Assembly (NCBI GenBank): GCA_031285565.1
Contig: JAITVY010000079.1
Location: 1 to 64,000, forward strand
Length of the DNA: 64,000 nt
Origin: Tannerella sp.
GTDB taxonomy: Bacteria > Bacteroidota > Bacteroidia > Bacteroidales > Tannerellaceae
Direction: 5' to 3'
In this document: positions 1 to 64,000 of the stretch, one piece after another
Numbering within the stretch: position 1 is the first letter of the stretch
Layout of the letters: every line of letters begins with the position of its first letter
Program-made: the position numbers and the translations under genes
Notes under the pieces: model-generated
Database searches by the model: none
The model's input: the letters and a program-made list of their open reading frames with translations, nothing else
What the model was told of the DNA's origin: nothing

Positions 1-119
1 AGGCCTCCCATACACGAACATCTTATGACAAACAAGATGCACAACAAATATAAATAAATTCAAATAAAAAGTGTACTTTTCGTTTTGAAAATGTGAACTT
101 TTTGATTTGCCGATTATAG

Positions 120-530
120 TTGTTTTTATTCGTATCCTGTACGGTAATTTGTATGAGTTGTTATAATGATAAGGATGAATATATCCCGGACATCAAAGTA
201 CATGCTTTTTATGAAACTCTTGATCAATCTGGAGTTAAAATCCCGGATGTAGGAGCAGGGGTTTATTTATATTACAGGGTATACAAGGATGACTTTGCAG
301 GTTACACATATCAGGGTGAAGGCATATTCATCAAAGAAAACTCGTCGGAAATAAAACCGGATGTGAAGCATATGATTGACGAGAGCGGTAGTTTGTCTTT
401 TATTCCTGAATATATGAATGAAAATGCAACAATTGTAATTGAAAGTAATTACTACAAGGGACAGTTTGATTTAACAAGTTTTTCTTCTACGATGAATGGT
501 GCAGGGTTTTATAAAGTATTCAAGCCTTAG
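120..530 (+). CDS. Small putative lipoprotein, possibly with a damaged 5' end
   Basis: The 136-codon frame opens at a TTG. Its N-terminus is hydrophobic and runs into a lipobox-like VICMSC, so the mature protein would be a small lipidated, beta-rich exported protein. I do not recognise the family. The signal lacks the usual positively charged start. In the same frame a GTG at 93 would add MNFLICRL, but a TAG at 117-119 separates it from LFLFVSC. Either TTG is the real start, or the signal peptide has been broken by a nonsense change. An internal ATG at 153 is too close to the Cys to give a signal. No clear promoter is visible upstream. It sits 5' of a DUF6377 regulator on the same strand, with about 300 bp between them. 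Confidence 0.45.
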   Translation: MFLFVSCTVICMSCYNDKDEYIPDIKVHAFYETLDQSGVKIPDVGAGVYLYYRVYKDDFAGYTYQGEGIFIKENSSEIKPDVKHMIDESGSLSFIPEYMNENATIVIESNYYKGQFDLTSFSSTMNGAGFYKVFKP

Positions 531-760
531 TTCGAAAAATTACTAAAAGGAGGTTACCTCAGTAATAGAATGGAGATCCTGATCCCGTTATTATCATATA
601 TCCTGCCGGAAGAATTGCTATTACTACTCCCACAGGAGGGGTGCTACGACAATGTAGCCGTTGCTCGACGGTGCATAGAATATCCGATTGTACTGTTATG
701 CCGGAGAAAAAAACAACGATCGGCTTGTTGTGATTTTCGTACTGGCCTTTAAGTCGAGCT
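531..760. other. Intergenic stretch, possible gene relic
   Basis: No convincing gene is seen here. From about 569 one + frame reads without interruption to a TGA near 731 and contains a Cys-rich piece (QCSRCSTVHRISDC). It has no start codon, because a TAG lies immediately upstream at 566-568. It could be the 3' relic of a larger gene. No family is recognised. Confidence 0.25.
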
Positions 761-792
761 TTTGTGGTACTTAAAGAATTTACGTATATTTG
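761..792 (+). promoter_or_regulatory. Bacteroides-type promoter for the DUF6377 gene
   Basis: TTTG at 761-764 and TATATTTG at 785-792 are separated by 20 bp. They match the -33 TTTG and -7 TAnnTTTG elements of the Bacteroidota primary sigma factor. Transcription would start near 799, leaving a leader of about 30 nt before the ATG at 832. This supports that start over the TTG at 790, which lies inside the -7 box. Confidence 0.7.
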
Positions 793-831
793 CGTAACTT
801 GTTCCAGCCAATTTTTACGATACGAACTTAC

Positions 832-2424
832 ATGAAGACACTAATCCTCATATTTTGTTTAGCATATATACCAATGAATATATATGCTAAAAATGAAACA
901 GATTCTTTATTGAAAGTACTGGATAGAACCATATCCGAGAGATCTGTATATGCAGCTGAGAAAATGCAAAAAATAAACGATCTGAAACTAAAGTTGGTTA
1001 ATAATCTCTCTTTAGAAGAAGAATACGAAGTGAATAAAAGTATTATATCTGAATATGAGTCGTTTATTTGTGATTCGGCGATTGCTTATATCAAAAAAAA
1101 TAGACAAATAGCAGAAAAATTAAATAATCCGGAATGTATATATGAGAGCAAATTGCAACATTCTTTTGTTTTATCGATCTCCGGTCTTTTTGCTCCGGCC
1201 TTGGAAATATTAAATACGATAAAGATTGAAGAATTACCTCTGGATTTAAAACATTTATATTGCTGGACATATATCAGGTATTATGAAAATCTTATAAAGT
1301 ATATGGATGAACCTGAATATGGAAATGAATATTTAGAAGAAAAGATGCATTACAGAGATGTCATTATGTCTTTTCTGGATGAAGAATCAGATTTATACAT
1401 GAAAGAAAACGCTTTTAAACTCCAGGATGAAGGAAAATACGAAGAAGCATGTGCAATTTTAACGGAAATATTCTCAACACAAGAACAATATACCCATGGT
1501 TATGCTATGTCGGCGATGAGCCTTGCTATGGTTCACAGATATTTGAAGAATGCAGAATTGGAAGAAAAATACTTGATTTTAGCTTCCATAACAGATACAA
1601 GACTTGCCATAAAAGAAAATGAAGCACTGTTGGCATTAGCAATTAATTTATATAAAAAAGGAGATGTAGATAGAGCCTACACACATATCAGGGCAGCATT
1701 GGATGATGCAAACTTCTATAATTCCCGATTCAGGAATACTGTTATTGCCCGTGTACAGCCCATCATTGAAGAAACTTATTTACAAAAAATAGAACAACAG
1801 AAACGAAACCTCCGCACTTATTCTATACTTACCAGTCTGTTTGTTGTTACATTGGCAATTGCGTTATATTTTATTGGCCGTCAAATCAGGATTGTTTCCA
1901 GAGCTAGAAAGAGTCTGAAGATTATGAATGAGCAACTTGAGGATGTAAACCAGAGGTTGGATGAGGCAAATCTTATAAAAGAAAAATATATCGGGTATTT
2001 CATGAACCAGTGTGCAATTTATATAGACAAGCTGGATGATTACAGAAAAAACATAAACAGAAAACTGAAAGTAGGTCAGATTGACGATTTGTATAAGCTA
2101 ACATCTTCCACACGTGGATTAGAGAAAGAAGTGGAGGAATTGTATGAAACATTTGACAAAGCGTTTTTTAAGATTTATCCTGATTTTGTTGAGAATTTCA
2201 ATGCATTATTAAGAAATGATGAATATTATAAATTAGAAAAAGGACAGTTAAATACTGAGCTTCGTATTTTTGCTCTCATTCGTTTAGGTATTACTGATGT
2301 GAATCAGATTGCGGTATTTCTCCGGTATTCAATACAAACCATATACAACTACAAAAGTAAAGTAAAAGGAAAAGCCATCGATAGTAAAACTTTTGAAGAA
2401 GAAGTGAAGAAAATCGGCACTTGA
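832..2424 (+). CDS. Membrane-tethered DUF6377/TPR transcriptional regulator
   Basis: A 530-residue protein with a Sec signal peptide (MKTLILIFCLAYIPMNIYA), then helical TPR-like repeats to about residue 320. One membrane segment follows at about 328-348, then a coiled coil and a C-terminal cytoplasmic region. The last 60 residues (LNTELRIFALIRLGITDVNQ, then FLRYSIQTIYNYK) resemble the helix-turn-helix end of DUF6377 proteins. The inferred topology has the TPR part in the periplasm sensing a ligand and the HTH part inside acting on DNA. Such regulators are common beside Bacteroidota glycan loci, so the likely target is the mannan locus starting at 2781. The ATG at 832 gives a clean signal peptide and sits about 30 nt after a promoter. 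The TGA stop coincides with the start of a 108-bp intergenic repeat. Confidence 0.8.
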   Translation: MKTLILIFCLAYIPMNIYAKNETDSLLKVLDRTISERSVYAAEKMQKINDLKLKLVNNLSLEEEYEVNKSIISEYESFICDSAIAYIKKNRQIAEKLNNPECIYESKLQHSFVLSISGLFAPALEILNTIKIEELPLDLKHLYCWTYIRYYENLIKYMDEPEYGNEYLEEKMHYRDVIMSFLDEESDLYMKENAFKLQDEGKYEEACAILTEIFSTQEQYTHGYAMSAMSLAMVHRYLKNAELEEKYLILASITDTRLAIKENEALLALAINLYKKGDVDRAYTHIRAALDDANFYNSRFRNTVIARVQPIIEETYLQKIEQQKRNLRTYSILTSLFVVTLAIALYFIGRQIRIVSRARKSLKIMNEQLEDVNQRLDEANLIKEKYIGYFMNQCAIYIDKLDDYRKNINRKLKVGQIDDLYKLTSSTRGLEKEVEELYETFDKAFFKIYPDFVENFNALLRNDEYYKLEKGQLNTELRIFALIRLGITDVNQIAVFLRYSIQTIYNYKSKVKGKAIDSKTFEEEVKKIGT

Positions 2425-2531
2425 GTAGTTCAAAGTTCCAGGTTCAAGATTCAAAGTTTACGTTTACACGATTAAGTGACTCTACAATACAACATACTAT
2501 TTGATTCCTGATGTGCACTAACCATTAATCA
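2424..2531 (+). repeat. 108-bp intergenic repeat, copy A (inverted partner at 19288-19399)
   Basis: The sequence begins at the last base of the regulator's TGA stop. It is about 90% identical to the reverse complement of 19288-19399. The first 37 bases of the match, starting agtagttcaaagttccaggt, are identical. Differences further on are mostly C/T transitions plus a 2-4 base indel. A weaker relative is at about 45240-45300. The bases just 3' (2536-2570, gtttagcttctg...) recur near 45451-45490. Confidence 0.85.
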
Positions 2532-2577
2532 TTAGTTTAGCTTCTGTCCTCATTACTTAAAATGTTCCATTTCATTT

Positions 2578-2602
2578 ACCAAAGTTCTGTTTTGGTGTTT
2601 TT
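2578..2602 (+). terminator. Terminator-like hairpin after the DUF6377 gene
   Basis: ACCAAA (2578-2583), a 7-nt loop, then TTTGGT (2591-2596), followed by GTTTTT. The stem is short and AT-leaning, so it may be a weak terminator between the regulator and the mannan locus. Confidence 0.5.
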
Positions 2603-2698
2603 GTATTTTGTTTACATACAATATTTTAAATGTAATTGTGTATTAAAAACGTTTACCTAAGTGCCTACTGACAAAAAGAATCAGGCTTTTGGCATGTC

Positions 2699-2706
2699 TA
2701 TATTTG
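2699..2706 (+). promoter_or_regulatory. Possible -7 box upstream of the SGNH gene
   Basis: TATATTTG matches the -7 consensus and lies 75 bp before the ATG at 2781. No TTTG is found at the expected 19-21 bp distance, so the site may need an activator such as the upstream DUF6377 regulator. Confidence 0.4.
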
Positions 2707-2780
2707 CGGTTACGTTTTAAGCTGTTTTGACAGTGCATGAATTTAATTATTTTTTCACCTTATATACCATATCAATTAAC

Positions 2781-4169
2781 ATGAAAAATACATTTTTCTT
2801 TACTCTTCTTTTGCTCTTTTTAAATACGATTGTAAATGCTCAACAAATAACACCCTTCAAAGATGGAGACCGGGCTGTATTCTTAGGAAATAGCATTACA
2901 GATGGAGGGCATTACCATTCTTATATCTGGCTCTATTATATGACGCGCTTTCCTGATATGAGGTTAACCGTTTTTAATGCGGGAATAGGCGGAGATCAGG
3001 TTATCGATATGGTAAAGAGACTGGATGGTGATGTTTTCAGTAAAAGACCAACCGTTTTGATTACTACTTTTGGGATGAATGATTCCGGCTATTCCGAATA
3101 TAATGGTGACCAACCTGAAAAATTTGCGGATGAAAAAGTGGAAGCATCTTATAATGCTTATAAACAGATGGAAACGAGGTTTAAAGACTTGGTTAACACG
3201 CAAATTGTATTAATGGGAAGCTCTCCATATGACGAAACTGCGGTTATTGAAGGAAATACTCCTTTCAGGAATAAAAATAAAGCGATGTTGAGGATTGTCG
3301 AATTTCAAAAAGAATCGGCACAAAAAAATGGCTGGCAGTTTATTGACCTGAATCAACCGATGACCGCATTGAATCAACAATTCCAACAAAAAGATCCGAC
3401 CTTTACATTATGTGGTAAAGATCGCATACATCCGGACAACGATGGACATATGGTAATGGCATATCTATTTCTCAAAGCGCAGGGATTTGCCGGAATTGAG
3501 GTTGCCGGAATTAATATAGATGCATCCAAAGCTTCTTTAATATCTTGCTCAAACTGTGAAATAACAGATATAAAAAAGACTTCCACAAGATTAAGTTTTG
3601 ATTATCTGGCAAATGCTTTACCTTATCCCCTGGATACCATGGCCCGGGGGTGGGAATGTAAGAAAAGCCAGGCAGAAGCTGCAGAAATGGTTCCTTTTAT
3701 TGAAGAAATGAATAAGGAAATGTTAACCGTAAAAGGGCTAAACAGCAACTATAAACTCCTGATTGATGAGGAAGAAATCGGAACCTGGACAGCGGATGAA
3801 TATGCAAAGGGAATCAACCTGGCTACACTTTCCAATACTCCCCAGTATCAGCAAGCGCTTAGAATCATGTTCCTGAACGAAGAACGCTGGGAAATAGAAA
3901 GACGTTTCCGTGAATATGCATGGATAAAATTTAATTTCTTCTTATCAAAAGGAATAACAGGAGATATCAGTACACGCGATGCTATTAAAATGGTAGATGA
4001 CAATATAGAAACAAACTTTTGGCTCAAAGTAAAACGGGATCTGTATAGTAAAGCAATGTATCCTGAAATAAGAAAGGCATGGCAGGATGAAATGGATCTG
4101 CTTCTTTCGGCAATATACGATATCAATGCACCTGTTAAGAGAAAAATTACCCTTATAAAAGTAAACTGA
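2781..4169 (+). CDS. Secreted SGNH/GDSL-family hydrolase (carbohydrate esterase-like)
   Basis: 462 residues with a Sec signal (MKNTFFFTLLLLFLNTIVNA). SGNH blocks are visible: GNSITDGG with nucleophile Ser38, a block II Gly in the GGDQV region, GMND with oxyanion Asn100, and DRIHPD giving Asp214 and His217. Family members remove acetyl or other acyl groups from glycans, so this one probably deacylates the substrate in the periplasm before the mannosidases act. Residues from about 230 onward form a mostly helical extension of unknown role, longer than in a minimal SGNH domain. The ATG at 2781 gives the signal peptide, whereas the upstream in-frame TTG at 2727 does not. It is the first gene of the mannan locus, 126 bp before the GH38-like gene. 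The exact substrate cannot be read from sequence. Confidence 0.8.
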   Translation: MKNTFFFTLLLLFLNTIVNAQQITPFKDGDRAVFLGNSITDGGHYHSYIWLYYMTRFPDMRLTVFNAGIGGDQVIDMVKRLDGDVFSKRPTVLITTFGMNDSGYSEYNGDQPEKFADEKVEASYNAYKQMETRFKDLVNTQIVLMGSSPYDETAVIEGNTPFRNKNKAMLRIVEFQKESAQKNGWQFIDLNQPMTALNQQFQQKDPTFTLCGKDRIHPDNDGHMVMAYLFLKAQGFAGIEVAGINIDASKASLISCSNCEITDIKKTSTRLSFDYLANALPYPLDTMARGWECKKSQAEAAEMVPFIEEMNKEMLTVKGLNSNYKLLIDEEEIGTWTADEYAKGINLATLSNTPQYQQALRIMFLNEERWEIERRFREYAWIKFNFFLSKGITGDISTRDAIKMVDDNIETNFWLKVKRDLYSKAMYPEIRKAWQDEMDLLLSAIYDINAPVKRKITLIKVN

Positions 4170-4295
4170 TTAATGTTTAATTGTTAATGATCTGTTTAGA
4201 TATTTATTTGTTTAATCGTTAAGTCGTTTAATCGTATAAACAATAAATTCTACTAACTACTAACTACAATCTACTTAATTATACATCTTTATCAT

Positions 4296-6842
4296 ATGAG
4301 AAAGCTGGTTCTTACGCTATTATTTACTATTATTCTTTATTGCGGAAATCTTTTTTCACAACAGCAGGCGTATTTTGTAGATGGTTATCATGGTGGTATC
4401 TACGGGCATTACCCTATGTGGGTTACCCAGTACATGGTAGATGAGCTAAATAATCATCCTGAATGGCGGATAGGCCTTGAAATAGAGCCGGAAACGTGGG
4501 ATACGGTAAAAGTAAAAGAAGGAATTGCATATGCAAATTTCAAAAAGATAGCAGCAGACAACAGAATAGAATTTACAAATCCCACCTATGCACAGCCTTA
4601 TTGCTATAATATTTCGGGTGAGAGCATTATCCGTCAATTTGAGTATGGTATTAAAAAAATACATCAACATTTTCCTGACGTTACTTATATGACCTATGCT
4701 GTCGAAGAACCCTGTTTTACAAGTTGTCTTCCTCAGGTATTAAAGTTGTTTGGATTCAAGTATGCCGTATTAAAATGTTCCAATACATGCTGGGGTGGCT
4801 ATACTGCTGCTTATGGCGGCGAGCTGGTAAATTGGATAGGCCCCGACGGAACATCCATGCTTACGGTTCCACGATATGCTTGTGAAGAATTGGAAGATAG
4901 TTCTACATGGCAGACGAAAGCATGGATTAATTCGGATGCATACCTGAAAGCCTGCTTCGATTATGGTATAAAGAATCCGGTAGGAATGTGCTACCAGGAT
5001 GCGGGGTGGAAAAATGGTCCATGGATAGGGTACGGGGAAAATATAAAAAACAAATCTGTATATGTGACCTGGAAAGATTATATCAAGAATATTTCTACAG
5101 GAAGAACGGATGATAATTATCGCTTTTCTCAGGAAGATGTCCGGGTGAATCTCATGTGGGGTAGTCAGGTATTACAAAAAATCGCACAGGAAGTACGGGC
5201 TTCTGAAAACAAGATTGTTATGGCTGAAAAGATAGCAACCATGGCAAATATTGATAATAAATACATGCCTGAACAAGAAAAGATTGATGATGCCTGGCGT
5301 ACTTTAATGCTGGCACAGCATCATGATTCATGGATCGTACCCTATAACCGTTTGAATGGGGAGATTACATGGGCACAGCAAATTACGCGTTGGACTAATA
5401 ACACAAATGAAGTATCCGGTCATGTCATTAAGGAAGCTACAGGTTCATATAACTCCGGTAATGCTTCTAACATCGACAATAAAGGATATGTAAGAGTTTA
5501 TAACACGTTAGGTGTAAGACGTATCGAACTTGTTGAAGTCAGTTTACCAACATCAATAAGCAAGCAGGATATATCTGTAAGAAATACAAAAAAAGAATTG
5601 GTTCCATCTTATTGTGAGTGGGCAGGGGATTCGGTTTACATATCGTTTCAGGCAGAAGTTCCACCTTTTGGATATGCGACATTTAGTCTTTCTGACGAAA
5701 AGCCGGAGAAGAGTAAGATGCTCCCGGAGTCTTTCGCTGGTAATGAGAATTATACGCTGGAAAATGATATATATAAAATCGTTCTCGAGCCATCAAAAGG
5801 AGGAATCATTGAAAGCCTTGTCGCAAAAAAACAGGAAAATAAAGAATATGTAGATAAGGATAATAAATTCTTTTTGGGAGAGCTCCGAGGATACTTTTAT
5901 GATGAAGGAAAGTTTAACTCAACGACCGATTCCCCGGCCAAAATAACTGTATTAGAAAGCAATCACCTGGTTACAAAAGTAAAAATAGAGGGAGATATAG
6001 CCTCTCATCCTTTCACCCAGATAATCACTTTAACTGCTGGACAAAGCGCTATTGATTTTGACCTGACTGTAGATTGGAAAGAGAATGTGGGCATAGGAGA
6101 ATACAGACAAGGTGAAAACTGGCGTAATAACAGAAGAGCTTATACAAATGACAGATTCAAATTAAATGTGATGTTCCCGGTAGATTTACCATCTGCCAGC
6201 ATATATAAAAACGCACCGTTTGATATATGCGATAGTAAGTTGGATAACACTTTTTTCGGTACATGGGACAGCATTAAACATAACGTTATCCTTCATTGGG
6301 TAGACCTGGTACAGAAAGATGAGAAATATGGATTCGCAGTATTATCCGATCATACAACTTCATATTCCTATAGCGAAGATTTTCCGCTTAGTCTGACTGC
6401 TCAATATTCAGGTATTGGTTTATGGGGGCCTGATTATACGATAACCCGTCCGCTGAAAATGAAATATGCTATTATTCCACATACCGGAAAATGGGATCAT
6501 GCAGCCATATCGACAGAAAGTAATAAATGGAACGAACCATTGGTTGCTTCTTTTCATAAAGAAGTGTCCTTTATTGATAAATCATTTTTAGATGTCGACC
6601 AGTCCGGTTATGAAGTTACAGCATTTAAAATAGAGGATAATGGCCATATTCTTATCCGGTTTTTTAATAGTGAGGGTGACGAGTCTGTAAGGAGAGTCTC
6701 ATTTGGATTTCCAGTCACAAACGTAACAGAAGTAGATCTGAATGGAAATACGATTACAAAAATAGCAACAAACGAAAAAAGCGTTTCATTGTCCATGCCT
6801 CGTTTTGGCATTAAAACATTATTGTTACAAATTGAAAATTGA
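4296..6842 (+). CDS. GH38-like protein with altered metal and nucleophile residues
   Basis: 848 residues with a Sec signal (MRKLVLTLLFTIILYCGNLFS). The GH38 alpha-mannosidase layout is recognisable: an N-terminal alpha/beta barrel, the AQHHD motif (His342-His343-Asp344) and a long C-terminal beta-rich region. Two classical sites differ. Where GH38 has HSHND (two zinc ligands), this protein has GYHGGIYGHY (His32). Where GH38 has the nucleophile and zinc-ligand Asp in ID.FGHS, this protein has AVEEPCF (Glu137), as judged by an ungapped 21-residue match ending in GF. It may use a Glu nucleophile, belong to a GH38-related clade with other chemistry, or be a non-catalytic binder. It lies between the SGNH gene and GH92, so a role on alpha-mannosides or a related sugar is inferred. 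Confidence 0.75.
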   Translation: MRKLVLTLLFTIILYCGNLFSQQQAYFVDGYHGGIYGHYPMWVTQYMVDELNNHPEWRIGLEIEPETWDTVKVKEGIAYANFKKIAADNRIEFTNPTYAQPYCYNISGESIIRQFEYGIKKIHQHFPDVTYMTYAVEEPCFTSCLPQVLKLFGFKYAVLKCSNTCWGGYTAAYGGELVNWIGPDGTSMLTVPRYACEELEDSSTWQTKAWINSDAYLKACFDYGIKNPVGMCYQDAGWKNGPWIGYGENIKNKSVYVTWKDYIKNISTGRTDDNYRFSQEDVRVNLMWGSQVLQKIAQEVRASENKIVMAEKIATMANIDNKYMPEQEKIDDAWRTLMLAQHHDSWIVPYNRLNGEITWAQQITRWTNNTNEVSGHVIKEATGSYNSGNASNIDNKGYVRVYNTLGVRRIELVEVSLPTSISKQDISVRNTKKELVPSYCEWAGDSVYISFQAEVPPFGYATFSLSDEKPEKSKMLPESFAGNENYTLENDIYKIVLEPSKGGIIESLVAKKQENKEYVDKDNKFFLGELRGYFYDEGKFNSTTDSPAKITVLESNHLVTKVKIEGDIASHPFTQIITLTAGQSAIDFDLTVDWKENVGIGEYRQGENWRNNRRAYTNDRFKLNVMFPVDLPSASIYKNAPFDICDSKLDNTFFGTWDSIKHNVILHWVDLVQKDEKYGFAVLSDHTTSYSYSEDFPLSLTAQYSGIGLWGPDYTITRPLKMKYAIIPHTGKWDHAAISTESNKWNEPLVASFHKEVSFIDKSFLDVDQSGYEVTAFKIEDNGHILIRFFNSEGDESVRRVSFGFPVTNVTEVDLNGNTITKIATNEKSVSLSMPRFGIKTLLLQIEN

Positions 6843-6957
6843 AAATTGAAAGTGGAAAGTTGAAAGTGGACAAGAAATTAATCTGGTTTCTTAGAAGGCA
6901 AAGTGACAAAAAATAATATACAGTTACTTGTGAAAATAAATATAAAAGATCTATCAT

Positions 6958-9294
6958 ATGATAATGAGCAAAGCACTACTAATCTCTCTAGCAACCCTAT
7001 TGCTAATGGCAACTGCGTGTGTATCCGAAACAAAGCAAGAAGAGGTTTATACTCCTTCCTACTATGTTAATCCGTTTATTGGCGCCAGTACAAGTGTTGG
7101 TGCTGCCGGAGTTTACCATGGACTGGGAAAAACTTTTCCGGGAGCAACTACTCCATATGGTATGGTTCAGGTCAGTCCTAACACCATCACCGGAGGAGAT
7201 AATAGTCCGGGCTACAGCTATGAACATAAAACGATTGAGGGGGTTGCCTTCACTCAAATGAGCGGGGTAGGATGGTTTGGCGATTTGGGTAATTTCCTGG
7301 TAATGCCTACTACCGGGACACTAAAGACAATAGCCGGAAAAGAAGATGGAAGCATTGAAGGTTATCGTTCATTATACAATAAAGAAACAGAAATTGCTGA
7401 AGCTGGATATTATTCGGTCGAACTCACCGACTACAATATAAAAGTAGAGGCAACAGCTGCTCCCCACAGCGGAATACTTCGGTTTACGTTTCCCGAACAT
7501 GACCAGTCCCGGATACAGGTAGACCTTGCCCGCAGGGTTGGAGGTACTTCCGTTTATCAATATATAAAAGTAGTAAACGACACTACCATTCAAGGATGGA
7601 TGAAATGCACCCCCGATGGAGGTGGCTGGGGGAATGGAGGGGGTAAGACTGATTATACTGTTCATTTTTATGCACAATTCAGTAAACCGATCCGTAATTA
7701 CGGATTCTGGAGCGCTGATATACCAGATGACTGGCAACGTAAAAGAGATGAAGTAGTAAGCATCCCTTACCTGACAAGAGTCTCGGAAGCTTCTGTAATT
7801 AAAAATGAAAGGGTACTCGAAGGAAAGCATCTGGGCTTTTTTACGGAATTCGAAACTGAAAAAGACGAGGTCGTTATCCTGAAAGCAGGCATCTCTTTTG
7901 TAGATATGGAAGGCGCCATGAAAAACTTTATGGCTGAAATTGCATATAAAGATTTCGAACAAATTAAAAAAGAAGCGAAAGGGTTATGGGATAAAGAGTT
8001 GAATCGTATAAAAATAGAAGGAGGCACGGAAGATGAAAAAAAGATATTCTATACTTCGTTATATCATACGATGATAGACCCACGTATTTATACAGATGTA
8101 GACGGGCGTTATATAGGGGGAGATAAAGGAATTTATAATGGCTCGGGTTTTACTAAGCGTACCATATTCAGTGGCTGGGATGTATTCCGTAGCCAATTTC
8201 CGTTGCAAACGATTATTAATGCCGAACTTGTTAATGACCAATTGAATTCATTGATAACGTTAGCTGAACAGAGTGGGCGCGAATATTATGAACGTTGGGA
8301 AATCCTAAATGCTTATTCCGGATGTATGATAGGCAATCCCGCGTTATCAGTTTTAGCAGACGCCTATATGAAAGGGATTCGCAATTATGATATTGAGAAG
8401 GCTTACCGGTATGCATTGAACACCTCGCAGAAATTCGGAAATGATAAACTCGGCTATACTGGTCCCCCTTTAAGTATTTCCCACACATTGGAATATGCAT
8501 ATACCGATTGGTGCATATCCCGTTTGGCTAAAGAATTAGGAAATGTGGACGATGAGAAAATATTCCTACAAAAAGGGCAGGCATATAAAAATATTTTTGA
8601 TAAAGAAAAAGAATGGTTTCGTCCCAGGAAAGAGGATGGGTCGTGGGAGGAATGGCCGGAAAATGCACGTCTGGAAGAATGGTACGGTTGTGTTGAATCC
8701 AATCCTTATCAGCAAGGATGGTTTGTTCCACACGACATTCCGGGAATGGTGGAAATTATGGGAGGAAAAGATAAAGTTATTGCCGATCTGACCAATATGT
8801 TCGAAAAAACACCGGAAGATTTGTTATGGAATGATTACTATAATCATGCGAATGAACCTGTGCACCATGTTCCGTTTCTTTTTAACCGTTTAGGCACACC
8901 ATGGCTGACTCAAAAATGGACACGGCATATATGCAATAAAGCTTATGCAAATAAAGTGGAGGGTATTGTCGGAAACGAAGACGTAGGCCAGATGTCTGCA
9001 TGGTACGTATTGGCAGCTTCGGGTATTCATCCTGTTTGTCCCGGAGATATGCGTCTTGAAATTACCAGTCCTGTATTTAATAAGATAGAATTTAAACTGG
9101 ATAAGAAATATTATAAAGGAGATAAATTTACGATAATAGCCCATGATAACTCTTCCGGAAATATATATATCCAAAGGGCTGTGTTAAATGGCAAGGAGTA
9201 TAATGATTGCTATATCGATTTTTCTAAAATAGCTGATGGAGGAATACTGGAATTATATATGGGTGATAAACCAAATGAGAAATGGGGAATATAA
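6958..9294 (+). CDS. GH92 alpha-mannosidase, lipoprotein
   Basis: 778 residues. The lipoprotein signal ends in LLMATAC, so the enzyme is membrane-anchored. GH92 hallmarks are VNPFIG near the start, FPGATTPYGMVQVSPN, and the C-terminal barrel motifs NEPVHH (Glu633, general acid) and GNEDVGQMSAWY (Asp675, base region). GH92 enzymes are Ca2+-dependent, inverting exo-alpha-mannosidases, most often alpha-1,2. Asn673 stands where some members have the first of two base Asps, a common variant. It follows the GH38-like gene by 115 bp. Its stop overlaps the longest possible SusC frame, but the SusC start chosen here lies 77 bp downstream. It is the apparently active, canonical partner to the second GH92 at 14347. 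Confidence 0.92.
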   Translation: MIMSKALLISLATLLLMATACVSETKQEEVYTPSYYVNPFIGASTSVGAAGVYHGLGKTFPGATTPYGMVQVSPNTITGGDNSPGYSYEHKTIEGVAFTQMSGVGWFGDLGNFLVMPTTGTLKTIAGKEDGSIEGYRSLYNKETEIAEAGYYSVELTDYNIKVEATAAPHSGILRFTFPEHDQSRIQVDLARRVGGTSVYQYIKVVNDTTIQGWMKCTPDGGGWGNGGGKTDYTVHFYAQFSKPIRNYGFWSADIPDDWQRKRDEVVSIPYLTRVSEASVIKNERVLEGKHLGFFTEFETEKDEVVILKAGISFVDMEGAMKNFMAEIAYKDFEQIKKEAKGLWDKELNRIKIEGGTEDEKKIFYTSLYHTMIDPRIYTDVDGRYIGGDKGIYNGSGFTKRTIFSGWDVFRSQFPLQTIINAELVNDQLNSLITLAEQSGREYYERWEILNAYSGCMIGNPALSVLADAYMKGIRNYDIEKAYRYALNTSQKFGNDKLGYTGPPLSISHTLEYAYTDWCISRLAKELGNVDDEKIFLQKGQAYKNIFDKEKEWFRPRKEDGSWEEWPENARLEEWYGCVESNPYQQGWFVPHDIPGMVEIMGGKDKVIADLTNMFEKTPEDLLWNDYYNHANEPVHHVPFLFNRLGTPWLTQKWTRHICNKAYANKVEGIVGNEDVGQMSAWYVLAASGIHPVCPGDMRLEITSPVFNKIEFKLDKKYYKGDKFTIIAHDNSSGNIYIQRAVLNGKEYNDCYIDFSKIADGGILELYMGDKPNEKWGI

Positions 9295-9371
9295 AATTAT
9301 ACCATCCGGTTGATAGAAGAGAGACTATCACGGAAAACACTGATTTTTTTAAACTTAAAACTGTTAATTTT

Positions 9372-12300
9372 ATGATTATGACACAACGCTTGTTGAAATT
9401 AGCTTTTATAGCAGTAATTATGATTTTTGCGATCCCGTTTGCAAGCAGCCAGGCTGTAGCACAAACGCGGAATCTGACCGGGACTGTTGTCGATCAGCAG
9501 GGTGAAGCCATTATTGGAGCCACTATAGTGATCGAAGGTACCACCCGAGGCACTATAACAGGAGTAGATGGCACGTTTATACTGAATGATGTTTCATCAA
9601 ATCAGGTAATCAAAGTCTCATTTATCAGTTACAAAACTTACCAGGTAACTGTGGGAAACCAGACATCTATCCGTGTTGTTTTAGAGGAAGATACACAGGT
9701 TCTTGATGATGTAGTGGTAATTGGCTATGGAGTACAGAGGAAAAGTGACGTTACAGGTGCGATCACTTCGGTAAAAGGAGATATACTGTCATCGCGTTCT
9801 GTTGAAAACGTACAACAGGCGCTTCAGGGAAAAGCAGCCGGAGTACAGGTAATGAGTGCTTCATCTGCACCGGGTACAAGTCCGTCGATTCGCATCCGTG
9901 GTATCAGTTCTAACTCGTCCGGAGCTTCAGATCCTTTGTATGTAGTTGACGGTTTGAAAGTAAAAGATATTTCCTATCTGGATCCGAGCAATATAGAATC
10001 AATGGAAATCCTGAAAGACGGTGCTTCGGCAGCTATTTACGGGGTTGAGGCAGGAAACGGAGTTGTGCTTATCACTACAAAAAGCGGAAAAAAAGGCGAC
10101 AGCCGTGTCTTTTATGACTTCCTTTATGGTATAACCTCACTGGCTCGCAAAGCCAAAATGATGAATGCACAACAGTATGTTGATTACAACAAAGCTGCAG
10201 GAAACGCTACTTCCATGGAAAGATGGGATGGAGTTACCGATACCGATTGGTCTGATGTTCTTTACTGTGACGGTGGCTCATTCCAACGCCATACGGCAGG
10301 TTTTGAAGCAGGTAACGATAAAGGAACATTATTTTCGTCATTATCCTATACAAAAAATGACGGGATGTATTATGGTGACAAGGATTATATGAAACGTCTT
10401 ACTGCTCAATTAAACGCCACTTACGATCTGAAGCCCTGGCTGGAATTTACGACAAGTAATTCATTCGAAAATATGGAATTTTCACGCGTTGGTGATGGTA
10501 TTGGTAAGCAATCGTATAATTCACCTTACTTTTATGACCCATTAACACCGGCTTTTTATGGCAAAGACAATCTACCGGGTTATATGCAGGCTCTGATTAA
10601 TGCCAATGGTGACGAAATGTTTATGAAAAACGAAAACGGCGATTATGTTGCTATTCCGCAGTATAGTTCCGACTCTGTTAATCCGCTGACTTACTATTAC
10701 AGCCAGAAAAGCAGACATAAAGATTTTAACCTCCGGGGTATAACCTCTTTGAATTTAAAGCCTTTTGAGGGTTTTGTATTCACTACGCGTATTGGTTACC
10801 GCATGGGTTCTGAAGATTATATGTATGACGGAGTTCCGGTGTATTTTGCAGTTTCTCCACGGCTTAAGCTAAGCTATGAAGCGGAAACTGTTACCGACAG
10901 GTTCTATGAATGGGAAAATTTTGCAAACTATAACAAGACCATTGGTAAACATAGTGTTTACGGCATGGTGGGGATGGCTTATTCGGCAAGCTGGAAAAAC
11001 TATACTCGCGGAACAACAGATACATTTACCAATGGTGCGGATAATTTTCATTATCTGGATTACTCATCATCTGATGCGAACGATGGCGTAGGTGGTGTAG
11101 TGAGTGAAGTAAAAAGAATAAGTTACTACGGACGTGTAGGGTATTCATACGAAAATCGTTACATGCTGCAATTCAACCTTCGTGTCGATGCGTTTGATTC
11201 ATCTAAGCTTTCTGCAGATTCCCGTTGGGGATACTTTCCTTCTGTATCTGCGGGGTGGACAATCAGCAACGAAAAGTTTATGGAAAATATCAACTCTTCC
11301 GCACTTTCCTTCTTGAAACTCCGTGCTTCATATGGTGTCAATGGTAATATCAATATCCTGAGTGGTTACCGGTATGCTTCGTCGTTGAGTTTGCCGAACT
11401 ATTATCCTATCGGAGGCTCACTTATCAATACAATATCTCCCTCAAATGTACTGGCAAACCCTTCTTTGAACTGGGAAGAATCAAAACAGACGGATATAGG
11501 TCTCGATGCCAGATTCCTGAACGGACGTCTGTCTCTCACAGTCGATTATTATAACAAAAATACATCAGGACAATTAGTTAAAATGACTCCTCCTCTTTCT
11601 ACCGGAACAACGGAAGTTTGGAGAAATGTGGGTAAAGTACAGAATTACGGTTTCGAATTCGACCTTGGTTGGCAGGATCGTATTGATGACTTCTCTTATA
11701 GCATTGATGCCAATATATCAACCTTGCATAATGAAGTTAAAACCCTGGGAGGCGCTACCCGTATAGAAGATGGTTACTCGAACGGATTTGTATACTTCGA
11801 TGAGGGACAACCTGTATGGAGTTATTATGGTTATGACTATTTGGGGCCTGATCCTACTACCGGCGCTGCGATCTATCGGGATATAGATGATAACGGTGTA
11901 ATCAATGAGAAAGATAAAGTATTCTTAGGTTCTGCGATTCCAAAACTAATGTATGGTATCACTATATCCGCAGCATACAAAGGATTCGATTTTACAGCTT
12001 TCGGAGCCGGTAATTCAGGCGGCAAATTAGTACTTAGTAACAGAGGTCGTCCGGGGGCAAATCTTCCGGCCGAATATTGGACCGAATCATGGGATGTAAA
12101 AGGAGCGGGAGCAAAATATCCTCATCCTGACCTGAATGATGCGAATATGTTCAAATCGTCTATGCAGCTTTCAAACGGATCGTATTTCAAAATAAAACAA
12201 ATCCAATTAGGTTATACCATACCGGAATTGTTTACAAAGAAAATTTATATTTCGAAGCTACGCGCGTTTGTTTCACTCGACAACTTTTTCACGATAACAA

Positions 12301-12446
12301 AGTATGTCGGTATGGATCCCGAATCGGTTAGCGCGGCTGCTCCTGATATGAAAGGGGTTATTAATGACACCGGCGGAATGGGGATGGACTATGGTGAATA
12401 CCCAAGCCCAAAAACGGTTACATTCGGACTCAATCTATCATTCTAA
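9372..12446 (+). CDS. SusC-family TonB-dependent outer-membrane glycan importer
   Basis: 1024 residues from the ATG at 9372 (a second ATG is at 9378). The Sec signal ends in SQAVAQ. A carboxypeptidase-regulatory-like domain follows (TGTVVDQQGEAIIGATIVIE), then the DDVVVIGYG segment, a plug domain with VRIRGISSNSS-type sequence and a 22-strand-type barrel ending in TVTFGLNLSF. It forms the transport half of a SusCD lid-and-barrel complex that imports oligosaccharides using TonB energy. The longer frame from 9282 adds a hydrophilic tail and is unlikely. SusD begins 16 bp downstream. The gene is complete, in contrast to the second SusC at the right edge of the window. Confidence 0.95.
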   Translation: MIMTQRLLKLAFIAVIMIFAIPFASSQAVAQTRNLTGTVVDQQGEAIIGATIVIEGTTRGTITGVDGTFILNDVSSNQVIKVSFISYKTYQVTVGNQTSIRVVLEEDTQVLDDVVVIGYGVQRKSDVTGAITSVKGDILSSRSVENVQQALQGKAAGVQVMSASSAPGTSPSIRIRGISSNSSGASDPLYVVDGLKVKDISYLDPSNIESMEILKDGASAAIYGVEAGNGVVLITTKSGKKGDSRVFYDFLYGITSLARKAKMMNAQQYVDYNKAAGNATSMERWDGVTDTDWSDVLYCDGGSFQRHTAGFEAGNDKGTLFSSLSYTKNDGMYYGDKDYMKRLTAQLNATYDLKPWLEFTTSNSFENMEFSRVGDGIGKQSYNSPYFYDPLTPAFYGKDNLPGYMQALINANGDEMFMKNENGDYVAIPQYSSDSVNPLTYYYSQKSRHKDFNLRGITSLNLKPFEGFVFTTRIGYRMGSEDYMYDGVPVYFAVSPRLKLSYEAETVTDRFYEWENFANYNKTIGKHSVYGMVGMAYSASWKNYTRGTTDTFTNGADNFHYLDYSSSDANDGVGGVVSEVKRISYYGRVGYSYENRYMLQFNLRVDAFDSSKLSADSRWGYFPSVSAGWTISNEKFMENINSSALSFLKLRASYGVNGNINILSGYRYASSLSLPNYYPIGGSLINTISPSNVLANPSLNWEESKQTDIGLDARFLNGRLSLTVDYYNKNTSGQLVKMTPPLSTGTTEVWRNVGKVQNYGFEFDLGWQDRIDDFSYSIDANISTLHNEVKTLGGATRIEDGYSNGFVYFDEGQPVWSYYGYDYLGPDPTTGAAIYRDIDDNGVINEKDKVFLGSAIPKLMYGITISAAYKGFDFTAFGAGNSGGKLVLSNRGRPGANLPAEYWTESWDVKGAGAKYPHPDLNDANMFKSSMQLSNGSYFKIKQIQLGYTIPELFTKKIYISKLRAFVSLDNFFTITKYVGMDPESVSAAAPDMKGVINDTGGMGMDYGEYPSPKTVTFGLNLSF

Positions 12447-12462
12447 ATAAAAAAATAACGTT

Positions 12463-14274
12463 ATGCAAAAATATATTATAAAATTAATGAGTCTGGTTGC
12501 TGTAATAGCGCTGGTCTCTTGCAATGATAACGACCTTGAAATTCCACAGAAAGGTGTTATCCCGGTTGATGAAACATATGCCAATGCCGATGATAAAATT
12601 GCCGGTCAGTTGATTGGAGAGGTGTATGCTACAGCTAAATACTTGATTACCGGTGATTGGGGTATTCACTATATTGCCACTACGACAGTAAAAGTAGCCG
12701 ATTTCTGGCCCGGTGGTTCAGATGCAAACGATGGAGGTGACTATCAGCAGATGGCAAAAATGATCGACAATGCCGAAAATAATGCATACAAAGATATGTA
12801 TCAGTGTTTTTACAATATTATATATAAGTGTAATATGATTGTTGACAAGCTGAATGACGGTTCGACCGAGCGTAAACGTGTGATTGCTGAGGCTAAAGCC
12901 TGGCGGGCATGGTCTATGATGCGTCTTACTCAATTATGGGGATCCGCACCGTTGGTTGACCATGTATTGGACGGTATTAACTATTCGTTCACACCTGGAA
13001 ATACACCGCCCGAAGAAAGTTGGAGTTGGATTATGCAACAATTTGATGAAGCTGCAGCTGATCTGCCATCGAAAGGCGGACTGGGCGGACAACGCCAGAT
13101 CGGTGGCCGCTGGACAGCTGATGCTTGTTATGCATATAAAGGACAGGGATATATGTGGCAGAACGATTATGAAAAAGCGAAAATAGAATTGGCTAAGGTT
13201 ATTAACTCGGGAAAATACGCGTTGTGGACAAAAACGGCTACCATGGGTGCAAGTTCTTATGGTAATAATATTGAACAGTACAAAGCGAATAAAACAAACC
13301 CCGGAATGCAGTGGTTAGACGGAAGCGAGAGCTACGAATATCTTACCCTTTTCCGTGCCGAAGCTGATTTCTGTGACGAATATCTTCTTGAGATAGATAC
13401 AGATGGTGATGCAAACACAATTTCCAATACCGAACCCTTCTGGTTTTGGGCTTATATGGGTTGGCGTCAGGATCAGATGTATGCTCCGGGTAATTCCAAT
13501 CAAAATGATGGATGGGGATTTATCAATCCGACACGTGCATTCGGAACAGCTTTCTGTAAACACGACAGGAACAGTGTTCGTCGTCGCATGTCTATTGCAA
13601 CATTTGATGAAGTTTATTATGACTTTCCTTATCTGGATAGTTCGGTTCGTGGAATAATGGATGGTAAAAAACTTTTTTCAAATCAGGGGTACTTCCGGAT
13701 GAAGTATTATAACTTTGTAGATGATTTGGATGAAGGCCGTTATGCGTCCGGTCAGACACATGGAAACCGTACCAACTTCCCATTGTTGAGATATGCCAAC
13801 ATATTGCTTTATTATGCCGAAGCCGTATGTATGTCCGGGTCTGAAGGAACTGCGAATATCAGCGGATTAGAAGCATTGAATATGGTTCGTACCCGTGCAG
13901 GAATTACAGCTGCCCCCGCTTTGAACATGGATAATTCGGATTATGGGATCAAAGCGGAACGTCGGTTCGAATTGTGTATGGAAGATTGCGACCGTTATGT
14001 TGATTTGATTCGTTGGGGTGATTACAAGAATTTCATTCAAGATACATCCGATAATGGTGTAGGCGATTACTGGGGAGCAATGTATGCATGGCTTGGCGGA
14101 TTGAAAAATCCCAATGCACCACGGCCAACTGATCCATGGGATTTGAGTAACTACGATATTTCCTATGATCAAATGCAGGGAAAAGGAGCCTGGACCGACA
14201 AGTTATTATTGTGGCCATTCCCTTATGCAGAAACAACAGCAAATCCGAACCTGACTCAGAATCTGGGGTGGTAA
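12463..14274 (+). CDS. SusD/RagB-family surface glycan-binding lipoprotein
   Basis: 603 residues with a lipoprotein signal (LVAVIALVSC) and a mature sequence typical of SusD. An N-terminal helical TPR-like scaffold includes RKRVIAEAKAWRAWSMMRL. The C-terminus carries the RRFELCMEDCDRYVDLIRWG motif and ends in NPNLTQNLGW. It forms the extracellular lid on the SusC barrel encoded just upstream and captures the incoming oligosaccharide. It is co-transcribed with SusC. A strong hairpin 17 bp after the stop separates it from the next enzyme gene. Confidence 0.95.
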   Translation: MQKYIIKLMSLVAVIALVSCNDNDLEIPQKGVIPVDETYANADDKIAGQLIGEVYATAKYLITGDWGIHYIATTTVKVADFWPGGSDANDGGDYQQMAKMIDNAENNAYKDMYQCFYNIIYKCNMIVDKLNDGSTERKRVIAEAKAWRAWSMMRLTQLWGSAPLVDHVLDGINYSFTPGNTPPEESWSWIMQQFDEAAADLPSKGGLGGQRQIGGRWTADACYAYKGQGYMWQNDYEKAKIELAKVINSGKYALWTKTATMGASSYGNNIEQYKANKTNPGMQWLDGSESYEYLTLFRAEADFCDEYLLEIDTDGDANTISNTEPFWFWAYMGWRQDQMYAPGNSNQNDGWGFINPTRAFGTAFCKHDRNSVRRRMSIATFDEVYYDFPYLDSSVRGIMDGKKLFSNQGYFRMKYYNFVDDLDEGRYASGQTHGNRTNFPLLRYANILLYYAEAVCMSGSEGTANISGLEALNMVRTRAGITAAPALNMDNSDYGIKAERRFELCMEDCDRYVDLIRWGDYKNFIQDTSDNGVGDYWGAMYAWLGGLKNPNAPRPTDPWDLSNYDISYDQMQGKGAWTDKLLLWPFPYAETTANPNLTQNLGW

Positions 14275-14290
14275 AAACTACATGATTTTT

Positions 14291-14320
14291 AAGAGGGTGT
14301 GTCAAAAGACACACCCTCTT
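14291..14320 (+). terminator. Strong hairpin after SusD (terminator or attenuator)
   Basis: A perfect 13-bp stem (AAGAGGGTGTGTC / GACACACCCTCTT) with an AAAA loop. The 3' flank is agtcttaaaa, not a T tract. It may therefore act as partial attenuation or mRNA protection, lowering downstream enzyme expression relative to SusCD. Confidence 0.7.
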
Positions 14321-14346
14321 AGTCTTAAAAAATAAAATATTACCGC

Positions 14347-16620
14347 ATGAAAAAAAACATAATACTTGTTTTTGCCTTTCTGTTATCAGCAATAACAGCC
14401 AATGCCCAGTTGAAGAATCTGGTACAATATGTCAATACACTTCAGGGTACTGATTCCAATTTCGGACTTAGCTATGGAAACACATACCCCACAACTGCTA
14501 TGCCTTATGGAATGCATACCTGGGGGGCTCAAACAAATAAGAACGGGGAAGGTTTTAAATATATGTATGCTGATGATAAAATACGTGGTTTCCAACAAGC
14601 CCATCAATGTAGCCCCTGGATGAGTGATTATGCAGTCTATTCATTCATGCCGGTAGTTGGTGAATTAGTCGTAAATCAGGATATGAGAGCATCAACATTC
14701 AGCCATGCGAATGAAACCGGAAAACCACACTATTACAAGGTCACTTTTGATAATGGAATAACCACAGAAATGGCTCCTACAACACGCGGAGTGCATCTTC
14801 GTTTCTCATTCCCTAAGACAGGGGATGCCTGGCTGGTACTCGACGGCTACACTAATATGAGCGAAGTAAAGATAGATCCGCAGAAAAGACAGATAACCGG
14901 ATGGGTAAATAACCAACGTTTTGTAAATAATTCGGAAAACTTCCGTAATTATTTTGTCGTACAGTTTGATAAACCTTTTGAAGCATACGGCACATGGGAA
15001 AATCAAAAAGATGAAATTTTTCCCGATGAACGCCATCGTGAAGGTAAAGGTGCAGGTGTATACATAAAATTTAAGAAAGGAACGAAAGTTCAGGCGAAAG
15101 CCGCATCTTCGTATATTAGTCCTGAGCAGGCTTTAATAACGCTAAACCGAGAACTTGGCAATGATAAAAATCTGGAAGTAACAAAAGCCCGTGGAGCGGA
15201 AACGTGGAATAAATTATTAAACAGAGTAATCGTTGAAGGAGGAACAGATGAGCAACTCCGGACATTTTATTCATGCCTTTTCCGCGCAAATCTTTTCTCC
15301 CGTAAATTCTATGAACGTAACGAGAATAACGATCCGTACTATTATAGTCCCTATGATGGTAAAATTTATAACGGCTACATGTATACCGATAACGGATTCT
15401 GGGATACATTCCGTACGCAATTTCCTTTAACCAATATTCTTCATCCTACGATGCAGGGACAATATATGAATGCTCTGCTTGATGCGCAGGATCAATGTGG
15501 TTGGTTACCTTCCTGGTCGCAACCGGGCGAAACTGGCGGTATGATTGGCAATCATGCAATCTCTTTATTAGCTGATGCATGGGCAAAAGGAATCCGGACA
15601 TTTGACCCGGAACGTGCCCTGAAAGCTTATGCACACGAAGCAATGAATAAAGGTCCGTGGGGTGGGGCTAACGGACGTATTTTCTGGAAAGAATATTTCC
15701 AGTTGGGTTATGTCCCTTATCCCGAATCATCAGGCTCAACTTCTCAGACGTTGGAATATGCTTATGATGACTGGTGCGGTTATGAACTGGCCAGAATGAT
15801 AGGCAATCAATTTTATATGGGAGTTTTTGAAAGGCAAATGTATAATTACCGGAATGTTTTCGATCATTCTACTGGCTTTATGAGAGGTAAAGATAAGGAT
15901 GGTAATTGGCAGGCGCCTTTCGACCCATATGTATGGGGAGGTCCTTATTGCGAAGGTAATGCATGGCATTATACCTGGTCTGTATTTCACGATGTGCAGG
16001 GTTTGATCGACATGTTTGGTGGTAATGAAAAAATGATTACAAAAATGGATTCCGTATTTACTGCTCCTAATATTATCAAGCCGGGTACCTATGGCAGCAT
16101 TATCCATGAAATGAAAGAAATGGAATTAGCTGGTATGGGACAATATGCGCAAGGAAATCAACCTATTCAACATATGATCTATATGTATTCGTATGCCGGC
16201 CAGCCCTGGAAAACCCAATATTGGGCGCGTCAGATAATGGATAGATTGTACAATTCTACTGAAAGAGGTTATCCGGGAGATGAAGACCAGGGTGGTATGG
16301 CATCATGGTATGTTTTGAGTGCCTTGGGTATTTATGCCGTTTGTCCCGGAACAGACGAATATGTACTGGGTAGTCCGTTGTTTAAGAAAACAACCATTAT
16401 GGAAGACGGAAAGAAACTCGTAATTGAAGCAGATAATAATAGCAGGGACAATGTCTATGTACAATCTGTTACACTCAATGGACATCCGGTGAGTAAAAAC
16501 TATATTACTTATAAAGATATAGTAAACGGAGGAACTATCAAATATGATATGGGTAACCAGCCGAACAAAAACAGAGGTACAACCAAAGATGCGGCTCCGT
16601 TTTCTCTTTCAAAGGAATAG
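14347..16620 (+). CDS. GH92 enzyme with Gln in place of the catalytic-acid Glu
   Basis: 757 residues with a Sec signal (MKKNIILVFAFLLSAITANA). GH92 features include TLQGTDSNFGLSYGNTYP near the N-terminus and GDEDQGGMASWY near the C-terminus (Asp645 and Asp647, the paired base). The acid motif normally reads NEPxHH, but here it is GNQPIQH, with Gln605 at the Glu position and Gln608 replacing the first His. In one studied GH92 the same Glu-to-Gln change goes with cleavage of mannose-alpha-1-phosphate-6-mannose, where the phosphate leaving group needs no acid. A mannosyl-phosphate uncapping role is therefore inferred. The alternatives are a weak or inactive mannosidase. It lies downstream of the SusCD hairpin and 76 bp before the broken GH130 gene. 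Confidence 0.88.
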   Translation: MKKNIILVFAFLLSAITANAQLKNLVQYVNTLQGTDSNFGLSYGNTYPTTAMPYGMHTWGAQTNKNGEGFKYMYADDKIRGFQQAHQCSPWMSDYAVYSFMPVVGELVVNQDMRASTFSHANETGKPHYYKVTFDNGITTEMAPTTRGVHLRFSFPKTGDAWLVLDGYTNMSEVKIDPQKRQITGWVNNQRFVNNSENFRNYFVVQFDKPFEAYGTWENQKDEIFPDERHREGKGAGVYIKFKKGTKVQAKAASSYISPEQALITLNRELGNDKNLEVTKARGAETWNKLLNRVIVEGGTDEQLRTFYSCLFRANLFSRKFYERNENNDPYYYSPYDGKIYNGYMYTDNGFWDTFRTQFPLTNILHPTMQGQYMNALLDAQDQCGWLPSWSQPGETGGMIGNHAISLLADAWAKGIRTFDPERALKAYAHEAMNKGPWGGANGRIFWKEYFQLGYVPYPESSGSTSQTLEYAYDDWCGYELARMIGNQFYMGVFERQMYNYRNVFDHSTGFMRGKDKDGNWQAPFDPYVWGGPYCEGNAWHYTWSVFHDVQGLIDMFGGNEKMITKMDSVFTAPNIIKPGTYGSIIHEMKEMELAGMGQYAQGNQPIQHMIYMYSYAGQPWKTQYWARQIMDRLYNSTERGYPGDEDQGGMASWYVLSALGIYAVCPGTDEYVLGSPLFKKTTIMEDGKKLVIEADNNSRDNVYVQSVTLNGHPVSKNYITYKDIVNGGTIKYDMGNQPNKNRGTTKDAAPFSLSKE

Positions 16621-16696
16621 CCAAAAGCATTCTTTTGCCGATAAATATCGAATGACAACATATAAGAATAAATGACAACCAGAAAAAATGTATCGT

Positions 16697-17842
16697 ATGA
16701 AAAAAAATATTTTAAAAACAGGCTTATTACTGGCAACTATTGTGTTGGTATCTTGCAATGAAAAGAAACAGGTTGAAATAGAAGCGGGTTTTCCTGATTG
16801 GGCATGGGCCGATTTTCAACGTCCTGACAGGATCAACCCTATAATCTCACCGAATCCTGCTACATCTTTTTACTGCCCGCTTACAGAAGATTCCGTTAAT
16901 TGGGAATCAAACGATACATTTAATCCGGCAGCGACAATCTATGATGGTAAAGTCGTAGTGCTTTACCGTGCTGAGGATAAGTCGGGAGAAGGAATCGGGC
17001 AACGTACATCCCGTTTAGGGTATGCATGGTCGGAAGATGGATTGCATTTTCAACGCAAATCGACGCCAGTTTTTTATCCTGATAATGATAGCCAGAAAGA
17101 ACTTGAATGGCCGGGAGGATGTGAAGATCCGCGTTTAGCTATGACTGAAGACGGTATGTATGTAATGCTATATACGCAATGGAACAGAAAGCAAGCGCGT
17201 TTAGCTGTTGCAACAACCTATGACCTGCAAAAGTGGGATAAACATGGACCTGCATTTACAAAAGCCTATGACGGACGCTTCAAAGATGATTTTTCTAAAT
17301 CGGCTTCAATTATAACAAAGCTGGTAGACGGTAAACAGGTTATCGCTAAAATTGATGGTAAGTATTGGATGTATTGGGGAGAGAAGTTCGTGAATGTGGC
17401 AACTTCAGAAGACCTGGTAAACTGGACTCCTATGCTGACTGAAAGCGGTGATTTCCTGAAACTGATCGAACCTCGCAAAGGTAAATTCGATAGTTCGCTG
17501 ACAGAATGTGGTCCTCCTGCTATTATGACCGACAAGGGTATTCTTCTTTTATATAATGGCAAAAATGCAGATGGTGACGAAGGAGACACGCTTTATACGG
17601 CAAACTCATATTGTGCAGGTTAGGTACTATTTGATCTGAAAGATCCGACGAAGCTTATCGGACAATTAGACAAACCTTTTTATATTCCTGAAGCAGATTT
17701 CGAAAAGAGTGGCCAGTATCCGGCAGGAACCGTATTTATTGAAGGGCTTGTATATCACAGCCAAAAATGGTTTTTATATTATGGTTGCGCCGATTCGCGT
17801 GTAGCTGTTGCAGTCTACGATCCGGCGAAAGAAAAGAAATAA
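16697..17842 (+). pseudogene. GH130 beta-mannoside hydrolase/phosphorylase lipoprotein, interrupted by an in-frame TAG
   Basis: From the ATG at 16697 a lipoprotein signal (IVLVSC) leads into a GH130 five-bladed propeller with PGGCEDPRLA, TECGPPAIMTDKG and LLLYNGKN. Translation stops at TAG 17621-17623, giving 308 residues. The same frame then continues cleanly for 72 more codons to TAA at 17842. That continuation has typical GH130 C-terminal sequence (VLFDLKDPTKLIG, VFIEGLVYHSQKWFLYYG, CADSRVAVAVYDP). Relatives usually have Gln at this place, so CAG to TAG is the likely change. Exported lipoprotein GH130s in mannan loci are beta-1,2-mannosidases, while cytoplasmic relatives are phosphorylases. 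Loss of the last propeller blade should inactivate it unless the stop is read through. Confidence 0.85.
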
Positions 17843-17881
17843 AACGTATCTTTACACCATTCAACTATAAAAAAATATTGA

Positions 17882-18331
17882 ATGAAGAAGTTGCCGCCAA
17901 TTGAAAAAATATACGAAGCGTTGAGTGCAATTGCAGATAACAGAATTACAATAGAAGATGAATCTGCGAAAGTACAATCATCAGATTATACAAAGGAATA
18001 TACGGTTAAATGGAAAGATAATACCTATTCTTCTAATGACAACGCATCGTATTGGGGCGGGTATGCAGGATATCCTGTAATTGGAGTATTTTTATTGCAG
18101 GGTAAATTAAAGCTTCAAAATGCAGAGTTGGTCAACTTATTAAAGGGGATTAACTGGAAAGCATTGAATACAAAGTATAAAAATAAATACGATAAAGCTG
18201 TTGCCGAAATTCTGGGAGAGTTAGAAGCAGAAGATATGAATGCTTTAAAAACAGAAGTTGATCATATTTATGAAGATATTAAAAACTTAGATCTGGAAAC
18301 AAAACGAAGTTCATTAAGACCACCGAAATAA
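17882..18331 (+). CDS. Conserved-looking small cytoplasmic protein of unknown function
   Basis: 149 residues with no signal peptide or membrane segment. The N-terminal half contains an IEDESAKVQSSDYTKEYTVKW stretch that looks like a short beta-sheet. A central hydrophobic patch (GYPVIGVFLLQGKLKL) follows, then a highly charged helical C-terminal half rich in Lys and Glu. I do not recognise the family. It begins 39 bp after the end of the GH130 frame, on the same strand, and may be co-transcribed. It has no obvious glycan-related feature and could simply be a neighbour of the locus. Confidence 0.65.
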   Translation: MKKLPPIEKIYEALSAIADNRITIEDESAKVQSSDYTKEYTVKWKDNTYSSNDNASYWGGYAGYPVIGVFLLQGKLKLQNAELVNLLKGINWKALNTKYKNKYDKAVAEILGELEAEDMNALKTEVDHIYEDIKNLDLETKRSSLRPPK

Positions 18332-18664
18332 AGTAAGATGTTGATTCTCTTAGCATACAAAGCTGCTGATTGATTTTTAATACTATTAAACCACACCATA
18401 TCAAACAAAAACTTATTTCAAAGTATTGTTCTATAAAAAATGAATCATTCTTCACAAAATTGTTCTTTTTATTAAAGAATAAATATTGCTTAATTAAAGA
18501 GAAATGTGTAAATTGCGGTTGCAAATATATATTCTAAGTCTGCGAATATATATTTTAAAGCTGCGAACTTATATTCGCAGGCTTAGAATAGAGTTTTATG
18601 TTAACTGAAATGACTTTTTAGATAGTCTAAGAATACTTTAATATCAGACTAAATATTATATTTT
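18332..18664. other. Long regulatory intergenic region before the HU-like gene
   Basis: 333 bp without a gene, AT-rich. It contains the 21-bp tandem repeats described separately (18521-18589). No strong sigma consensus is seen close to the ATG at 18665. Confidence 0.5.
18521..18589. repeat. Three tandem 21-bp repeats with palindromic character
   Basis: Units begin at 18521, 18542 and 18563, exactly 21 bp apart, sharing the pattern GCRAAnnTATATTynnnrnCT. The third contains a near-perfect palindrome, CTGCGAA-CTTATA-TTCGCAG. The 20-nt arm at 18531-18550 also pairs with 18570-18589 with one mismatch. They lie 76 bp upstream of the HU-like gene and could be its operator. Confidence 0.75.
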
Positions 18665-19294
18665 ATGGCTGAATATCAAATGCAGGAAATGAACCTACCT
18701 GATAAAGATGGAAAAAGGGTTCTTTATCCGCGTATTATTCTGAGTCAACGGGTAGATACAGCTTCTATCGCAAAGATGTTATCGCAAAGTACAACATTCA
18801 CAGTTGCAGAAGTAATCGGGCTGTTGCAAGGACTGGCAGATCAAATATCAAATCAAATGTCATATGGCAGATCTGTTAAACTAGATGGAATAGGTACTTT
18901 TACTCCTTCGCTGACATTACGCAAAGGGAAGGAGCGGGAAACCGGTGAAGAGGGTAGTGTAAAAAGAAATGCACAAAGTATTAGGGTGGGAGATATTCAC
19001 TTCCGGCCGGAAAAAACGTTTATTAGTAACACAAACCGGCAATGTGTGCTTGAACGTTCACAACATAGATTTGTACGTTCTTCACAGAAGTACACGCCTG
19101 ATCAACGATTGGAGATGGCACGACAATATCTTTCCTCGCATCCTTATTTAAGGATTGCCGATTATGCTGCGTTGACCGGTCTGAGACATACTGCTGCATC
19201 TCTGGAACTCAAACAATGGAGCAGGCAACCGGAGAGCGGAATCAGTGCTTCAGGACGTGGTACACACAAAGTATATATAATGGTAAGTGATTAA
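18665..19294 (+). CDS. HU/IHF-like DNA-binding protein (HU-HIG type)
   Basis: 209 residues. The N-terminal ~120 residues match the HU-like domain of Bacteroidota, with a dimerisation helix region (TFTVAEVIGLLQGLADQISN) and the beta-arm core VKLDGIGTFTPSLTLRKGKE. The C-terminal ~70 residues (TPDQRLEMARQYLSS, ADYAALTGLRHTAASLELKQ) form a separate helical unit that looks like a winged-helix or wHTH fold. It should bind and bend DNA, perhaps with site preference from the extra domain. Tandem 21-bp palindromic repeats lie directly upstream and suggest autoregulation or a dedicated target. The inverted copy B of the 110-bp repeat overlaps its stop codon. Confidence 0.8.
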   Translation: MAEYQMQEMNLPDKDGKRVLYPRIILSQRVDTASIAKMLSQSTTFTVAEVIGLLQGLADQISNQMSYGRSVKLDGIGTFTPSLTLRKGKERETGEEGSVKRNAQSIRVGDIHFRPEKTFISNTNRQCVLERSQHRFVRSSQKYTPDQRLEMARQYLSSHPYLRIADYAALTGLRHTAASLELKQWSRQPESGISASGRGTHKVYIMVSD

Positions 19295-19399
19295 TGGTTA
19301 ATGCACATCAGGAATCAAATGGTATGTTGGTTATATCGTAGAGTCGCTTAATCGTGTAAGCATAAACTTTGAATCTTGAACCTGGAACTTTGAACTACT
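19288..19399 (-). repeat. 112-bp intergenic repeat, copy B (inverted partner of 2424-2531)
   Basis: Read on the - strand, this matches 2424-2531 at about 90% identity. Its far end overlaps the TAA of the HU-like gene. The adjoining 19400-19425 segment (reverse complement ttttgcgtgactcggc) recurs near 45411-45430, showing membership of a dispersed repeat family. Confidence 0.85.
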
Positions 19400-19478
19400 T
19401 AAGAGCCGAGTCACGCAAAACGACTGATAGAATCGAACGTTTTTGTAGATACCTGACCATAAAATCATTTGAAATCGC

Positions 19479-19613
19479 TACTTTTGCACGTATAATTTAG
19501 TTTACTTTCTATCTTATGAAATGGCAACTCTGTATATAGCTATCCTGCTTCAGGTTGACCGGGGATCTTCTCTTCGGTCTTAAATTGTTATATCTATACT
19601 TTACTACAGAGTT
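19479..19613 (+). promoter_or_regulatory. Promoter -7 box and structured leader of the MATE gene
   Basis: TACTTTTG (19479-19486) matches the -7 consensus, so the leader before the MATE ATG at 19693 is about 200 nt. Within it AACTCTGTA (19526-19534) pairs perfectly with TACAGAGTT (19605-19613). These enclose a small hairpin CCTG-ctt-CAGG and a second hairpin GACCG (19557-19561)/CGGTC (19575-19579). Together they form a three-way-junction shape. It could be a cis-regulatory RNA. I do not recognise a known riboswitch core. Confidence 0.45.
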
Positions 19614-19692
19614 TAATCAAAAATAATATTAATGATTTGTTTGCAGCACTTTAATAAGAGTGTCCTGCAGGCATGCTTTTTCATAAGAACTA

Positions 19693-21018
19693 ATGAATTA
19701 TACATACAAACAAATTTGGCTTATCAACCTGCCTATCATGGTAAGCCTCTTTATGGAACAAATGATTAATTTGACGGATTCCATCTTTCTGGGTCATGTC
19801 AGCAAGATTGATTTGGGAGCATCGGCACTTGCTTCCATGTACTATACCGCCATTTATATGCTTGGTTTTGGTTTTAGCCTGGGTGCACAAGTGGTTATGG
19901 CAAGGCGAAACGGAGAAAAACGGTATACCGATGTCGGCAAAGTGTTTTTTCAGGGGATCGTTTTTTTATCAGTCTTTGCGGTAGTTGTTTTCGTACTGTC
20001 CAAAGTATTTTCTCCTGTATTGCTTCGTTTGTTGATTTCTTCGGATGATGTTTATCAGGCTACTATTCAATATATCCGATGGAGGGATTACAGTTATATT
20101 TTTGCTTTTCCTCTACTGGCAATTCGTGCTTTTTTTGTCGGTACAACCCGTACGAAAATACTTACGGCAAATTCTATCGTTATGGTTGTCAGTAATATTG
20201 TGTTTAACTATTTGCTGATTTTTGGAAAAGCCGGATTTCCGCGATTGGAAATTGCCGGCGCTGCTATAGGTTCTTCCCTGGCTGAACTTGTCGGGTTATT
20301 ATTCCTGATCGTATATCTGTGGCGGCATGTTGATAAAAAACAATATGGATTATGCGCTGTATTTGATCTCCGTCTATCGCTCCATTTGTTCAATATATCC
20401 ATTTGGACGATGGTTCGGTCATTCTTTTGTATTGCTCCGTGGTTCCTCTTTTTTATAGCAATCGAACATTTGGGAGAGTGCGAACTGGCTGCAGCCAATA
20501 TTGTAAGAAGCATATCTATGCTTTTCTTTGTGATTGTCAACTCGTTTGCTACTACTACCATATCGCTGGTCAGCAATCTGATTGGGGCAAAGCAGACTGC
20601 AGATGTAATGCCTGCTTGCCGCCGTGTCATTATGCTGAACTATGCAATAGGTATTCCGCTTATATTGCTGGCATTTGCTTTTTCGGGATATATTTTACGG
20701 CTCTTTACAGGTGATGCGGAAGTGATTCGGACAGCTTTCCTTCCGTTTTGTGTAATGCTTTCAACGTTTATTCTCTCTGTGCCGGCATATACATATTGCA
20801 ATACAGTCATTGGAACCGGTAATACGAGGATTGCTTTTATATTTCAGATGATCAATATGGCTGTATATTTGTCTTATCTGTTTCTGTTATCCCATAGCCC
20901 GGGCATTCCGTTGGCAGTTTACTGGACAGCTGAACAACTATATGTAAGCATGCTGCTTGTATTATCTATGGTATACCTGAAAAGGAGTAAGTGGCAGTAT
21001 AAGAGTTCATTGTTATGA
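19693..21018 (+). CDS. MATE-family multidrug/metabolite efflux transporter
   Basis: 441 residues of almost continuous hydrophobic segments, consistent with 12 transmembrane helices in two MatE repeats. The N-terminal signature is IWLINLPIMVSLFMEQMINL followed by TDSIFLGHVSKIDLGASALA. The second repeat starts near residue 235. MATE proteins export cationic drugs or metabolites in exchange for H+ or Na+ across the inner membrane. The substrate is not predictable here. The gene stands alone, with a long structured leader upstream and a convergent flavodoxin pair downstream, so regulation through the leader is plausible. Confidence 0.9.
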   Translation: MNYTYKQIWLINLPIMVSLFMEQMINLTDSIFLGHVSKIDLGASALASMYYTAIYMLGFGFSLGAQVVMARRNGEKRYTDVGKVFFQGIVFLSVFAVVVFVLSKVFSPVLLRLLISSDDVYQATIQYIRWRDYSYIFAFPLLAIRAFFVGTTRTKILTANSIVMVVSNIVFNYLLIFGKAGFPRLEIAGAAIGSSLAELVGLLFLIVYLWRHVDKKQYGLCAVFDLRLSLHLFNISIWTMVRSFFCIAPWFLFFIAIEHLGECELAAANIVRSISMLFFVIVNSFATTTISLVSNLIGAKQTADVMPACRRVIMLNYAIGIPLILLAFAFSGYILRLFTGDAEVIRTAFLPFCVMLSTFILSVPAYTYCNTVIGTGNTRIAFIFQMINMAVYLSYLFLLSHSPGIPLAVYWTAEQLYVSMLLVLSMVYLKRSKWQYKSSLL

Positions 21019-21351
21019 TGCGTATTTGATTGATCAATACGTAGAATCATTTATTTTTCCCCTCTTACCTTTGCATAGTGTCCGGATATGCTTTGGGAGA
21101 GGGGGAATTGATTAAAGAATAATAAAAAAAGAAAGTCTAACAGATTTTTGCATTGTGTTGTAATGTAACTATTAAAAATAGAGAGGTTTATAATCTATTA
21201 AAACTGAAAAACGGATCAGCTAACAGGGCTAATTTCAAGTATTATTTTTTCTACAGCCTTCATTTTCAGTAGGCTCTTTTTTATGTTATTACTAATAATT
21301 TTCTTTTGCCTAAATTATTATTTTGCTAAATAACCATATATTGAGATTGCA
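21019..21351. other. Convergent intergenic region with a long imperfect hairpin
   Basis: 333 bp between the MATE gene (+) and the flavodoxin genes (-). CCCCTCT near 21061-21067 pairs with AGAGGGG near 21099-21106. An inner GCATA (21075-21079)/TATGC (21089-21093) stem completes the structure. A TACCTTTG (21068-21075) inside the left arm resembles a -7 box. No gene is seen. Confidence 0.4.
21255..21282 (+). terminator. Weak terminator-like hairpin
   Basis: AGCCT (21255-21259) and AGGCT (21271-21275) form a 5-bp stem followed by CTTTTTT. It probably ends + strand transcription coming from the MATE gene. Confidence 0.4.
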
Positions 21352-21867
21352 TTAAATAATGCTGGCTCCGAGTTGGCGTGCCTCTTCTGTCTTCCCGGAG
21401 CCAAGTACTTCGCCCAGGCTATGCCATCCCATATACTCCTTAAGTCCAGCGTACCATTCTAAAGGCTGGTCGTAGACAGGGGCTCCCGCTGTCATCAGCA
21501 GTATACTATCTCTCTTGAATCCACTGTGCCCAAACGGATGTGTCAGGGCATAAAGACGGTCTATGGCTGTCTTTAAAGTGCCGGTTATCGTCCACCAAAA
21601 TACAGGTGAGGCTAAGACTACTATGTCCGCCCATTGAAAAGCCTCATAAATGTCTGTCATATCGTCCTTTTGCACACAAGGGTCGGCAGCCGCAAGCCGA
21701 TTTTTGCAGGCGTTACAACCAAGGCAACCGCGAATATCCATCCCTTGCAGGTAAAATTCACGGACTTCATTTCCTTTGGTTTCCGCACCTTCCGTAAAGG
21801 CTTTTACAAGCTCTGCCGTGCGCCCGTTCTTCCTGGGTGAGCCGTTTAAGATGATGATTTTTTTCAT
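21352..21867 (-). CDS. Flavodoxin-family NAD(P)H-dependent FMN reductase-like protein
   Basis: 171 residues with a flavodoxin-like fold. The FMN phosphate-binding loop is at the N-terminus (LNGSPRKNGRTAELVKAF). A GCLGCNACK cysteine cluster as in iron-sulfur flavoprotein-type reductases follows, then the ASPVFWWTITGTLKTAIDRL segment that lines the flavin site. It likely reduces quinones, disulfide-type or electrophilic compounds in the cytoplasm. Its ATG at 21867 overlaps the stop of the upstream flavodoxin gene by 4 bp, so the two are translationally coupled. An AraC-type regulator is transcribed divergently from this pair and probably controls it. Confidence 0.85.
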   Translation of the reverse strand: MKKIIILNGSPRKNGRTAELVKAFTEGAETKGNEVREFYLQGMDIRGCLGCNACKNRLAAADPCVQKDDMTDIYEAFQWADIVVLASPVFWWTITGTLKTAIDRLYALTHPFGHSGFKRDSILLMTAGAPVYDQPLEWYAGLKEYMGWHSLGEVLGSGKTEEARQLGASII

Positions 21868-22520
21868 GCCGTTAGGATTTTATCCGCCATTTGCCTGCCT
21901 GCATCAAAAGAGCTTTGAAGGTCTTTTTCCCAATGCGCTTCGCGCCACATTCGTTTGCCTTCCGCTGGGAATGCCGCCATATCGTAACGACTATAATCCT
22001 TCACCTGAGTAGTGTTGAGAGCCATGATCCGTTCGGGTTTTTGCAGGAACATGGTAGCTAAGCTCTCTATGCGTTCAAATGCTGATTCCAATTGCGGCAT
22101 GTATTCCTCGGTGGCATTCATGGTATAGATGAACGCCGTAGGCACACGTTTTGGAGCATGGGTGCTGTATTCATTGTAAGAAAGCCACGGGAAAAACAAG
22201 CGTTCCATGAAAGCACGCGTTTGAGCAGTGATATCGCCGAAGTATAGGGGGGAAGCGAACAAAATGCCATCGGCAAATGCTGCTTCTTTCAGGATCTCGG
22301 TAATACCGTCATTATATGCACAGAAAGAAGTGTATTTGCTATCCTTTACCTTGCACGCCAGACACGACACGCAACCCTTGTAGTCAAGATTGTAGAGCCG
22401 GATGTGTTTTACCTCAATTTCTTTGCTTGCTGACCTGGCACCCTTAGCAAATGCATCTACCATCGCAGCCGTGTTCATGGTTTTGCGTGGACCACCGTCG
22501 ATAATTATAATTCTCTTCAT
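21864..22520 (-). CDS. Flavodoxin-family NAD(P)H-dependent oxidoreductase-like protein
   Basis: 218 residues from the ATG at 22520; the in-frame extension to 22595 has no family support and covers the promoter. The FMN loop reads IDGGPRKTMNTAAMVDAFAK. The cysteine cluster GCVSCLACK and the LFASPLYFGDITAQTRAFME flavin-site segment are present. It is a paralogue of the following gene, with an additional C-terminal ~45 residues. It overlaps its partner by 4 bp, forming a two-gene operon. A -7 box on the - strand lies at 22544-22551. Confidence 0.85.
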   Translation of the reverse strand: MKRIIIIDGGPRKTMNTAAMVDAFAKGARSASKEIEVKHIRLYNLDYKGCVSCLACKVKDSKYTSFCAYNDGITEILKEAAFADGILFASPLYFGDITAQTRAFMERLFFPWLSYNEYSTHAPKRVPTAFIYTMNATEEYMPQLESAFERIESLATMFLQKPERIMALNTTQVKDYSRYDMAAFPAEGKRMWREAHWEKDLQSSFDAGRQMADKILTA

Positions 22521-22664
22521 ATTTTTTGTTTCAAATTTTATAACAAAAGTACGCAGATTGAATCTCAAACAAAAGTTACCGGCAAAACAAAACATGTCTG
22601 AAACGAAACAATATCTTAGGGGTTGAGATCCTTTTTTGATAACTTTGCATCAAAATAAAAGAGC
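22521..22664. promoter_or_regulatory. Divergent promoter region, flavodoxin pair / AraC regulator
   Basis: On the - strand, TACTTTTG at 22551-22544 with TTTG at 22573-22570 (18-bp spacer) drives the flavodoxin genes. On the + strand, TAACTTTG at 22640-22647 lies 17 bp before the AraC-type ATG, so that transcript would have a leader of about 10 nt. The arrangement suggests the regulator binds here. Confidence 0.6.
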
Positions 22665-23582
22665 ATGTACACAGTTGAAGAGATTATAGGGTTAGCTGAT
22701 GGATATTCCCCTAACGAGGTATGGAATGGCAATCTGGCTTGTCTTTTGGTAAATGCCAGGCAAATAATGGCTAATAAGGACTTTGAAGGAGCATCTGTTT
22801 TTTCCTTTGTTTTAGTAAGGCGCGGGCATCTTTCCCTGGAGTACAAAGGTCAGAGAATAGATTTGAAGAAGAACGACATGCATACCTATGCGCCTGGGAT
22901 GCCGACACGGATGCTGGACACATCCAGCGATTATGAAGGCTTCTGCTTGATTATTGAAGAAAAAATGGTGGCTGAAACTCCACTCATGCACCATTTTGTC
23001 CGTACGGCCTATTTCCCGATTACGGAATTAAGCCAACCCAAAATTACACTTACCGATGAACAGGCCGACCAAATGGCAGGGTTGCTGTTAATGCTCCGCC
23101 AGCACATCTATAACCCCTCAACTTTTCAGCGAGAAGCCCTATACGCACTTTGCGAAGTCTTCAGCATTGACCTGCTCAATATTCAGAATATGATGGTTGA
23201 GAATCATCGTGTCACCACTCGTGCAGAAGAAATATTCACAGCCTTTCTCCAATTGCTACCTACTAGTTATATGGAACATCACGACCTGCATTTCTATGCG
23301 GAGCGGTTGAACATCACCACTACGTATCTGTCGCGTATCGTTAAGCAAATAAGCGGTCGGACGGTAATGGATTTCATCGAACATTCACTTGCCACGGAAG
23401 CGATATGGCGTTTGAAGACTACAGATCGTAGCATCACACAGCTTGCCAACGAATTCCATTTTTCCGACCAGGCGGCTTTTACAAAGTTCTTCACCCGTAT
23501 GAAAGGTATCCCACCGCGTGAGTTCCGAAAGAATCAATTGGAGTTTAATCAGCATCATCCGGTCGTGTTCAGGTTACCTTAA
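22665..23582 (+). CDS. AraC/XylS-family transcriptional regulator
   Basis: 305 residues. The N-terminal ~170 residues form a cupin-like effector domain (VRRGHLSLEYKGQRIDLKKN). The C-terminal ~100 residues contain two HTH motifs: HFYAERLNITTTYLSRIVKQ, and ITQLANEFHFSDQAAFTKFF followed by GIPPREFRK, the classical AraC signature. It is transcribed divergently from two flavodoxin-type reductase genes, the usual layout for a regulator and its target. The inducer is probably a redox-active or electrophilic compound; that part is inference. Confidence 0.9.
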   Translation: MYTVEEIIGLADGYSPNEVWNGNLACLLVNARQIMANKDFEGASVFSFVLVRRGHLSLEYKGQRIDLKKNDMHTYAPGMPTRMLDTSSDYEGFCLIIEEKMVAETPLMHHFVRTAYFPITELSQPKITLTDEQADQMAGLLLMLRQHIYNPSTFQREALYALCEVFSIDLLNIQNMMVENHRVTTRAEEIFTAFLQLLPTSYMEHHDLHFYAERLNITTTYLSRIVKQISGRTVMDFIEHSLATEAIWRLKTTDRSITQLANEFHFSDQAAFTKFFTRMKGIPPREFRKNQLEFNQHHPVVFRLP

Positions 23583-23871
23583 GGATATCGAAAAAGTAAT
23601 ACAAACGTTTCCGGATAATCAAGAGGATTGTAAATAAACATGTTTGTCTCCTGACCAGCATTAGACAAAAAAGCGATAAAATATCAATCCGGAACGGCTA
23701 GTCGGTAGTATGGACAATGTAAATTTACAATCGACTGCCATTCCGGAAAGATTCGTAATTTTATATGTTGGAAAATGAATACATATTGGTGACAAAGATA
23801 TTTATCAGCATTCATAAAGAATACCCCATAAATAGGGTATTTTGATTCTGTTGATAAAAAATGAGAATTAG
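23583..23871. other. Intergenic region with two hairpins
   Basis: No gene is seen. An imperfect inverted repeat pairs 23689-23704 (CCGGAACGGCTAGTCG) with 23732-23746 (CGACTGCCATTCCGG), with one mismatch and one gap. AATACCC (23820-23826)/GGGTATT (23835-23841) is a second hairpin. They may be remnants of a mobile element end or a terminator. Confidence 0.4.
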
Positions 23872-23976
23872 GGAAACCATATTTTGTGTGATAATTTGAA
23901 AAAAGATAATTTACTACCTATTACGGATAGTGAAATCTCACTTAATCCGGATCTGATACAAAATCAGGGATATTAA
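23872..23976 (+). pseudogene. Relic of a SusD C-terminus
   Basis: In the frame ending at TAA 23974-23976 the sequence reads LKKDNLLPITDSEI, then SLNPDLIQNQGY. This is the diagnostic end of SusD/RagB proteins (compare NPNLTQNLGW at 14274). A TAG at 23869-23871 bounds the frame upstream, and no start codon or other SusD sequence is present. It is the last ~34 codons of a deleted SusD gene. The next genes (Gfo/Idh and DUF1080) may once have belonged to its PUL. Confidence 0.75.
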
Positions 23977-24043
23977 AAACGTAATTATAAAACAAGAAAA
24001 AAGGAACTCTTTATTAAAAGAAAATACCTTCTTTCTTTTGGTG

Positions 24044-24075
24044 TTGGAATATTTCAAAGATATTTGATACATTTG
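24044..24075 (+). promoter_or_regulatory. Probable promoter for the Gfo/Idh-DUF1080 operon
   Basis: TACATTTG (24068-24075) is a good -7 box. TTGG at 24044-24047, 20 bp upstream, is a partial -33. Transcription would start near 24082, giving a ~185-nt leader before the ATG at 24267. No gene is seen between 23977 and 24266. Confidence 0.5.
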
Positions 24076-24266
24076 TATGTTTGTTTTAGAAATAGTACCG
24101 ATCCGGAGTTGGAAATGTATACTGAAAAGGTTGTGGAATCTTATATAAAACAGTATTGTCTGTTAAGTTTGAAAATCTTCCGGTTAATAATACTATTTTA
24201 CGATTTAAATGGCTGCAAATTAGCATAAATAGAATCACAAAAAACGTTTAATTATAAATATATATC

Positions 24267-25523
24267 ATGGGAACGAACAGACGGAATTTTCTGAAAACCA
24301 TGGGGGGATTAGCGGCTTTTTCAATTATACCGCGACACGTCATGGGTAAAGGGTTTATCGCACCGAGTGATCAATTAACAAAAGGCATTATCGGTACCGG
24401 TAGCATGGGACGGGGTCATGTAGATTATGCAGGAACACGCCTGGTTGCGGTTTGCGATGTAGATAAAAATCATCTTGAATTAGGCAAAGCTTTAGTTAAA
24501 GATAAGATCGCAGCTTATCACGATTTCCGGGATTTAATTCTTGACCAGAATGTGGATATTGTACATATTGCTACTCCGCCGCATTGGCATGGAATTATGT
24601 CGGTTGAAGCTGCTAAAGCCGGTAAAGATATCTGGTGTGAAAAACCAATGACCCGTACCATAGGCGAAGGAAAACGTGTAATGGAAGCTGTTAAACAATA
24701 TGGACGGATGTTCCGGTTGAACACCTGGTTTCGTTTTCACGATCCGTTCTACGGCCTGGGAACTCCTGTAAAACCGTTGAAAAAATTGGTTGATAGCGGC
24801 ATGCTGGGCTGGCCGTTGAAAGTAACGATCAGTAAACATACCGGTTTTAACTGGAAATTCTTCTGGGTAGGAAAAGATTATCTGGCACCTGAAAAAGTAC
24901 CGGCTGAATTAGATTATGACTTTTGGTTAGGCCCGGCTCCTTATAAACCATATAATGCACACCGTGTACACGAAACATTCCGTGGATACTGGGATTATGA
25001 CGGAGGTGGTCTGGGAGATATGGGACAACATTATATTGATCCGGTTCAGTATTTCTTAGGAAAAGACCATACCAGTCCTGTAAAAGTAGAAGTAAATGCA
25101 CCCCAGCAACATCCGGATGCAGTTGGAACATGGCGTTCGATTACATATACATATGATGATGGTTGTCAGATTGAACTGTTAGGTGAAGATTTCGGAGATC
25201 CGAATACACCATATATTGCAGGTCCTAAAGGAAATGTTTATCAGGGTTTCGTATGTGATATCCCGGATTGGGAAAAGAAACTGGCCGAATACCCCGAACC
25301 GGTTGAACAAGTTATGGATTTTGTTGATTGTGTAAAAACCCGTCAACCGTTTGCATTAAACGAACAGAATGGTTTCCGTTCGGCTACGATTGTGAATATG
25401 GGATTAGTTGCATTACGTCTGAATCGTACTTTGCATTTTGACCCTGTGAAGCTGGAATTTATTAATGATGAAGCTGCCAACCGGTATCTTAATCAGCCAA
25501 TGCGTGCTCCCTGGACAATTTAA
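24267..25523 (+). CDS. Gfo/Idh/MocA-family oxidoreductase, Tat-exported
   Basis: 418 residues. A twin-arginine signal (NRRNFLKTMGGLAAFSIIPR) implies export folded with its nicotinamide cofactor. The Rossmann motif GIIGTGSMGRGH, the strand/turn VAVCDVD, and the EKPM motif (DIWCEKPMTRTIGEGK) with its catalytic-region Lys mark the family. GLGDMGQHYIDPVQYFLG supplies the C-terminal substrate-site His. Some Bacteroidota members oxidise C3 of sugar residues, making 3-keto-glycosides that DUF1080 proteins then cleave. The next gene, 147 bp downstream, is a DUF1080 protein, which strongly suggests this role. The start gives the Tat motif directly. Confidence 0.9.
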   Translation: MGTNRRNFLKTMGGLAAFSIIPRHVMGKGFIAPSDQLTKGIIGTGSMGRGHVDYAGTRLVAVCDVDKNHLELGKALVKDKIAAYHDFRDLILDQNVDIVHIATPPHWHGIMSVEAAKAGKDIWCEKPMTRTIGEGKRVMEAVKQYGRMFRLNTWFRFHDPFYGLGTPVKPLKKLVDSGMLGWPLKVTISKHTGFNWKFFWVGKDYLAPEKVPAELDYDFWLGPAPYKPYNAHRVHETFRGYWDYDGGGLGDMGQHYIDPVQYFLGKDHTSPVKVEVNAPQQHPDAVGTWRSITYTYDDGCQIELLGEDFGDPNTPYIAGPKGNVYQGFVCDIPDWEKKLAEYPEPVEQVMDFVDCVKTRQPFALNEQNGFRSATIVNMGLVALRLNRTLHFDPVKLEFINDEAANRYLNQPMRAPWTI

Positions 25524-25670
25524 ATAAATTGACAGTTGAAAATTGAAAATGAAAGATGAGTTACTGTAAAAACCCCCAATGAATGTTTACATAATATTTC
25601 CCTTTTTTAGAGGGAATGGGGCAAGGTATCTTTTTAACATTTCAGCAACCAAATAGAAAAAAATAATCAT

Positions 25671-28600
25671 ATGAAAAAAATATTTTTGTTAATCAGTAGT
25701 GCATTATTGCTTTGTAGTAGCATATTAATGGCACAGGCGCCTGTAAATCGTACGGCACAGACGATCGTGGCAGATGTGTTGGCACAATTGCCGGCAGACG
25801 ATCAGAATAAATATAACGAATTAATAAAAGATCTGACAACAACCGGTGAAGAAGGTGTGTTGGCTTTGATCGGGCAAATGAACCCTCCCGGACAAGGAAG
25901 TAATGCACAGCTTGATTATGCTTTAAGCGGTATGTCGCATTTTGTGACCGGAGAAGGTCAGTCGGCATCTCGGACAATGTTGGTAAATGCTTACCAGAAG
26001 GCATTGGAACAGAATGAAGATCGTGAAATTAAAGCTTTTATTATTCGCCAGTTAGGTATTTGTGGAACAGATGCAAGTATTGATAAACTGGCAGCTTATC
26101 TGAACCATGAAGATTTAAGTGGACCAGCCTCACGCGCTATTGCATCGATCGGATCGGAAAAAGCGGGTCAGGCATTAATGGCATCATTGATGCGTCGGAT
26201 GGGTACAGCTAAAACTCAACAGGATGCAATCTTGGCATTATCTTATTTGCCACATGTAAACGGAGTGGAAGAACTGGTTAAAGGCTTTCTGAATTCTGAT
26301 AATGCAGATATGCGTAAAGTTGCTCTTTATACATTAAGTAAAATCGGGACAAAAGCATCTTTGTCGGATCTGGCTACGGCTGCAGAAAAAGTAGGATATA
26401 AGATGGAGAAGACAGGTGCGAATGATGCCAATATTCTATTGATAAAGCGTGTTATTGAGTGGGGAGATATTACAGTTGCTACGAAAGCGGCAAATGATTT
26501 ATTGAAGAAATCAACAAAAGCCGGCCAAACCGGTACACGAATTGCTGCATTACAGTTATTAATGTTGCCAAACCTGCCGGCTCAGCCTGGAACAAACCTT
26601 GCTGCTATGCAATTAAATATGTCAGCTGCTGAGAAAAGAAAAGCGGCATGTAAGTTATTGGTGGCAGCGCTGAAAGATCCATGTAAAGAATACCGTAATG
26701 CAGCATTAGACGCCGTTTCGCCAGTTGCAGATAAGGAAACTTATACAGAATTATTAAAGGCTTCAGGGAAGATGAAAACGCTGGAACAGGTAGATGTAAT
26801 CAACTGGATCGGACGTGAAGCACAATGTCCGCAGAAACGTGAAATACTCAACACGGTTGATGTTGGTATTGAAAAAACAGGCGTTCAATATTTGATAGAA
26901 TTATTGAATAAATCGAACGATTTTGCTGTAAAACAAGCAACAGCAAAGGCTTTGGTAAATATTGGCAATATGAAAGCCGTACCGGCATTAGCAAACTTGT
27001 TGACATCTTCCGATAAAGAAGTAATTGCATTAGGTAAAGAATCGATGGCAACCTTTAAAGGGGAGGTAACCCCGGCAGTTGCAAAAGTAATATCTACAGC
27101 CGGTGATCAGGGAAAAATAGCAGCGGTTGAATTATTGGCAATGCGTAGAGCTACCAATTTGTTAAATGTAGTTTTAGATTTGACAAAATCGAGTACTAAG
27201 GATGTAAAAGATGCAGCGTATATTGCATTGAAAGATGTAGTAGGAGAGAAAGATATAACTAATTTATGCGGAATGTTGGAATCGGCAGAACCATCGGCAG
27301 TAGCTCTGATACAACAGGCGCTGGTTGCCGCACTATCATCGCAAACGGCACCACAACAGGTTGAAACAATCACACGTCGTATGTTGCATGCAGGAGATAG
27401 CAAAAAACATTTATATTATTGGCCTTTGTCTACGACAGGTGAAAGCAAAGCTTTGTCAATGATTGTTGACGGATACGAAAATGGAAAGGGAGAAGCAAAG
27501 GATGCTGCCTTAGATGCGTTGTCGAACTGGAAAGATCTGGAAGTAATGGATATTTTATTTGCAATAGCAAAAGATCCGGCTTCGGCATATGCTGAAAAAG
27601 CGTTGAATGGTTATGTAAGGCTGGCATCGAATCCTGAACTATCCGGTGAAAACCGTATGATTTATCTTCGTAATGCAATGGAGATCGCAAAAACTGATGC
27701 TCAAAAGAATGCAATTTTAACTCAGGTAAGCCGGACTGGTACTTATCTAGCTTTGATGTATGCAGGTGAATTTATTGATCAACCGGCATTGAAAGAAAAT
27801 GCAGCCCTGGCAGTTATGACAATAGCGTTGGCTCATCGTGAATATACAGGTGAATTGGTTGTGAATTTGTTGAATAAAGCAGCAGCAGCGTTAAGTAATC
27901 CGGATGCGGATTATCAACGTCAGTCTATCCGTTTACTTTTGGAAGAAATGCCGAAAGAAAAAGGCTTCGTATCTTTGTTTAACGGAAAAGATTTAACTGG
28001 TTGGAAAGGTTTGGTTCAAAATCCGATTGCCCGTGCTAAAATGACACCGGCGCAGTTGGCAAAAGCACAGGAAAAAGCAGATGAGCAAATGCGCAAAGAC
28101 TGGAAAGTGGAAAATGGATTATTGGTTTTTGATGGTACCGGATATGATAATCTATGTACCGAAAAACAATATGGCGATATCGAAATGTATGTGGACTGGA
28201 AACTGGATCCGGCGGGTCCTGAAGCAGATGCGGGCATTTACCTGCGTGGAACGCCTCAGGTACAGATGTGGGATACGGCACGTGTAAATGTCGGAGCACA
28301 AGTAGGTTCAGGTGGTTTATACAACAATCAGGTACATGAAAGTAAACCTTTGATAGTGGCTGATAATAAGCTGGGTGAATGGAATACGATGTACATTAAA
28401 ATGGTTGGTGACCGTGTAACTGTGATATTGAATGGAGAATTGGTAACAGACGATGTGATTCTGGAAAACTTCTGGGACCGGAAGAAACCTCTTTTCCCGA
28501 CGGAACAAATCGAATTACAGGCTCATGGAAGTAAGGTGTATTACCGTAATATCTATGTGAAAGAACTGGAAAGACCTGAACCTTATCAACTAACAGCTGA

Positions 28601-29189
28601 AGAAAAGAAAGAAGGATATAAGATCTTATTTGATGGCACTAATATGCATGAATGGACCGGTAATCTGGTTGATTACTCGATTGAAGACGGGTGTATTTCA
28701 TTGACTCCGAGCAAAAGCTTTGGTGGAAATCTATACACAAAGAACGAATACGGAGATTTTGTTTTCCGCTTTGAATTTCAATTGACGCCTGCTGCAAATA
28801 ATGGTTTGGGTATTCGCACGCCTATGGAAGGAGACGCTGCTTATGTAGGTATGGAACTTCAGATTCTGGATAATGAACATCCGGTTTATTCGCAATTGGA
28901 AAAATATCAATATCATGGTTCTGTATATGGTATTATTCCTGCTAAACGGGGTCATCTGAAACCGACAGGCGAATGGAACTATCAGGAAGTTGTTGCCAAG
29001 GGAAATCATATTAAGATAACTTTGAATGGAGTGGTAATTCTGGATGGTGATATTAAAGAGGCTACTAAAAACGGTACTCCTGATGGAAAAGAGCATCCCG
29101 GGCTGTTTAATAAGAAAGGCCATATCGGCTTCCTGGGACATGGCTCTCCGGTTAAATTCAGAAATATTAGGATAAAAGAATTGAAATAA
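25671..29189 (+). CDS. Giant HEAT-repeat protein with two C-terminal DUF1080 (3-keto-glycoside hydrolase-type) domains
   Basis: 1172 residues with a Sec signal (MKKIFLLISSALLLCSSILM). Residues ~95-750 are alpha-helical HEAT/Armadillo-like repeats. Two concanavalin-like DUF1080 domains follow: one from ~763 (VSLFNGKDLTGWKG) with DAGIYLRGTPQVQMWD and VHESKPL, and one from ~980 (KILFDGTNMHEWTGN) with NNGLGIRTP and LQILDNEHP, ending in VKFRNIRIKELK. DUF1080 proteins have been linked to hydrolysis of 3-keto-glycosides formed by Gfo/Idh enzymes, and such an enzyme precedes this gene. The HEAT array may scaffold partners or bind glycan. Two tandem catalytic-type domains in one chain are unusual. It probably acts in the periplasm. 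Confidence 0.9.
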   Translation: MKKIFLLISSALLLCSSILMAQAPVNRTAQTIVADVLAQLPADDQNKYNELIKDLTTTGEEGVLALIGQMNPPGQGSNAQLDYALSGMSHFVTGEGQSASRTMLVNAYQKALEQNEDREIKAFIIRQLGICGTDASIDKLAAYLNHEDLSGPASRAIASIGSEKAGQALMASLMRRMGTAKTQQDAILALSYLPHVNGVEELVKGFLNSDNADMRKVALYTLSKIGTKASLSDLATAAEKVGYKMEKTGANDANILLIKRVIEWGDITVATKAANDLLKKSTKAGQTGTRIAALQLLMLPNLPAQPGTNLAAMQLNMSAAEKRKAACKLLVAALKDPCKEYRNAALDAVSPVADKETYTELLKASGKMKTLEQVDVINWIGREAQCPQKREILNTVDVGIEKTGVQYLIELLNKSNDFAVKQATAKALVNIGNMKAVPALANLLTSSDKEVIALGKESMATFKGEVTPAVAKVISTAGDQGKIAAVELLAMRRATNLLNVVLDLTKSSTKDVKDAAYIALKDVVGEKDITNLCGMLESAEPSAVALIQQALVAALSSQTAPQQVETITRRMLHAGDSKKHLYYWPLSTTGESKALSMIVDGYENGKGEAKDAALDALSNWKDLEVMDILFAIAKDPASAYAEKALNGYVRLASNPELSGENRMIYLRNAMEIAKTDAQKNAILTQVSRTGTYLALMYAGEFIDQPALKENAALAVMTIALAHREYTGELVVNLLNKAAAALSNPDADYQRQSIRLLLEEMPKEKGFVSLFNGKDLTGWKGLVQNPIARAKMTPAQLAKAQEKADEQMRKDWKVENGLLVFDGTGYDNLCTEKQYGDIEMYVDWKLDPAGPEADAGIYLRGTPQVQMWDTARVNVGAQVGSGGLYNNQVHESKPLIVADNKLGEWNTMYIKMVGDRVTVILNGELVTDDVILENFWDRKKPLFPTEQIELQAHGSKVYYRNIYVKELERPEPYQLTAEEKKEGYKILFDGTNMHEWTGNLVDYSIEDGCISLTPSKSFGGNLYTKNEYGDFVFRFEFQLTPAANNGLGIRTPMEGDAAYVGMELQILDNEHPVYSQLEKYQYHGSVYGIIPAKRGHLKPTGEWNYQEVVAKGNHIKITLNGVVILDGDIKEATKNGTPDGKEHPGLFNKKGHIGFLGHGSPVKFRNIRIKELK

Positions 29190-29200
29190 ATAATTTTTTG

Positions 29201-29233
29201 TTTGTGTAAATGAAATATAAATCCATATATTTG
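29201..29233 (+). promoter_or_regulatory. Promoter for the SPOR lipoprotein gene
   Basis: TTTG (29201-29204) and TATATTTG (29226-29233) are spaced 21 bp apart, a good Bacteroidota promoter. They lie 36 bp before the ATG at 29270. Confidence 0.7.
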
Positions 29234-29269
29234 CACAACAGAATATTATAACTGACGTATATAAATCGT

Positions 29270-29743
29270 ATGAAAAAGGTATCATTTTTACTTATATCGC
29301 TTTGTATTATCATGTTAGGGACTTCATGTAAGTCAAAGCAAAGTGCCTATAAAACTGCCTATGAGCAGGCAAAAACGAAAGAGATGGAAACCGGACCGGT
29401 TGTAGAAGATGACATTGCACCGGTGACAAAGTCGAAGACACCAACATCAAGCACTCCGCGACAGGAGAAAATTAATCCGGTAGCAGGTGAAGATGGTTCA
29501 GGTCTTAAGCTTTACAGCGTTGTGATAGGTAGTTTTCAAAACAGAACAAATGCCTATTCATTAAAAGAACGCATGCAAAATGACGGGTATATGCCGATTT
29601 TGGGCGAAAATGAACAAGGTATGTTACGTGTGATTCTGACCAGTCATGAAAACCGGCAGGATGCGGAACGTAGCCGTGATGCAATTCGTCAGAAATACTA
29701 TCCGAACTTTCAGGATGCATGGCTATTGGAGCGTCAGTATTAA
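29270..29743 (+). CDS. SPOR-domain lipoprotein
   Basis: 157 residues. The lipoprotein signal ends in IIMLGTSC. A low-complexity Pro/Thr/Lys linker follows, then a C-terminal SPOR domain (~78-157: LYSVVIGSFQNRTNAYSLKE, MLRVILTSHENRQDAERSRD). SPOR domains bind peptidoglycan lacking stem peptides, usually at division sites. It therefore probably sits on the periplasmic face of the envelope, with a role in cell-wall remodelling or division. It has its own promoter and terminator and is followed by murB, a wall-synthesis gene. Confidence 0.88.
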   Translation: MKKVSFLLISLCIIMLGTSCKSKQSAYKTAYEQAKTKEMETGPVVEDDIAPVTKSKTPTSSTPRQEKINPVAGEDGSGLKLYSVVIGSFQNRTNAYSLKERMQNDGYMPILGENEQGMLRVILTSHENRQDAERSRDAIRQKYYPNFQDAWLLERQY

Positions 29744-29766
29744 CCATTTACAATAAATAGATAAAA

Positions 29767-29800
29767 GGGTGCTTTTCATTCGTGGAGAGCATCCTTTTTT
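29767..29800 (+). terminator. Rho-independent terminator after the SPOR gene
   Basis: GGGTGCT (29767-29773) pairs with AGCATCC (29788-29794), including one G-U pair, followed immediately by TTTTTT (29795-29800). It lies 10 bp upstream of the murB start. Confidence 0.75.
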
Positions 29801-29810
29801 AATTTCAATT

Positions 29811-30824
29811 ATGAGAATAGAAGAGAATTTTTCACTGGAAAACTATAATACTTTTCATTTACCGGTAAAGACCCGTTGGTTTATGGAATATGAAAACGAA
29901 GGAGAACTACAGAAAATCCTGCGGGATGAATATTTTCAGGAGTTACTTTCGTTGCATATCGGTGGAGGAAGTAATTTATTATTTCTGAATGATTATAATG
30001 GAATCATCCTGCATTCTGCAATTAAAGGTATTGAATTAGTGGAAGAAACAGATTCTTCTGTACTTTTGCGTATCGGAGCAGCAGAGGTCTGGGACGATGT
30101 GGTTGCTCATGTGGTATCGAAAGGGTGGGCGGGCATTGAAAACCTGTCATTGATTCCCGGAGAAACCGGAGCTGCGGCTGTACAAAATATCGGGGCATAT
30201 GGCGTGGAGATAAAAGATGTTATTGAAACGGTGGAAGCATATAACCAACTGTCATTTGAGAAACGTGTCTTTACAAATAAAGAATGTGAGTATGCCTACC
30301 GGCATAGTTATTTTAAGGATGAGCATCATGATCCGTACATTATTACACATGTAATTGTGCGTCTGCAAAAGCAACCCGTATTTGAATTATCTTATGGCAA
30401 TCTCAAAGGGAAATTAGCCGGCTACGAAGTTTTAACTCCACAGATAGTCCGTGAAACTGTAATTGATATACGTAATGAAAAGTTACCTGATCCCAATGAA
30501 ATAGGTAATGCCGGCAGTTTTTTTATGAATCCGGTAGTATTGCAGGAACAGTATGAAAAACTAAAACAGGAATATCCATCGATACCTGCTTATTCGGCAA
30601 CGGACAATCAGGTCAAATTATCAGCCGGATGGTTGATTGACCAGTGCGGTTTAAAAGGGAAGCGATTTGATACGGTCGGTATTTATGAAAAACAAGCGCT
30701 GGTGATTGTTAATTTTGGAGATGCTACGGGGCATGAAATTGCTTTGCTTGCCGAACACGTCCGGAATGAAGTAGAGAAGCGTTTTGGAGTATTGCTTATG
30801 CCGGAAGTGAAATATGTGGGATAA
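29811..30824 (+). CDS. murB: UDP-N-acetylenolpyruvoylglucosamine reductase
   Basis: 337 residues. It reduces the enolpyruvyl group to make UDP-N-acetylmuramate, an early cytoplasmic step of peptidoglycan synthesis. FAD-binding motifs are IGGGSNLLFL and IPGETGAAAVQNIGAYGVEI. YAYRHSYF marks a type I MurB, and NAGSFFMNPV carries the catalytic Ser. PEVKYVG near the C-terminus carries the catalytic Glu. The ATG at 29811 starts right after the upstream terminator's T tract; an earlier in-frame start at 29769 lies inside the hairpin and is unlikely. The gene converges with the acyl-CoA dehydrogenase gene. Confidence 0.96.
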   Translation: MRIEENFSLENYNTFHLPVKTRWFMEYENEGELQKILRDEYFQELLSLHIGGGSNLLFLNDYNGIILHSAIKGIELVEETDSSVLLRIGAAEVWDDVVAHVVSKGWAGIENLSLIPGETGAAAVQNIGAYGVEIKDVIETVEAYNQLSFEKRVFTNKECEYAYRHSYFKDEHHDPYIITHVIVRLQKQPVFELSYGNLKGKLAGYEVLTPQIVRETVIDIRNEKLPDPNEIGNAGSFFMNPVVLQEQYEKLKQEYPSIPAYSATDNQVKLSAGWLIDQCGLKGKRFDTVGIYEKQALVIVNFGDATGHEIALLAEHVRNEVEKRFGVLLMPEVKYVG

Positions 30825-30852
30825 AAAAAGCCGGATACTATCACAGTATCCG
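30823..30852 (-). terminator. Terminator for the etf/acyl-CoA dehydrogenase operon
   Basis: GGATACT (30833-30839) and AGTATCC (30845-30851) form a 7-bp stem extended by C/G. Read on the - strand the stem is followed by a run of seven T (30829-30823). It ends transcription from the right and may also block murB read-through. Confidence 0.7.
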
Positions 30853-30881
30853 ACCCCTATCCATTATTATTCAATTAAATA

Positions 30882-32585
30882 TTATTGTTTGAAATATCCA
30901 AGCGCTCCGCAGTCGAAATTCTGGATATATGAATAATGCTTATTGATTTCCGATTGTCCGTAAGTTATATATACTTCGGCAGACCTGCGGAAAATTTCAT
31001 CTTTGTTTGTATCCTGCAACAATAAATATCCGAAAACGCAATGTGCTGCAGATTCAACCAAACGGCGTGCATGAAAATCCAGTAATTCGTTGTTTTTCGT
31101 TTCTGTAACAATTGTCACCAGTTCCTCATATTTGCTTGTCATTTCAATCAGTTTCTGGCGCATTTCTTCCAGTTCCGGTTTGTACTCAATATTTTCGTAT
31201 TCACGGATTTGATTCAGATATGTACCTGTAGTGACGTGACGGATAGCAGCTACAACTTGTAACTGGGTCGTTCCTTCATAAATATTGGTAATACGTGCAT
31301 CGCGGTATATGCGTTCGCATGCATAATCCTTCATGAATCCTGAACCGCCATGTATCTGGATAGCGTCATATGCGTTCTGGTTAGCGTATTCCGAAGTCAT
31401 TCCTTTTCCCATAGGAGTGAATGCATCTGCCAGTTTACTGTATTTCTTCATTTCCTGACGTTCTTCGGGTTCCAGTTTGCGTTCTTTGGATATATCATCC
31501 AACGCTTTATAAATATCTACAAAGCGGGCTGTTTCATATAACATAGAGCGTGACGCATCTGTTTTAGCACGCATCAACGCTACCATTTCATAAACGGCAG
31601 GGAATTCGATGATTGCTTTTCCGAATTGTTTACGTTCCGTAGCATATGCATATCCTTCGCGGTAAGCGGCTTCGCTCAGACCTACGGATTGAGCCATAAT
31701 ACCTAAACGGGCATTATTCATCAATGCCATCACGTATTTGATAAGACCTAACTTACGGTCCCCGCAAAGCTCTGCTTTGGCATTTTTATAAACCAGTTCA
31801 CATGTAGGCGATCCTTTGATACCCATTTTGTTTTCTATACGACGTACGTTCACACCTCCGTTACGTTTATCGTAAATAAACATAGAAAGTCCGCGACCAT
31901 CGCGTGTTCCATCTTCCGAGCGTGCCAACACAAGGTGGATATCGGAATCCCCATTTGTAATAAAACGCTTCACGCCATTTAGATACCAGCAACCATCCTG
32001 CTCGCTATATGTAGCTTTTAGCATTACGGATTGCAGGTCGGATCCGGCATCCGGCTCGGTTAAATCCATTGACATGGTTTCGCCTCCGCATACACGGGGA
32101 ATATAGCTTTTGCGTTGATCTTCATTCGCAAATTCGTACAATGTTTCGGCACAGTCCTGTAGTCCCCATAAGTTTTCAAAACCGGCATCAGCACGTGAAA
32201 CCATATCTGCAATCATGATATAAGGAACAACCGGGAAGTTTAACCCTCCGTACCGGCGGGGCATGGTGATACCCATCAGACTGGCCTTACGTACAGCTTC
32301 CAGGTTCATTTGTGTTCCGGGAGCATATGTTACACGTCCGTCTTTAACTGTCGGACCTTCATGGTCTACACCTTCAGCATTCGGTGCAATGATCTCATCA
32401 CAAATCTCACCGACAATTTCTAATACTTTTTCGTAGCTATCCATTGCATCCTCAAAATCGAAAGGAGCATAGTCATATTGATCTTTGTCTGTGTAGTTAC
32501 GTTCTTTCAACTCAACGATTCGCTTCATCAACGGATGATGCAAATGATGTTTGTAGCCTGGTGTATCGTTAAAATAGTTAGCCAT
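30882..32585 (-). CDS. Acyl-CoA dehydrogenase
   Basis: 567 residues, longer than the ~380-residue core because of a C-terminal helical extension. Core features are the FAD-binding MSMDLTEPDAGSDLQSV, the YLNGVKRFITNGDSD strand, and IYEGTTQLQ with Glu437 in the position of the catalytic base. It dehydrogenates acyl-CoA thioesters, passing electrons to the ETF encoded immediately upstream. The full set is etfB, etfA, a small four-helix-bundle gene and this gene. In anaerobic Bacteroidales the ETF may couple to the quinone pool or to bifurcation; the acyl substrate cannot be deduced. Confidence 0.93.
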   Translation of the reverse strand: MANYFNDTPGYKHHLHHPLMKRIVELKERNYTDKDQYDYAPFDFEDAMDSYEKVLEIVGEICDEIIAPNAEGVDHEGPTVKDGRVTYAPGTQMNLEAVRKASLMGITMPRRYGGLNFPVVPYIMIADMVSRADAGFENLWGLQDCAETLYEFANEDQRKSYIPRVCGGETMSMDLTEPDAGSDLQSVMLKATYSEQDGCWYLNGVKRFITNGDSDIHLVLARSEDGTRDGRGLSMFIYDKRNGGVNVRRIENKMGIKGSPTCELVYKNAKAELCGDRKLGLIKYVMALMNNARLGIMAQSVGLSEAAYREGYAYATERKQFGKAIIEFPAVYEMVALMRAKTDASRSMLYETARFVDIYKALDDISKERKLEPEERQEMKKYSKLADAFTPMGKGMTSEYANQNAYDAIQIHGGSGFMKDYACERIYRDARITNIYEGTTQLQVVAAIRHVTTGTYLNQIREYENIEYKPELEEMRQKLIEMTSKYEELVTIVTETKNNELLDFHARRLVESAAHCVFGYLLLQDTNKDEIFRRSAEVYITYGQSEINKHYSYIQNFDCGALGYFKQ

Positions 32586-32623
32586 ATTTTTTAGTAGTTA
32601 GAGAAGTCAAGGAGTTAAAGGAG

Positions 32624-33001
32624 TTAAGTAGTAATATTCGTTTTATTTAGGATTCCCTTGCAATATGCGTTTAACATACAGCTCACTTCTGCGGCTTGTT
32701 CATCTAAAATATTTTTATCTTCTGATGTTATATAGCCTAAATCTTTTGAAAGAATAATGAAGTTTCGGGTTTCTTCTAAAGAACCTTGTGAGATATTGTA
32801 GAAACGTAATTTTTCTTTTGAACCGATCCTTGCATATCCTTCAGCAATATTTGCCGTAATGGATGAAGCAGACCGTCTCATTTGGTTAACTAAGGAAAAT
32901 ATCCCTTCTTTAGGATATTTTTTAGTTACTATATATACTGAAAGTACAAATTGATGCGCTTTCTGCCAGACGGTTAATTGTTCGAAAGTTTGTGTTGCCA
33001 T
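32624..33001 (-). CDS. Four-helix-bundle protein (23S rRNA intervening-sequence protein family)
   Basis: 125 residues, all-helical. The family signature is near the N-terminus (FEQLTVWQKAHQFVLSVY) with RRSASSITANIAEGYAR in the middle. These small proteins were first seen encoded in rRNA intervening sequences and are widely scattered as solitary genes in Bacteroidota. Their function is unknown and nucleic-acid binding is suspected. Here the gene is inserted between etfA and the acyl-CoA dehydrogenase gene, an otherwise functional operon. It is flanked on both sides by low-complexity (TTGACTACT-type) intergenic repeats, which suggests insertion as a small cassette. Confidence 0.85.
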   Translation of the reverse strand: MATQTFEQLTVWQKAHQFVLSVYIVTKKYPKEGIFSLVNQMRRSASSITANIAEGYARIGSKEKLRFYNISQGSLEETRNFIILSKDLGYITSEDKNILDEQAAEVSCMLNAYCKGILNKTNITT

Positions 33002-33047
33002 TTCTACTTGACTACTTGACTACTTTGACTTTTTTGACTACTGATTA

Positions 33048-34067
33048 TTACTTCGTATTACGTTTATAATATTTGATCATTTTGGGAATCACGTCTTCAA
33101 CCGTTCCGGTAATCACATAATCAGCAATCGTATTGATCGGCGCATTCGGATCATTATTTACAGAAATAATGATTGAGCTTTCCTGCATACCTGCGATGTG
33201 TTGGATTTGTCCGGAAATACCACAAGCAATATAAAGTTTAGGGCGGACAGTTACACCTGTCTGACCGATCTGGCGTTCATGCTCGGTAAATCCAGCATCA
33301 ACAGCAGCTCTTGAACCACCCACTTCACCTCCGATTACGGATGCTAATTCGTGGAGTAGCTGAAAGTTTTCTTTCGACCCTACGCCGTATCCTCCGGATA
33401 CAATAATCGGAGAACCTTTGATATTGGTTTTACTTTTTTCTATATGACGGTCAATAACACTTACTACAAAATCCGTATCATTCACATAATTCTTTACATC
33501 ATGTTTTTTTACTTCACCTTTGTAATTTGCATCAAGGATTTCTTTTTTCATCACGCCTTCACGTACTGTTGCCATCTGTGGGCGGCAAACCGGATTAATG
33601 ATTGTTGCAACAATATTTCCTCCGAATGCAGGACGAATCTGATAAAGAAGGTCTTTATAAACTTTATTTTCTTTCTTTTCTTCGTGGTCGCCAATCTCCA
33701 ACGATGTGCAGTCGGCTGTCAGACCACTCCCCAGGGCTGAAGAAACACGGGGACCTAAATCACGACCTATACTTGTTGCACCCATTAGAGCTATTTGTGG
33801 TTTTTCTTCTTCAAATAACTTTACTAAAACGGAGGTGTGAGGAAGTGAGGTATATGGATATAACCGATTGTCATCAAACAAGTGAAGAACATCTACTCCA
33901 TATGGGAACACTTGAGAGCCTATACCATCAAGATTATGTCCGACCGCTACAGCTTCCATTTTACAACCGAGCGTATTTGCCAGGGAACGACCTTTAGTAA
34001 GCAATTCAAGACTTACATCTGCAACGATGCCGTCTTCTATTTCACAATATACGTATAAATTGTTCAT
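33048..34067 (-). CDS. etfA: Electron transfer flavoprotein alpha subunit
   Basis: 339 residues. The C-terminal FAD domain has the clear signature VSGGYGVGSKENFQLLHELA followed by GQTGVTVRPKLYIACGISGQ and SIIISVNNDPNAPI. The N-terminal alpha/beta domain resembles FixB. It forms a heterodimer with the beta subunit encoded just upstream (98 bp gap) and carries electrons from acyl-CoA dehydrogenase. The downstream four-helix-bundle gene begins 46 bp later within a short repetitive spacer. Confidence 0.94.
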   Translation of the reverse strand: MNNLYVYCEIEDGIVADVSLELLTKGRSLANTLGCKMEAVAVGHNLDGIGSQVFPYGVDVLHLFDDNRLYPYTSLPHTSVLVKLFEEEKPQIALMGATSIGRDLGPRVSSALGSGLTADCTSLEIGDHEEKKENKVYKDLLYQIRPAFGGNIVATIINPVCRPQMATVREGVMKKEILDANYKGEVKKHDVKNYVNDTDFVVSVIDRHIEKSKTNIKGSPIIVSGGYGVGSKENFQLLHELASVIGGEVGGSRAAVDAGFTEHERQIGQTGVTVRPKLYIACGISGQIQHIAGMQESSIIISVNNDPNAPINTIADYVITGTVEDVIPKMIKYYKRNTK

Positions 34068-34165
34068 TTTTTTTCTAGTTAGAAGTAGTTAAGGAATTGC
34101 CGGTCATTCAGCTCCTGTATTTCTATTTCCGGGCTCAAATGTTTTTAATTCCTTTACTCTTATTG

Positions 34166-35038
34166 TCATCCAATCGTATGGTTTAATATTAATTCTTTCA
34201 TTAACTCGTCAATGTTATTATCTGTCGGCTCCAATGTTTTGCTTTCTTTAGCCTGAAAGACAACATTTTCTATCTTTTTAACTTTAGTAGGAGAACCTGA
34301 TAATCCGCATTGTACAACATCTGCATTTACATCTGCAACGCTCCATTCAACCAGATTAAGATAAGGACGATTGTCGTACAACTGGGTGTAATCCATATCA
34401 GCTTCTTGCTTTTCAGTAATGGTTTTTGCATGTTTGTATTTTTGTACAAACTTGGCATTACGCGGACGACATTCTGATGCACTGCTATTTACGGTTATAA
34501 CAATCGGAAGTGTTCCTTCGACTGTTTCGATACCCCGTTCCAAACGGCGTTTTACTGTAATCTTTTTGCCTTCAATTTTTTGAATTTCTTCAGCATAGGT
34601 GATCTGGCTTAATCCCATTTTTTCAGCAACCTGGGGACCTACTTGTGCAGTATCACCATCAATTGCCTGACGACCACAAATTATCAGGTCATAGTCTTTA
34701 ATTTTTCGAATAGCTACTGATAGTGCGTAGGATGTTGCCAAGGTGTCAGCTCCGGCAAAAGCACGGTCTGTCAATAAATAACCTCCGTCAGCTCCACGGT
34801 ATAAACCTTCACGAATGATTTCTGCAGCTCGTCCCGGTCCCATAGTCAACATGGTAACGGTCGTTCCGGGATATGCATCTTTTAGGCGTAAAGCCTGTTC
34901 CAGAGCATTCAAGTCTTCCGGATTGAAAATAGCAGGCAATGCAGCACGGTTCACTGTACCATCGGCTTTCATTGCATCTTTTCCCACATTACGTGTATCC
35001 GGGACTTGTTTTGCTAATACAATAATTTTTAAACTCAT
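34166..35038 (-). CDS. etfB: Electron transfer flavoprotein beta subunit
   Basis: 290 residues with an adenine-nucleotide alpha-hydrolase-like fold. Recognisable segments are IIVLAKQVPDTRNVGKDAMK, YDLIICGRQAIDGDTAQVGP (the nucleotide-binding loop of ETF-beta) and VITVNSSASECRPRNAK. It is the first gene of the operon etfB-etfA-(four-helix bundle)-acyl-CoA dehydrogenase. The subunit pairs with EtfA around FAD and AMP or a second FAD. A -7 box on the - strand at 35120-35113 lies ~75 bp upstream of its ATG. Confidence 0.94.
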   Translation of the reverse strand: MSLKIIVLAKQVPDTRNVGKDAMKADGTVNRAALPAIFNPEDLNALEQALRLKDAYPGTTVTMLTMGPGRAAEIIREGLYRGADGGYLLTDRAFAGADTLATSYALSVAIRKIKDYDLIICGRQAIDGDTAQVGPQVAEKMGLSQITYAEEIQKIEGKKITVKRRLERGIETVEGTLPIVITVNSSASECRPRNAKFVQKYKHAKTITEKQEADMDYTQLYDNRPYLNLVEWSVADVNADVVQCGLSGSPTKVKKIENVVFQAKESKTLEPTDNNIDELMKELILNHTIG

Positions 35039-35112
35039 AATGATATGATATTAGAGATAATTAAATCAATATCTCGATTTAATTATATTTGATAATACGA
35101 ACGATAATGGCG

Positions 35113-35120
35113 CAAAAGTA
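35113..35120 (-). promoter_or_regulatory. -7 box for the etf operon
   Basis: Read on the - strand the sequence is TACTTTTG. No good TTTG is seen 19-21 bp further up. The remaining part of this divergent region (35121-35324) holds no gene; it is AT-rich. Confidence 0.45.
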
Positions 35121-35324
35121 ATCAAACATTCCATAAATCTTATCGATTTCATTGAAAAATTGCACATTTTTTCTCATTTTGCGCACTTTAATGGCAGCGA
35201 AATCTTAATATGTATCTTTTTAATGAGATTTTGTGCTGAATTCCCGCGATTATTGCTACTTTTACTTGTTTTTGCGGAATGTTTAAGCATAAAAATCTTT
35301 TGTATATATTAATGTATAGTGAAT

Positions 35325-36077
35325 ATGACGGATAGCATAGTAATTATTCCAACATACAACGAAAAAGAAAATATTGAAAATATTATTCGTGCAGTATTTG
35401 GCTTGGAAAAAACTTTCCATGTTTTAATTATCGATGATGGTTCGCCTGACGGAACTGCTAATATTGTAAAGAAATTACAAGAAGAATTTCCGGAACGGCT
35501 TTTTATGGTTGAGCGGACAGGTAAGCAAGGGCTGGGAACGGCTTACATCTGCGGATTTAAATGGTCGATAGAGCATGGTTATAACTTTATCTTTGAAATG
35601 GATGCAGATTTTAGCCATAATCCGAATGATTTACCAAGGTTATACGCTGCTTGTATTGAAGAAGGTGCGGATGTTGCTGTAGGATCACGCTATTGCAACG
35701 GGGTAAACGTTGTTAATTGGCCTTTAGGACGCGTCTTGATGTCATATTATGCATCAGTATACGTGCGGATTGTTACGGGGTTGAAGATACGTGATACAAC
35801 GGCTGGATTTAAATGCTATCGCCGGGAAGTATTAGAAACAATTGAGTTGGACAAGATTCATTTTAAGGGCTATGCTTTTCAGATTGAAATGAAATTTACA
35901 GCTTACAAGTGTGGTTTTAAGGTTGTTGAAGTTCCGATTGTATTTGTGAATCGTGTACTGGGTACGTCAAAAATGAATACTTCAATTTTTGGTGAAGCGT
36001 TGTTTGGTGTGTTGAAATTGAAGTGGTGGAGCTTTTTCCGTAAATACCCTAAGAGACAATTGAGAATTGAAAGTTGA
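35325..36077 (+). CDS. Polyprenol monophosphomannose synthase-like GT2 glycosyltransferase
   Basis: 250 residues. The GT2 motifs of the Dpm1 type are [32 protein letters not shown], the [11 protein letters not shown] metal site, and [12 protein letters not shown]. There are no membrane segments, consistent with Dpm1-type soluble enzymes. It likely transfers mannose (or a related sugar) from GDP-mannose to undecaprenyl phosphate for envelope glycan or protein O-glycosylation. The ATG at 35325 is preferred over the GTG at 35319. It is followed closely by pyrC (53 bp gap), an arrangement I recall from other Bacteroidales. Confidence 0.88.
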
Positions 36078-36130
36078 GAACTGACAATTTACTTCCTACT
36101 TTTTTAATAAATCTTGATTCAAAGATAGAT

Positions 36131-37486
36131 ATGAGTAATAAAAAAACGCTGATAAAAAACGCCCTGATTATTAATGAAGGGCGTTCTTTTTTAGGTTCGG
36201 TATTGATTTCAGGGCAATATATTGAACAAATATATGAAGGATCGGAATTGCCAATGGAAGACATTCATGGTGCGGAGATCATTGATGCTACCGGAAAGTG
36301 GCTATTGCCAGGTGCAATTGATGACCAGGTACATTTCAGGGAACCCGGATTGACACGCAAGGGGGATATCGCAAGTGAGAGTCGTGCCGCTGTGGCTGGT
36401 GGGGTTACTTCTTTTATGGATATGCCCAATACAAATCCGCAGACGACTACGTTGGATGCTCTTGAATGGAAATACCAACGGGCAGCGGAGACTTCCGTTG
36501 CTAATTATTCATTTTTCTTCGGCGGTACAAATGATAATTATAATGAAATACACTTGCTGGATCGAACCCGGATTCCAGGTTTGAAACTATTTCTGGGATC
36601 ATCTACCGGGAATATGTTGGTAGATAATAAGGATACTTTACAACGTTTTTTCAGCGAAACAGATCTGCTAATTGCTGTGCATGCAGAAAAAGAGTCTATT
36701 ATTCAACGGAATAAAGAGCATTTTGTTCGTTTATACGGGGAAGACCTGGATGTGTCTTTTCATCCTAAAATACGTAGCGAAGAAGCATGTTATGCTTCTT
36801 CTGCCGAAGCAGTTGAATTAGCAAGCTCATTAGGTACACGATTACACTTGCTTCATCTGTCGACCGCAAAGGAATTGAGTTTGCTAAGTAACCATCAACC
36901 CCTTCGGGAGAAAAAAATTACAGGGGAAGCCTGTGTTCATTTTCTTTGGTTCACGGATGAAGATTATGCAACATATGGGAATAAGATTAAATGGAACCCG
37001 GCAATAAAGACAATGTCGGATCGTACGGCGCTACGTGATGCATTGAATAATGATATACTAGATATTGTTGCTACGGATCATGCTCCACATCTATGGACGG
37101 AAAAAGAAGGTACTTGCTTAACTGCCGCTTCCGGCGGACCAATGGTTCAGCATTCATTAGTCGCTATGCTGGAGTTGGCGCATCAGGGTATTTTTACAAG
37201 AGAAAAAGTGATTGAGAAGATGGCACATCACCCGGCGGAGTTATTCCGGATTGATAGGAGAGGATATATTCGTCCGGGATATTATGCTGATTTAGTATTA
37301 GTCGATCCGCAACAAAGCTGGACGGTTTCAAAAGACAATCTTTTATATAAATGTGGTTGGTCGCCATTGGAGGGGCAGGTGTTTCATAATAGTGTTTGGA
37401 AAACATTTATTAACGGTAGTCTTGTCTATACAGATGGTAAGATAAATGATAAAGTACATGCTATGAGTTTGGAATTTTGTTTATAA
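36131..37486 (+). CDS. pyrC: Dihydroorotase
   Basis: 451 residues of amidohydrolase fold. It catalyses cyclisation of carbamoyl-aspartate to dihydroorotate in pyrimidine synthesis. Motifs are [39 protein letters not shown] and the catalytic ATDHAPH. The first metal-binding motif reads QVH rather than the textbook HVH. I recall this QVH form from other Bacteroidota, but it deserves a check for retained activity. The upstream in-frame start at 36074 overlaps the preceding gene; the ATG at 36131 fits the family's N-terminus better. Confidence 0.92.
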
Positions 37487-37589
37487 GAACAACCATTTTT
37501 CCATTATATGCACTAAAAGTTCAAAAATATGTTTTATAATATACTTTTTAATTTGTAAAAGAATGTAATATCAACCATCTTTGCATCGA

Positions 37590-37676
37590 TAACCTAAACA
37601 ATCTTTTTGCCTTAAAGACTAATACCTATTAAAACCTTATAGAAGCAGTCTTTGGGAAAAGACTGCTTCTATTTGA
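37590..37676 (+). ncRNA. Candidate small RNA between pyrC and the GH88 gene
   Basis: A promoter-like pair precedes it: TTTG at 37552-37555 and CATCTTTG at 37576-37583, spacer 20 bp. The predicted start is near 37590. The transcript would end at the strong hairpin 37640-37671, giving about 85 nt with no ORF. The evidence is only promoter plus hairpin, and the hairpin is not followed by a T run. Confidence 0.35.
37640..37671. terminator. Strong hairpin between convergent genes
   Basis: The stem AGAAGCAGTCTTT / AAAGACTGCTTCT is at least 12 bp with a short GGGA-type loop. It lies between pyrC (+, ending 37486) and GH88 (-, ending 37699) and could terminate transcription from both sides. Confidence 0.65.
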
Positions 37677-37698
37677 ATATATGTCAACTAGTAAGGGG

Positions 37699-38919
37699 TT
37701 ACAAACCCTTTTTCAATCTCAATAAAGCTTCGATATAATAGTAGTCTGCATAATTAATGGAGGCATCTACTTCCGATTTGTTAGGTCTGTGACCGGTAGA
37801 GTGGAGTAGGAAAGCCGGATTTTGTTCACGGCTCTGATATTTGTCGGTCGACAATTCTTCAATCATTTTTATCGCTGCTTCCTTATAAGTTTCAGCCTTT
37901 TCAGGATTATCTTCAAGTCCGGATAATTCAAGTAGTGCTGATGCAACAATAGCAGCGGCAGATGCATCCCTGGGTTCGTCCGGGATATTTGGCGCATCAA
38001 AATCCCAGTATGGAACGTATTCATTTTCCGGAAGACGGCTCAAGTATAAATCTGTAACTTTCTCTGCAAAGCGAAGGAATTTTTTGTCTTTTGTCTCCCG
38101 GTAAACGAATGTATATCCATAAATAGCCCATGCCTGTCCACGTGCCCAAAGCGTGCTGTCGGCATAACCCTGGTGCGTTACTCCTTTTATAAAATTTCCT
38201 GAAATAGTATCATAAACAGCCACATGGTAGTTACCTCCATCTTCGCGGAAACCGTACTGCATAGTTACTTCAGCATGTTTTGTAGCAATGTCATACAAAT
38301 CTTTACTTCCTCCGTTCCGGGCAGCCCAGTACAGCATTTCGAGATTGATCATATTGTCCATAATCGTATTATGGGGCCAATTGTTAGGCTCAATTTCACG
38401 TGGCCATGAGAGAATTGTACCTACTTTCGGATTAAAGAGTGTGGCTAACGTATCTGCTGCATTCAGGATTATTTGTTTATATTCCTCTTTACCGGTCAGG
38501 CGGTATGCGTTTCCATAACTGCAAAAAATCTGGAATCCTAGATCATGATCATATGCAGGAAGTATGGTTAGTGGCTGTAATAGATCCGTATAATGAATGG
38601 CTGACTTTTTTATCTTCTCATCTTTCGATGATTCGTAAACGTACCAGAGAATTCCCGGCCAAAAACCAAGTGTCCATTCTGAAATTTCAACATTACGCAA
38701 GTTCCAGTGGTGTTCTCCATTCAGAATATTTCGTGGTATCATGGTAGTATCGCCGACTTCATTTAATGACCTTAATGCTTGTTGATGGCAATAATCCAGG
38801 TTTTTATCAATACTGAAACCGGATCGGGTATTGTTTTCAACGGAATTTGAATGGGTTGTCTTATTTGTACATGATATTATTGAAATAATGACACCAATGC
38901 TTAATAAAATTCTTTTCAT
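37699..38919 (-). CDS. GH88-family unsaturated glucuronyl/galacturonyl hydrolase, lipoprotein
   Basis: 406 residues with a lipoprotein signal (GVIISIISC) and an (alpha/alpha)6 barrel. GH88 motifs are YDHDLGFQ and MDNMINLEM, which carry the two catalytic-region Asps. YADSTLWARGQAWAIYG and DASAAAIVASALLEL follow. GH88 enzymes hydrate the 4,5-double bond of uronic acids left at the non-reducing end by polysaccharide lyases. A heparinase II/III-like lyase is encoded four genes upstream at 42492, giving a plausible lyase/GH88 pair. It is the last gene of the right-hand glycan block. Confidence 0.88.
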   Translation of the reverse strand: MKRILLSIGVIISIISCTNKTTHSNSVENNTRSGFSIDKNLDYCHQQALRSLNEVGDTTMIPRNILNGEHHWNLRNVEISEWTLGFWPGILWYVYESSKDEKIKKSAIHYTDLLQPLTILPAYDHDLGFQIFCSYGNAYRLTGKEEYKQIILNAADTLATLFNPKVGTILSWPREIEPNNWPHNTIMDNMINLEMLYWAARNGGSKDLYDIATKHAEVTMQYGFREDGGNYHVAVYDTISGNFIKGVTHQGYADSTLWARGQAWAIYGYTFVYRETKDKKFLRFAEKVTDLYLSRLPENEYVPYWDFDAPNIPDEPRDASAAAIVASALLELSGLEDNPEKAETYKEAAIKMIEELSTDKYQSREQNPAFLLHSTGHRPNKSEVDASINYADYYYIEALLRLKKGL

Positions 38920-38987
38920 TATATATTTGTTTTATTGTTTTTCATTTCTACTCTTTTCTACTTTTACCATTTACCTCTTGAGTCCTT

Positions 38988-40667
38988 TCAGGGTTTTACG
39001 GGAGTTATCCTGAACCAATCGGCATCCACCCATGAACGTTGCGTTTTTTCTCCGGCGTTCATAATAAATAATCCGGTTTTTGCCCCAATCCATTTGCCCT
39101 GGCGTGCTTTGAATGTTTCCGGTAATACTGTATATTTTTCCCCGTCAGTACTATAACTGAAAGTACATGTTGCATCTTCTGTAACTTTTACACGCAGATA
39201 GATTTCTGCATCAGGTATAGGCGTCTTATAGTTATATTTTTCGTTTACTTTGATTTGGTTTAGTCCGGTTTCGGAGATAAGTCTTTCTTCTGTTTTTTGC
39301 TCTGCATCCGTGCAGGTTTTGTATTCCAGCGTATAACCCTTAGCCGTTTTAACCAATGCGATATAGGCATAATCCCATCCCATTACAATTAGCCCCGTTT
39401 TATCGCCTTCATTAATGAGTACGGCAGATAGTTTCGTGGTGGCAATGAATTCAGGAGCTGTAAATTTTTGTAATAGTAAGTTGGGTATGTTCCAGAAATT
39501 CGTATAGTCTTCCGGATAATATTGTCCATATAATCGCATGTATCCGTATGGAGAACTAAAACCATACCCTTGTAATGGATTGGCATGCCATTCCCATTGT
39601 AAACCTAGTGCCGGAGTGTTGAATTCATCGCTTTCAACGGGTGTTTCTACCGGATATGTTTTACCGACATTCGGTTTTTTATATGTCGTTACAGGTTCAC
39701 CGCAATAATTTTTATCATTGATACCAATTACCGGCCATCCGTCTTTCCAGTTTACCGGTTGTAAATGGATGATACGTCCGTAAGCGCCTTTATCCTGAAA
39801 ATGCAGGAACCACCATTCTCCGGTTTGTGTTTCTACCAATCCTCCCTGGTGTGGACCGTTTATATCGGTATTACCTTGTGCCAGTACTGTTTTTACTTCG
39901 TAAGGTCCGTAAATGTTTTTTGAACGGAATGCCAATTGCCAACCGGTTGCAACGCCACCAGCCGGAGCCAGCATATAATAGTAACCATCCTTTTTATAGA
40001 ACTTACCTCCTTCGACCGTATGATTTATACCATCATTCCCGTCATATATCATAACTTCTTCACCGATCACTTGGGTGCCATCTTCATTTAATTCGCAGAG
40101 CGTCATTATACTATTGAAGTGGGCACGGCTACCTGCCCAGGCGTGTACGAGGTAAACTTTACCATCGTCATCAAATAACGGGCTCGGATCAATCCGTCCT
40201 TTGCCGGGTAATACGAGTATGGGTTTATCCCATTTGCCGAGGATATCTTTTGTTTTTACAACGTAAATACCAAAATCCGGATCCCCCCAGTAGATCATGT
40301 ATTCTCCGTTATGGTGGCGTATGCATGGAGCCCATACGCCTTTTCCATGCTGGGCTTTATCAAAGAAATGAGATGGTTCAACACCTTCCAAATATAAATC
40401 TTTTAAGGCATAATTTACGAGCTTCCAGTTTACCAGATCGTTGGATTGCAAAATAGGTAATCCCGGAACACAATTGAAGCTGGATGCTGTCATATAATAA
40501 TTGTCGCCCACACGTATTACGTCAGGGTCGGAATAATCTGCATATAATACAGGATTCTTATATGTCCCGTTTCCCAGATCTGCAGTCCACACTTCGGAAA
40601 TGTTTGATTGTGCGGATGAAATAATTGTGTATGCAAGAAAAATTGCAAGATGAACTAATTTATTCAT
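38988..40667 (-). CDS. GH43-family glycosidase with C-terminal beta-sandwich
   Basis: 559 residues with a Sec signal. The five-bladed propeller carries the three GH43 acids: Asp in LYADYSDPDVIRVG (base), Asp in GRIDPSPLFDDDGK (modulator) and Glu in NHTVEGGKFYK (acid). The C-terminal ~200 residues form a beta-sandwich like that of GH43 beta-xylosidases and arabinofuranosidases. An arabinose- or xylose-releasing exo-enzyme is likely; the linkage is unknown. It is preceded (upstream on the - strand) by a strong hairpin at 40728-40759. The next gene, GH88, starts 68 bp after its stop. Confidence 0.9.
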   Translation of the reverse strand: MNKLVHLAIFLAYTIISSAQSNISEVWTADLGNGTYKNPVLYADYSDPDVIRVGDNYYMTASSFNCVPGLPILQSNDLVNWKLVNYALKDLYLEGVEPSHFFDKAQHGKGVWAPCIRHHNGEYMIYWGDPDFGIYVVKTKDILGKWDKPILVLPGKGRIDPSPLFDDDGKVYLVHAWAGSRAHFNSIMTLCELNEDGTQVIGEEVMIYDGNDGINHTVEGGKFYKKDGYYYMLAPAGGVATGWQLAFRSKNIYGPYEVKTVLAQGNTDINGPHQGGLVETQTGEWWFLHFQDKGAYGRIIHLQPVNWKDGWPVIGINDKNYCGEPVTTYKKPNVGKTYPVETPVESDEFNTPALGLQWEWHANPLQGYGFSSPYGYMRLYGQYYPEDYTNFWNIPNLLLQKFTAPEFIATTKLSAVLINEGDKTGLIVMGWDYAYIALVKTAKGYTLEYKTCTDAEQKTEERLISETGLNQIKVNEKYNYKTPIPDAEIYLRVKVTEDATCTFSYSTDGEKYTVLPETFKARQGKWIGAKTGLFIMNAGEKTQRSWVDADWFRITPVKP

Positions 40668-40727
40668 AAGAAATAAATACCTGTTATTGCCTGATTAAAC
40701 TGATTATACCAACTTATTTATAAATAC

Positions 40728-40759
40728 GAAGCGGATAAGGAGTACACCTAATCCGCTTC
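40728..40759. terminator. Strong hairpin between the alpha/beta-hydrolase-like gene and GH43
   Basis: GAAGCGGAT (40728-40736) pairs with ATCCGCTTC (40751-40759), and an inner AGG/CCT pair extends the stem past one mismatch. There is no clear T run on the - strand. A related hairpin with the same GGATnAGG...CCTaATC pattern is at 50596-50617. Confidence 0.6.
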
Positions 40760-40788
40760 ATACTTTTTCTATTTTATGTTCCGTTTAT

Positions 40789-42450
40789 TTATTGAGGGTG
40801 TATAAGAAATGATTGCCCGATGGGCTTTGCCGTCTGTATTTTCGGTTCGGTCATGCTGCCATATTGCCAGGCGACAACCGTAACTTTTAACGGAAACTTT
40901 GCTTTGGGTGGTATATCAGTCAGGATCAATTCGTCACCATTTATGTAAGCCGGTCCGCTTTGTACATAGTATTGCACCGGTAACTTTTTATCGGATGTTG
41001 CTTTCAATCGGACAGAAAGTGTTCCGGCTTTTATATCGGGTATGGCAGGGAATTTTATTTTCTGTACTTCACCATCTGTCAACGCGGATGCCATTCTCCA
41101 TGAAACAGGGCATACCGTGTGCCCGTAAAACATATCGGATTCGGAAAAAGCAAACATTCCGATTGCCGATACCCGACTGTATGATGTTCCCGGACGGTAA
41201 AAGCTCAGGCGAAAGGTTGTGTCGTTTATAATCTCAACCGGACCACAATAACGTTTGATCATGATCGGTTCGATTGAATGATTGCCGGATAAACGGCTGT
41301 ATGTAGAATCTGTAAGCACGGCTTTTGCACGTACATCCATGTTTTTTCCATCGGTGAAAAATGTCAGTTGTTCGTTGGGCTTCAGGATCCGCCCGTCCTG
41401 CATCATGGTGATATATTGTCTTTTCTTGTTTCGTTCGCGTGTATAGATGCTCTCTGTCCATCGCGCCATTTCTTCATCGAAATACCAGTAAGCAGAATCC
41501 TTGTTCCCGTCATATCCCTGGTAAGTATCTGTTCTGGCAGTGGGTTGTGTGTTTCTACGCCAACGGTCGGCTAGCCAACCGTCTTCACGGCGAAGCTTTT
41601 TTAATGGCATCAATGATTTGCCATCCCATTCTTCCGGCATTCTGTATAGAACGGATTTCCGGATAAATGCAATCAGGTACCGGAGGTCTTCCTGGCTGAA
41701 ATCGCTGTGTCCGCGACCGTCATTGCATAAAAGCGAGATAATGCTTCCGGGATATTGCCGCATAAATTTGAATGAATCTTCCACGCGGAACTCATTCCAT
41801 TCTCCGGAACCTATACATATCAGTCCGGGAATACCATCAATATTCCGGTCTTCCCAATCCGGATTAAAATGATTGCAACATAAATAGGTAGAGCGTGGCG
41901 AATCCCCATGAAAAGAAATCATCGCTAATGTGCGCTCCGGATTCCATGCTCCGAAGTTCCAGGGTTGTGAAGCCTGGGCGGAATGACTAAGGTATACGAT
42001 GGGAGCATATTTTATTTCTTCATAACCGGAAATTTCCGCCAGTTCTTGAATTGTTTCGTCAAACAAATCCTGAGCACCCGTTTTCACATCAAAAATACCA
42101 GCAGGGTCAAGTCCCGGTGTCACCCATATTTGTCCGAAATTCAGTTCCGCCATTGCCTGCCGGAACAAAGGGTCTTCCAGAATTCCTTCCTCGATTTGGT
42201 TATGTCCGCTGACGACCAATCCTTTCAGTTGTTTGCACGAAGACGGAATCCAAAGGAAAGCGCGCCGCTGATTATTTTCATCATCTCCGGGTATACTATT
42301 CAAATCTGTTTCCCATTGATAAATACGATATTCCGAACGATTGACCTCTTTTTGGTTGTTAACCGATTGATTGCCCTGCGCCGGAATCACTTGTGGAAAT
42401 AACAAGGATACAAGCAGAAATAAAAAAGCCCCTGATTTATTCATCTTCAA
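40789..42450 (-). CDS. Secreted alpha/beta-hydrolase-like protein of unknown substrate
   Basis: 553 residues with a Sec signal (GAFLFLLVSLLFPQVIPA). The N-terminal ~290 residues look like an alpha/beta-hydrolase fold. KGLVVSGHNQ is the oxyanion-strand region, VYLSHSAQASQPWNFG resembles a nucleophile elbow with Ser, and GRGHSDFS is a plausible catalytic His. The C-terminal half is beta-rich. Comparable proteins in plant-glycan PULs act as esterases, so removal of methyl, acetyl or feruloyl groups is possible. It lies between a heparinase-like lyase and a GH43. No named family is recognised with confidence. Confidence 0.65.
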   Translation of the reverse strand: MKMNKSGAFLFLLVSLLFPQVIPAQGNQSVNNQKEVNRSEYRIYQWETDLNSIPGDDENNQRRAFLWIPSSCKQLKGLVVSGHNQIEEGILEDPLFRQAMAELNFGQIWVTPGLDPAGIFDVKTGAQDLFDETIQELAEISGYEEIKYAPIVYLSHSAQASQPWNFGAWNPERTLAMISFHGDSPRSTYLCCNHFNPDWEDRNIDGIPGLICIGSGEWNEFRVEDSFKFMRQYPGSIISLLCNDGRGHSDFSQEDLRYLIAFIRKSVLYRMPEEWDGKSLMPLKKLRREDGWLADRWRRNTQPTARTDTYQGYDGNKDSAYWYFDEEMARWTESIYTRERNKKRQYITMMQDGRILKPNEQLTFFTDGKNMDVRAKAVLTDSTYSRLSGNHSIEPIMIKRYCGPVEIINDTTFRLSFYRPGTSYSRVSAIGMFAFSESDMFYGHTVCPVSWRMASALTDGEVQKIKFPAIPDIKAGTLSVRLKATSDKKLPVQYYVQSGPAYINGDELILTDIPPKAKFPLKVTVVAWQYGSMTEPKIQTAKPIGQSFLIHPQ

Positions 42451-42491
42451 ATAATTACTTTTAGTATTACTTATGTAGTACCCGGTAAATT

Positions 42492-45230
42492 CTATAATTT
42501 TACTTCTTTATAATCCGAAGTATCTATCTTTATTTCTTTTTTATGACCTGTTTTTTTGATGATAACAGGTTTATCACATGTTACATAGTATCTGCCACCT
42601 TTAAATTCCAGTACAGCATTTGTCTTTTCCGAGGCTTCAATCGTGAAACCTTTGGCAGTCAGGGAATATCCGTTTCCGAGAAAAAGTGTGAAATCGTTCT
42701 GATATTCGCTAATAACTGCATAAGTACCTTTTGCAGACATGTTCTGGTATTTCACCATATTGTCGTTTACCAATGAAAAAATATAATCCGTTTGTCCGGT
42801 TTTACTTCTGACAATCAGACCCACAAAATCATTCGAAGCATCTGCAGGCATAAACGATTCAATGGATTGTATGGTGCGTCCTTCTTTTTCTGTTGCCGGT
42901 TCAAAAATGCTGACAAACGGATGGTTCCATGCTTCACCATGCTGGCGTGCTGCGATTGTCAGGAACGGCGCTTTATCTACTTCGTAGGGAAGTCCCTCAT
43001 TCGTTCTGAATGCTTTACAGGCAGGCGCTTTAATGGAGAAAACTTCGCGTCCTTCCTGTCCTTTCATCCAGAGGTTCATGTAAACATGGTTGCTATCCGG
43101 CATTGCCATTTTCCAGGTTATCTGGTAATCGTTGTTAATCTTCACCGACTGTTTATCCCACATATAATCCAGTGCAAACAGGTGTCCTCCGGCAAAAGCC
43201 ATTTCATCACTTGGTTGCAATTGGAGGTTTTCGCCTTTTATATCCCGGATAAACATTTCCTGTCCCAGATTGTGATAATAATAATCATGGAATTTATCTT
43301 CTCCACGTTGTTTTTTTGAACGGAATATGTCTATATAGTAACCGCTTGTTTCGCCTGTCCGGATGATACTCATCATACGGTTCTGGTCGCTACGGCTTTC
43401 CGGTTCCAGAAAATAGACTTCCGAATAAGTAATACCGGGATAATATCCGTCTTTTTTCCCTGGAATGGGATAACAACTCAACAGATCAAACGGATGATTA
43501 CTTAACATCTCGGGATACTTGGAAATACCATCGACCATTACCGTATTGTGTGCCGGGAATTGCGAATAGTATTCCAAGTAAGGTTTTTCAAAATAGGTTG
43601 ACCCGATTCCCGACTCTGCCCCAAGTATATGACCTTTTCCATAAAGTTCCATGGCAATACCGTTGGAATGTGCATGATTGCCATATGAACCATACAGGGA
43701 AACCATCATACCGTTTTGAGGGTCGTCATATTTATTTCGTTGAACAAACCAACTCACATTCGGGGCATAAAAAGTCTGTGTTACATAATCTTTTAATTGC
43801 GCTTTACCTGTACTTTTATCCAATTCTAATGGTTTGTTCGTGAAAAATGAAGAAACCTGTGTTGGTAGTTTTGCTAAATCCTGATTCATTTCTCCGGCTT
43901 TAGGTTCGAACAGTTTATACATTTCCGTAAACTTCACTTCTTCTTCATGGTCATTGTATTTTTGGCTCATGTAGATCATATTACTGATAGCGCCGGTATT
44001 CAGTGCACCATATTTGCTGTCACCAAATGCCGAAGTCTGCCCATTCGGGAAAAGATACTGTGGTAATATATTAACAGCCTGTTTCATTACGGGTGCATAA
44101 GGGAGCAGGTTTTGATTAAATGTATTGTCGTAGTTACGGATAAAATGCATAAAAGCATCCGTAACGCTTTGTGCATAACCGGGACACTCGTTCCATATAC
44201 CTGTATTGTAATCATATCCGTATTCCATCAGTTTGGTGAAAGACCATTGACGGGCAGATGTTTTATTCAAAATATAGTCGATGTAATATTCACGTCCTTT
44301 ACCATCGGCATAATTTATATTGTCTTCGAGTACCATTGCTACGCTAAGAATCAAATTTGCCTGATGTAGGTTCCAGTTGTTTTGCGGAACTCCGTTTTTT
44401 ATCGTTACGTCAATCCATTTCTTGAATGTAGCTTCAAACATTCTGGTTTTATCTCCATGGTTTGTTTTGATATATGCATGTAGGAAATCGTAATAAGCCG
44501 CCAGGTCTTGCAGAACACTTTCCTGGATAACTTCGAAAGTCGATAACCCCACTAATGTTTGTGCATGACCGTTATTCAGATCTATCGGTTCACTTCGATA
44601 ATACATTCCCGTCATGTAGGTATCAAACAAGTCGTAAGCAAACTTTCCATATTTATTATCTCCGGTCAGCCAGTATACAAAAGCCCCGTCACGCCCCAGG
44701 CGTAAAATTTCCTGATTTACGCTTTCTATATTCCTGTCGGCCACGTTTGATTGTTCTCCCCATTCCAGCGGACTGTCAGGCTTTGCCGTATTGTGAAAAT
44801 AAACGCCCTTTGTATCGTCCATATAGGGAATTACATCCTCTAATTTAGGACGTTTGAAAGGACCGATAATTCCCCGTGTACTACCAAAACGCACGGTGGG
44901 TACAGGCGCTTCACCATCAGCATGGGAATATACACCACCATTAATATATACATTGGTAGCTTTGCTTTTCCAGTACATCATCAGTCGCGAAAGCAGCCAG
45001 TCGGGTTGTGTTTGTGTTTTTTCTACATAAGGGTCAATCCGGTTAAGAATACCATCCAGCACTTCTTTAGCCCAGGTTTCTTCTTTTATCTGTTTCTGCA
45101 AAAGCGGTTTATTTTCAGACGTTGTCAGTAAACGCGGATGACCTTGCGGAAGATTTTGCGGCAAAGGAATGTTTTGTGCGTTAATTGACATTCCAATCGA
45201 TAGAACAAGTATAAAAAGTATCTGTTTCAT
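42492..45230 (-). CDS. Heparinase II/III-like polysaccharide lyase
   Basis: 912 residues with a Sec signal (ILFILVLSIGMSINA). The N-terminal half is an (alpha/alpha) toroid, with NNWNLHQANLILSVAM and ECPGYAQSVTDAF. The C-terminal half is beta-sandwich, with GSYGNHAHSNGIAMELYG and FPAHNTVMVDG, the His/Tyr-rich catalytic zone of heparinase II/III-type lyases. Such enzymes cleave uronic-acid glycosidic bonds by beta-elimination. Among lyases in arabinogalactan and pectin loci a rhamnose-glucuronate lyase is one candidate, but I cannot assign a PL family. GH88 downstream would process its unsaturated products. The next gene starts 41 bp away, so they are co-transcribed. Confidence 0.75.
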   Translation of the reverse strand: MKQILFILVLSIGMSINAQNIPLPQNLPQGHPRLLTTSENKPLLQKQIKEETWAKEVLDGILNRIDPYVEKTQTQPDWLLSRLMMYWKSKATNVYINGGVYSHADGEAPVPTVRFGSTRGIIGPFKRPKLEDVIPYMDDTKGVYFHNTAKPDSPLEWGEQSNVADRNIESVNQEILRLGRDGAFVYWLTGDNKYGKFAYDLFDTYMTGMYYRSEPIDLNNGHAQTLVGLSTFEVIQESVLQDLAAYYDFLHAYIKTNHGDKTRMFEATFKKWIDVTIKNGVPQNNWNLHQANLILSVAMVLEDNINYADGKGREYYIDYILNKTSARQWSFTKLMEYGYDYNTGIWNECPGYAQSVTDAFMHFIRNYDNTFNQNLLPYAPVMKQAVNILPQYLFPNGQTSAFGDSKYGALNTGAISNMIYMSQKYNDHEEEVKFTEMYKLFEPKAGEMNQDLAKLPTQVSSFFTNKPLELDKSTGKAQLKDYVTQTFYAPNVSWFVQRNKYDDPQNGMMVSLYGSYGNHAHSNGIAMELYGKGHILGAESGIGSTYFEKPYLEYYSQFPAHNTVMVDGISKYPEMLSNHPFDLLSCYPIPGKKDGYYPGITYSEVYFLEPESRSDQNRMMSIIRTGETSGYYIDIFRSKKQRGEDKFHDYYYHNLGQEMFIRDIKGENLQLQPSDEMAFAGGHLFALDYMWDKQSVKINNDYQITWKMAMPDSNHVYMNLWMKGQEGREVFSIKAPACKAFRTNEGLPYEVDKAPFLTIAARQHGEAWNHPFVSIFEPATEKEGRTIQSIESFMPADASNDFVGLIVRSKTGQTDYIFSLVNDNMVKYQNMSAKGTYAVISEYQNDFTLFLGNGYSLTAKGFTIEASEKTNAVLEFKGGRYYVTCDKPVIIKKTGHKKEIKIDTSDYKEVKL

Positions 45231-45239
45231 AAGTCTACG

Positions 45240-45490
45240 AAGTTCAAAGTTTCAAGTTCAAGATTGTAAGTAATGATTAATGGTTAGTGATTAATGATTA
45301 ATTCAATACACTCAGTTTATTCAATTATTCGATTTCATCAGTCGTTTTCATATAATAGAAAGTGCTACGCTCAATAATACCTACGCAAGCGTATTTATTA
45401 TCCTCACTTAAACGCACTTTTGCGTGACTCGGCATAATCCAAACAAGTTTAGCTTCTGCCCTAGCTACTTAAAACGTTCAGTTTATTCTA
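45240..45490. repeat. Dispersed intergenic repeat, related to copies at 2424 and 19288
   Basis: This fills the 319-bp gap between the GH127 and lyase genes. It contains gaagttcaaagtttcaagtt (like the 2424 copy), TTTTGCGTGACTCGGC (like 19400-19425) and AATCCAAACAAGTTTAGCTT (like 2536-2550 and 55961-55995). No gene is seen. Confidence 0.7.
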
Positions 45491-45549
45491 TTAATTGTGA
45501 TTCTACCAACTACTAGCTACTAACTGCTTTTTTAAGTGACTACCTTGAC

Positions 45550-47499
45550 TTACTGGTTTGCATCTTTGATTAAATCCCAGTATACAATGTAGCGTTGACG
45601 GTGTATTTTGTGGATCGGTTCCAGACGGATATTCCCGTTGGAAACAAAAAACACCAGTTTCTCATTGTCCGAAGGTTGAATATATTGATTCAATTTCTTT
45701 TTATCCAGTTTCAAACCGGTCTTCATGTCAGCCGGAACTCTATAGTCGTAAGTATAGTAATCATTATGCAGCGCTGGATTGGAAAACGGGGCAGGAGAGA
45801 TCATATTATCAGTACCCATTACACCAGCCAAAACCAACGGACCATAAGTGATTGCAAATTTATCGGGATTATCATTTGCCTCGCAAACCTGTAATGTCAT
45901 TGGATAATTTATTTCCACTTTGTCACCATTTTTCCAGGTTCTCTCTATAGCTATATAGCTTGATGGTTTTTGTTTGATATTAATCTTTTTACCGTTTACT
46001 TTCACTTCTACATTTTTTGTCCATGACGGATATCGCAGATATAACGGCATTTTTATTTCTTTATCGACATCAATGGTAAGATTGACTTTGCTGTCTTCAG
46101 GGAATTTTGTTTCCATACGCATTTTTAATCCTTTTTCGTGCCATGTTAGTTCAGACGGTATAAAAAGGTTTACATACAATCCGTTGTCCGTATGATAATA
46201 AATGGCTTCATTGTATTTGGCATGATTTTCGAACCCGGTTCCTACACAACACCAGAATGACTGATCGGGCGTGCTGTAAACTTTATGCGCTCCCGGAAGC
46301 AATGGCAGAAAATAGGCTACCATACCTGATTGCGGATCCTGCTGTCCCAGGATGTGATTGTATAATGCTCTTTCGTAATAATCCGCATATTTGGCATCTG
46401 TATTCCAGCAGAACAAATGCCGTGTAAGTTTCAACATATTATTGGTGTTACAGGTCTCCTGGGTATATCCGGTCAGGTATTCAGATATTTTATCGGATTG
46501 AATAAACTTTTCCTTATGACTGTTTCCACCTGTACAGTAAGTCTGATGATCAATAACGGTTTGCCAGAAAAATTCGGCGATATCCCTGGAACGCTTGTTT
46601 GCATGTAACTCGTAGTTACGTGCTTCGCCGATTATTTTGGGTATAAATGTATTCGCATGTTTGAATTGCAGGCTGTCTTCTTTTTCCGCCATGGGATCAA
46701 TCACTGCATTATGATAGAAAAACTCTGCCAGTTTCTTATGTTCAGGATTTCCGGTTATTGAATATAAATTGTAAAACGATTCGTTTACTCCTCCGAATTC
46801 GTTTCTGATCATTAGCTGGCGTTGTTCTTCTGTCAGAGGTGAAAGCTTATCGTATGCCCATTTGGCAGTTTTAGTTACGATATCTAACGCTTGTTCATTG
46901 TTGCAATACAAATACTGGTCAATTAATCCTGCGTATATTTTATGTAGTGTATACCAGGGTGCCCAGACGCGTTGCCCGGCAATGTTCCGGTTAATAAGGT
47001 TTTCGGGGTAGGCGCTTAAATATCCCTTTTGACCGTTTTTGAGTAATGTGTTTTGGACTTCAGCTAAACCTGTAATAATGCTGTCGGACTTCAATTTGTA
47101 TATATCATTTCCCGTTGAAGCATACAAGTATGCCAGCCCTGACATAATATGTCCGGTAGTGTGTCCGCGTAGTTCGCAGTCGAGTGACTCCCAGCCGCCC
47201 AGTTTTTTTATGGATGAATATCCTCCTTCCAGTCCGGCAAAAACGCCTGCCGAAGTTCGGAAACTATGTAAAAGACGGTCTGCATCCAATGAAAGAATCC
47301 ATTTTGACTCACGCTCTCTGTTTTCTGTAAAAGGTGAGTCTAATAGCCGTATATCTTTTAAATCAAAGGTATATGCTTTAACTTCTCCCTGAACAGGTAG
47401 CTTTATTTTGCCTTTATGCTGCCCCGGATAAACGGATTGTGCAAACGAAGCAGTAACGAGTCCTGTAATCAATAAGAATGAAATAATTTCTTTTCTCAT
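45550..47499 (-). CDS. GH127-family (DUF1680) beta-L-arabinofuranosidase-like enzyme
   Basis: 649 residues from the ATG at 47499 (alternative in-frame ATGs at 47505 and 47511), with a Sec signal ending in TASFAQ. The (alpha/alpha)6 barrel carries the GH127 zinc-thiolate set: Glu348 and Cys350 in QETCNTNN, and Cys417-Cys418 in FWCCVGTG. One of these Cys is the nucleophile. C-terminal beta-sandwich domains follow. GH127 and GH146 enzymes release beta-L-arabinofuranose from plant glycoproteins, arabinan or pectin. Its place among GH43, GH97 and a lyase supports a plant cell-wall substrate. A Uma2 gene ends 83 bp upstream. Confidence 0.92.
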   Translation of the reverse strand: MRKEIISFLLITGLVTASFAQSVYPGQHKGKIKLPVQGEVKAYTFDLKDIRLLDSPFTENRERESKWILSLDADRLLHSFRTSAGVFAGLEGGYSSIKKLGGWESLDCELRGHTTGHIMSGLAYLYASTGNDIYKLKSDSIITGLAEVQNTLLKNGQKGYLSAYPENLINRNIAGQRVWAPWYTLHKIYAGLIDQYLYCNNEQALDIVTKTAKWAYDKLSPLTEEQRQLMIRNEFGGVNESFYNLYSITGNPEHKKLAEFFYHNAVIDPMAEKEDSLQFKHANTFIPKIIGEARNYELHANKRSRDIAEFFWQTVIDHQTYCTGGNSHKEKFIQSDKISEYLTGYTQETCNTNNMLKLTRHLFCWNTDAKYADYYERALYNHILGQQDPQSGMVAYFLPLLPGAHKVYSTPDQSFWCCVGTGFENHAKYNEAIYYHTDNGLYVNLFIPSELTWHEKGLKMRMETKFPEDSKVNLTIDVDKEIKMPLYLRYPSWTKNVEVKVNGKKINIKQKPSSYIAIERTWKNGDKVEINYPMTLQVCEANDNPDKFAITYGPLVLAGVMGTDNMISPAPFSNPALHNDYYTYDYRVPADMKTGLKLDKKKLNQYIQPSDNEKLVFFVSNGNIRLEPIHKIHRQRYIVYWDLIKDANQ

Positions 47500-47582
47500 A
47501 TTCATATTCATTATAAATAAAAAAGTGTATAAACCCATTTTGATTTACACACTTCTTTTGTTTTATAATCAAGATGATAAGA

Positions 47583-48179
47583 TTATACTTTATCGGGGAA
47601 TATATCAATTGTTTTCAGACTTAAACCCGGCAAGGTTTTCACCGGAATTTCCACTTCTTTCTCATAATTTGTTCCGCTGTCATATTTCCCGTTTTCCTGT
47701 AAAAGAAAGACATTAACAGCTTTCTCTTTGGGTGAAACTACCCAATATTCTTTTACACCTGCTGCTTCATATAAATTAAACTTGTCATTGAAGTCATATT
47801 TTTGTGAAGACACAGAAGTAATTTCAACCACCATGTCAGGTGCACCCAGGCAACCGCGTTCATCTAATTTAGACTCATCACAAACAATACAGATATCCGG
47901 TTGTACGACCGTGTATATTTTGTTGTCCGTTATTTCATCCGGTCTTTTAGGTAATCGAACATCGAAAGGTGCAGTATATGCTTTACAGCTTCCATTATTA
48001 CTTATTATGTAACTTTTTAATAGAAAAAAAATGTTACCGGTAATTTCTGCATGTGTTAAAGTTGGAGCCGGTGACATCAGCCTTACAAAACCGTCTAATA
48101 ATTCACGTGTCTTTCCATCCAGCCATGTCAGATAATCAGCATAGGTATAACGTTTATTTTTATCAAGTATAATATCCAT
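47583..48179 (-). CDS. Uma2-family (DUF820) putative endonuclease
   Basis: 198 residues. The Uma2 fold is evident: RYTYADYLTWLDGKTRELLD at the N-terminus, VQPDICIVC, then DMVVEITS, which provide the PD-(D/E)xK-like acidic site, and YEAAGVKEYWVVSPKEKAVN. Uma2 proteins are numerous in some bacteria, and their role is unknown; a restriction-like nuclease activity is assumed. The gene lies inside the glycan block between GH97 and GH127, where it has no evident metabolic role. A -7 box on the - strand (TATCTTTG, 48212-48205) lies ~26 bp upstream, so it likely has its own promoter. Confidence 0.88.
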   Translation of the reverse strand: MDIILDKNKRYTYADYLTWLDGKTRELLDGFVRLMSPAPTLTHAEITGNIFFLLKSYIISNNGSCKAYTAPFDVRLPKRPDEITDNKIYTVVQPDICIVCDESKLDERGCLGAPDMVVEITSVSSQKYDFNDKFNLYEAAGVKEYWVVSPKEKAVNVFLLQENGKYDSGTNYEKEVEIPVKTLPGLSLKTIDIFPDKV

Positions 48180-48204
48180 TGCTTTTGTTTTTATTCATTA
48201 TAAA

Positions 48205-48508
48205 CAAAGATACAACATTGTGCTTAAATATGCAACAAAAACAGGGTAAAAGTGTGTAAACCAATATGTCAAAGAGCAAATGACAGTTTCCGGAAAAGAC
48301 TTTTATTGGAGTGCTTTTTCAGCAACTGTTTGTTTGTATGTATAATAATCTCAATTTAAAATACGAAACAGTCCGTGATAATACCTAACCTATGTTGTCT
48401 TTTATTTTATGCTTCCGGTAAATATCAATACGGTTTTGTTGAATATTTCCGGTTGTTTCATATGCTTACGATGTATTTATCGTTTTTTATGCATAGGTTT
48501 AGAGTTGC
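48205..48508. promoter_or_regulatory. Uma2 promoter and empty intergenic region
   Basis: On the - strand, TATCTTTG at 48212-48205 has a GTTG 20 bp upstream (48236-48233) as a weak -33. The rest, 48240-48508, holds no gene and no notable repeat that I can see. Confidence 0.5.
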
Positions 48509-50491
48509 TTATAAAACCTGATTTTTCTTATATGCTTTATATTTCTTCAAGTCATCTTTGGTTGCGGGTGTAAAATGTACGGCAGCGCCACCACTTGCTT
48601 TTAAACGGAATTGTAAAACGGATTGATTATCAACAATAAGTTTTGTGATACGGACTTTTGTTTTGGTATTTATTTTATCATCGTCCGTATAGATATTTGC
48701 AACATATTTCTTTCCAGGGTTCAGAAAATCAAGTGCCGTAGATATACTTCGTGTATCGGTATTTGTCATGCTTCCCATAAACCATTCATCTCCGCTGCGG
48801 CGGGCTATAGTTACAAATTCACCGGGTTTTCCGTCAATCGCTTTTGTATCGTCCCATACGGTTTTTACCTTATCGAAGAATTCAATTTCGGGCTCTCCCT
48901 CGTACATCTTCGGGTTATCATACCAGTATATAAACTGTAACGGACTGTAGTAAACGGCAGCCATTGCCAATTGGTGTGCATGGGTTGTTTTGATGCGGTT
49001 ATTGTAATAGCAAATTGTATAATCACCTGCTCCGACTAGGAAGCGGGTATACGGCAGGATTACGTTATGTGTGGCATCCGGCATTTCTTCATTTCCGCGT
49101 ATGCCTTCCTGTGTCAGCAGGTTAGGATATGTGCGGCTGAAACCTGTCGGACGATACTCATCATGAACATCTACCAGTATTTCATATTCGGCGCATTTCT
49201 TTATCGCATCATGCAGCCATGTGCTCCATTTTTGATTACCAATCTGAACGAAGCCGAATTTGATCCCTTTGATACCCCATTCTTTGTATAAGGGAAGAAT
49301 CTCATCCAGTTGCTGATATAATGCTCGCTGATTAACATATACAAAAATCCCGATGCCTTTATCTGCTGCGTATTGCGTCAGTTCCCGGAAGTTGATATCT
49401 TTATCTTCGCGTACCGTTGTAGCATCGGAACTTACACTCATTTCAGGACCATACCAGCCTGCATCCAGGTGGACATACTGTAATCCGCGCTCTGCTGCAA
49501 AATCCACACATGCTTTTGCTTCTTCCTGGCTCAATCCCGAACGTATGACTTTGCCTGGTTTTATCCATGAAGTGTTCGCAATGTTATTGTCAGGGTTAAG
49601 GTTCAGGATGATGTCATTATTGTTGATTAAATCAACCGGTTTCTCAACAGCCATAATAACCCGCCATGGCGTATTATACGGTGTGATCACATCGGCAGAT
49701 CCATATAATGAAGCCTGTAGAGTATTGTCTTTTTTGTCATTGAGCCGGAATTTCATACGTGTATAGTCTACCATCCCAGCCTCTGCTAAAGCTACTGTTA
49801 GTCCGTTAGGCAGCTTCAGTGTCAGCGGACGTTCACATTCGTCTGTCCAGTCTTTTAACGGCAATAATGAATAAGGTCCCTGTGCCCAACGTTCATAGTA
49901 TGCCGTTGTACCTTCGGGTAGTGCGAATTGCGTCTGTTCGCCTGTGATATGGAGGAACAACCCGTTTGTGGCTTCGGGGAAATGATAACGGAAAGCAACT
50001 CCTTCGTTATATGCCCTGACTACAAGGTCTATAAAGTAGTAACGGCGTTTGTCGTAACCGTTATCAGTGGTGCCAGACTGATCTTCTCCTTTCCGGAATT
50101 TCAGTATCAACTCATTATAATGGTCGCGTACTATACTGCGTTCTCCGTAAACCGGTTTCCATGTTTGATTTATATTCTTTGTTTCCGATTCCGTAAATGT
50201 CAGGTTTTCACTCCAAAGTTTACAGTTATCATTCGGAATGCCGAGTGCCGATTCGAAAAGTTGGTTTTCAATCAGAACACCCAGTTCGGATTCTTCTATG
50301 ACAGACTTCCCGTCATATGAAAGCGTATAATACATCTGCTTTGTCTTATCGGCAAATTCTTTCTGATAAAACGTAAATTCATATTTACCATCAGGCGAAA
50401 TCAGTGTAGCTTTTGTGTTTTCAAGGATATGCTGTGATTGAGCCTGTAAAAACGAACAAAAGAATATGAACAGAATAAAATACTTTTTCAT
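48509..50491 (-). CDS. GH97-family glycosidase, atypical catalytic residues
   Basis: 660 residues with a Sec signal. GH97 organisation is clear: an N-terminal super-sandwich, a (beta/alpha)8 barrel with YVHLDAGWYGPE and RPTGFSRTYPNLLTQEG, and a C-terminal sheet. Retaining GH97 alpha-galactosidases carry a nucleophile Asp after the KGIK strand; here GIKGIKFGFVQIG has Gly413. VDVHDEYRPTG places Asp444-Glu445 where inverting alpha-glucosidase types have their Glu. An inverting alpha-glycosidase is therefore more likely than a retaining alpha-galactosidase, but neither subgroup fits exactly. It is an upstream gene of the Uma2/GH127 group. Confidence 0.88.
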   Translation of the reverse strand: MKKYFILFIFFCSFLQAQSQHILENTKATLISPDGKYEFTFYQKEFADKTKQMYYTLSYDGKSVIEESELGVLIENQLFESALGIPNDNCKLWSENLTFTESETKNINQTWKPVYGERSIVRDHYNELILKFRKGEDQSGTTDNGYDKRRYYFIDLVVRAYNEGVAFRYHFPEATNGLFLHITGEQTQFALPEGTTAYYERWAQGPYSLLPLKDWTDECERPLTLKLPNGLTVALAEAGMVDYTRMKFRLNDKKDNTLQASLYGSADVITPYNTPWRVIMAVEKPVDLINNNDIILNLNPDNNIANTSWIKPGKVIRSGLSQEEAKACVDFAAERGLQYVHLDAGWYGPEMSVSSDATTVREDKDINFRELTQYAADKGIGIFVYVNQRALYQQLDEILPLYKEWGIKGIKFGFVQIGNQKWSTWLHDAIKKCAEYEILVDVHDEYRPTGFSRTYPNLLTQEGIRGNEEMPDATHNVILPYTRFLVGAGDYTICYYNNRIKTTHAHQLAMAAVYYSPLQFIYWYDNPKMYEGEPEIEFFDKVKTVWDDTKAIDGKPGEFVTIARRSGDEWFMGSMTNTDTRSISTALDFLNPGKKYVANIYTDDDKINTKTKVRITKLIVDNQSVLQFRLKASGGAAVHFTPATKDDLKKYKAYKKNQVL

Positions 50492-50595
50492 GACAATAAG
50501 GTTTATGTTGGAATATTGTTTCTTTAAAATTATATGCCGGTCGGGCTAATGCGTTTCCTGACAGCAGAAATAATTCGTATATAAAGATACGAAAT

Positions 50596-50617
50596 GGATC
50601 AGGTAAATACCTAATCT
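50596..50617. other. Small hairpin related to 40728-40759
   Basis: GGATcAGG (50596-50603) pairs with CCTaATC (50610-50616), with mismatches like those at 40734-40753. It lies ~105 bp upstream of the GH97 start and 38 bp before the DUF4469 relic. Confidence 0.45.
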
Positions 50618-50654
50618 GCCTGCTGTTTTTATTGACGTGAATTCGATATAAGGG

Positions 50655-51104
50655 GTGTTTGATAGCCCTGATGATCACTTTGACGAAAACAGCCATAAGG
50701 TAAATATTAATCTGGCAAAGGGTACTTTGCTACGTGATACGGAAAAACGGGTGCCGGTTGAAAAGATAAATATATCCAGTCCACAACCTCGCATCGTTGA
50801 AATAAAAGATATTTTCTCTGGGAAGAGAAACGAGTTGCTTACTTCAAACGGAGCGGTAATTATACGGGGGCACAATATTAAACTAACCGGCGATGACCCA
50901 TCGTGCGGACTATGGTTTGTGGGTAATAATACTGAAATTAAAGCTGAAATTATTTCTGAGAATAAGCCATCGACACTTATAGCTGTTATACCTACCCTGG
51001 AAAAGGGACAATATCAATTAAAGGTTGTTACACAATACTCATCCAGCAAAATGCTGAAAACGACTAAAATATGTGTGTATCCGGTTGTTTTGACGGTATT
51101 ATAA
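50655..51104 (+). pseudogene. 5'-truncated HU/DUF4469 DNA-binding protein relic
   Basis: The readable frame starts GVFDSPDDHFDENSHKVNIN, which matches the middle of Bacteroidota HU-like/DUF4469 proteins just after their HU DNA-binding domain. It continues through the Ig-like DUF4469 part (GAVIIRGHNIKLTGDDPSCG), including the diagnostic DxPSCGLWF. A TAA at 50649-50651 interrupts the frame, with NSI readable before it, and the ~90-residue HU domain is missing. It is therefore a decayed gene. It is the only + strand gene sequence within the right-hand - strand block. A unique array of tandem palindromes begins 49 bp after its stop. Confidence 0.75.
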
Positions 51105-51152
51105 AAAACGATATAGTGGATAATGTCAATATATGCAGTGGTGAGTGGTCTT

Positions 51153-51237
51153 CTTATCAGCTGGTAAGATGGTAACTCACCATATGGTAAGATATATTCT
51201 CACCAGCTGGTAAGAGCCTATCTTACCAGTTGATAAG
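51153..51237. repeat. Four 16-bp palindromes at an exact 23-bp period
   Basis: The units are CTTATCAGCTGGTAAG (51153-51168), CTCACCATATGGTAAG (51176-51191), CTCACCAGCTGGTAAG (51199-51214) and CTTACCAGTTGATAAG (51222-51237). Each is a near-perfect dyad of the form CTyAyCAnnTGrTAAG. The 7-bp spacers differ (atggtaa, atatatt, agcctat), so the palindrome, not the spacer, is conserved. This looks like a cluster of protein-binding sites. Confidence 0.9.
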
Positions 51238-51260
51238 ATTATCACATCCGGTAGGGTATT

Positions 51261-51283
51261 AACAATAGTTATGTATTGTTTTT
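51261..51283 (+). terminator. Weak terminator-like hairpin after the palindrome array
   Basis: AACAAT (51261-51266) and ATTGTT (51275-51280) form a 6-bp stem followed by TTT. If functional it ends + strand transcription coming through the DUF4469 relic and the array. Confidence 0.4.
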
Positions 51284-51330
51284 AGGTTGGGATGAAAGAT
51301 ATTAGCCAAAGGCACTAGTTGGGAAACTTG

Positions 51331-52533
51331 TTATTCATCTTTTTCCGTCAGGTCGGTAAGTTCGAGATCGCATTTTTCCAATAACCGGTTTATGGCTGTT
51401 ACGAGTGAATAGTTATAAACCGGCATTTCTCTTTCATATTGTTCGTCCAAAAGTTTTTGCTGTTCTTCATCGATCTTATGATGTGAAGCAAAAGAAACGC
51501 CCAACTTATTCATACCATATATCTTTTTATTTAGGCAATGTATGGCTTGTTCGAATGCTTTTTCTTCATGGGATGCAACACGTAGAATAAGTTGTTTTTG
51601 TCCTTTTAGCATGATCCTGTATTGATTGAAATTTGACTGGCTGTAACTTATGTTTACTATTTGTTTTTGTTCTTCGTAAGATTCTCTTATTATTTCGCGG
51701 ACATCCCGATATTCATGATAGATTTCTTTTCCCATCGAACGGAATACGAAACCGTTGGCTTGAAACAGGAAAGCTCCTTTCAGGTTTTTAAATATATTCT
51801 CAATAATAACAATCGAACATAAACTTAATATTGAAATGATTATCATAATTACTCCTATATTGAAATAATGTATCATTGCAATAAAAGAGCAGATAATGGC
51901 TATTGTAGCTATGTTTGCGTTAATTGATTTCATCGGTTTGCGATACCTGAAACAGATACCATCACCTTCAAGTGGCTTTTCTTCCCGGTTGCCCCGTAAC
52001 TCTATAAACAGCATAATGCCGAGTACAAGAATAGATAATGCCAGAAATGCAATTTTTACAATATGCAATAAGCCAGTAGGATATGGAATATATTCAAGTA
52101 CTGTTTCACGGGAAGGACCGTCAAAGCTATCTTCTCCGAAGATTTCAATATTTCTTGGCGTTTTCTTTGCACCGAATAGTTGCTTACCCTGATATGTTGT
52201 AATAAAGTAAGTACTTGATGACCGCTTTACAAGTATTTTATTGTTTTCAGCAAATTCTTTATTGAATTTGGCTATATTGTCTATTTCAAGAGCAATCGTA
52301 GCAATACTGTCTGTTTTGTCCGGATATAGGGCTATTGCAGCACGGTTGTTGTTTCTTTCAAATGCAGGGGAATAAAAATCTTTTAGTATAAATTCCTTAT
52401 CCGTAACTGCATTAACTTCCGACAGGGTTACCTCGGTGTATGTCTTCCGTGAATCCGCATTATAACTATAGATTTCAAATAATAGAAAAATAGCCAGTAT
52501 AGTGCTTGTAATTAGGATGATAGTCTTTTTCAT
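51331..52533 (-). CDS. Membrane protein of unknown function
   Basis: 400 residues. There is an N-terminal membrane segment (IILITSTILAIFLLFEIY), a ~130-residue periplasmic-type region, and a second segment near 160 (IAFLALSILVLGIMLFIEL). A hydrophobic pair follows at ~208-255. The cytoplasmic C-terminal half contains a beta-rich stretch (AFLFQANGFVFRSMGKEIYH, then RIMLKGQKQLILRV) that resembles a bacterial PH-like fold, and an acidic helical tail. I do not recognise a named family. The gene lies between hicAB and the palindrome array and is read leftward; no functional link is evident. Confidence 0.6.
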   Translation of the reverse strand: MKKTIILITSTILAIFLLFEIYSYNADSRKTYTEVTLSEVNAVTDKEFILKDFYSPAFERNNNRAAIALYPDKTDSIATIALEIDNIAKFNKEFAENNKILVKRSSSTYFITTYQGKQLFGAKKTPRNIEIFGEDSFDGPSRETVLEYIPYPTGLLHIVKIAFLALSILVLGIMLFIELRGNREEKPLEGDGICFRYRKPMKSINANIATIAIICSFIAMIHYFNIGVIMIIISILSLCSIVIIENIFKNLKGAFLFQANGFVFRSMGKEIYHEYRDVREIIRESYEEQKQIVNISYSQSNFNQYRIMLKGQKQLILRVASHEEKAFEQAIHCLNKKIYGMNKLGVSFASHHKIDEEQQKLLDEQYEREMPVYNYSLVTAINRLLEKCDLELTDLTEKDE

Positions 52534-52569
52534 GGGGAAGGCATTTAAAATAAAATTAGAGAGGCTATC

Positions 52570-52920
52570 TTATTTTAAGCTCTCTAATTCATGCTCTATA
52601 GCTTGTTTTACAAAACTGTTTAGGCTTTGTCCGATTTTTTTTGCTTTCTCTGATGCTTTAATATGTAAATCTACACCTATACGGATATTAAAACTTCCTA
52701 TATTGGGTTTTTCTGGCTTTATTCCTTCTTGTTGACAGTCATACAAATAATCGTCCACAAATTGTTTAAAATCAGTTTCCAGTTCATCTAAAGTACGACC
52801 TTCGTAAATATATGCCCCTTTTATGCCTAAGAGTTTGCCATATAGCATTTTACTTTCAAGATCGTACTCTATGCTTCCGTAATAACCTTTATATGTTAAT
52901 ATATTATTGTTCTTTTTCAT
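52570..52920 (-). CDS. hicB: HicB-family antitoxin
   Basis: 116 residues. The N-terminal partial RNase H-like HicB domain (YKGYYGSIEYDLESKMLYGK, IYEGRTLDELETDFKQFVDD) binds and blocks the toxin. The C-terminal ribbon-helix-helix-type domain (FNIRIGVDLHIKASEKAKKI, SLNSFVKQAIEHEL) binds operator DNA. It overlaps the upstream toxin gene by 17 bp, a standard hicA-hicB arrangement. It should repress its own promoter, where a 17-bp palindrome (53221-53237) is present. Confidence 0.9.
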   Translation of the reverse strand: MKKNNNILTYKGYYGSIEYDLESKMLYGKLLGIKGAYIYEGRTLDELETDFKQFVDDYLYDCQQEGIKPEKPNIGSFNIRIGVDLHIKASEKAKKIGQSLNSFVKQAIEHELESLK

Positions 52921-53191
52921 CTTCTTCCTTTATAATTAAGTTACATTCATCTAATATACTTTTTATAGCCTCCAATATATAAGGTTTAAGAATATTGCCC
53001 GGATGAGGTTTGTGAAATTTGATAATATTTAATGGGTAGCTTTCGTTTCGAAAGCGAACTCGTGAGCCACTTGTTTTACCAGTCTTTACTTCATAAAACT
53101 CAAAATCATTCAATAATTTAACCATTTCATTAAAAGTAAAATCTTTCGGCTGGTTCAAAAAGTGCTTTAATAGTTTTTCCTTTCTACCCAT
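52904..53191 (-). CDS. hicA: HicA-family toxin (mRNA interferase)
   Basis: 95 residues, slightly longer than the minimal ~60-residue HicA. The double-stranded RNA-binding-like fold is recognised by SGSRVRFRNE and the catalytic-His motif IIKFHKPHPGNILKPYIL. HicA toxins cleave mRNA and tmRNA in the cytoplasm when not held by HicB. It is the first gene of the module. The predicted transcription start almost coincides with its ATG, suggesting a leaderless mRNA. The module sits within an otherwise glycan-related block, probably as an acquired element. Confidence 0.88.
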   Translation of the reverse strand: MGRKEKLLKHFLNQPKDFTFNEMVKLLNDFEFYEVKTGKTSGSRVRFRNESYPLNIIKFHKPHPGNILKPYILEAIKSILDECNLIIKEEDEKEQ

Positions 53192-53195
53192 TTTA

Positions 53196-53237
53196 CAAAG
53201 TTAATAATTTAAATTGATTTGCAACTAATTTAGTTGC
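53196..53237 (-). promoter_or_regulatory. hicAB promoter with palindromic operator
   Basis: On the - strand TAACTTTG (53203-53196) is a -7 box only 4 nt before the hicA ATG. GCAACTAA-T-TTAGTTGC (53221-53237) is a perfect 8-bp-arm palindrome covering the -33 position, a likely HicB operator. The remaining 53238-53459 holds no recognisable gene. Confidence 0.65.
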
Positions 53238-53459
53238 TTTAGATGCATTTGTTTATATATATAGTCTTTCTACTCCATATTCAGTAATAAGATCCTTTTA
53301 GACTGGTACACAACATCTAAAGGCTTCAATGTTCTTAGTAACTGGTAGGTGTTATACGAGTTATACAACATTAACCAGGAGATTAGACTGAATATAGCTC
53401 ATCAATGGTTTGGCCTAATAAAAGCGCAATTCCCATATGGATGGTTTGTTCTCGTTATC

Positions 53460-54809
53460 CTATTTATCAAAAGAAATTTTGAGGTATTTGCATTTGGTAT
53501 TTACAGGGATAAGAACAGGAGAACCTGATATTCCTTCCTGGGTACAGTCTGCAATAGTTGACCATTTTTCTCCATCTTCTGAAGACTCTGCTTTTATAAA
53601 GTAGTTTTTCCACGGATACTCGAAACGAATTTCCATCTCAGAGATCGGTGCGTTGTTGTCGAATTGTGCAGTGATGGATGCTTGTTGGTCATTATCCGCT
53701 GCTTCCCATCGGGTTGCATTGTTTTTGTCTGATACATTTCCTGCTTTTCTATATGCAGCCTGTTCGGAGCTTGCAATAATGGAAGTAGGTTCGATGTATG
53801 TCTTTTTTTCTTTAGCTAAATCAGGAAATAGTTGTGTCTGCGTGGGGGTAATCGTTTTGATCTGTGTGTTTGCATCGTCAAACTCCAATTCGCGGATACA
53901 TGCCTGCCTTAGCGCTGTTCCGGTAACAAACGGCAGGCTATGACGATGATATACAATATAGCTTTTACCGTCAAACATAAATACGGTATGGTGACCGGGA
54001 CCGTATACATCAAGGCTTTCGTCTTTTGTAAGGACGGGACTGTTTGCGGCTTCAGTAAAAGGTCCGAACGGATTGTCACCAACGGCATAGCGTACTTCGT
54101 ATGTTTCGTCCATTGTTTTTCCTTCGGAATAAGTCAGGTAGTATTTTCCGTTATGCTTCACCATCAGAGGTCCTTCAAAATAACGGGTAGGGGTTACTTC
54201 AACGAGCTCGGATTTAAATGTAGCCATATCATCGTTTAGTTCGGCTGCATAACAATGTCCGTTGATCCAGTTCCAACCGGAACCCCAATAAAGATATGCT
54301 TTTCCATCGTCATCTATAAAGGCTTCCGCATCTATTACATGGTAATATTTTGTTGTATCATACGGTATCATAGGTTGGTCTCCCAAGATGTTTTCCCAAG
54401 GTCCCAGTGGGTGGTTTGCTTTGCCGCACCATACTTCCGAACCGACTGATATATACATGTAGAAAGCATCGTCCTTTTTAATTACAGAAGGCGCCCAGAC
54501 CTTACTGTCGCCTGACTGGGGTGAAGTACATGCTTCTTTTGTAGGCCAGTTTAGTTTGTTAAACGTCCAATTCTGGAAATCATCGGATACCCAGCAACTA
54601 AGGAAGTCTGTACCCCAGGGATCGGCTGTTACATACATATAAAATTTTCCGTCATGTTGTACGATTGATGGGTCGGCAAAATAACCCGGAATGATTGGGT
54701 TTTGCAGTTCGATCATCGTTTTTGTTTCGGAATCCGGACTTGTTTTGGTCGCAGGGTTACCACAGGCTACCAAAGCGAAACAGATAATAGATAGAATAGC
54801 GTTCTTCAT
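53460..54809 (-). CDS. GH43-family glycosidase with F5/8-type (discoidin) domain, lipoprotein
   Basis: 449 residues from the ATG at 54809, with a lipoprotein signal (ICFALVAC). The GH43 propeller has the three acids in PGYFADPSIVQHDG, HVIDAEAFIDDDGK and TRYFEGPLMVK. The C-terminal ~120 residues (RKAGNVSDKNNATRWEA, FIKAESSEDGEKWS) form an F5/8 type C / CBM32-like carbohydrate-binding domain. It is likely an arabinofuranosidase, xylosidase or galactosidase acting at the surface or in the periplasm. It follows the DUF6807 gene on the - strand with a 168-bp gap. Confidence 0.9.
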   Translation of the reverse strand: MKNAILSIICFALVACGNPATKTSPDSETKTMIELQNPIIPGYFADPSIVQHDGKFYMYVTADPWGTDFLSCWVSDDFQNWTFNKLNWPTKEACTSPQSGDSKVWAPSVIKKDDAFYMYISVGSEVWCGKANHPLGPWENILGDQPMIPYDTTKYYHVIDAEAFIDDDGKAYLYWGSGWNWINGHCYAAELNDDMATFKSELVEVTPTRYFEGPLMVKHNGKYYLTYSEGKTMDETYEVRYAVGDNPFGPFTEAANSPVLTKDESLDVYGPGHHTVFMFDGKSYIVYHRHSLPFVTGTALRQACIRELEFDDANTQIKTITPTQTQLFPDLAKEKKTYIEPTSIIASSEQAAYRKAGNVSDKNNATRWEAADNDQQASITAQFDNNAPISEMEIRFEYPWKNYFIKAESSEDGEKWSTIADCTQEGISGSPVLIPVNTKCKYLKISFDK

Positions 54810-54977
54810 TGTATATGTATTTTGCAACAAAAATATATAATATTAGGTGTTTAGGCAACACCAATTGAATAATAGATGTAGATTCTTTTTTAAGAGTTTG
54901 GTGATTGATTATTTAGCCTGGTTGTTTTATTAAAGCCTTTCTAAAGTAAATGTTAACTGATGTGCTATATCAACGTT

Positions 54978-55874
54978 TTATTCTTTCGCATATTTCTCAA
55001 ATATTCCGGCTATTCCGGATTCCTTCGTATCTCCACCATGCACGATAACCCGGTAACGCAGGGAAATTGTTTCTCCTTTTTTCAGGTTTGTAGTTTTATC
55101 ATCTTCCGGCCAGTACATAGGTGTGGGAGAAATAAAACCGTAATCGCGCGTAAACCAGGGCGAAGGATACCATTTATTGGATGGGTGCTGCATAATAGCA
55201 ATCCCTTCCGTACCTGTTTTTCTTGTTCCATAACAATCGATCCACGCAGCGCTTTTTCCAAAGGTTGCTTTTTCTCCGGCGTCTCCTTCGGAGTTAATCA
55301 TTATACCTCCTTGTTTGACACTTAGATCCGGATCAATACGCGCACTGAATAAGGAATGGTTGGTTTTTTCTATCGTTACGTCCATCAGCATTTCCATAAC
55401 GATATCGAAATCGATCTGGTATATTCCATCCTCCGGTGATGTAATAGTGATGAGGCGGCGGTCTTTGATAGGTGCTTCTGCATCCGGACGTTTCCAGATA
55501 CATTCGTCTTCTATTACCACACGTTCTCCTCCTGTTTCTGTTATTCTTGCACCTATTGAAATAATTCGTCCACGTTCGAGACCCTCCTGCCAGTAATTAC
55601 CTCCGTTTACCCTGTCGCAGCCAAAGAACAATGAACTATGATGCGGATACTCTCCGTTACGCATGGAGGTCACACTTCCGCCGGATAGAGGTCCATTGAC
55701 CGGATAAAAGAAAGGATATTTTTCATTTTCGGGAAAATGGTAACTGGTAAAGAATTGGGATCCGATGGTAACATCAATCCTGTTTCCGGTTTGTATTGCG
55801 GAAATAGTGGATTGTTGTGCATGAATGATGTTGAATGAGAATAGGCAAATGATGCTTAGTAAGTATTGTTTCAT
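54978..55874 (-). CDS. DUF6807 (PmoA-like) family secreted protein
   Basis: 298 residues from the ATG at 55874, with a Sec signal (IICLFSFNIIHA); the in-frame upstream extension to 55937 is not supported. It is a beta-sandwich protein with HHSSLFFGCDRVNGGNYWQE, RRLITITSPEDG and GIAIMQHPSNKWYP, as in the DUF6807 family (historically labelled methane oxygenase PmoA). Those proteins have nothing to do with methane oxidation and often sit next to Gfo/Idh oxidoreductases in glycan loci. Their biochemical role is not known to me. A second family member lies at 56397, separated by a 522-bp repetitive region. Confidence 0.8.
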   Translation of the reverse strand: MKQYLLSIICLFSFNIIHAQQSTISAIQTGNRIDVTIGSQFFTSYHFPENEKYPFFYPVNGPLSGGSVTSMRNGEYPHHSSLFFGCDRVNGGNYWQEGLERGRIISIGARITETGGERVVIEDECIWKRPDAEAPIKDRRLITITSPEDGIYQIDFDIVMEMLMDVTIEKTNHSLFSARIDPDLSVKQGGIMINSEGDAGEKATFGKSAAWIDCYGTRKTGTEGIAIMQHPSNKWYPSPWFTRDYGFISPTPMYWPEDDKTTNLKKGETISLRYRVIVHGGDTKESGIAGIFEKYAKE

Positions 55875-56396
55875 AGGATTATTTATTTTTAGATTTATCT
55901 TTTTTGTCACTTTTGGCTTGATCCAAAAGTAATCCAAATTTAACTACGTTCAAACACCTACGCTCAGCAAAATCCAAGCAAGCTTGTCTTCTGCTTTCAC
56001 TTAAACGGTGTTTTCAAGACTTTGTGTGCTTCACTCATAAAACTGCGCTCTGCAGCTAAAATCTATGAACTCGCTCCGTCAGTAGGTAATCTGGAATACG
56101 ATTTTTCTTTCAACGGAGCTTCAAACAGCATAGATTTTCACACTGCTTTCACTTGTTTTATGGCTCATCACACAAGGTCGGAAGAGAGTGATATTGGATA
56201 GCTATTGTTTAAATAATGGCATAGTATTTTTGAATATGATAATTAATTGTCAATTGCCTTTCGTTTTCTATTTTCAACTGTTAAAGGCTCATCAGTCGAG
56301 GTCGAAATGGGATGTATAGGCAAACTTATTGTTAAAGAGTAAAATATAAACATTAATCATTAACAATTAACCATTGATTATGTGCTTCGTTTCATA
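55875..56396. repeat. Intergenic region with a large imperfect inverted repeat
   Basis: 522 bp without a gene. 56018-56085 (GACTTTGTGTGCTTCACTCA ... AAAATCTATGAACTCGCTCC) is mirrored by 56111-56180 (ACGGAGCTTC ... CATAGATTTT ... CACACAAGGTC). The left flank, 55955-55995, shares AATCCAAgCAAGcTTgtCTT with the 45430 repeat. Simple TTAATCATTAACAATTAACC sequence follows. It appears to be a member of a dispersed, non-coding element family. Confidence 0.6.
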
Positions 56397-57638
56397 CTAT
56401 CTAAACGGATTAATAATAACAACAGGTGGATGTGCAAAGTCGTTCCAGAGACGTTCGGCTTTTTCCTTTGTCATTTCTCCTTCGTACGACAGTACTCTGT
56501 ATCGTAGCATATAATCGTTTTCAGGTTCCAGTAGCCAATCCATATTTTTGGTTGGTGCAAAGTTGATAAAAGCATCTCCACGACCACCGTTTGCATTCTC
56601 ATCCCAAATACGCAAAGGTTCCGGAGAATTATAATTGCCCGGATGTCCCATAAACAATAAACCGGAACGACCGGTTTTTGTATCTCCGGTAATGTAGATC
56701 CAGCGGGCTGTCGATCCATCAATTTGCTGCCGGGTTTTACCTTCCGAAGTAAACATCTCGCAGTTTTCTTTTGTCCACTCTTCCGTAGCCCTATAACCAA
56801 AACCTGCATAGCGATATTCTTTAATCAGAACCGGCAGGTTGGTCGATGGATATAAATGCGATTCAAAGTCCCATAGGAAACCATCGGAAATATTCCATGC
56901 TTTGATCTTCCAGCGTTCATTCATAATGATTTTTTCTTCCTGGGGCGTGAAGATAAAATGATCGAGACTGGCTGTATAACTGGCAAATATATCTCCCTGG
57001 TTGGTTTCTTCTATCTCGCCGGCTCTGACAGTTCCCTTTTTATCATTCAGGTTCCAAAGGTCATACATTTGTCCGTCATATTCTATACGTGTCCATGGGT
57101 TCCAGATGCCGTAATGATGGTAATGGTCTTTGGGCTGGATGGTTGTCAGGACATTACCTGCCGGCGAATAAGCCGGATGTATAAAACCGCTCCTACCATA
57201 CGATGGATCTATTCCTGCAGGTGGTTCAACGTGCGTATAATTATATTGCAGTATATTTTTACCATTCTTTTTTAGTATCAAAGCTTTTTGTGTATCCTCG
57301 ACCGACATGGATAGTCCTGCAGACTGTTTGTTTTTCGATTTACGGGCGATAAAAGTTCTCACCGTACCGGCGTCTGTTTTACCATCTAATATCCAGTATA
57401 TGCGAGGAGAATCATTTTCGTCCCAGACCAGTTGGCAGGAAACCGGTTTCTTTTCCTTTCCTGATTTTTCAAATAACCAGACAGAAGAAGACTCCCTGAG
57501 TTCCAAACCGGATACATCTGCCGAGACAACGCAGTCTATCCTTTCGTAAAGTCCGGCTTGTACGGTAATAGTTACTTCATTGGCTGCATGTGTACTCACT
57601 GCAAGTATACAAAGTAATGAGATTATCAGTGTTTTCAT
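56397..57638 (-). CDS. DUF6807 (PmoA-like) family secreted protein
   Basis: 413 residues with a Sec signal (MKTLIISLLCILAVSTHAAN). It has the family's beta-sandwich with HYHHYGIWNPWTRIEYDG, MNERWKIKAWN, GLLFMGHPGNYNSPEPLRIW and a C-terminal YMLRYRVLSYEGEMTKEKAE. It starts 9 bp after the stop of a Tat-exported Gfo/Idh oxidoreductase, so the two are translated from one mRNA and probably act on the same compound. The His-rich HYHHYG stretch could bind metal or substrate. The function is unknown; an epimerase- or mutarotase-like sugar-binding role is only a possibility. Confidence 0.8.
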   Translation of the reverse strand: MKTLIISLLCILAVSTHAANEVTITVQAGLYERIDCVVSADVSGLELRESSSVWLFEKSGKEKKPVSCQLVWDENDSPRIYWILDGKTDAGTVRTFIARKSKNKQSAGLSMSVEDTQKALILKKNGKNILQYNYTHVEPPAGIDPSYGRSGFIHPAYSPAGNVLTTIQPKDHYHHYGIWNPWTRIEYDGQMYDLWNLNDKKGTVRAGEIEETNQGDIFASYTASLDHFIFTPQEEKIIMNERWKIKAWNISDGFLWDFESHLYPSTNLPVLIKEYRYAGFGYRATEEWTKENCEMFTSEGKTRQQIDGSTARWIYITGDTKTGRSGLLFMGHPGNYNSPEPLRIWDENANGGRGDAFINFAPTKNMDWLLEPENDYMLRYRVLSYEGEMTKEKAERLWNDFAHPPVVIINPFR

Positions 57639-57647
57639 ATCTATTTA

Positions 57648-59009
57648 TTAAAAATCATATGCTGACCTTTGCGGACGTGAAATCATCGCATTTGCTTCAT
57701 TATCGTTCTTGAACGATTCCGTTGCAGGATCCCAATAGAGTTTACGATCGAGTTTCATGGCAATGTGTTGTAGCAGGCAGGCAGTACATGAGCGATGTGC
57801 AACTTCCGCAGGAGTGATGTTCATCTTACGTGTCCGTACGCTTTCCAGCCAGTTACCATGATGATCGGTACTTACATAGAGCCGAACCGGGTCATTATCC
57901 GTAAGCGGGGATAATATTTTCGGATCGGATGCCTGAAGCGCTTCCGAACGGGTACTGATGGGATCGTTTGCCGAGGCTGCATATGCACCGCGACTAACAA
58001 AGATCCAACCTTCAGAACCTGTAAATAAAACTCCGTTGGGCTTTTCTTTACTGTCTGTCGTACCGGTTACAATTACTCCATTGTCATACAACATTTCCGT
58101 TTCATATACTCCATGAACATTCCATAAACCATCTGTGGCAAATTCAGCTTTCCCGGATATTTCTACCGGACCTGAATACTCTTTATCCATTGCCCAATGT
58201 GCAATATCGAAATGGTGGGCTCCCCATCCGGTAATCATACCTGCCCCAAATTGTTCGCACCTCAACCATCCCGGACGACCGTATCCCTGTTGCGGATGTA
58301 CCCTTTCTTCCGTATAATAAACAAAGGGAGTAGGACCGAGCCATTTGTCGTAGTCCAGATTAGCAGGAACCGGCATTTCTTCGGTATTACCTCCCGGCGG
58401 ATCGCCCGGTAATCGAATTTCGATCCGTTGCAGCTGTCCGATACGTCCGTTACGAACTAATTCGCATGCCACACGGAACTGTTCCATAGATCGTTGTTGG
58501 CTACCTATTTGTAAAATTCTTCCTGAAGCATACACTGCGTCACTCATTCTGCGACCTTCTTCAATGGTCAATGACGTAGGTTTTTGCAGATATACATCTT
58601 TTCCTGCACGGACAGCATCGATCGCATTTTTTGCATGCCAATGATCCGGGGTACTTATCAGTACGGCATCGACATCTTTGTTTGCCAACAGTTCTTCGTA
58701 ATGCTGATAAGTAGTAACGCCTGTATAAGGTTTGCCCAGTTTTTTAGAGTAATAGTTTTCAATCAGTAGTTTCGCATCTGCGACCCTGTTAGTATCTACA
58801 TCTGCTGCTGCAATAATACGCACATCATCATATTTCCATACTCCGGGCATGTCATGATCGCGTGAAATGCGTCCTGTACCGATAGCCCCGATGTTTATAC
58901 AGTTGGATGGTGCTTTTGGTCCGAATACAGAAGCGGGAACAATTGTTGGAACTGCTATCAATCCGGCTCCGGCGGTCAACGATCTTTTTATAAAGTTTCT
59001 TCGGTTCAT
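57648..59009 (-). CDS. Gfo/Idh/MocA-family oxidoreductase, Tat-exported
   Basis: 453 residues. The twin-arginine signal is MNRRNFIKRSLTAGAGLIAV. The Rossmann motif GAIGTGRISRDHD, the strand IIAAADVD, and the VYLQKPTSLTIEEG motif (QKP instead of EKP) are visible, with WGAHHFDIAHWAMD supplying the catalytic-site His. The change from EKP to QKP keeps the Lys. It probably oxidises a sugar, sugar acid or glycoside in the periplasm using a bound nicotinamide cofactor. It is tightly coupled to a DUF6807 gene, in contrast to the paralogue at 24267, which pairs with DUF1080. The GH2 gene lies upstream, across a gap with a long hairpin. Confidence 0.88.
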   Translation of the reverse strand: MNRRNFIKRSLTAGAGLIAVPTIVPASVFGPKAPSNCINIGAIGTGRISRDHDMPGVWKYDDVRIIAAADVDTNRVADAKLLIENYYSKKLGKPYTGVTTYQHYEELLANKDVDAVLISTPDHWHAKNAIDAVRAGKDVYLQKPTSLTIEEGRRMSDAVYASGRILQIGSQQRSMEQFRVACELVRNGRIGQLQRIEIRLPGDPPGGNTEEMPVPANLDYDKWLGPTPFVYYTEERVHPQQGYGRPGWLRCEQFGAGMITGWGAHHFDIAHWAMDKEYSGPVEISGKAEFATDGLWNVHGVYETEMLYDNGVIVTGTTDSKEKPNGVLFTGSEGWIFVSRGAYAASANDPISTRSEALQASDPKILSPLTDNDPVRLYVSTDHHGNWLESVRTRKMNITPAEVAHRSCTACLLQHIAMKLDRKLYWDPATESFKNDNEANAMISRPQRSAYDF

Positions 59010-59166
59010 GATATTATAATTTTACAGGTGACTCCTGATTCGCTTTAACTACAAAAATATAAAATAGAATGATAATATCGCTTTTTTATCATTGCATTTA
59101 GCTATAACGTAGGCAAAGGATTTATGCTAAACGTTCAGTGCTACTTTGGTAGTGTGTAATTATTAA

Positions 59167-59222
59167 CATCAAACAAGGTAAAATGACAAACATAAAACAT
59201 CATCATTTCCCTTTGTTTGATG
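59167..59222. other. Long hairpin between the GH2 and Gfo/Idh genes
   Basis: CATCAAACAA (59167-59176) pairs perfectly with TTGTTTGATG (59213-59222), and the following GGtAAAATGA/TCATTTcCC extends the stem. The leftover 59010-59166 and 59223-59294 hold no gene. A TATTTTTG -7 box on the - strand (59059-59052) may give the Gfo/Idh gene its own promoter. Confidence 0.6.
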
Positions 59223-59294
59223 CTAATAATAGAGTTTTCTCGACAAGGATATAAGTTCCTTGGATCACATAGTTTTTTCCGGAAGATGCATTAT

Positions 59295-61679
59295 TTACCT
59301 GCAATTTATTGTAACGCTACTTTCCGGAAGATTCCCGGCTTTGGCAGTGACGGTTATTGTTCCGGAGGATTGTTGTGATTGGATTATTGCCAGCGCTTTT
59401 CCGAAATAGGTTTTTCTGGTTTTTCCTTTGAACGGTTCATTACTTCTTAAATCACCGTTATCCAATCCTATTAATTTACCGCATCCGGTAACTTCAAAAG
59501 TAACGGGAATATCCCGGGTAGGAACAAGTACGCTGTCTTTGTCAACAATAGATACCGTGATATGCGAAAGATCCTGACTGTCAGCGTCAATAGTTTCCTT
59601 ATCCGGTAATAGTATAATTTTATAAGGTTCATCAGCTGTTTTTAACTCAAACTGTGCCACTTCTTTGCCGCTATTATAGGCTTTTGCTTCGACTTTACCT
59701 TTTTTATACGGGACATGCCAGCTAACCGTATTGTTTTTATAATCTGATACTTTTCTTCTTCCCATGGAAAGATCATTGATCCAGACTTCGACTTCTTCAC
59801 AATTGCTGACAGTTTCTATCAGTATGATGTGTCCTTCGTATTGAGGAAAGTTCCAGTGTGAAACTAAATGAGGCCAGCTCCAATGATCTTTACCGGGATC
59901 GATGCTAAGGGATTGGTCTACAACTGCAATGTTTACTATTGGTTTGTCATTCCATACGGAACGATGAAATGCGGCGCGTGGCTTTTCAAACATAGAGACA
60001 TCGAACAGGCATGTGGGCCATCCTTTGCTTGGCCACCCGCTACTTTCGCCCAAATAGTCAACTCCCGCCCAAATGAATTGCCCGAAAATGAAATCATTAG
60101 CAGTTACATCATACCACGGGTTGTCTGGTGAATAATCCCGGATGCTGCCCTCACGTCCCCTGTAGTATGGAAATACTTCAGAACCAAACATAATGCGGTT
60201 GGGGAATTGTTTTTTATCTGTAATATACCAGGGTTCCTGATAGTTATAGCCAACAATGTCAACTGTTTCGCAAAACCCGCTTTCATTATAAACCCTGTCC
60301 TTTACATTACCGGAAGCAATGGCTACCATTACTGGGCGTGTGGGATCCGTTTGGTGTACATAGTCCTGTAACATCTTTACGCGTGCAGTGCCTTCACCTG
60401 TCGGGTCGCCCTGTTCTTTCGTCTCATTCCCAACGCTCCACATAACGATGGAAGGATGGTTCCGGTCTCTCCGCAGCATGGCATCCAGATCCGTACGCCA
60501 CCATTTGTCGAAATATTGTTCGTAATATCCGCTTTTCCATTTGTCAAAAGATTCGTCAATAACAAGGAAGCCGATCCGGTCGCATAAATCAAGAAATTCG
60601 GGGCTGGGAGGATTGTGGCTGCAACGTATGGCATTGCAACCGTATTCTTTGAGTATCTCCAACCGTCTTTCGTACGATCTGTCCGGTACGGCGGTTCCCA
60701 ATGCACCTGCATCCTGATGTAGGTTTACTCCTTTCATCTTGATATTTTCACCGTTCAGGAAGAATCCTTTATCCGGGTCGTAACTAAAATACCGGATGCC
60801 GAAAGGGGTTTCGTATGTATCAATGATAGCGCCATCTTGTTTGATGACGGATTTCATTTTATACAAGTAGGGTTTGTCGGGAGACCAAAGTGCAGGATTA
60901 TGTACGTTTAAAGATTGTTCCGTTTCAATCGTTCCTTTTTTCCGGAGAGTTATTTGCGATGTTGTAGAACTGACAATCATTCCGTTAGCATCTTCAATTA
61001 TGTTTTCAAGGACGATATTCTTACCTGATGAAGAATTGTTCTCTATGGTGGTAACAATTTTGATATCGGCAATCTTATCTGTTATTGCAGGGGTGGTAAT
61101 GTAAGTACCCCAATTGGGAATATGCACCTGGTTCATTACATTCAACCATACATGGCGGTAAATACCCGATCCCGAATACCATCGGGAAGTAGGGTAGTTG
61201 GAGTGATCTACACGTATAGAGATTGTATTTTCTTTTCCATATTTCAAATATGGGGTAAGATCGTATTCGAAGCCTATATAGCCGTACGGATAAAATCCCA
61301 GGTGTTTACCATTGATATAAACATCGCTTTGATGGTATACGCCATCAAAGAGTATGGTTATCTTTTGTCCTTTGTAATTTTCGGGCACATCAAATGTTTT
61401 CCTGTACCAGCCGATGCCTCCGGGAATGAATCCCATGGATTCTCCTCTTTGCATCGTGGAATCGAAAGGCAGGGATATGCTCCAATCGTGTGGTAACTGT
61501 ATCTTTTCCCATTGTGAATCATTGAATTGAGGAGAAAATGCTTCTTTATTGTCTCCCAGGTGGAATTTCCACCCAAAGTCGAAGTTTTCTTTTATCCGGG
61601 TATTGTTATTGGAAAAACATACACAAGGGGAAAGTATAAAATATAATAATACTGAAAGTATTAGGATTCTTTTGTTCAT
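59295..61679 (-). CDS. GH2-family beta-glycosidase (beta-galactosidase-like)
   Basis: 794 residues with a Sec signal. The GH2 architecture is clear: a jelly-roll sugar-binding domain (FDGVYHQSDVYINGKHLGFY), an Ig-like domain, and a TIM barrel with RCSHNPPSPEFLDLCDRIG. WSVGNE carries acid/base Glu419, and MFGSE carries nucleophile Glu501. Additional C-terminal Ig-like domains follow. The typical activity is beta-galactosidase, but beta-glucuronidase or others are possible. It is the first enzyme gene after SusD on the - strand, separated from it by a hairpin at 61699-61744, as in the first PUL. Confidence 0.92.
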   Translation of the reverse strand: MNKRILILSVLLYFILSPCVCFSNNNTRIKENFDFGWKFHLGDNKEAFSPQFNDSQWEKIQLPHDWSISLPFDSTMQRGESMGFIPGGIGWYRKTFDVPENYKGQKITILFDGVYHQSDVYINGKHLGFYPYGYIGFEYDLTPYLKYGKENTISIRVDHSNYPTSRWYSGSGIYRHVWLNVMNQVHIPNWGTYITTPAITDKIADIKIVTTIENNSSSGKNIVLENIIEDANGMIVSSTTSQITLRKKGTIETEQSLNVHNPALWSPDKPYLYKMKSVIKQDGAIIDTYETPFGIRYFSYDPDKGFFLNGENIKMKGVNLHQDAGALGTAVPDRSYERRLEILKEYGCNAIRCSHNPPSPEFLDLCDRIGFLVIDESFDKWKSGYYEQYFDKWWRTDLDAMLRRDRNHPSIVMWSVGNETKEQGDPTGEGTARVKMLQDYVHQTDPTRPVMVAIASGNVKDRVYNESGFCETVDIVGYNYQEPWYITDKKQFPNRIMFGSEVFPYYRGREGSIRDYSPDNPWYDVTANDFIFGQFIWAGVDYLGESSGWPSKGWPTCLFDVSMFEKPRAAFHRSVWNDKPIVNIAVVDQSLSIDPGKDHWSWPHLVSHWNFPQYEGHIILIETVSNCEEVEVWINDLSMGRRKVSDYKNNTVSWHVPYKKGKVEAKAYNSGKEVAQFELKTADEPYKIILLPDKETIDADSQDLSHITVSIVDKDSVLVPTRDIPVTFEVTGCGKLIGLDNGDLRSNEPFKGKTRKTYFGKALAIIQSQQSSGTITVTAKAGNLPESSVTINCR

Positions 61680-61698
61680 TTCATTTAATATTTATGCC

Positions 61699-61744
61699 AA
61701 TCAGGAGTTAAAAAAGTTGTTAGTGACTTCTTCAACTCCCGATT
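61699..61744 (-). terminator. Hairpin after SusD (attenuator-like)
   Basis: AATC-a-GGAGTT (61699-61709) pairs with AACTCC-c-GATT (61734-61744). It occupies the SusD/GH2 gap, like the hairpin 14291-14320 after the first SusD, and may lower enzyme-gene expression. Confidence 0.5.
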
Positions 61745-61763
61745 AGTATTGTTTATCTATCTT

Positions 61764-63458
61764 TTAATAACCGGGATTTTGTTCTATTGTAGAGAAAATA
61801 TTCTTTTCAATTTCGCTGTAAGGTATAGGCCATAAATTCTGGTGATCTCCCATATTGTAGGAAGTCGGATTATATCTTCTGGCTCTATCCACTGTTTTGC
61901 CCAGGCGATTCGTTGTAAATATCCTGATTTCTTCAAAATATAATTCCCGCATACGTTCGTCCAGTATATAATCGATATCAACATCCGAAGGATTTACGGG
62001 TGTTGCATGGGCGCGTTTACGTAATGCGTTAATATCGTCTGCTGCTTTGTCTTTCTGCCCATTACCCAAATAAGCTTCTGCACGTAGCAAATATGTTTCT
62101 GCCAGACGTATTGCATATTCATCTTTATAACTTCCGGATGCTAATGTTCCGCTGTGTAACAAAGCGTGCTCACCCAGTGCTGTCATCATCAAAGAACCGT
62201 CTGCGTTTTTACGGTAAGATTCTTCCGGGAAGTTATTTGTACGGCTGAATTTCTGTATGGCCGGATATATGATACGGATTTTGTCGGATTCTTTCAGCCA
62301 CCCGTCTTTTATGATCCATTCTCCGTAGCCTTTCGCTTCCGGATTATCTATACGGAAATCGCGAATAATGTTAACACTAGAATTTCGTATGTCATTATCA
62401 AAATCTTCACCCCACAGTTCATTGAAAAAGTAATTGGTCGGTTGGGTTGAACCGATTCCTCTACCTCCCTTTTCGGCTGTCCAGGTGGTAAATGCCGGAA
62501 CATTGGCGCTACCGTCTTTATTTGCTACGGCTGCCGACCAGTATCCCGGTACTAATTGTCTGGCTAATTGACATGGATATGAGGAACCTGCATTTTGATA
62601 CTCATATTGCAAAACCCAAATACTTTCACGATTGGCGCTCGTGGCTCTGTTCTGATTACCAACCCTGAACAAATCCCAATAGACGTCTCCCGTTTCGTTA
62701 GCCCGCGAACCGAACCGTTCTGTCATAAGCGCCATTTCAGGATGATCAATAACCTGTGAAGCTGCATTGATCGCATCCTGGTAACGACCAAGACTTATGT
62801 AGACTTCCGTCAACAGATGTAACGCCGCCTGCTTATTAATCATTCCGTCTTTAACTTCATTAATGTCTTTGAGACATTGAACAGCTTCTTCCAAGTCTGT
62901 GCGGCATTGGTCATATACTTCTTCGCGTGTTGAACGAACAAAATCGCGTTTAGGTTCTGCTACCGGCTCGAGATTCAAAGGAACCCCTCCATATAGATTT
63001 GCCAGATAATTGTATGATAAAGCCCTGAAAAATAAAGATTCGCCTTTAAACGTTTTTTTATCGTCATCACCAATCTGGTCGGTCAAGTCCAGCTGGTAAA
63101 TTATCTGGTTTGCATTTCCTATATTCTTGTAGAAATAGTTCCATACATCGCTTGGTATGTATGTGGTAGCGGTGATCCAGCCTGAATAGTTATTATACTT
63201 CAAATCCGGATAGTCATAACCGCCATGGGCAATGTCGCCGACATACAGCGTAGTCCGTAAATCTTCATTTGAATTCCAGCGTAATTCCCTGTAGTTGTTA
63301 TACAGGAAGTTCAGGGCTTGCCTGAATTGTACCGCTGTAGTATATGAATTTTCAGGGGTATAAATGTCCATTGGCTTTTCTTTCAGCCATTCACTTTCAT
63401 CACATGATGTGATATTAAAAGCCAGTGCGATTGTAAATATATATATTACTCGTTTCAT
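61764..63458 (-). CDS. SusD/RagB-family surface glycan-binding lipoprotein
   Basis: 564 residues from the ATG at 63458, which gives a lipoprotein signal (IFTIALAFNITSC). Another in-frame ATG at 63470 directly abuts the SusC stop. SusD features are the helical TPR-like core (FKGESLFFRALSYNYLANLY), YAIRLAETYLLRAEAYLGNG, ILDERMRELYFEEIR and the C-terminal WPIPYSEIEKNIFSTIEQNP ending in GY. It should lie on the SusC barrel, but the SusC gene in front of it is broken. It may therefore work with another SusC or be losing its function. Confidence 0.94.
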   Translation of the reverse strand: MKRVIYIFTIALAFNITSCDESEWLKEKPMDIYTPENSYTTAVQFRQALNFLYNNYRELRWNSNEDLRTTLYVGDIAHGGYDYPDLKYNNYSGWITATTYIPSDVWNYFYKNIGNANQIIYQLDLTDQIGDDDKKTFKGESLFFRALSYNYLANLYGGVPLNLEPVAEPKRDFVRSTREEVYDQCRTDLEEAVQCLKDINEVKDGMINKQAALHLLTEVYISLGRYQDAINAASQVIDHPEMALMTERFGSRANETGDVYWDLFRVGNQNRATSANRESIWVLQYEYQNAGSSYPCQLARQLVPGYWSAAVANKDGSANVPAFTTWTAEKGGRGIGSTQPTNYFFNELWGEDFDNDIRNSSVNIIRDFRIDNPEAKGYGEWIIKDGWLKESDKIRIIYPAIQKFSRTNNFPEESYRKNADGSLMMTALGEHALLHSGTLASGSYKDEYAIRLAETYLLRAEAYLGNGQKDKAADDINALRKRAHATPVNPSDVDIDYILDERMRELYFEEIRIFTTNRLGKTVDRARRYNPTSYNMGDHQNLWPIPYSEIEKNIFSTIEQNPGY

Positions 63459-63470
63459 AATATTATTCAT

Positions 63471-64000
63471 TTAAAATTCAAAACTCATTCCTATGGTAAA
63501 ATTCTTCATCGAGGGATATCCTGTATTTTCATCGGCATTATCTTTGATATTGCCTGTTAGTCCGATGCCTGCTTCGGGATCCCATCCGTCCCAATCGGTA
63601 ATTGTAAATAAGTTAGTTCCGCTTATATATACTTTCGCATGATTGATATTTACCTTTTTTATTAGTGCGGAGGGTAAATTATATGACAGGGATAGTTCCT
63701 GTAGCCTGATTCCGGTTGAGAGAAATATTAAATGCAACATTCCATTCAAAATCTTTATTGCGTACAGGTATTCCACCTAATGACAGTTCGTGCCCGTAGT
63801 TTTTTAACTTACCGATATTCGTAGGCAGGTTATAAGCCCCGAATCCATTCATTGCAGGTATGGGTACATTGTAAATTAAATCTTTGGTTCTTGAATTATA
63901 AAACTCATAGTTTCCATATAATCTGTTATCAAACAAACCAAAATCCATGCCCACATTAAAAGAAGATGTGGTTTCCCATTTTAAATTATTGTTAGCCATA
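63471..64000 (-). pseudogene. SusC with a large internal deletion and frameshift, continues beyond the window
   Basis: Reading leftward from the right edge, one frame gives ordinary SusC barrel sequence (NLKWETTSSFNVGMDFGLFD, DFEWNVAFNISLNRN) and then runs into a TAA near 63690. A different frame takes over at about 63705-63720 with the SusC C-terminus (GIRLQELSLSYNLP, TNLFTITDWDGWDPEAGIG, ending MSFEF). In intact SusC proteins roughly 170 or more residues lie between these two parts. Here they abut, so this is an internal deletion of about 500 bp or more joined out of frame, not a one-base error. The barrel cannot be complete. SusD follows immediately. Confidence 0.8.

Follow-up and report, generated by a model that had tools for sequence, protein, structure and literature searches.

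The closest description that we found to the repeats reported here, as far as the accessible text of the paper goes, is that of BrickBuilt, a MITE of Porphyromonas gingivalis with 23-nt units that occurs in 19 places (PMC4596501). The same text cites 41-, 23- and 22-nt tandem repeats in strain W83, and lists the gene adjoining BrickBuilt_14 as a DNA-binding protein (PF00216). Among the papers that a full-text search brought up on DUF4469, PF14734 and PF14848, only a study of Treponema denticola was relevant, which describes TDE_2259 as a protein with PF14848 and PF14734; the accessible part of that study makes no mention of repeats at TDE_2259 (PMC12724145). The literature on tandem palindromes, minisatellites and HU proteins with repeats contained no such link between a gene and an array among the matches listed, and the link reported here is new as far as these searches go. 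The only solved chain matched by sequence was PDB 4fmr (E 8.6e-26 with the protein of L195), deposited as an uncharacterised hypothetical protein (L- and G-numbers are our labels for loci and genomes).

The window analyzed here is a stretch of 64,000 nucleotides from Tannerella sp. It had been predicted to contain four palindromes with a 23-bp period, and this was confirmed by a pattern search, in which CTYAYCANNTGRTAAG matched with no mismatches at 51153, 51176, 51199 and 51222, giving an array (A1) of four units at steps of exactly 23 bp. When one flanking base per side is counted, the units are 18 bp long with 5 bp between them, and were placed by pattern and pairing, without a strand, at 51152..51169 (unit 1), 51175..51192 (unit 2), 51198..51215 (unit 3) and 51221..51238 (unit 4). 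Self-complementary pairs number 7/8 in units 1–3 and 6/8 in unit 4. Unit 1 is preceded in the 23-bp register by a degenerate half unit (51130..51145, no strand), with the right half TGGTGAG and 1/8 pairs left. A1 is the sole stretch of the window with a self-similarity of at least 0.65 at lags 22, 23, 41 or 44 (0.70 at lag 23). Loose single sites (≤3 mismatches) were not enriched across the window (30 observed versus 31.6 expected), and so the array, not the single site, is the signal. A1 is not a CRISPR, having a step of 23 bp with 5–7 bp between palindromes, as opposed to unique spacers of about 30 bp.

A1 is directly preceded by the relic of an HU-DNA_bdg/DUF4469 gene (50655..51104, + strand), which ends at 51104, 47 bp before the first unit at 51152. 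The relic matched PF14734 with E 1.7e-25 over profile positions 1–98 of 101, and PF14848 (HU-DNA_bdg) over profile positions 86–121 only, with 18.2 bits, below the Pfam cut-off. DUF4469 has thus been kept and most of the HU domain is gone, leaving no complete HU-like domain, in agreement with the original prediction of a truncated DUF4469/HU gene beside the array. Between the beginning of the relic ORF and that of a GH97 gene on the opposite strand there are 163 bp. A HicB/HicA toxin-antitoxin pair lies near A1 (52570–53191, Pfam). The window also contains an HU-HIG gene (match 18668–19054, stop at 19294), at which no array was found in the lag scan. A1 is a decayed example of a widespread layout, in which an HU-like gene is directly followed by a private array of palindromes at 23-bp steps. 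What the window retains is the relic of one such gene with its array, and the array is decaying.

Searching by the letters of the palindrome, the route first proposed for finding further arrays, succeeded within the same genome and failed beyond it. BLAST revealed a second array (A2) on contig 64 of the genome, with five units of the same palindrome family at exact 23-bp steps and 18/23 letters in common with the A1 consensus. No HU fragment was found within 900 bp of A2. With A2 as the BLAST query, 99 relatives gave no match at E 0.001. A pattern for two adjacent palindromes gave 19 loci in GTDB contigs, from which the source genome is possibly absent; none had the 7-bp gap, and none was accepted as a relative of A1.

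A TetR-type operator pair was considered for A1 and rejected, since CTTACCANNTGGTAAG sites adjoin TetR genes in other bacteria and Pfam found no TetR gene among the scanned neighbours of A1. Among the 19 loci, several Proteobacteria and one Microthrix have pairs of CTTACCANNTGGTAAG-like sites beside genes that read as TetR (L020, L025, L027, L029, L033, L034 and L036); at L020 and L029 alone, Pfam confirmed TetR_N. A glucuronate-operator role for A2, near which uxuA-type genes lie, was dropped because arrays occur in many surroundings. A Halanaerobiaceae contig, also among the 19 loci, contains seven palindromes at exact 21-bp steps (L023:3511-3652) within an ORF without a Pfam match, recalling by analogy the origin iterons inside a replication gene. 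The 19 loci further include palindrome arrays with a 42-bp step in two Bacteroidetes (L035:3849-3948 and L037:7146-7287); the former precedes the gene for a DEAD-box helicase that has a DbpA domain, and the gene downstream of the latter has a similar-looking start.

A sequence-only profile of A1 and A2 brought up arrays in the same genus and family whose palindromes are spelled differently. With a base-pair model, arrays were detected in 14/41 genomes of the genus at E 0.1 (one of which, G030, with period 42 inside a long ORF, looks false) and in 14/121 of the family at E 0.01. Among 294 further genomes of the order, for which the number of candidates scored was far smaller, one had an array at E 0.001. 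The absence of other arrays from relatives, which was to have spoken for a chance local expansion, is thus clearly contradicted. Pairing holds for 90.5% of cells in the model alignment, and 13/24 pairs have changed on both sides, compared with at most 47.6% pairing and at most 5 two-sided changes in a slid-partner control, the pairing figures being favoured because the structure was derived from the same sequences. The earlier proposal that constraint lies on the dyad and the period rather than on the spacer is supported, and it is the layout that has been conserved, with different letters in the palindromes.

Unit statistics were obtained for 47 arrays, after 54 array places had been fetched (G031:C110, G031:C183 and G058:C6 were not) and 7 unclear ones omitted. 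The best period was 23 in 41 arrays, 22 in 3 and 20.5 in 3 (41, with two alternating palindromes), a tally biased by the 23-bp search model. As a lead, the 22-, 23- and 41-nt classes of P. gingivalis, so far as they are described in the accessible text, match these periods. A model-free scan of 271 kb of G104 revealed 8 arrays, 6 of them at period 23, with arms mostly unlike those of the model. The same scan gave one array at 23, one at 21 and a chance-like one at 48 in 244 kb of G016, and only a chance-like match at 58 in 382 kb of the genome studied here, including the window, A1 being too decayed for the threshold. No arrays were found in shuffled sequence.

The 54 array places comprised 23 tandem, 10 divergent and 9 convergent gene pairs, and 12 with one side open. 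This resembles the background (30, 14 and 13, respectively), and a terminator or promoter role was rejected. Control of the next gene was also rejected, as genes downstream of arrays (41 on the same strand versus 22 on the opposite) and upstream (25 versus 13) showed no bias.

Comparison of the neighbouring genes showed DUF4469 homologs at five arrays (the window, L103, L113, L117 and L130). An HMM added L111, L105 (a fragment) and, from the contigs sampled, L195 and L175, all of which directly precede an array or palindrome. A search for DUF4469 alone gave 140 matches in 29 of the 41 genus genomes, with up to 13 per genome, and none in 14 control genomes. The domain was present in 13 of the 14 genus genomes with arrays.

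Genes were then scored by a lag test covering 250 bp past the stop codon, in which any lag from 15 to 45 was allowed and the self-similarity threshold was 0.65. In a first set of 50 genes, 48 from the genus and 2 from G104 (same family), 46 passed downstream, 45 at lag 23 and one at 22, compared with 0/46 upstream flanks and 0/50 shuffled sequences. Leaving out six genes met via arrays (the window, L103, L111, L113, L130 and L229) gave 40/44. Dropped from this set were L226 and L247 (ORF open at the end), L228 (no ORF hit), L200 and L241 (<80 bp downstream), and L207 and L214 (the same genes as L195 and L103). A second set was chosen from the DUF4469 list blind to arrays (40 loci, minus L306 and L310, which are open, and L309 and L314, which are short). 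Here 33/36 genes passed, 32 at lag 23 and one at 44, with 4/29 upstream. Both sets together give 79/86 genes with an array, at lag 23 in 77/79; the 7/86 genus and family genes below the threshold include L211, the second DUF4469 gene of the Tannerella genome studied here. A palindrome-chain test gave 32/51 downstream, 0/47 upstream and 6/549 for other genes. The letters of the palindrome vary from gene to gene, and the consensus units show moderate dyad symmetry, averaging 14.4 of 23 against 12.0 for shuffled ones. In G015, eight array places accompany one DUF4469 gene, and the arms following that gene are different ones.

Within this genus and family, the link between array and gene is close to certain. 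The earlier hunch that arrays sit beside HU-like genes is borne out by 46/50 and 33/36 of the DUF4469 genes, and the accompanying statement that nothing in the annotated genes explains the array does not hold, as the adjacent DUF4469/HU gene does so.

Elsewhere in the order, 18/28 genes passed the lag test (two of the 28 belong to the same family), 12 of them at lag 23, with 3/25 upstream. One of the twelve, L268, is probably a simple repeat, and the remaining 11 are from six families; several order genes have downstream only what looks like a plain terminator. In Parabacteroides distasonis TSDC17.2-1.1, in contigs filed as plasmids, lag 23 was found for 5/6 of the genes found and lag 24 for one. 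The single HU-DUF4469 gene found on a Treponema saccharophilum plasmid, in another phylum, also has lag 23. A peptide-pattern search of IMG/VR for HU genes gave none, and in a phage collection two unannotated records matched, one with lag 23 at 0.59 and the other without an array. As side observations, the HU-DUF4469 gene of L324 (P. distasonis) is annotated as two overlapping ORFs, with an array at lag 23 after them, and those of L259 and L263 are flanked by ORFs that look by eye like Cas6.

HU-HIG (PF18291) genes were picked as a control. Of 30 loci, 28 were entered (L351 and L354 have stops) and 26 had at least 80 bp downstream. Five weak matches resembling ordinary HU were set apart, and none of these had a downstream array. 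Among the HU-HIG loci L328–L350, a downstream repeat was present at 15 of the 21 clear genes: 6 had lag 22, 5 had lag 44 (twice 22), and the remaining lags were 41, 23, 45 and 29, with some of the 15 resembling repeats of another kind. Of the upstream flanks, 4/21 passed, 3 of them at lag 22. The difference in step between HU-HIG and DUF4469 genes indicates that the step follows the protein class, which favours a lattice set by the protein.

To relate protein to array, full-length proteins with a 23-bp array were compared (55 and 32 genes, at a pair identity of at least 0.5). Once the remainder of the protein had been corrected for, identity within a loop of seven DUF4469 residues (220–226 in L230 numbering, after TTQ and before LLKEPR) predicted how similar the units were (first set: 207 pairs, partial r 0.44, p 0.001). 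The result was repeated with new genes (partial r 0.49, 80 pairs containing a second-set gene, permutation p 0.001). All loop p values are from label permutation, which ignores phylogeny. For first-set and new-gene pairs, respectively, no significant association was observed for HU residues 1–120 (−0.01 and 0.12), residues 227–232 (−0.11 and −0.06) or residues 233–243 (0.08 and −0.08). Residues 227–243 are closer to the array in the DNA, and their lack of signal argues against simple linkage or gene conversion. A weak signal from blocks 121–135 and 136–155 (p 0.026 and 0.018) was confined to the first set and not repeated.

The loop association persisted without similar-unit pairs (0.37) and at identities of 0.5–0.7 (0.39), and was absent at protein identities of 0.3–0.5 (r 0.04, p 0.14). 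Among pairs with a loop identity of at least 0.7, 15/40 were alike in at least 15 of 23 unit letters, compared with 4/129 at a loop identity below 0.3. Among all 7-residue windows, starts 216–223 ranked top. For positions chosen beforehand, p was 0.035 in the 54 pairs formed solely by new genes and 0.0005 over every pair with a new gene, and only those in the loop ranked high again; the complete DUF4469 domain showed no enrichment among the new genes (p 0.29, and 0.88 for new–new pairs). The proteins of L229 and L204 are about 85% alike, and about 90% when their last 45 residues are disregarded, with unrelated units (11/23, equal to background), and the window unit shares 11–12 of 23 letters with the units of its five nearest protein relatives, also at the background level.

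We propose, with a probability of roughly 0.7 judged from sequence comparison, that the array belongs to the preceding gene, and that the encoded protein binds its own array, with the loop reading the palindrome. The HU-DUF4469 protein would bind as a dimer on double-stranded DNA, its HU-like domain gripping or bending the DNA without reading letters, and one variable loop of the Ig-like DUF4469 domain reading the palindrome, a role that is predicted and likely. Adjacent dimers would touch, holding the step at 23 bp, and paralogues would drift to new pairs of loop and palindrome and so remain separate. On this view, every such protein would recognise the array of its own gene as duplex DNA, at intervals that the protein itself dictates. 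We count the putative protein binding of the original prediction as supported on these grounds; its RNA-hairpin option was not supported.

An RNA reading, in which successive hairpins in the 3′ part of the mRNA stabilise the transcript or end it, would suit the position just past the stop codon and the foldable palindromes, in which 13/24 pairs of the model alignment change on both arms. RNA hairpins would, however, favour G-U, and the sense-strand mismatches of 95 gene-linked arrays comprised 138 G-U versus 163 A-C and 185 others, A-C being no rarer. The missing G-U excess, together with the occurrence of arrays at large in every gene orientation, suggests that the dyad is probably read in double-stranded DNA. 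Hairpins, moreover, require no exact 23-nt step and do not account for the association with a protein loop, which makes this reading highly improbable. A neutral minisatellite, in which slippage builds the array, template switching between arms restores the palindromes, and the gene is a bystander with no binder, draws on varying copy numbers and on inverted centres in some units (9/328 flagged, L111 being the clearest and several doubtful). In published work, so far as its accessible text goes, template switching between inverted repeats homogenises arms, inverts spacers and keeps hairpins paired (PMC8604942, PMC8794818). Such a process nevertheless leaves unexplained why the arrays lie just 3′ of the stop codon of one gene family (79/86), why the step is constant at 23 bp despite unrelated letters and different for HU-HIG, and why the units are associated with a single protein loop. 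We regard it as quite improbable.

The arrays without a gene bring in another reading, in which the gene helps to spread the repeats in the manner of a RAYT/REP or MITE element and the gene-less arrays are dependent copies. In four genomes (G000, G021, G104 and G016), gene-less arrays share a palindrome family with a gene-linked array; the cases are A1 with A2, L103 with L102 and L104, L130 with L129 and L131–L133, and L111 with L110. In G104, L176 and L177 keep the last 29 residues of an HU gene beside the array; this array recurs at L160 with about 70 bp of that flank, beyond which L160 and L177 differ. At L327 (P. distasonis), gene and array lie on the opposite strand inside an ABC transporter cluster, as if inserted. 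Weighing against mobility, the proteins scanned contain no nuclease or transposase domain, an HU fragment (E 1e-3) lies within 900 bp of only 2/53 gene-less arrays, unclear ones included, and no 9-mer is common to the flanks of more than 8/62 arrays. A mobile element as the full explanation is unlikely, and it can be compatible with binding of the array by its protein; the gene-less arrays may be broken copies of gene plus array. The flank motif TTATCCCGAACTCAGG was considered as a MITE end and rejected, being present at some arrays only. A further intergenic motif, TTCTTATCCCGAACTCAGG, is repeated near some arrays (flanks of L086, L091, L129 and L171), in both directions in L086 and L091.

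More tentatively, and with less than even odds, HU-DUF4469 and HU-HIG proteins together may form a repertoire of DNA readers, each with its label beside the gene, the lattice being set by the class (23 or 22 bp) and the letters by the loop. If so, the set of readers could tag, pack or silence DNA that carries a matching palindrome, acting either as elements that mark themselves or in defence against mobile DNA. HU-type proteins, which are mostly non-specific DNA packers, would gain sequence-specific members. Burroughs et al. (Cell Cycle, 2017) reportedly found HU-type proteins to be expanded in Bacteroidetes and proposed a role in conflict with mobile elements. The uncharacterised DUF4469 would gain a testable job, with the seven-residue loop as the candidate DNA-reading part, and the many natural pairs of loop and array could allow a recognition code to be worked out. 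Binding of this kind is also a possible account of junk-looking 22- and 23-bp palindromic repeats in gut and related bacteria.

RAYT is a Y1 transposase acting on single-strand hairpins, and the RAYT/REP (BIME) system resembles the arrays described here in that a protein gene is flanked by its own palindromes, with more copies elsewhere in the genome. Here, in contrast, the protein combines an HU domain with an Ig-like one, and the step of the array is constant at 23 bp; Pfam found no Y1 transposase beside the A1 palindromes, the adjacent protein being DUF4469/HU. BrickBuilt, like the arrays here, is dispersed and intergenic, with tandem 23-nt units, and the accessible text mentions short stem loops derived from dyads (PMC4596501). 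Compared by its description in that text, BrickBuilt differs in having a leader, a tail and IS5-like terminal inverted repeats, and is known from P. gingivalis and P. gulae. No cognate gene is proposed for BrickBuilt in the accessible text (PMC4596501), whereas the arrays here follow HU-DUF4469 genes, with letters that vary between genes.
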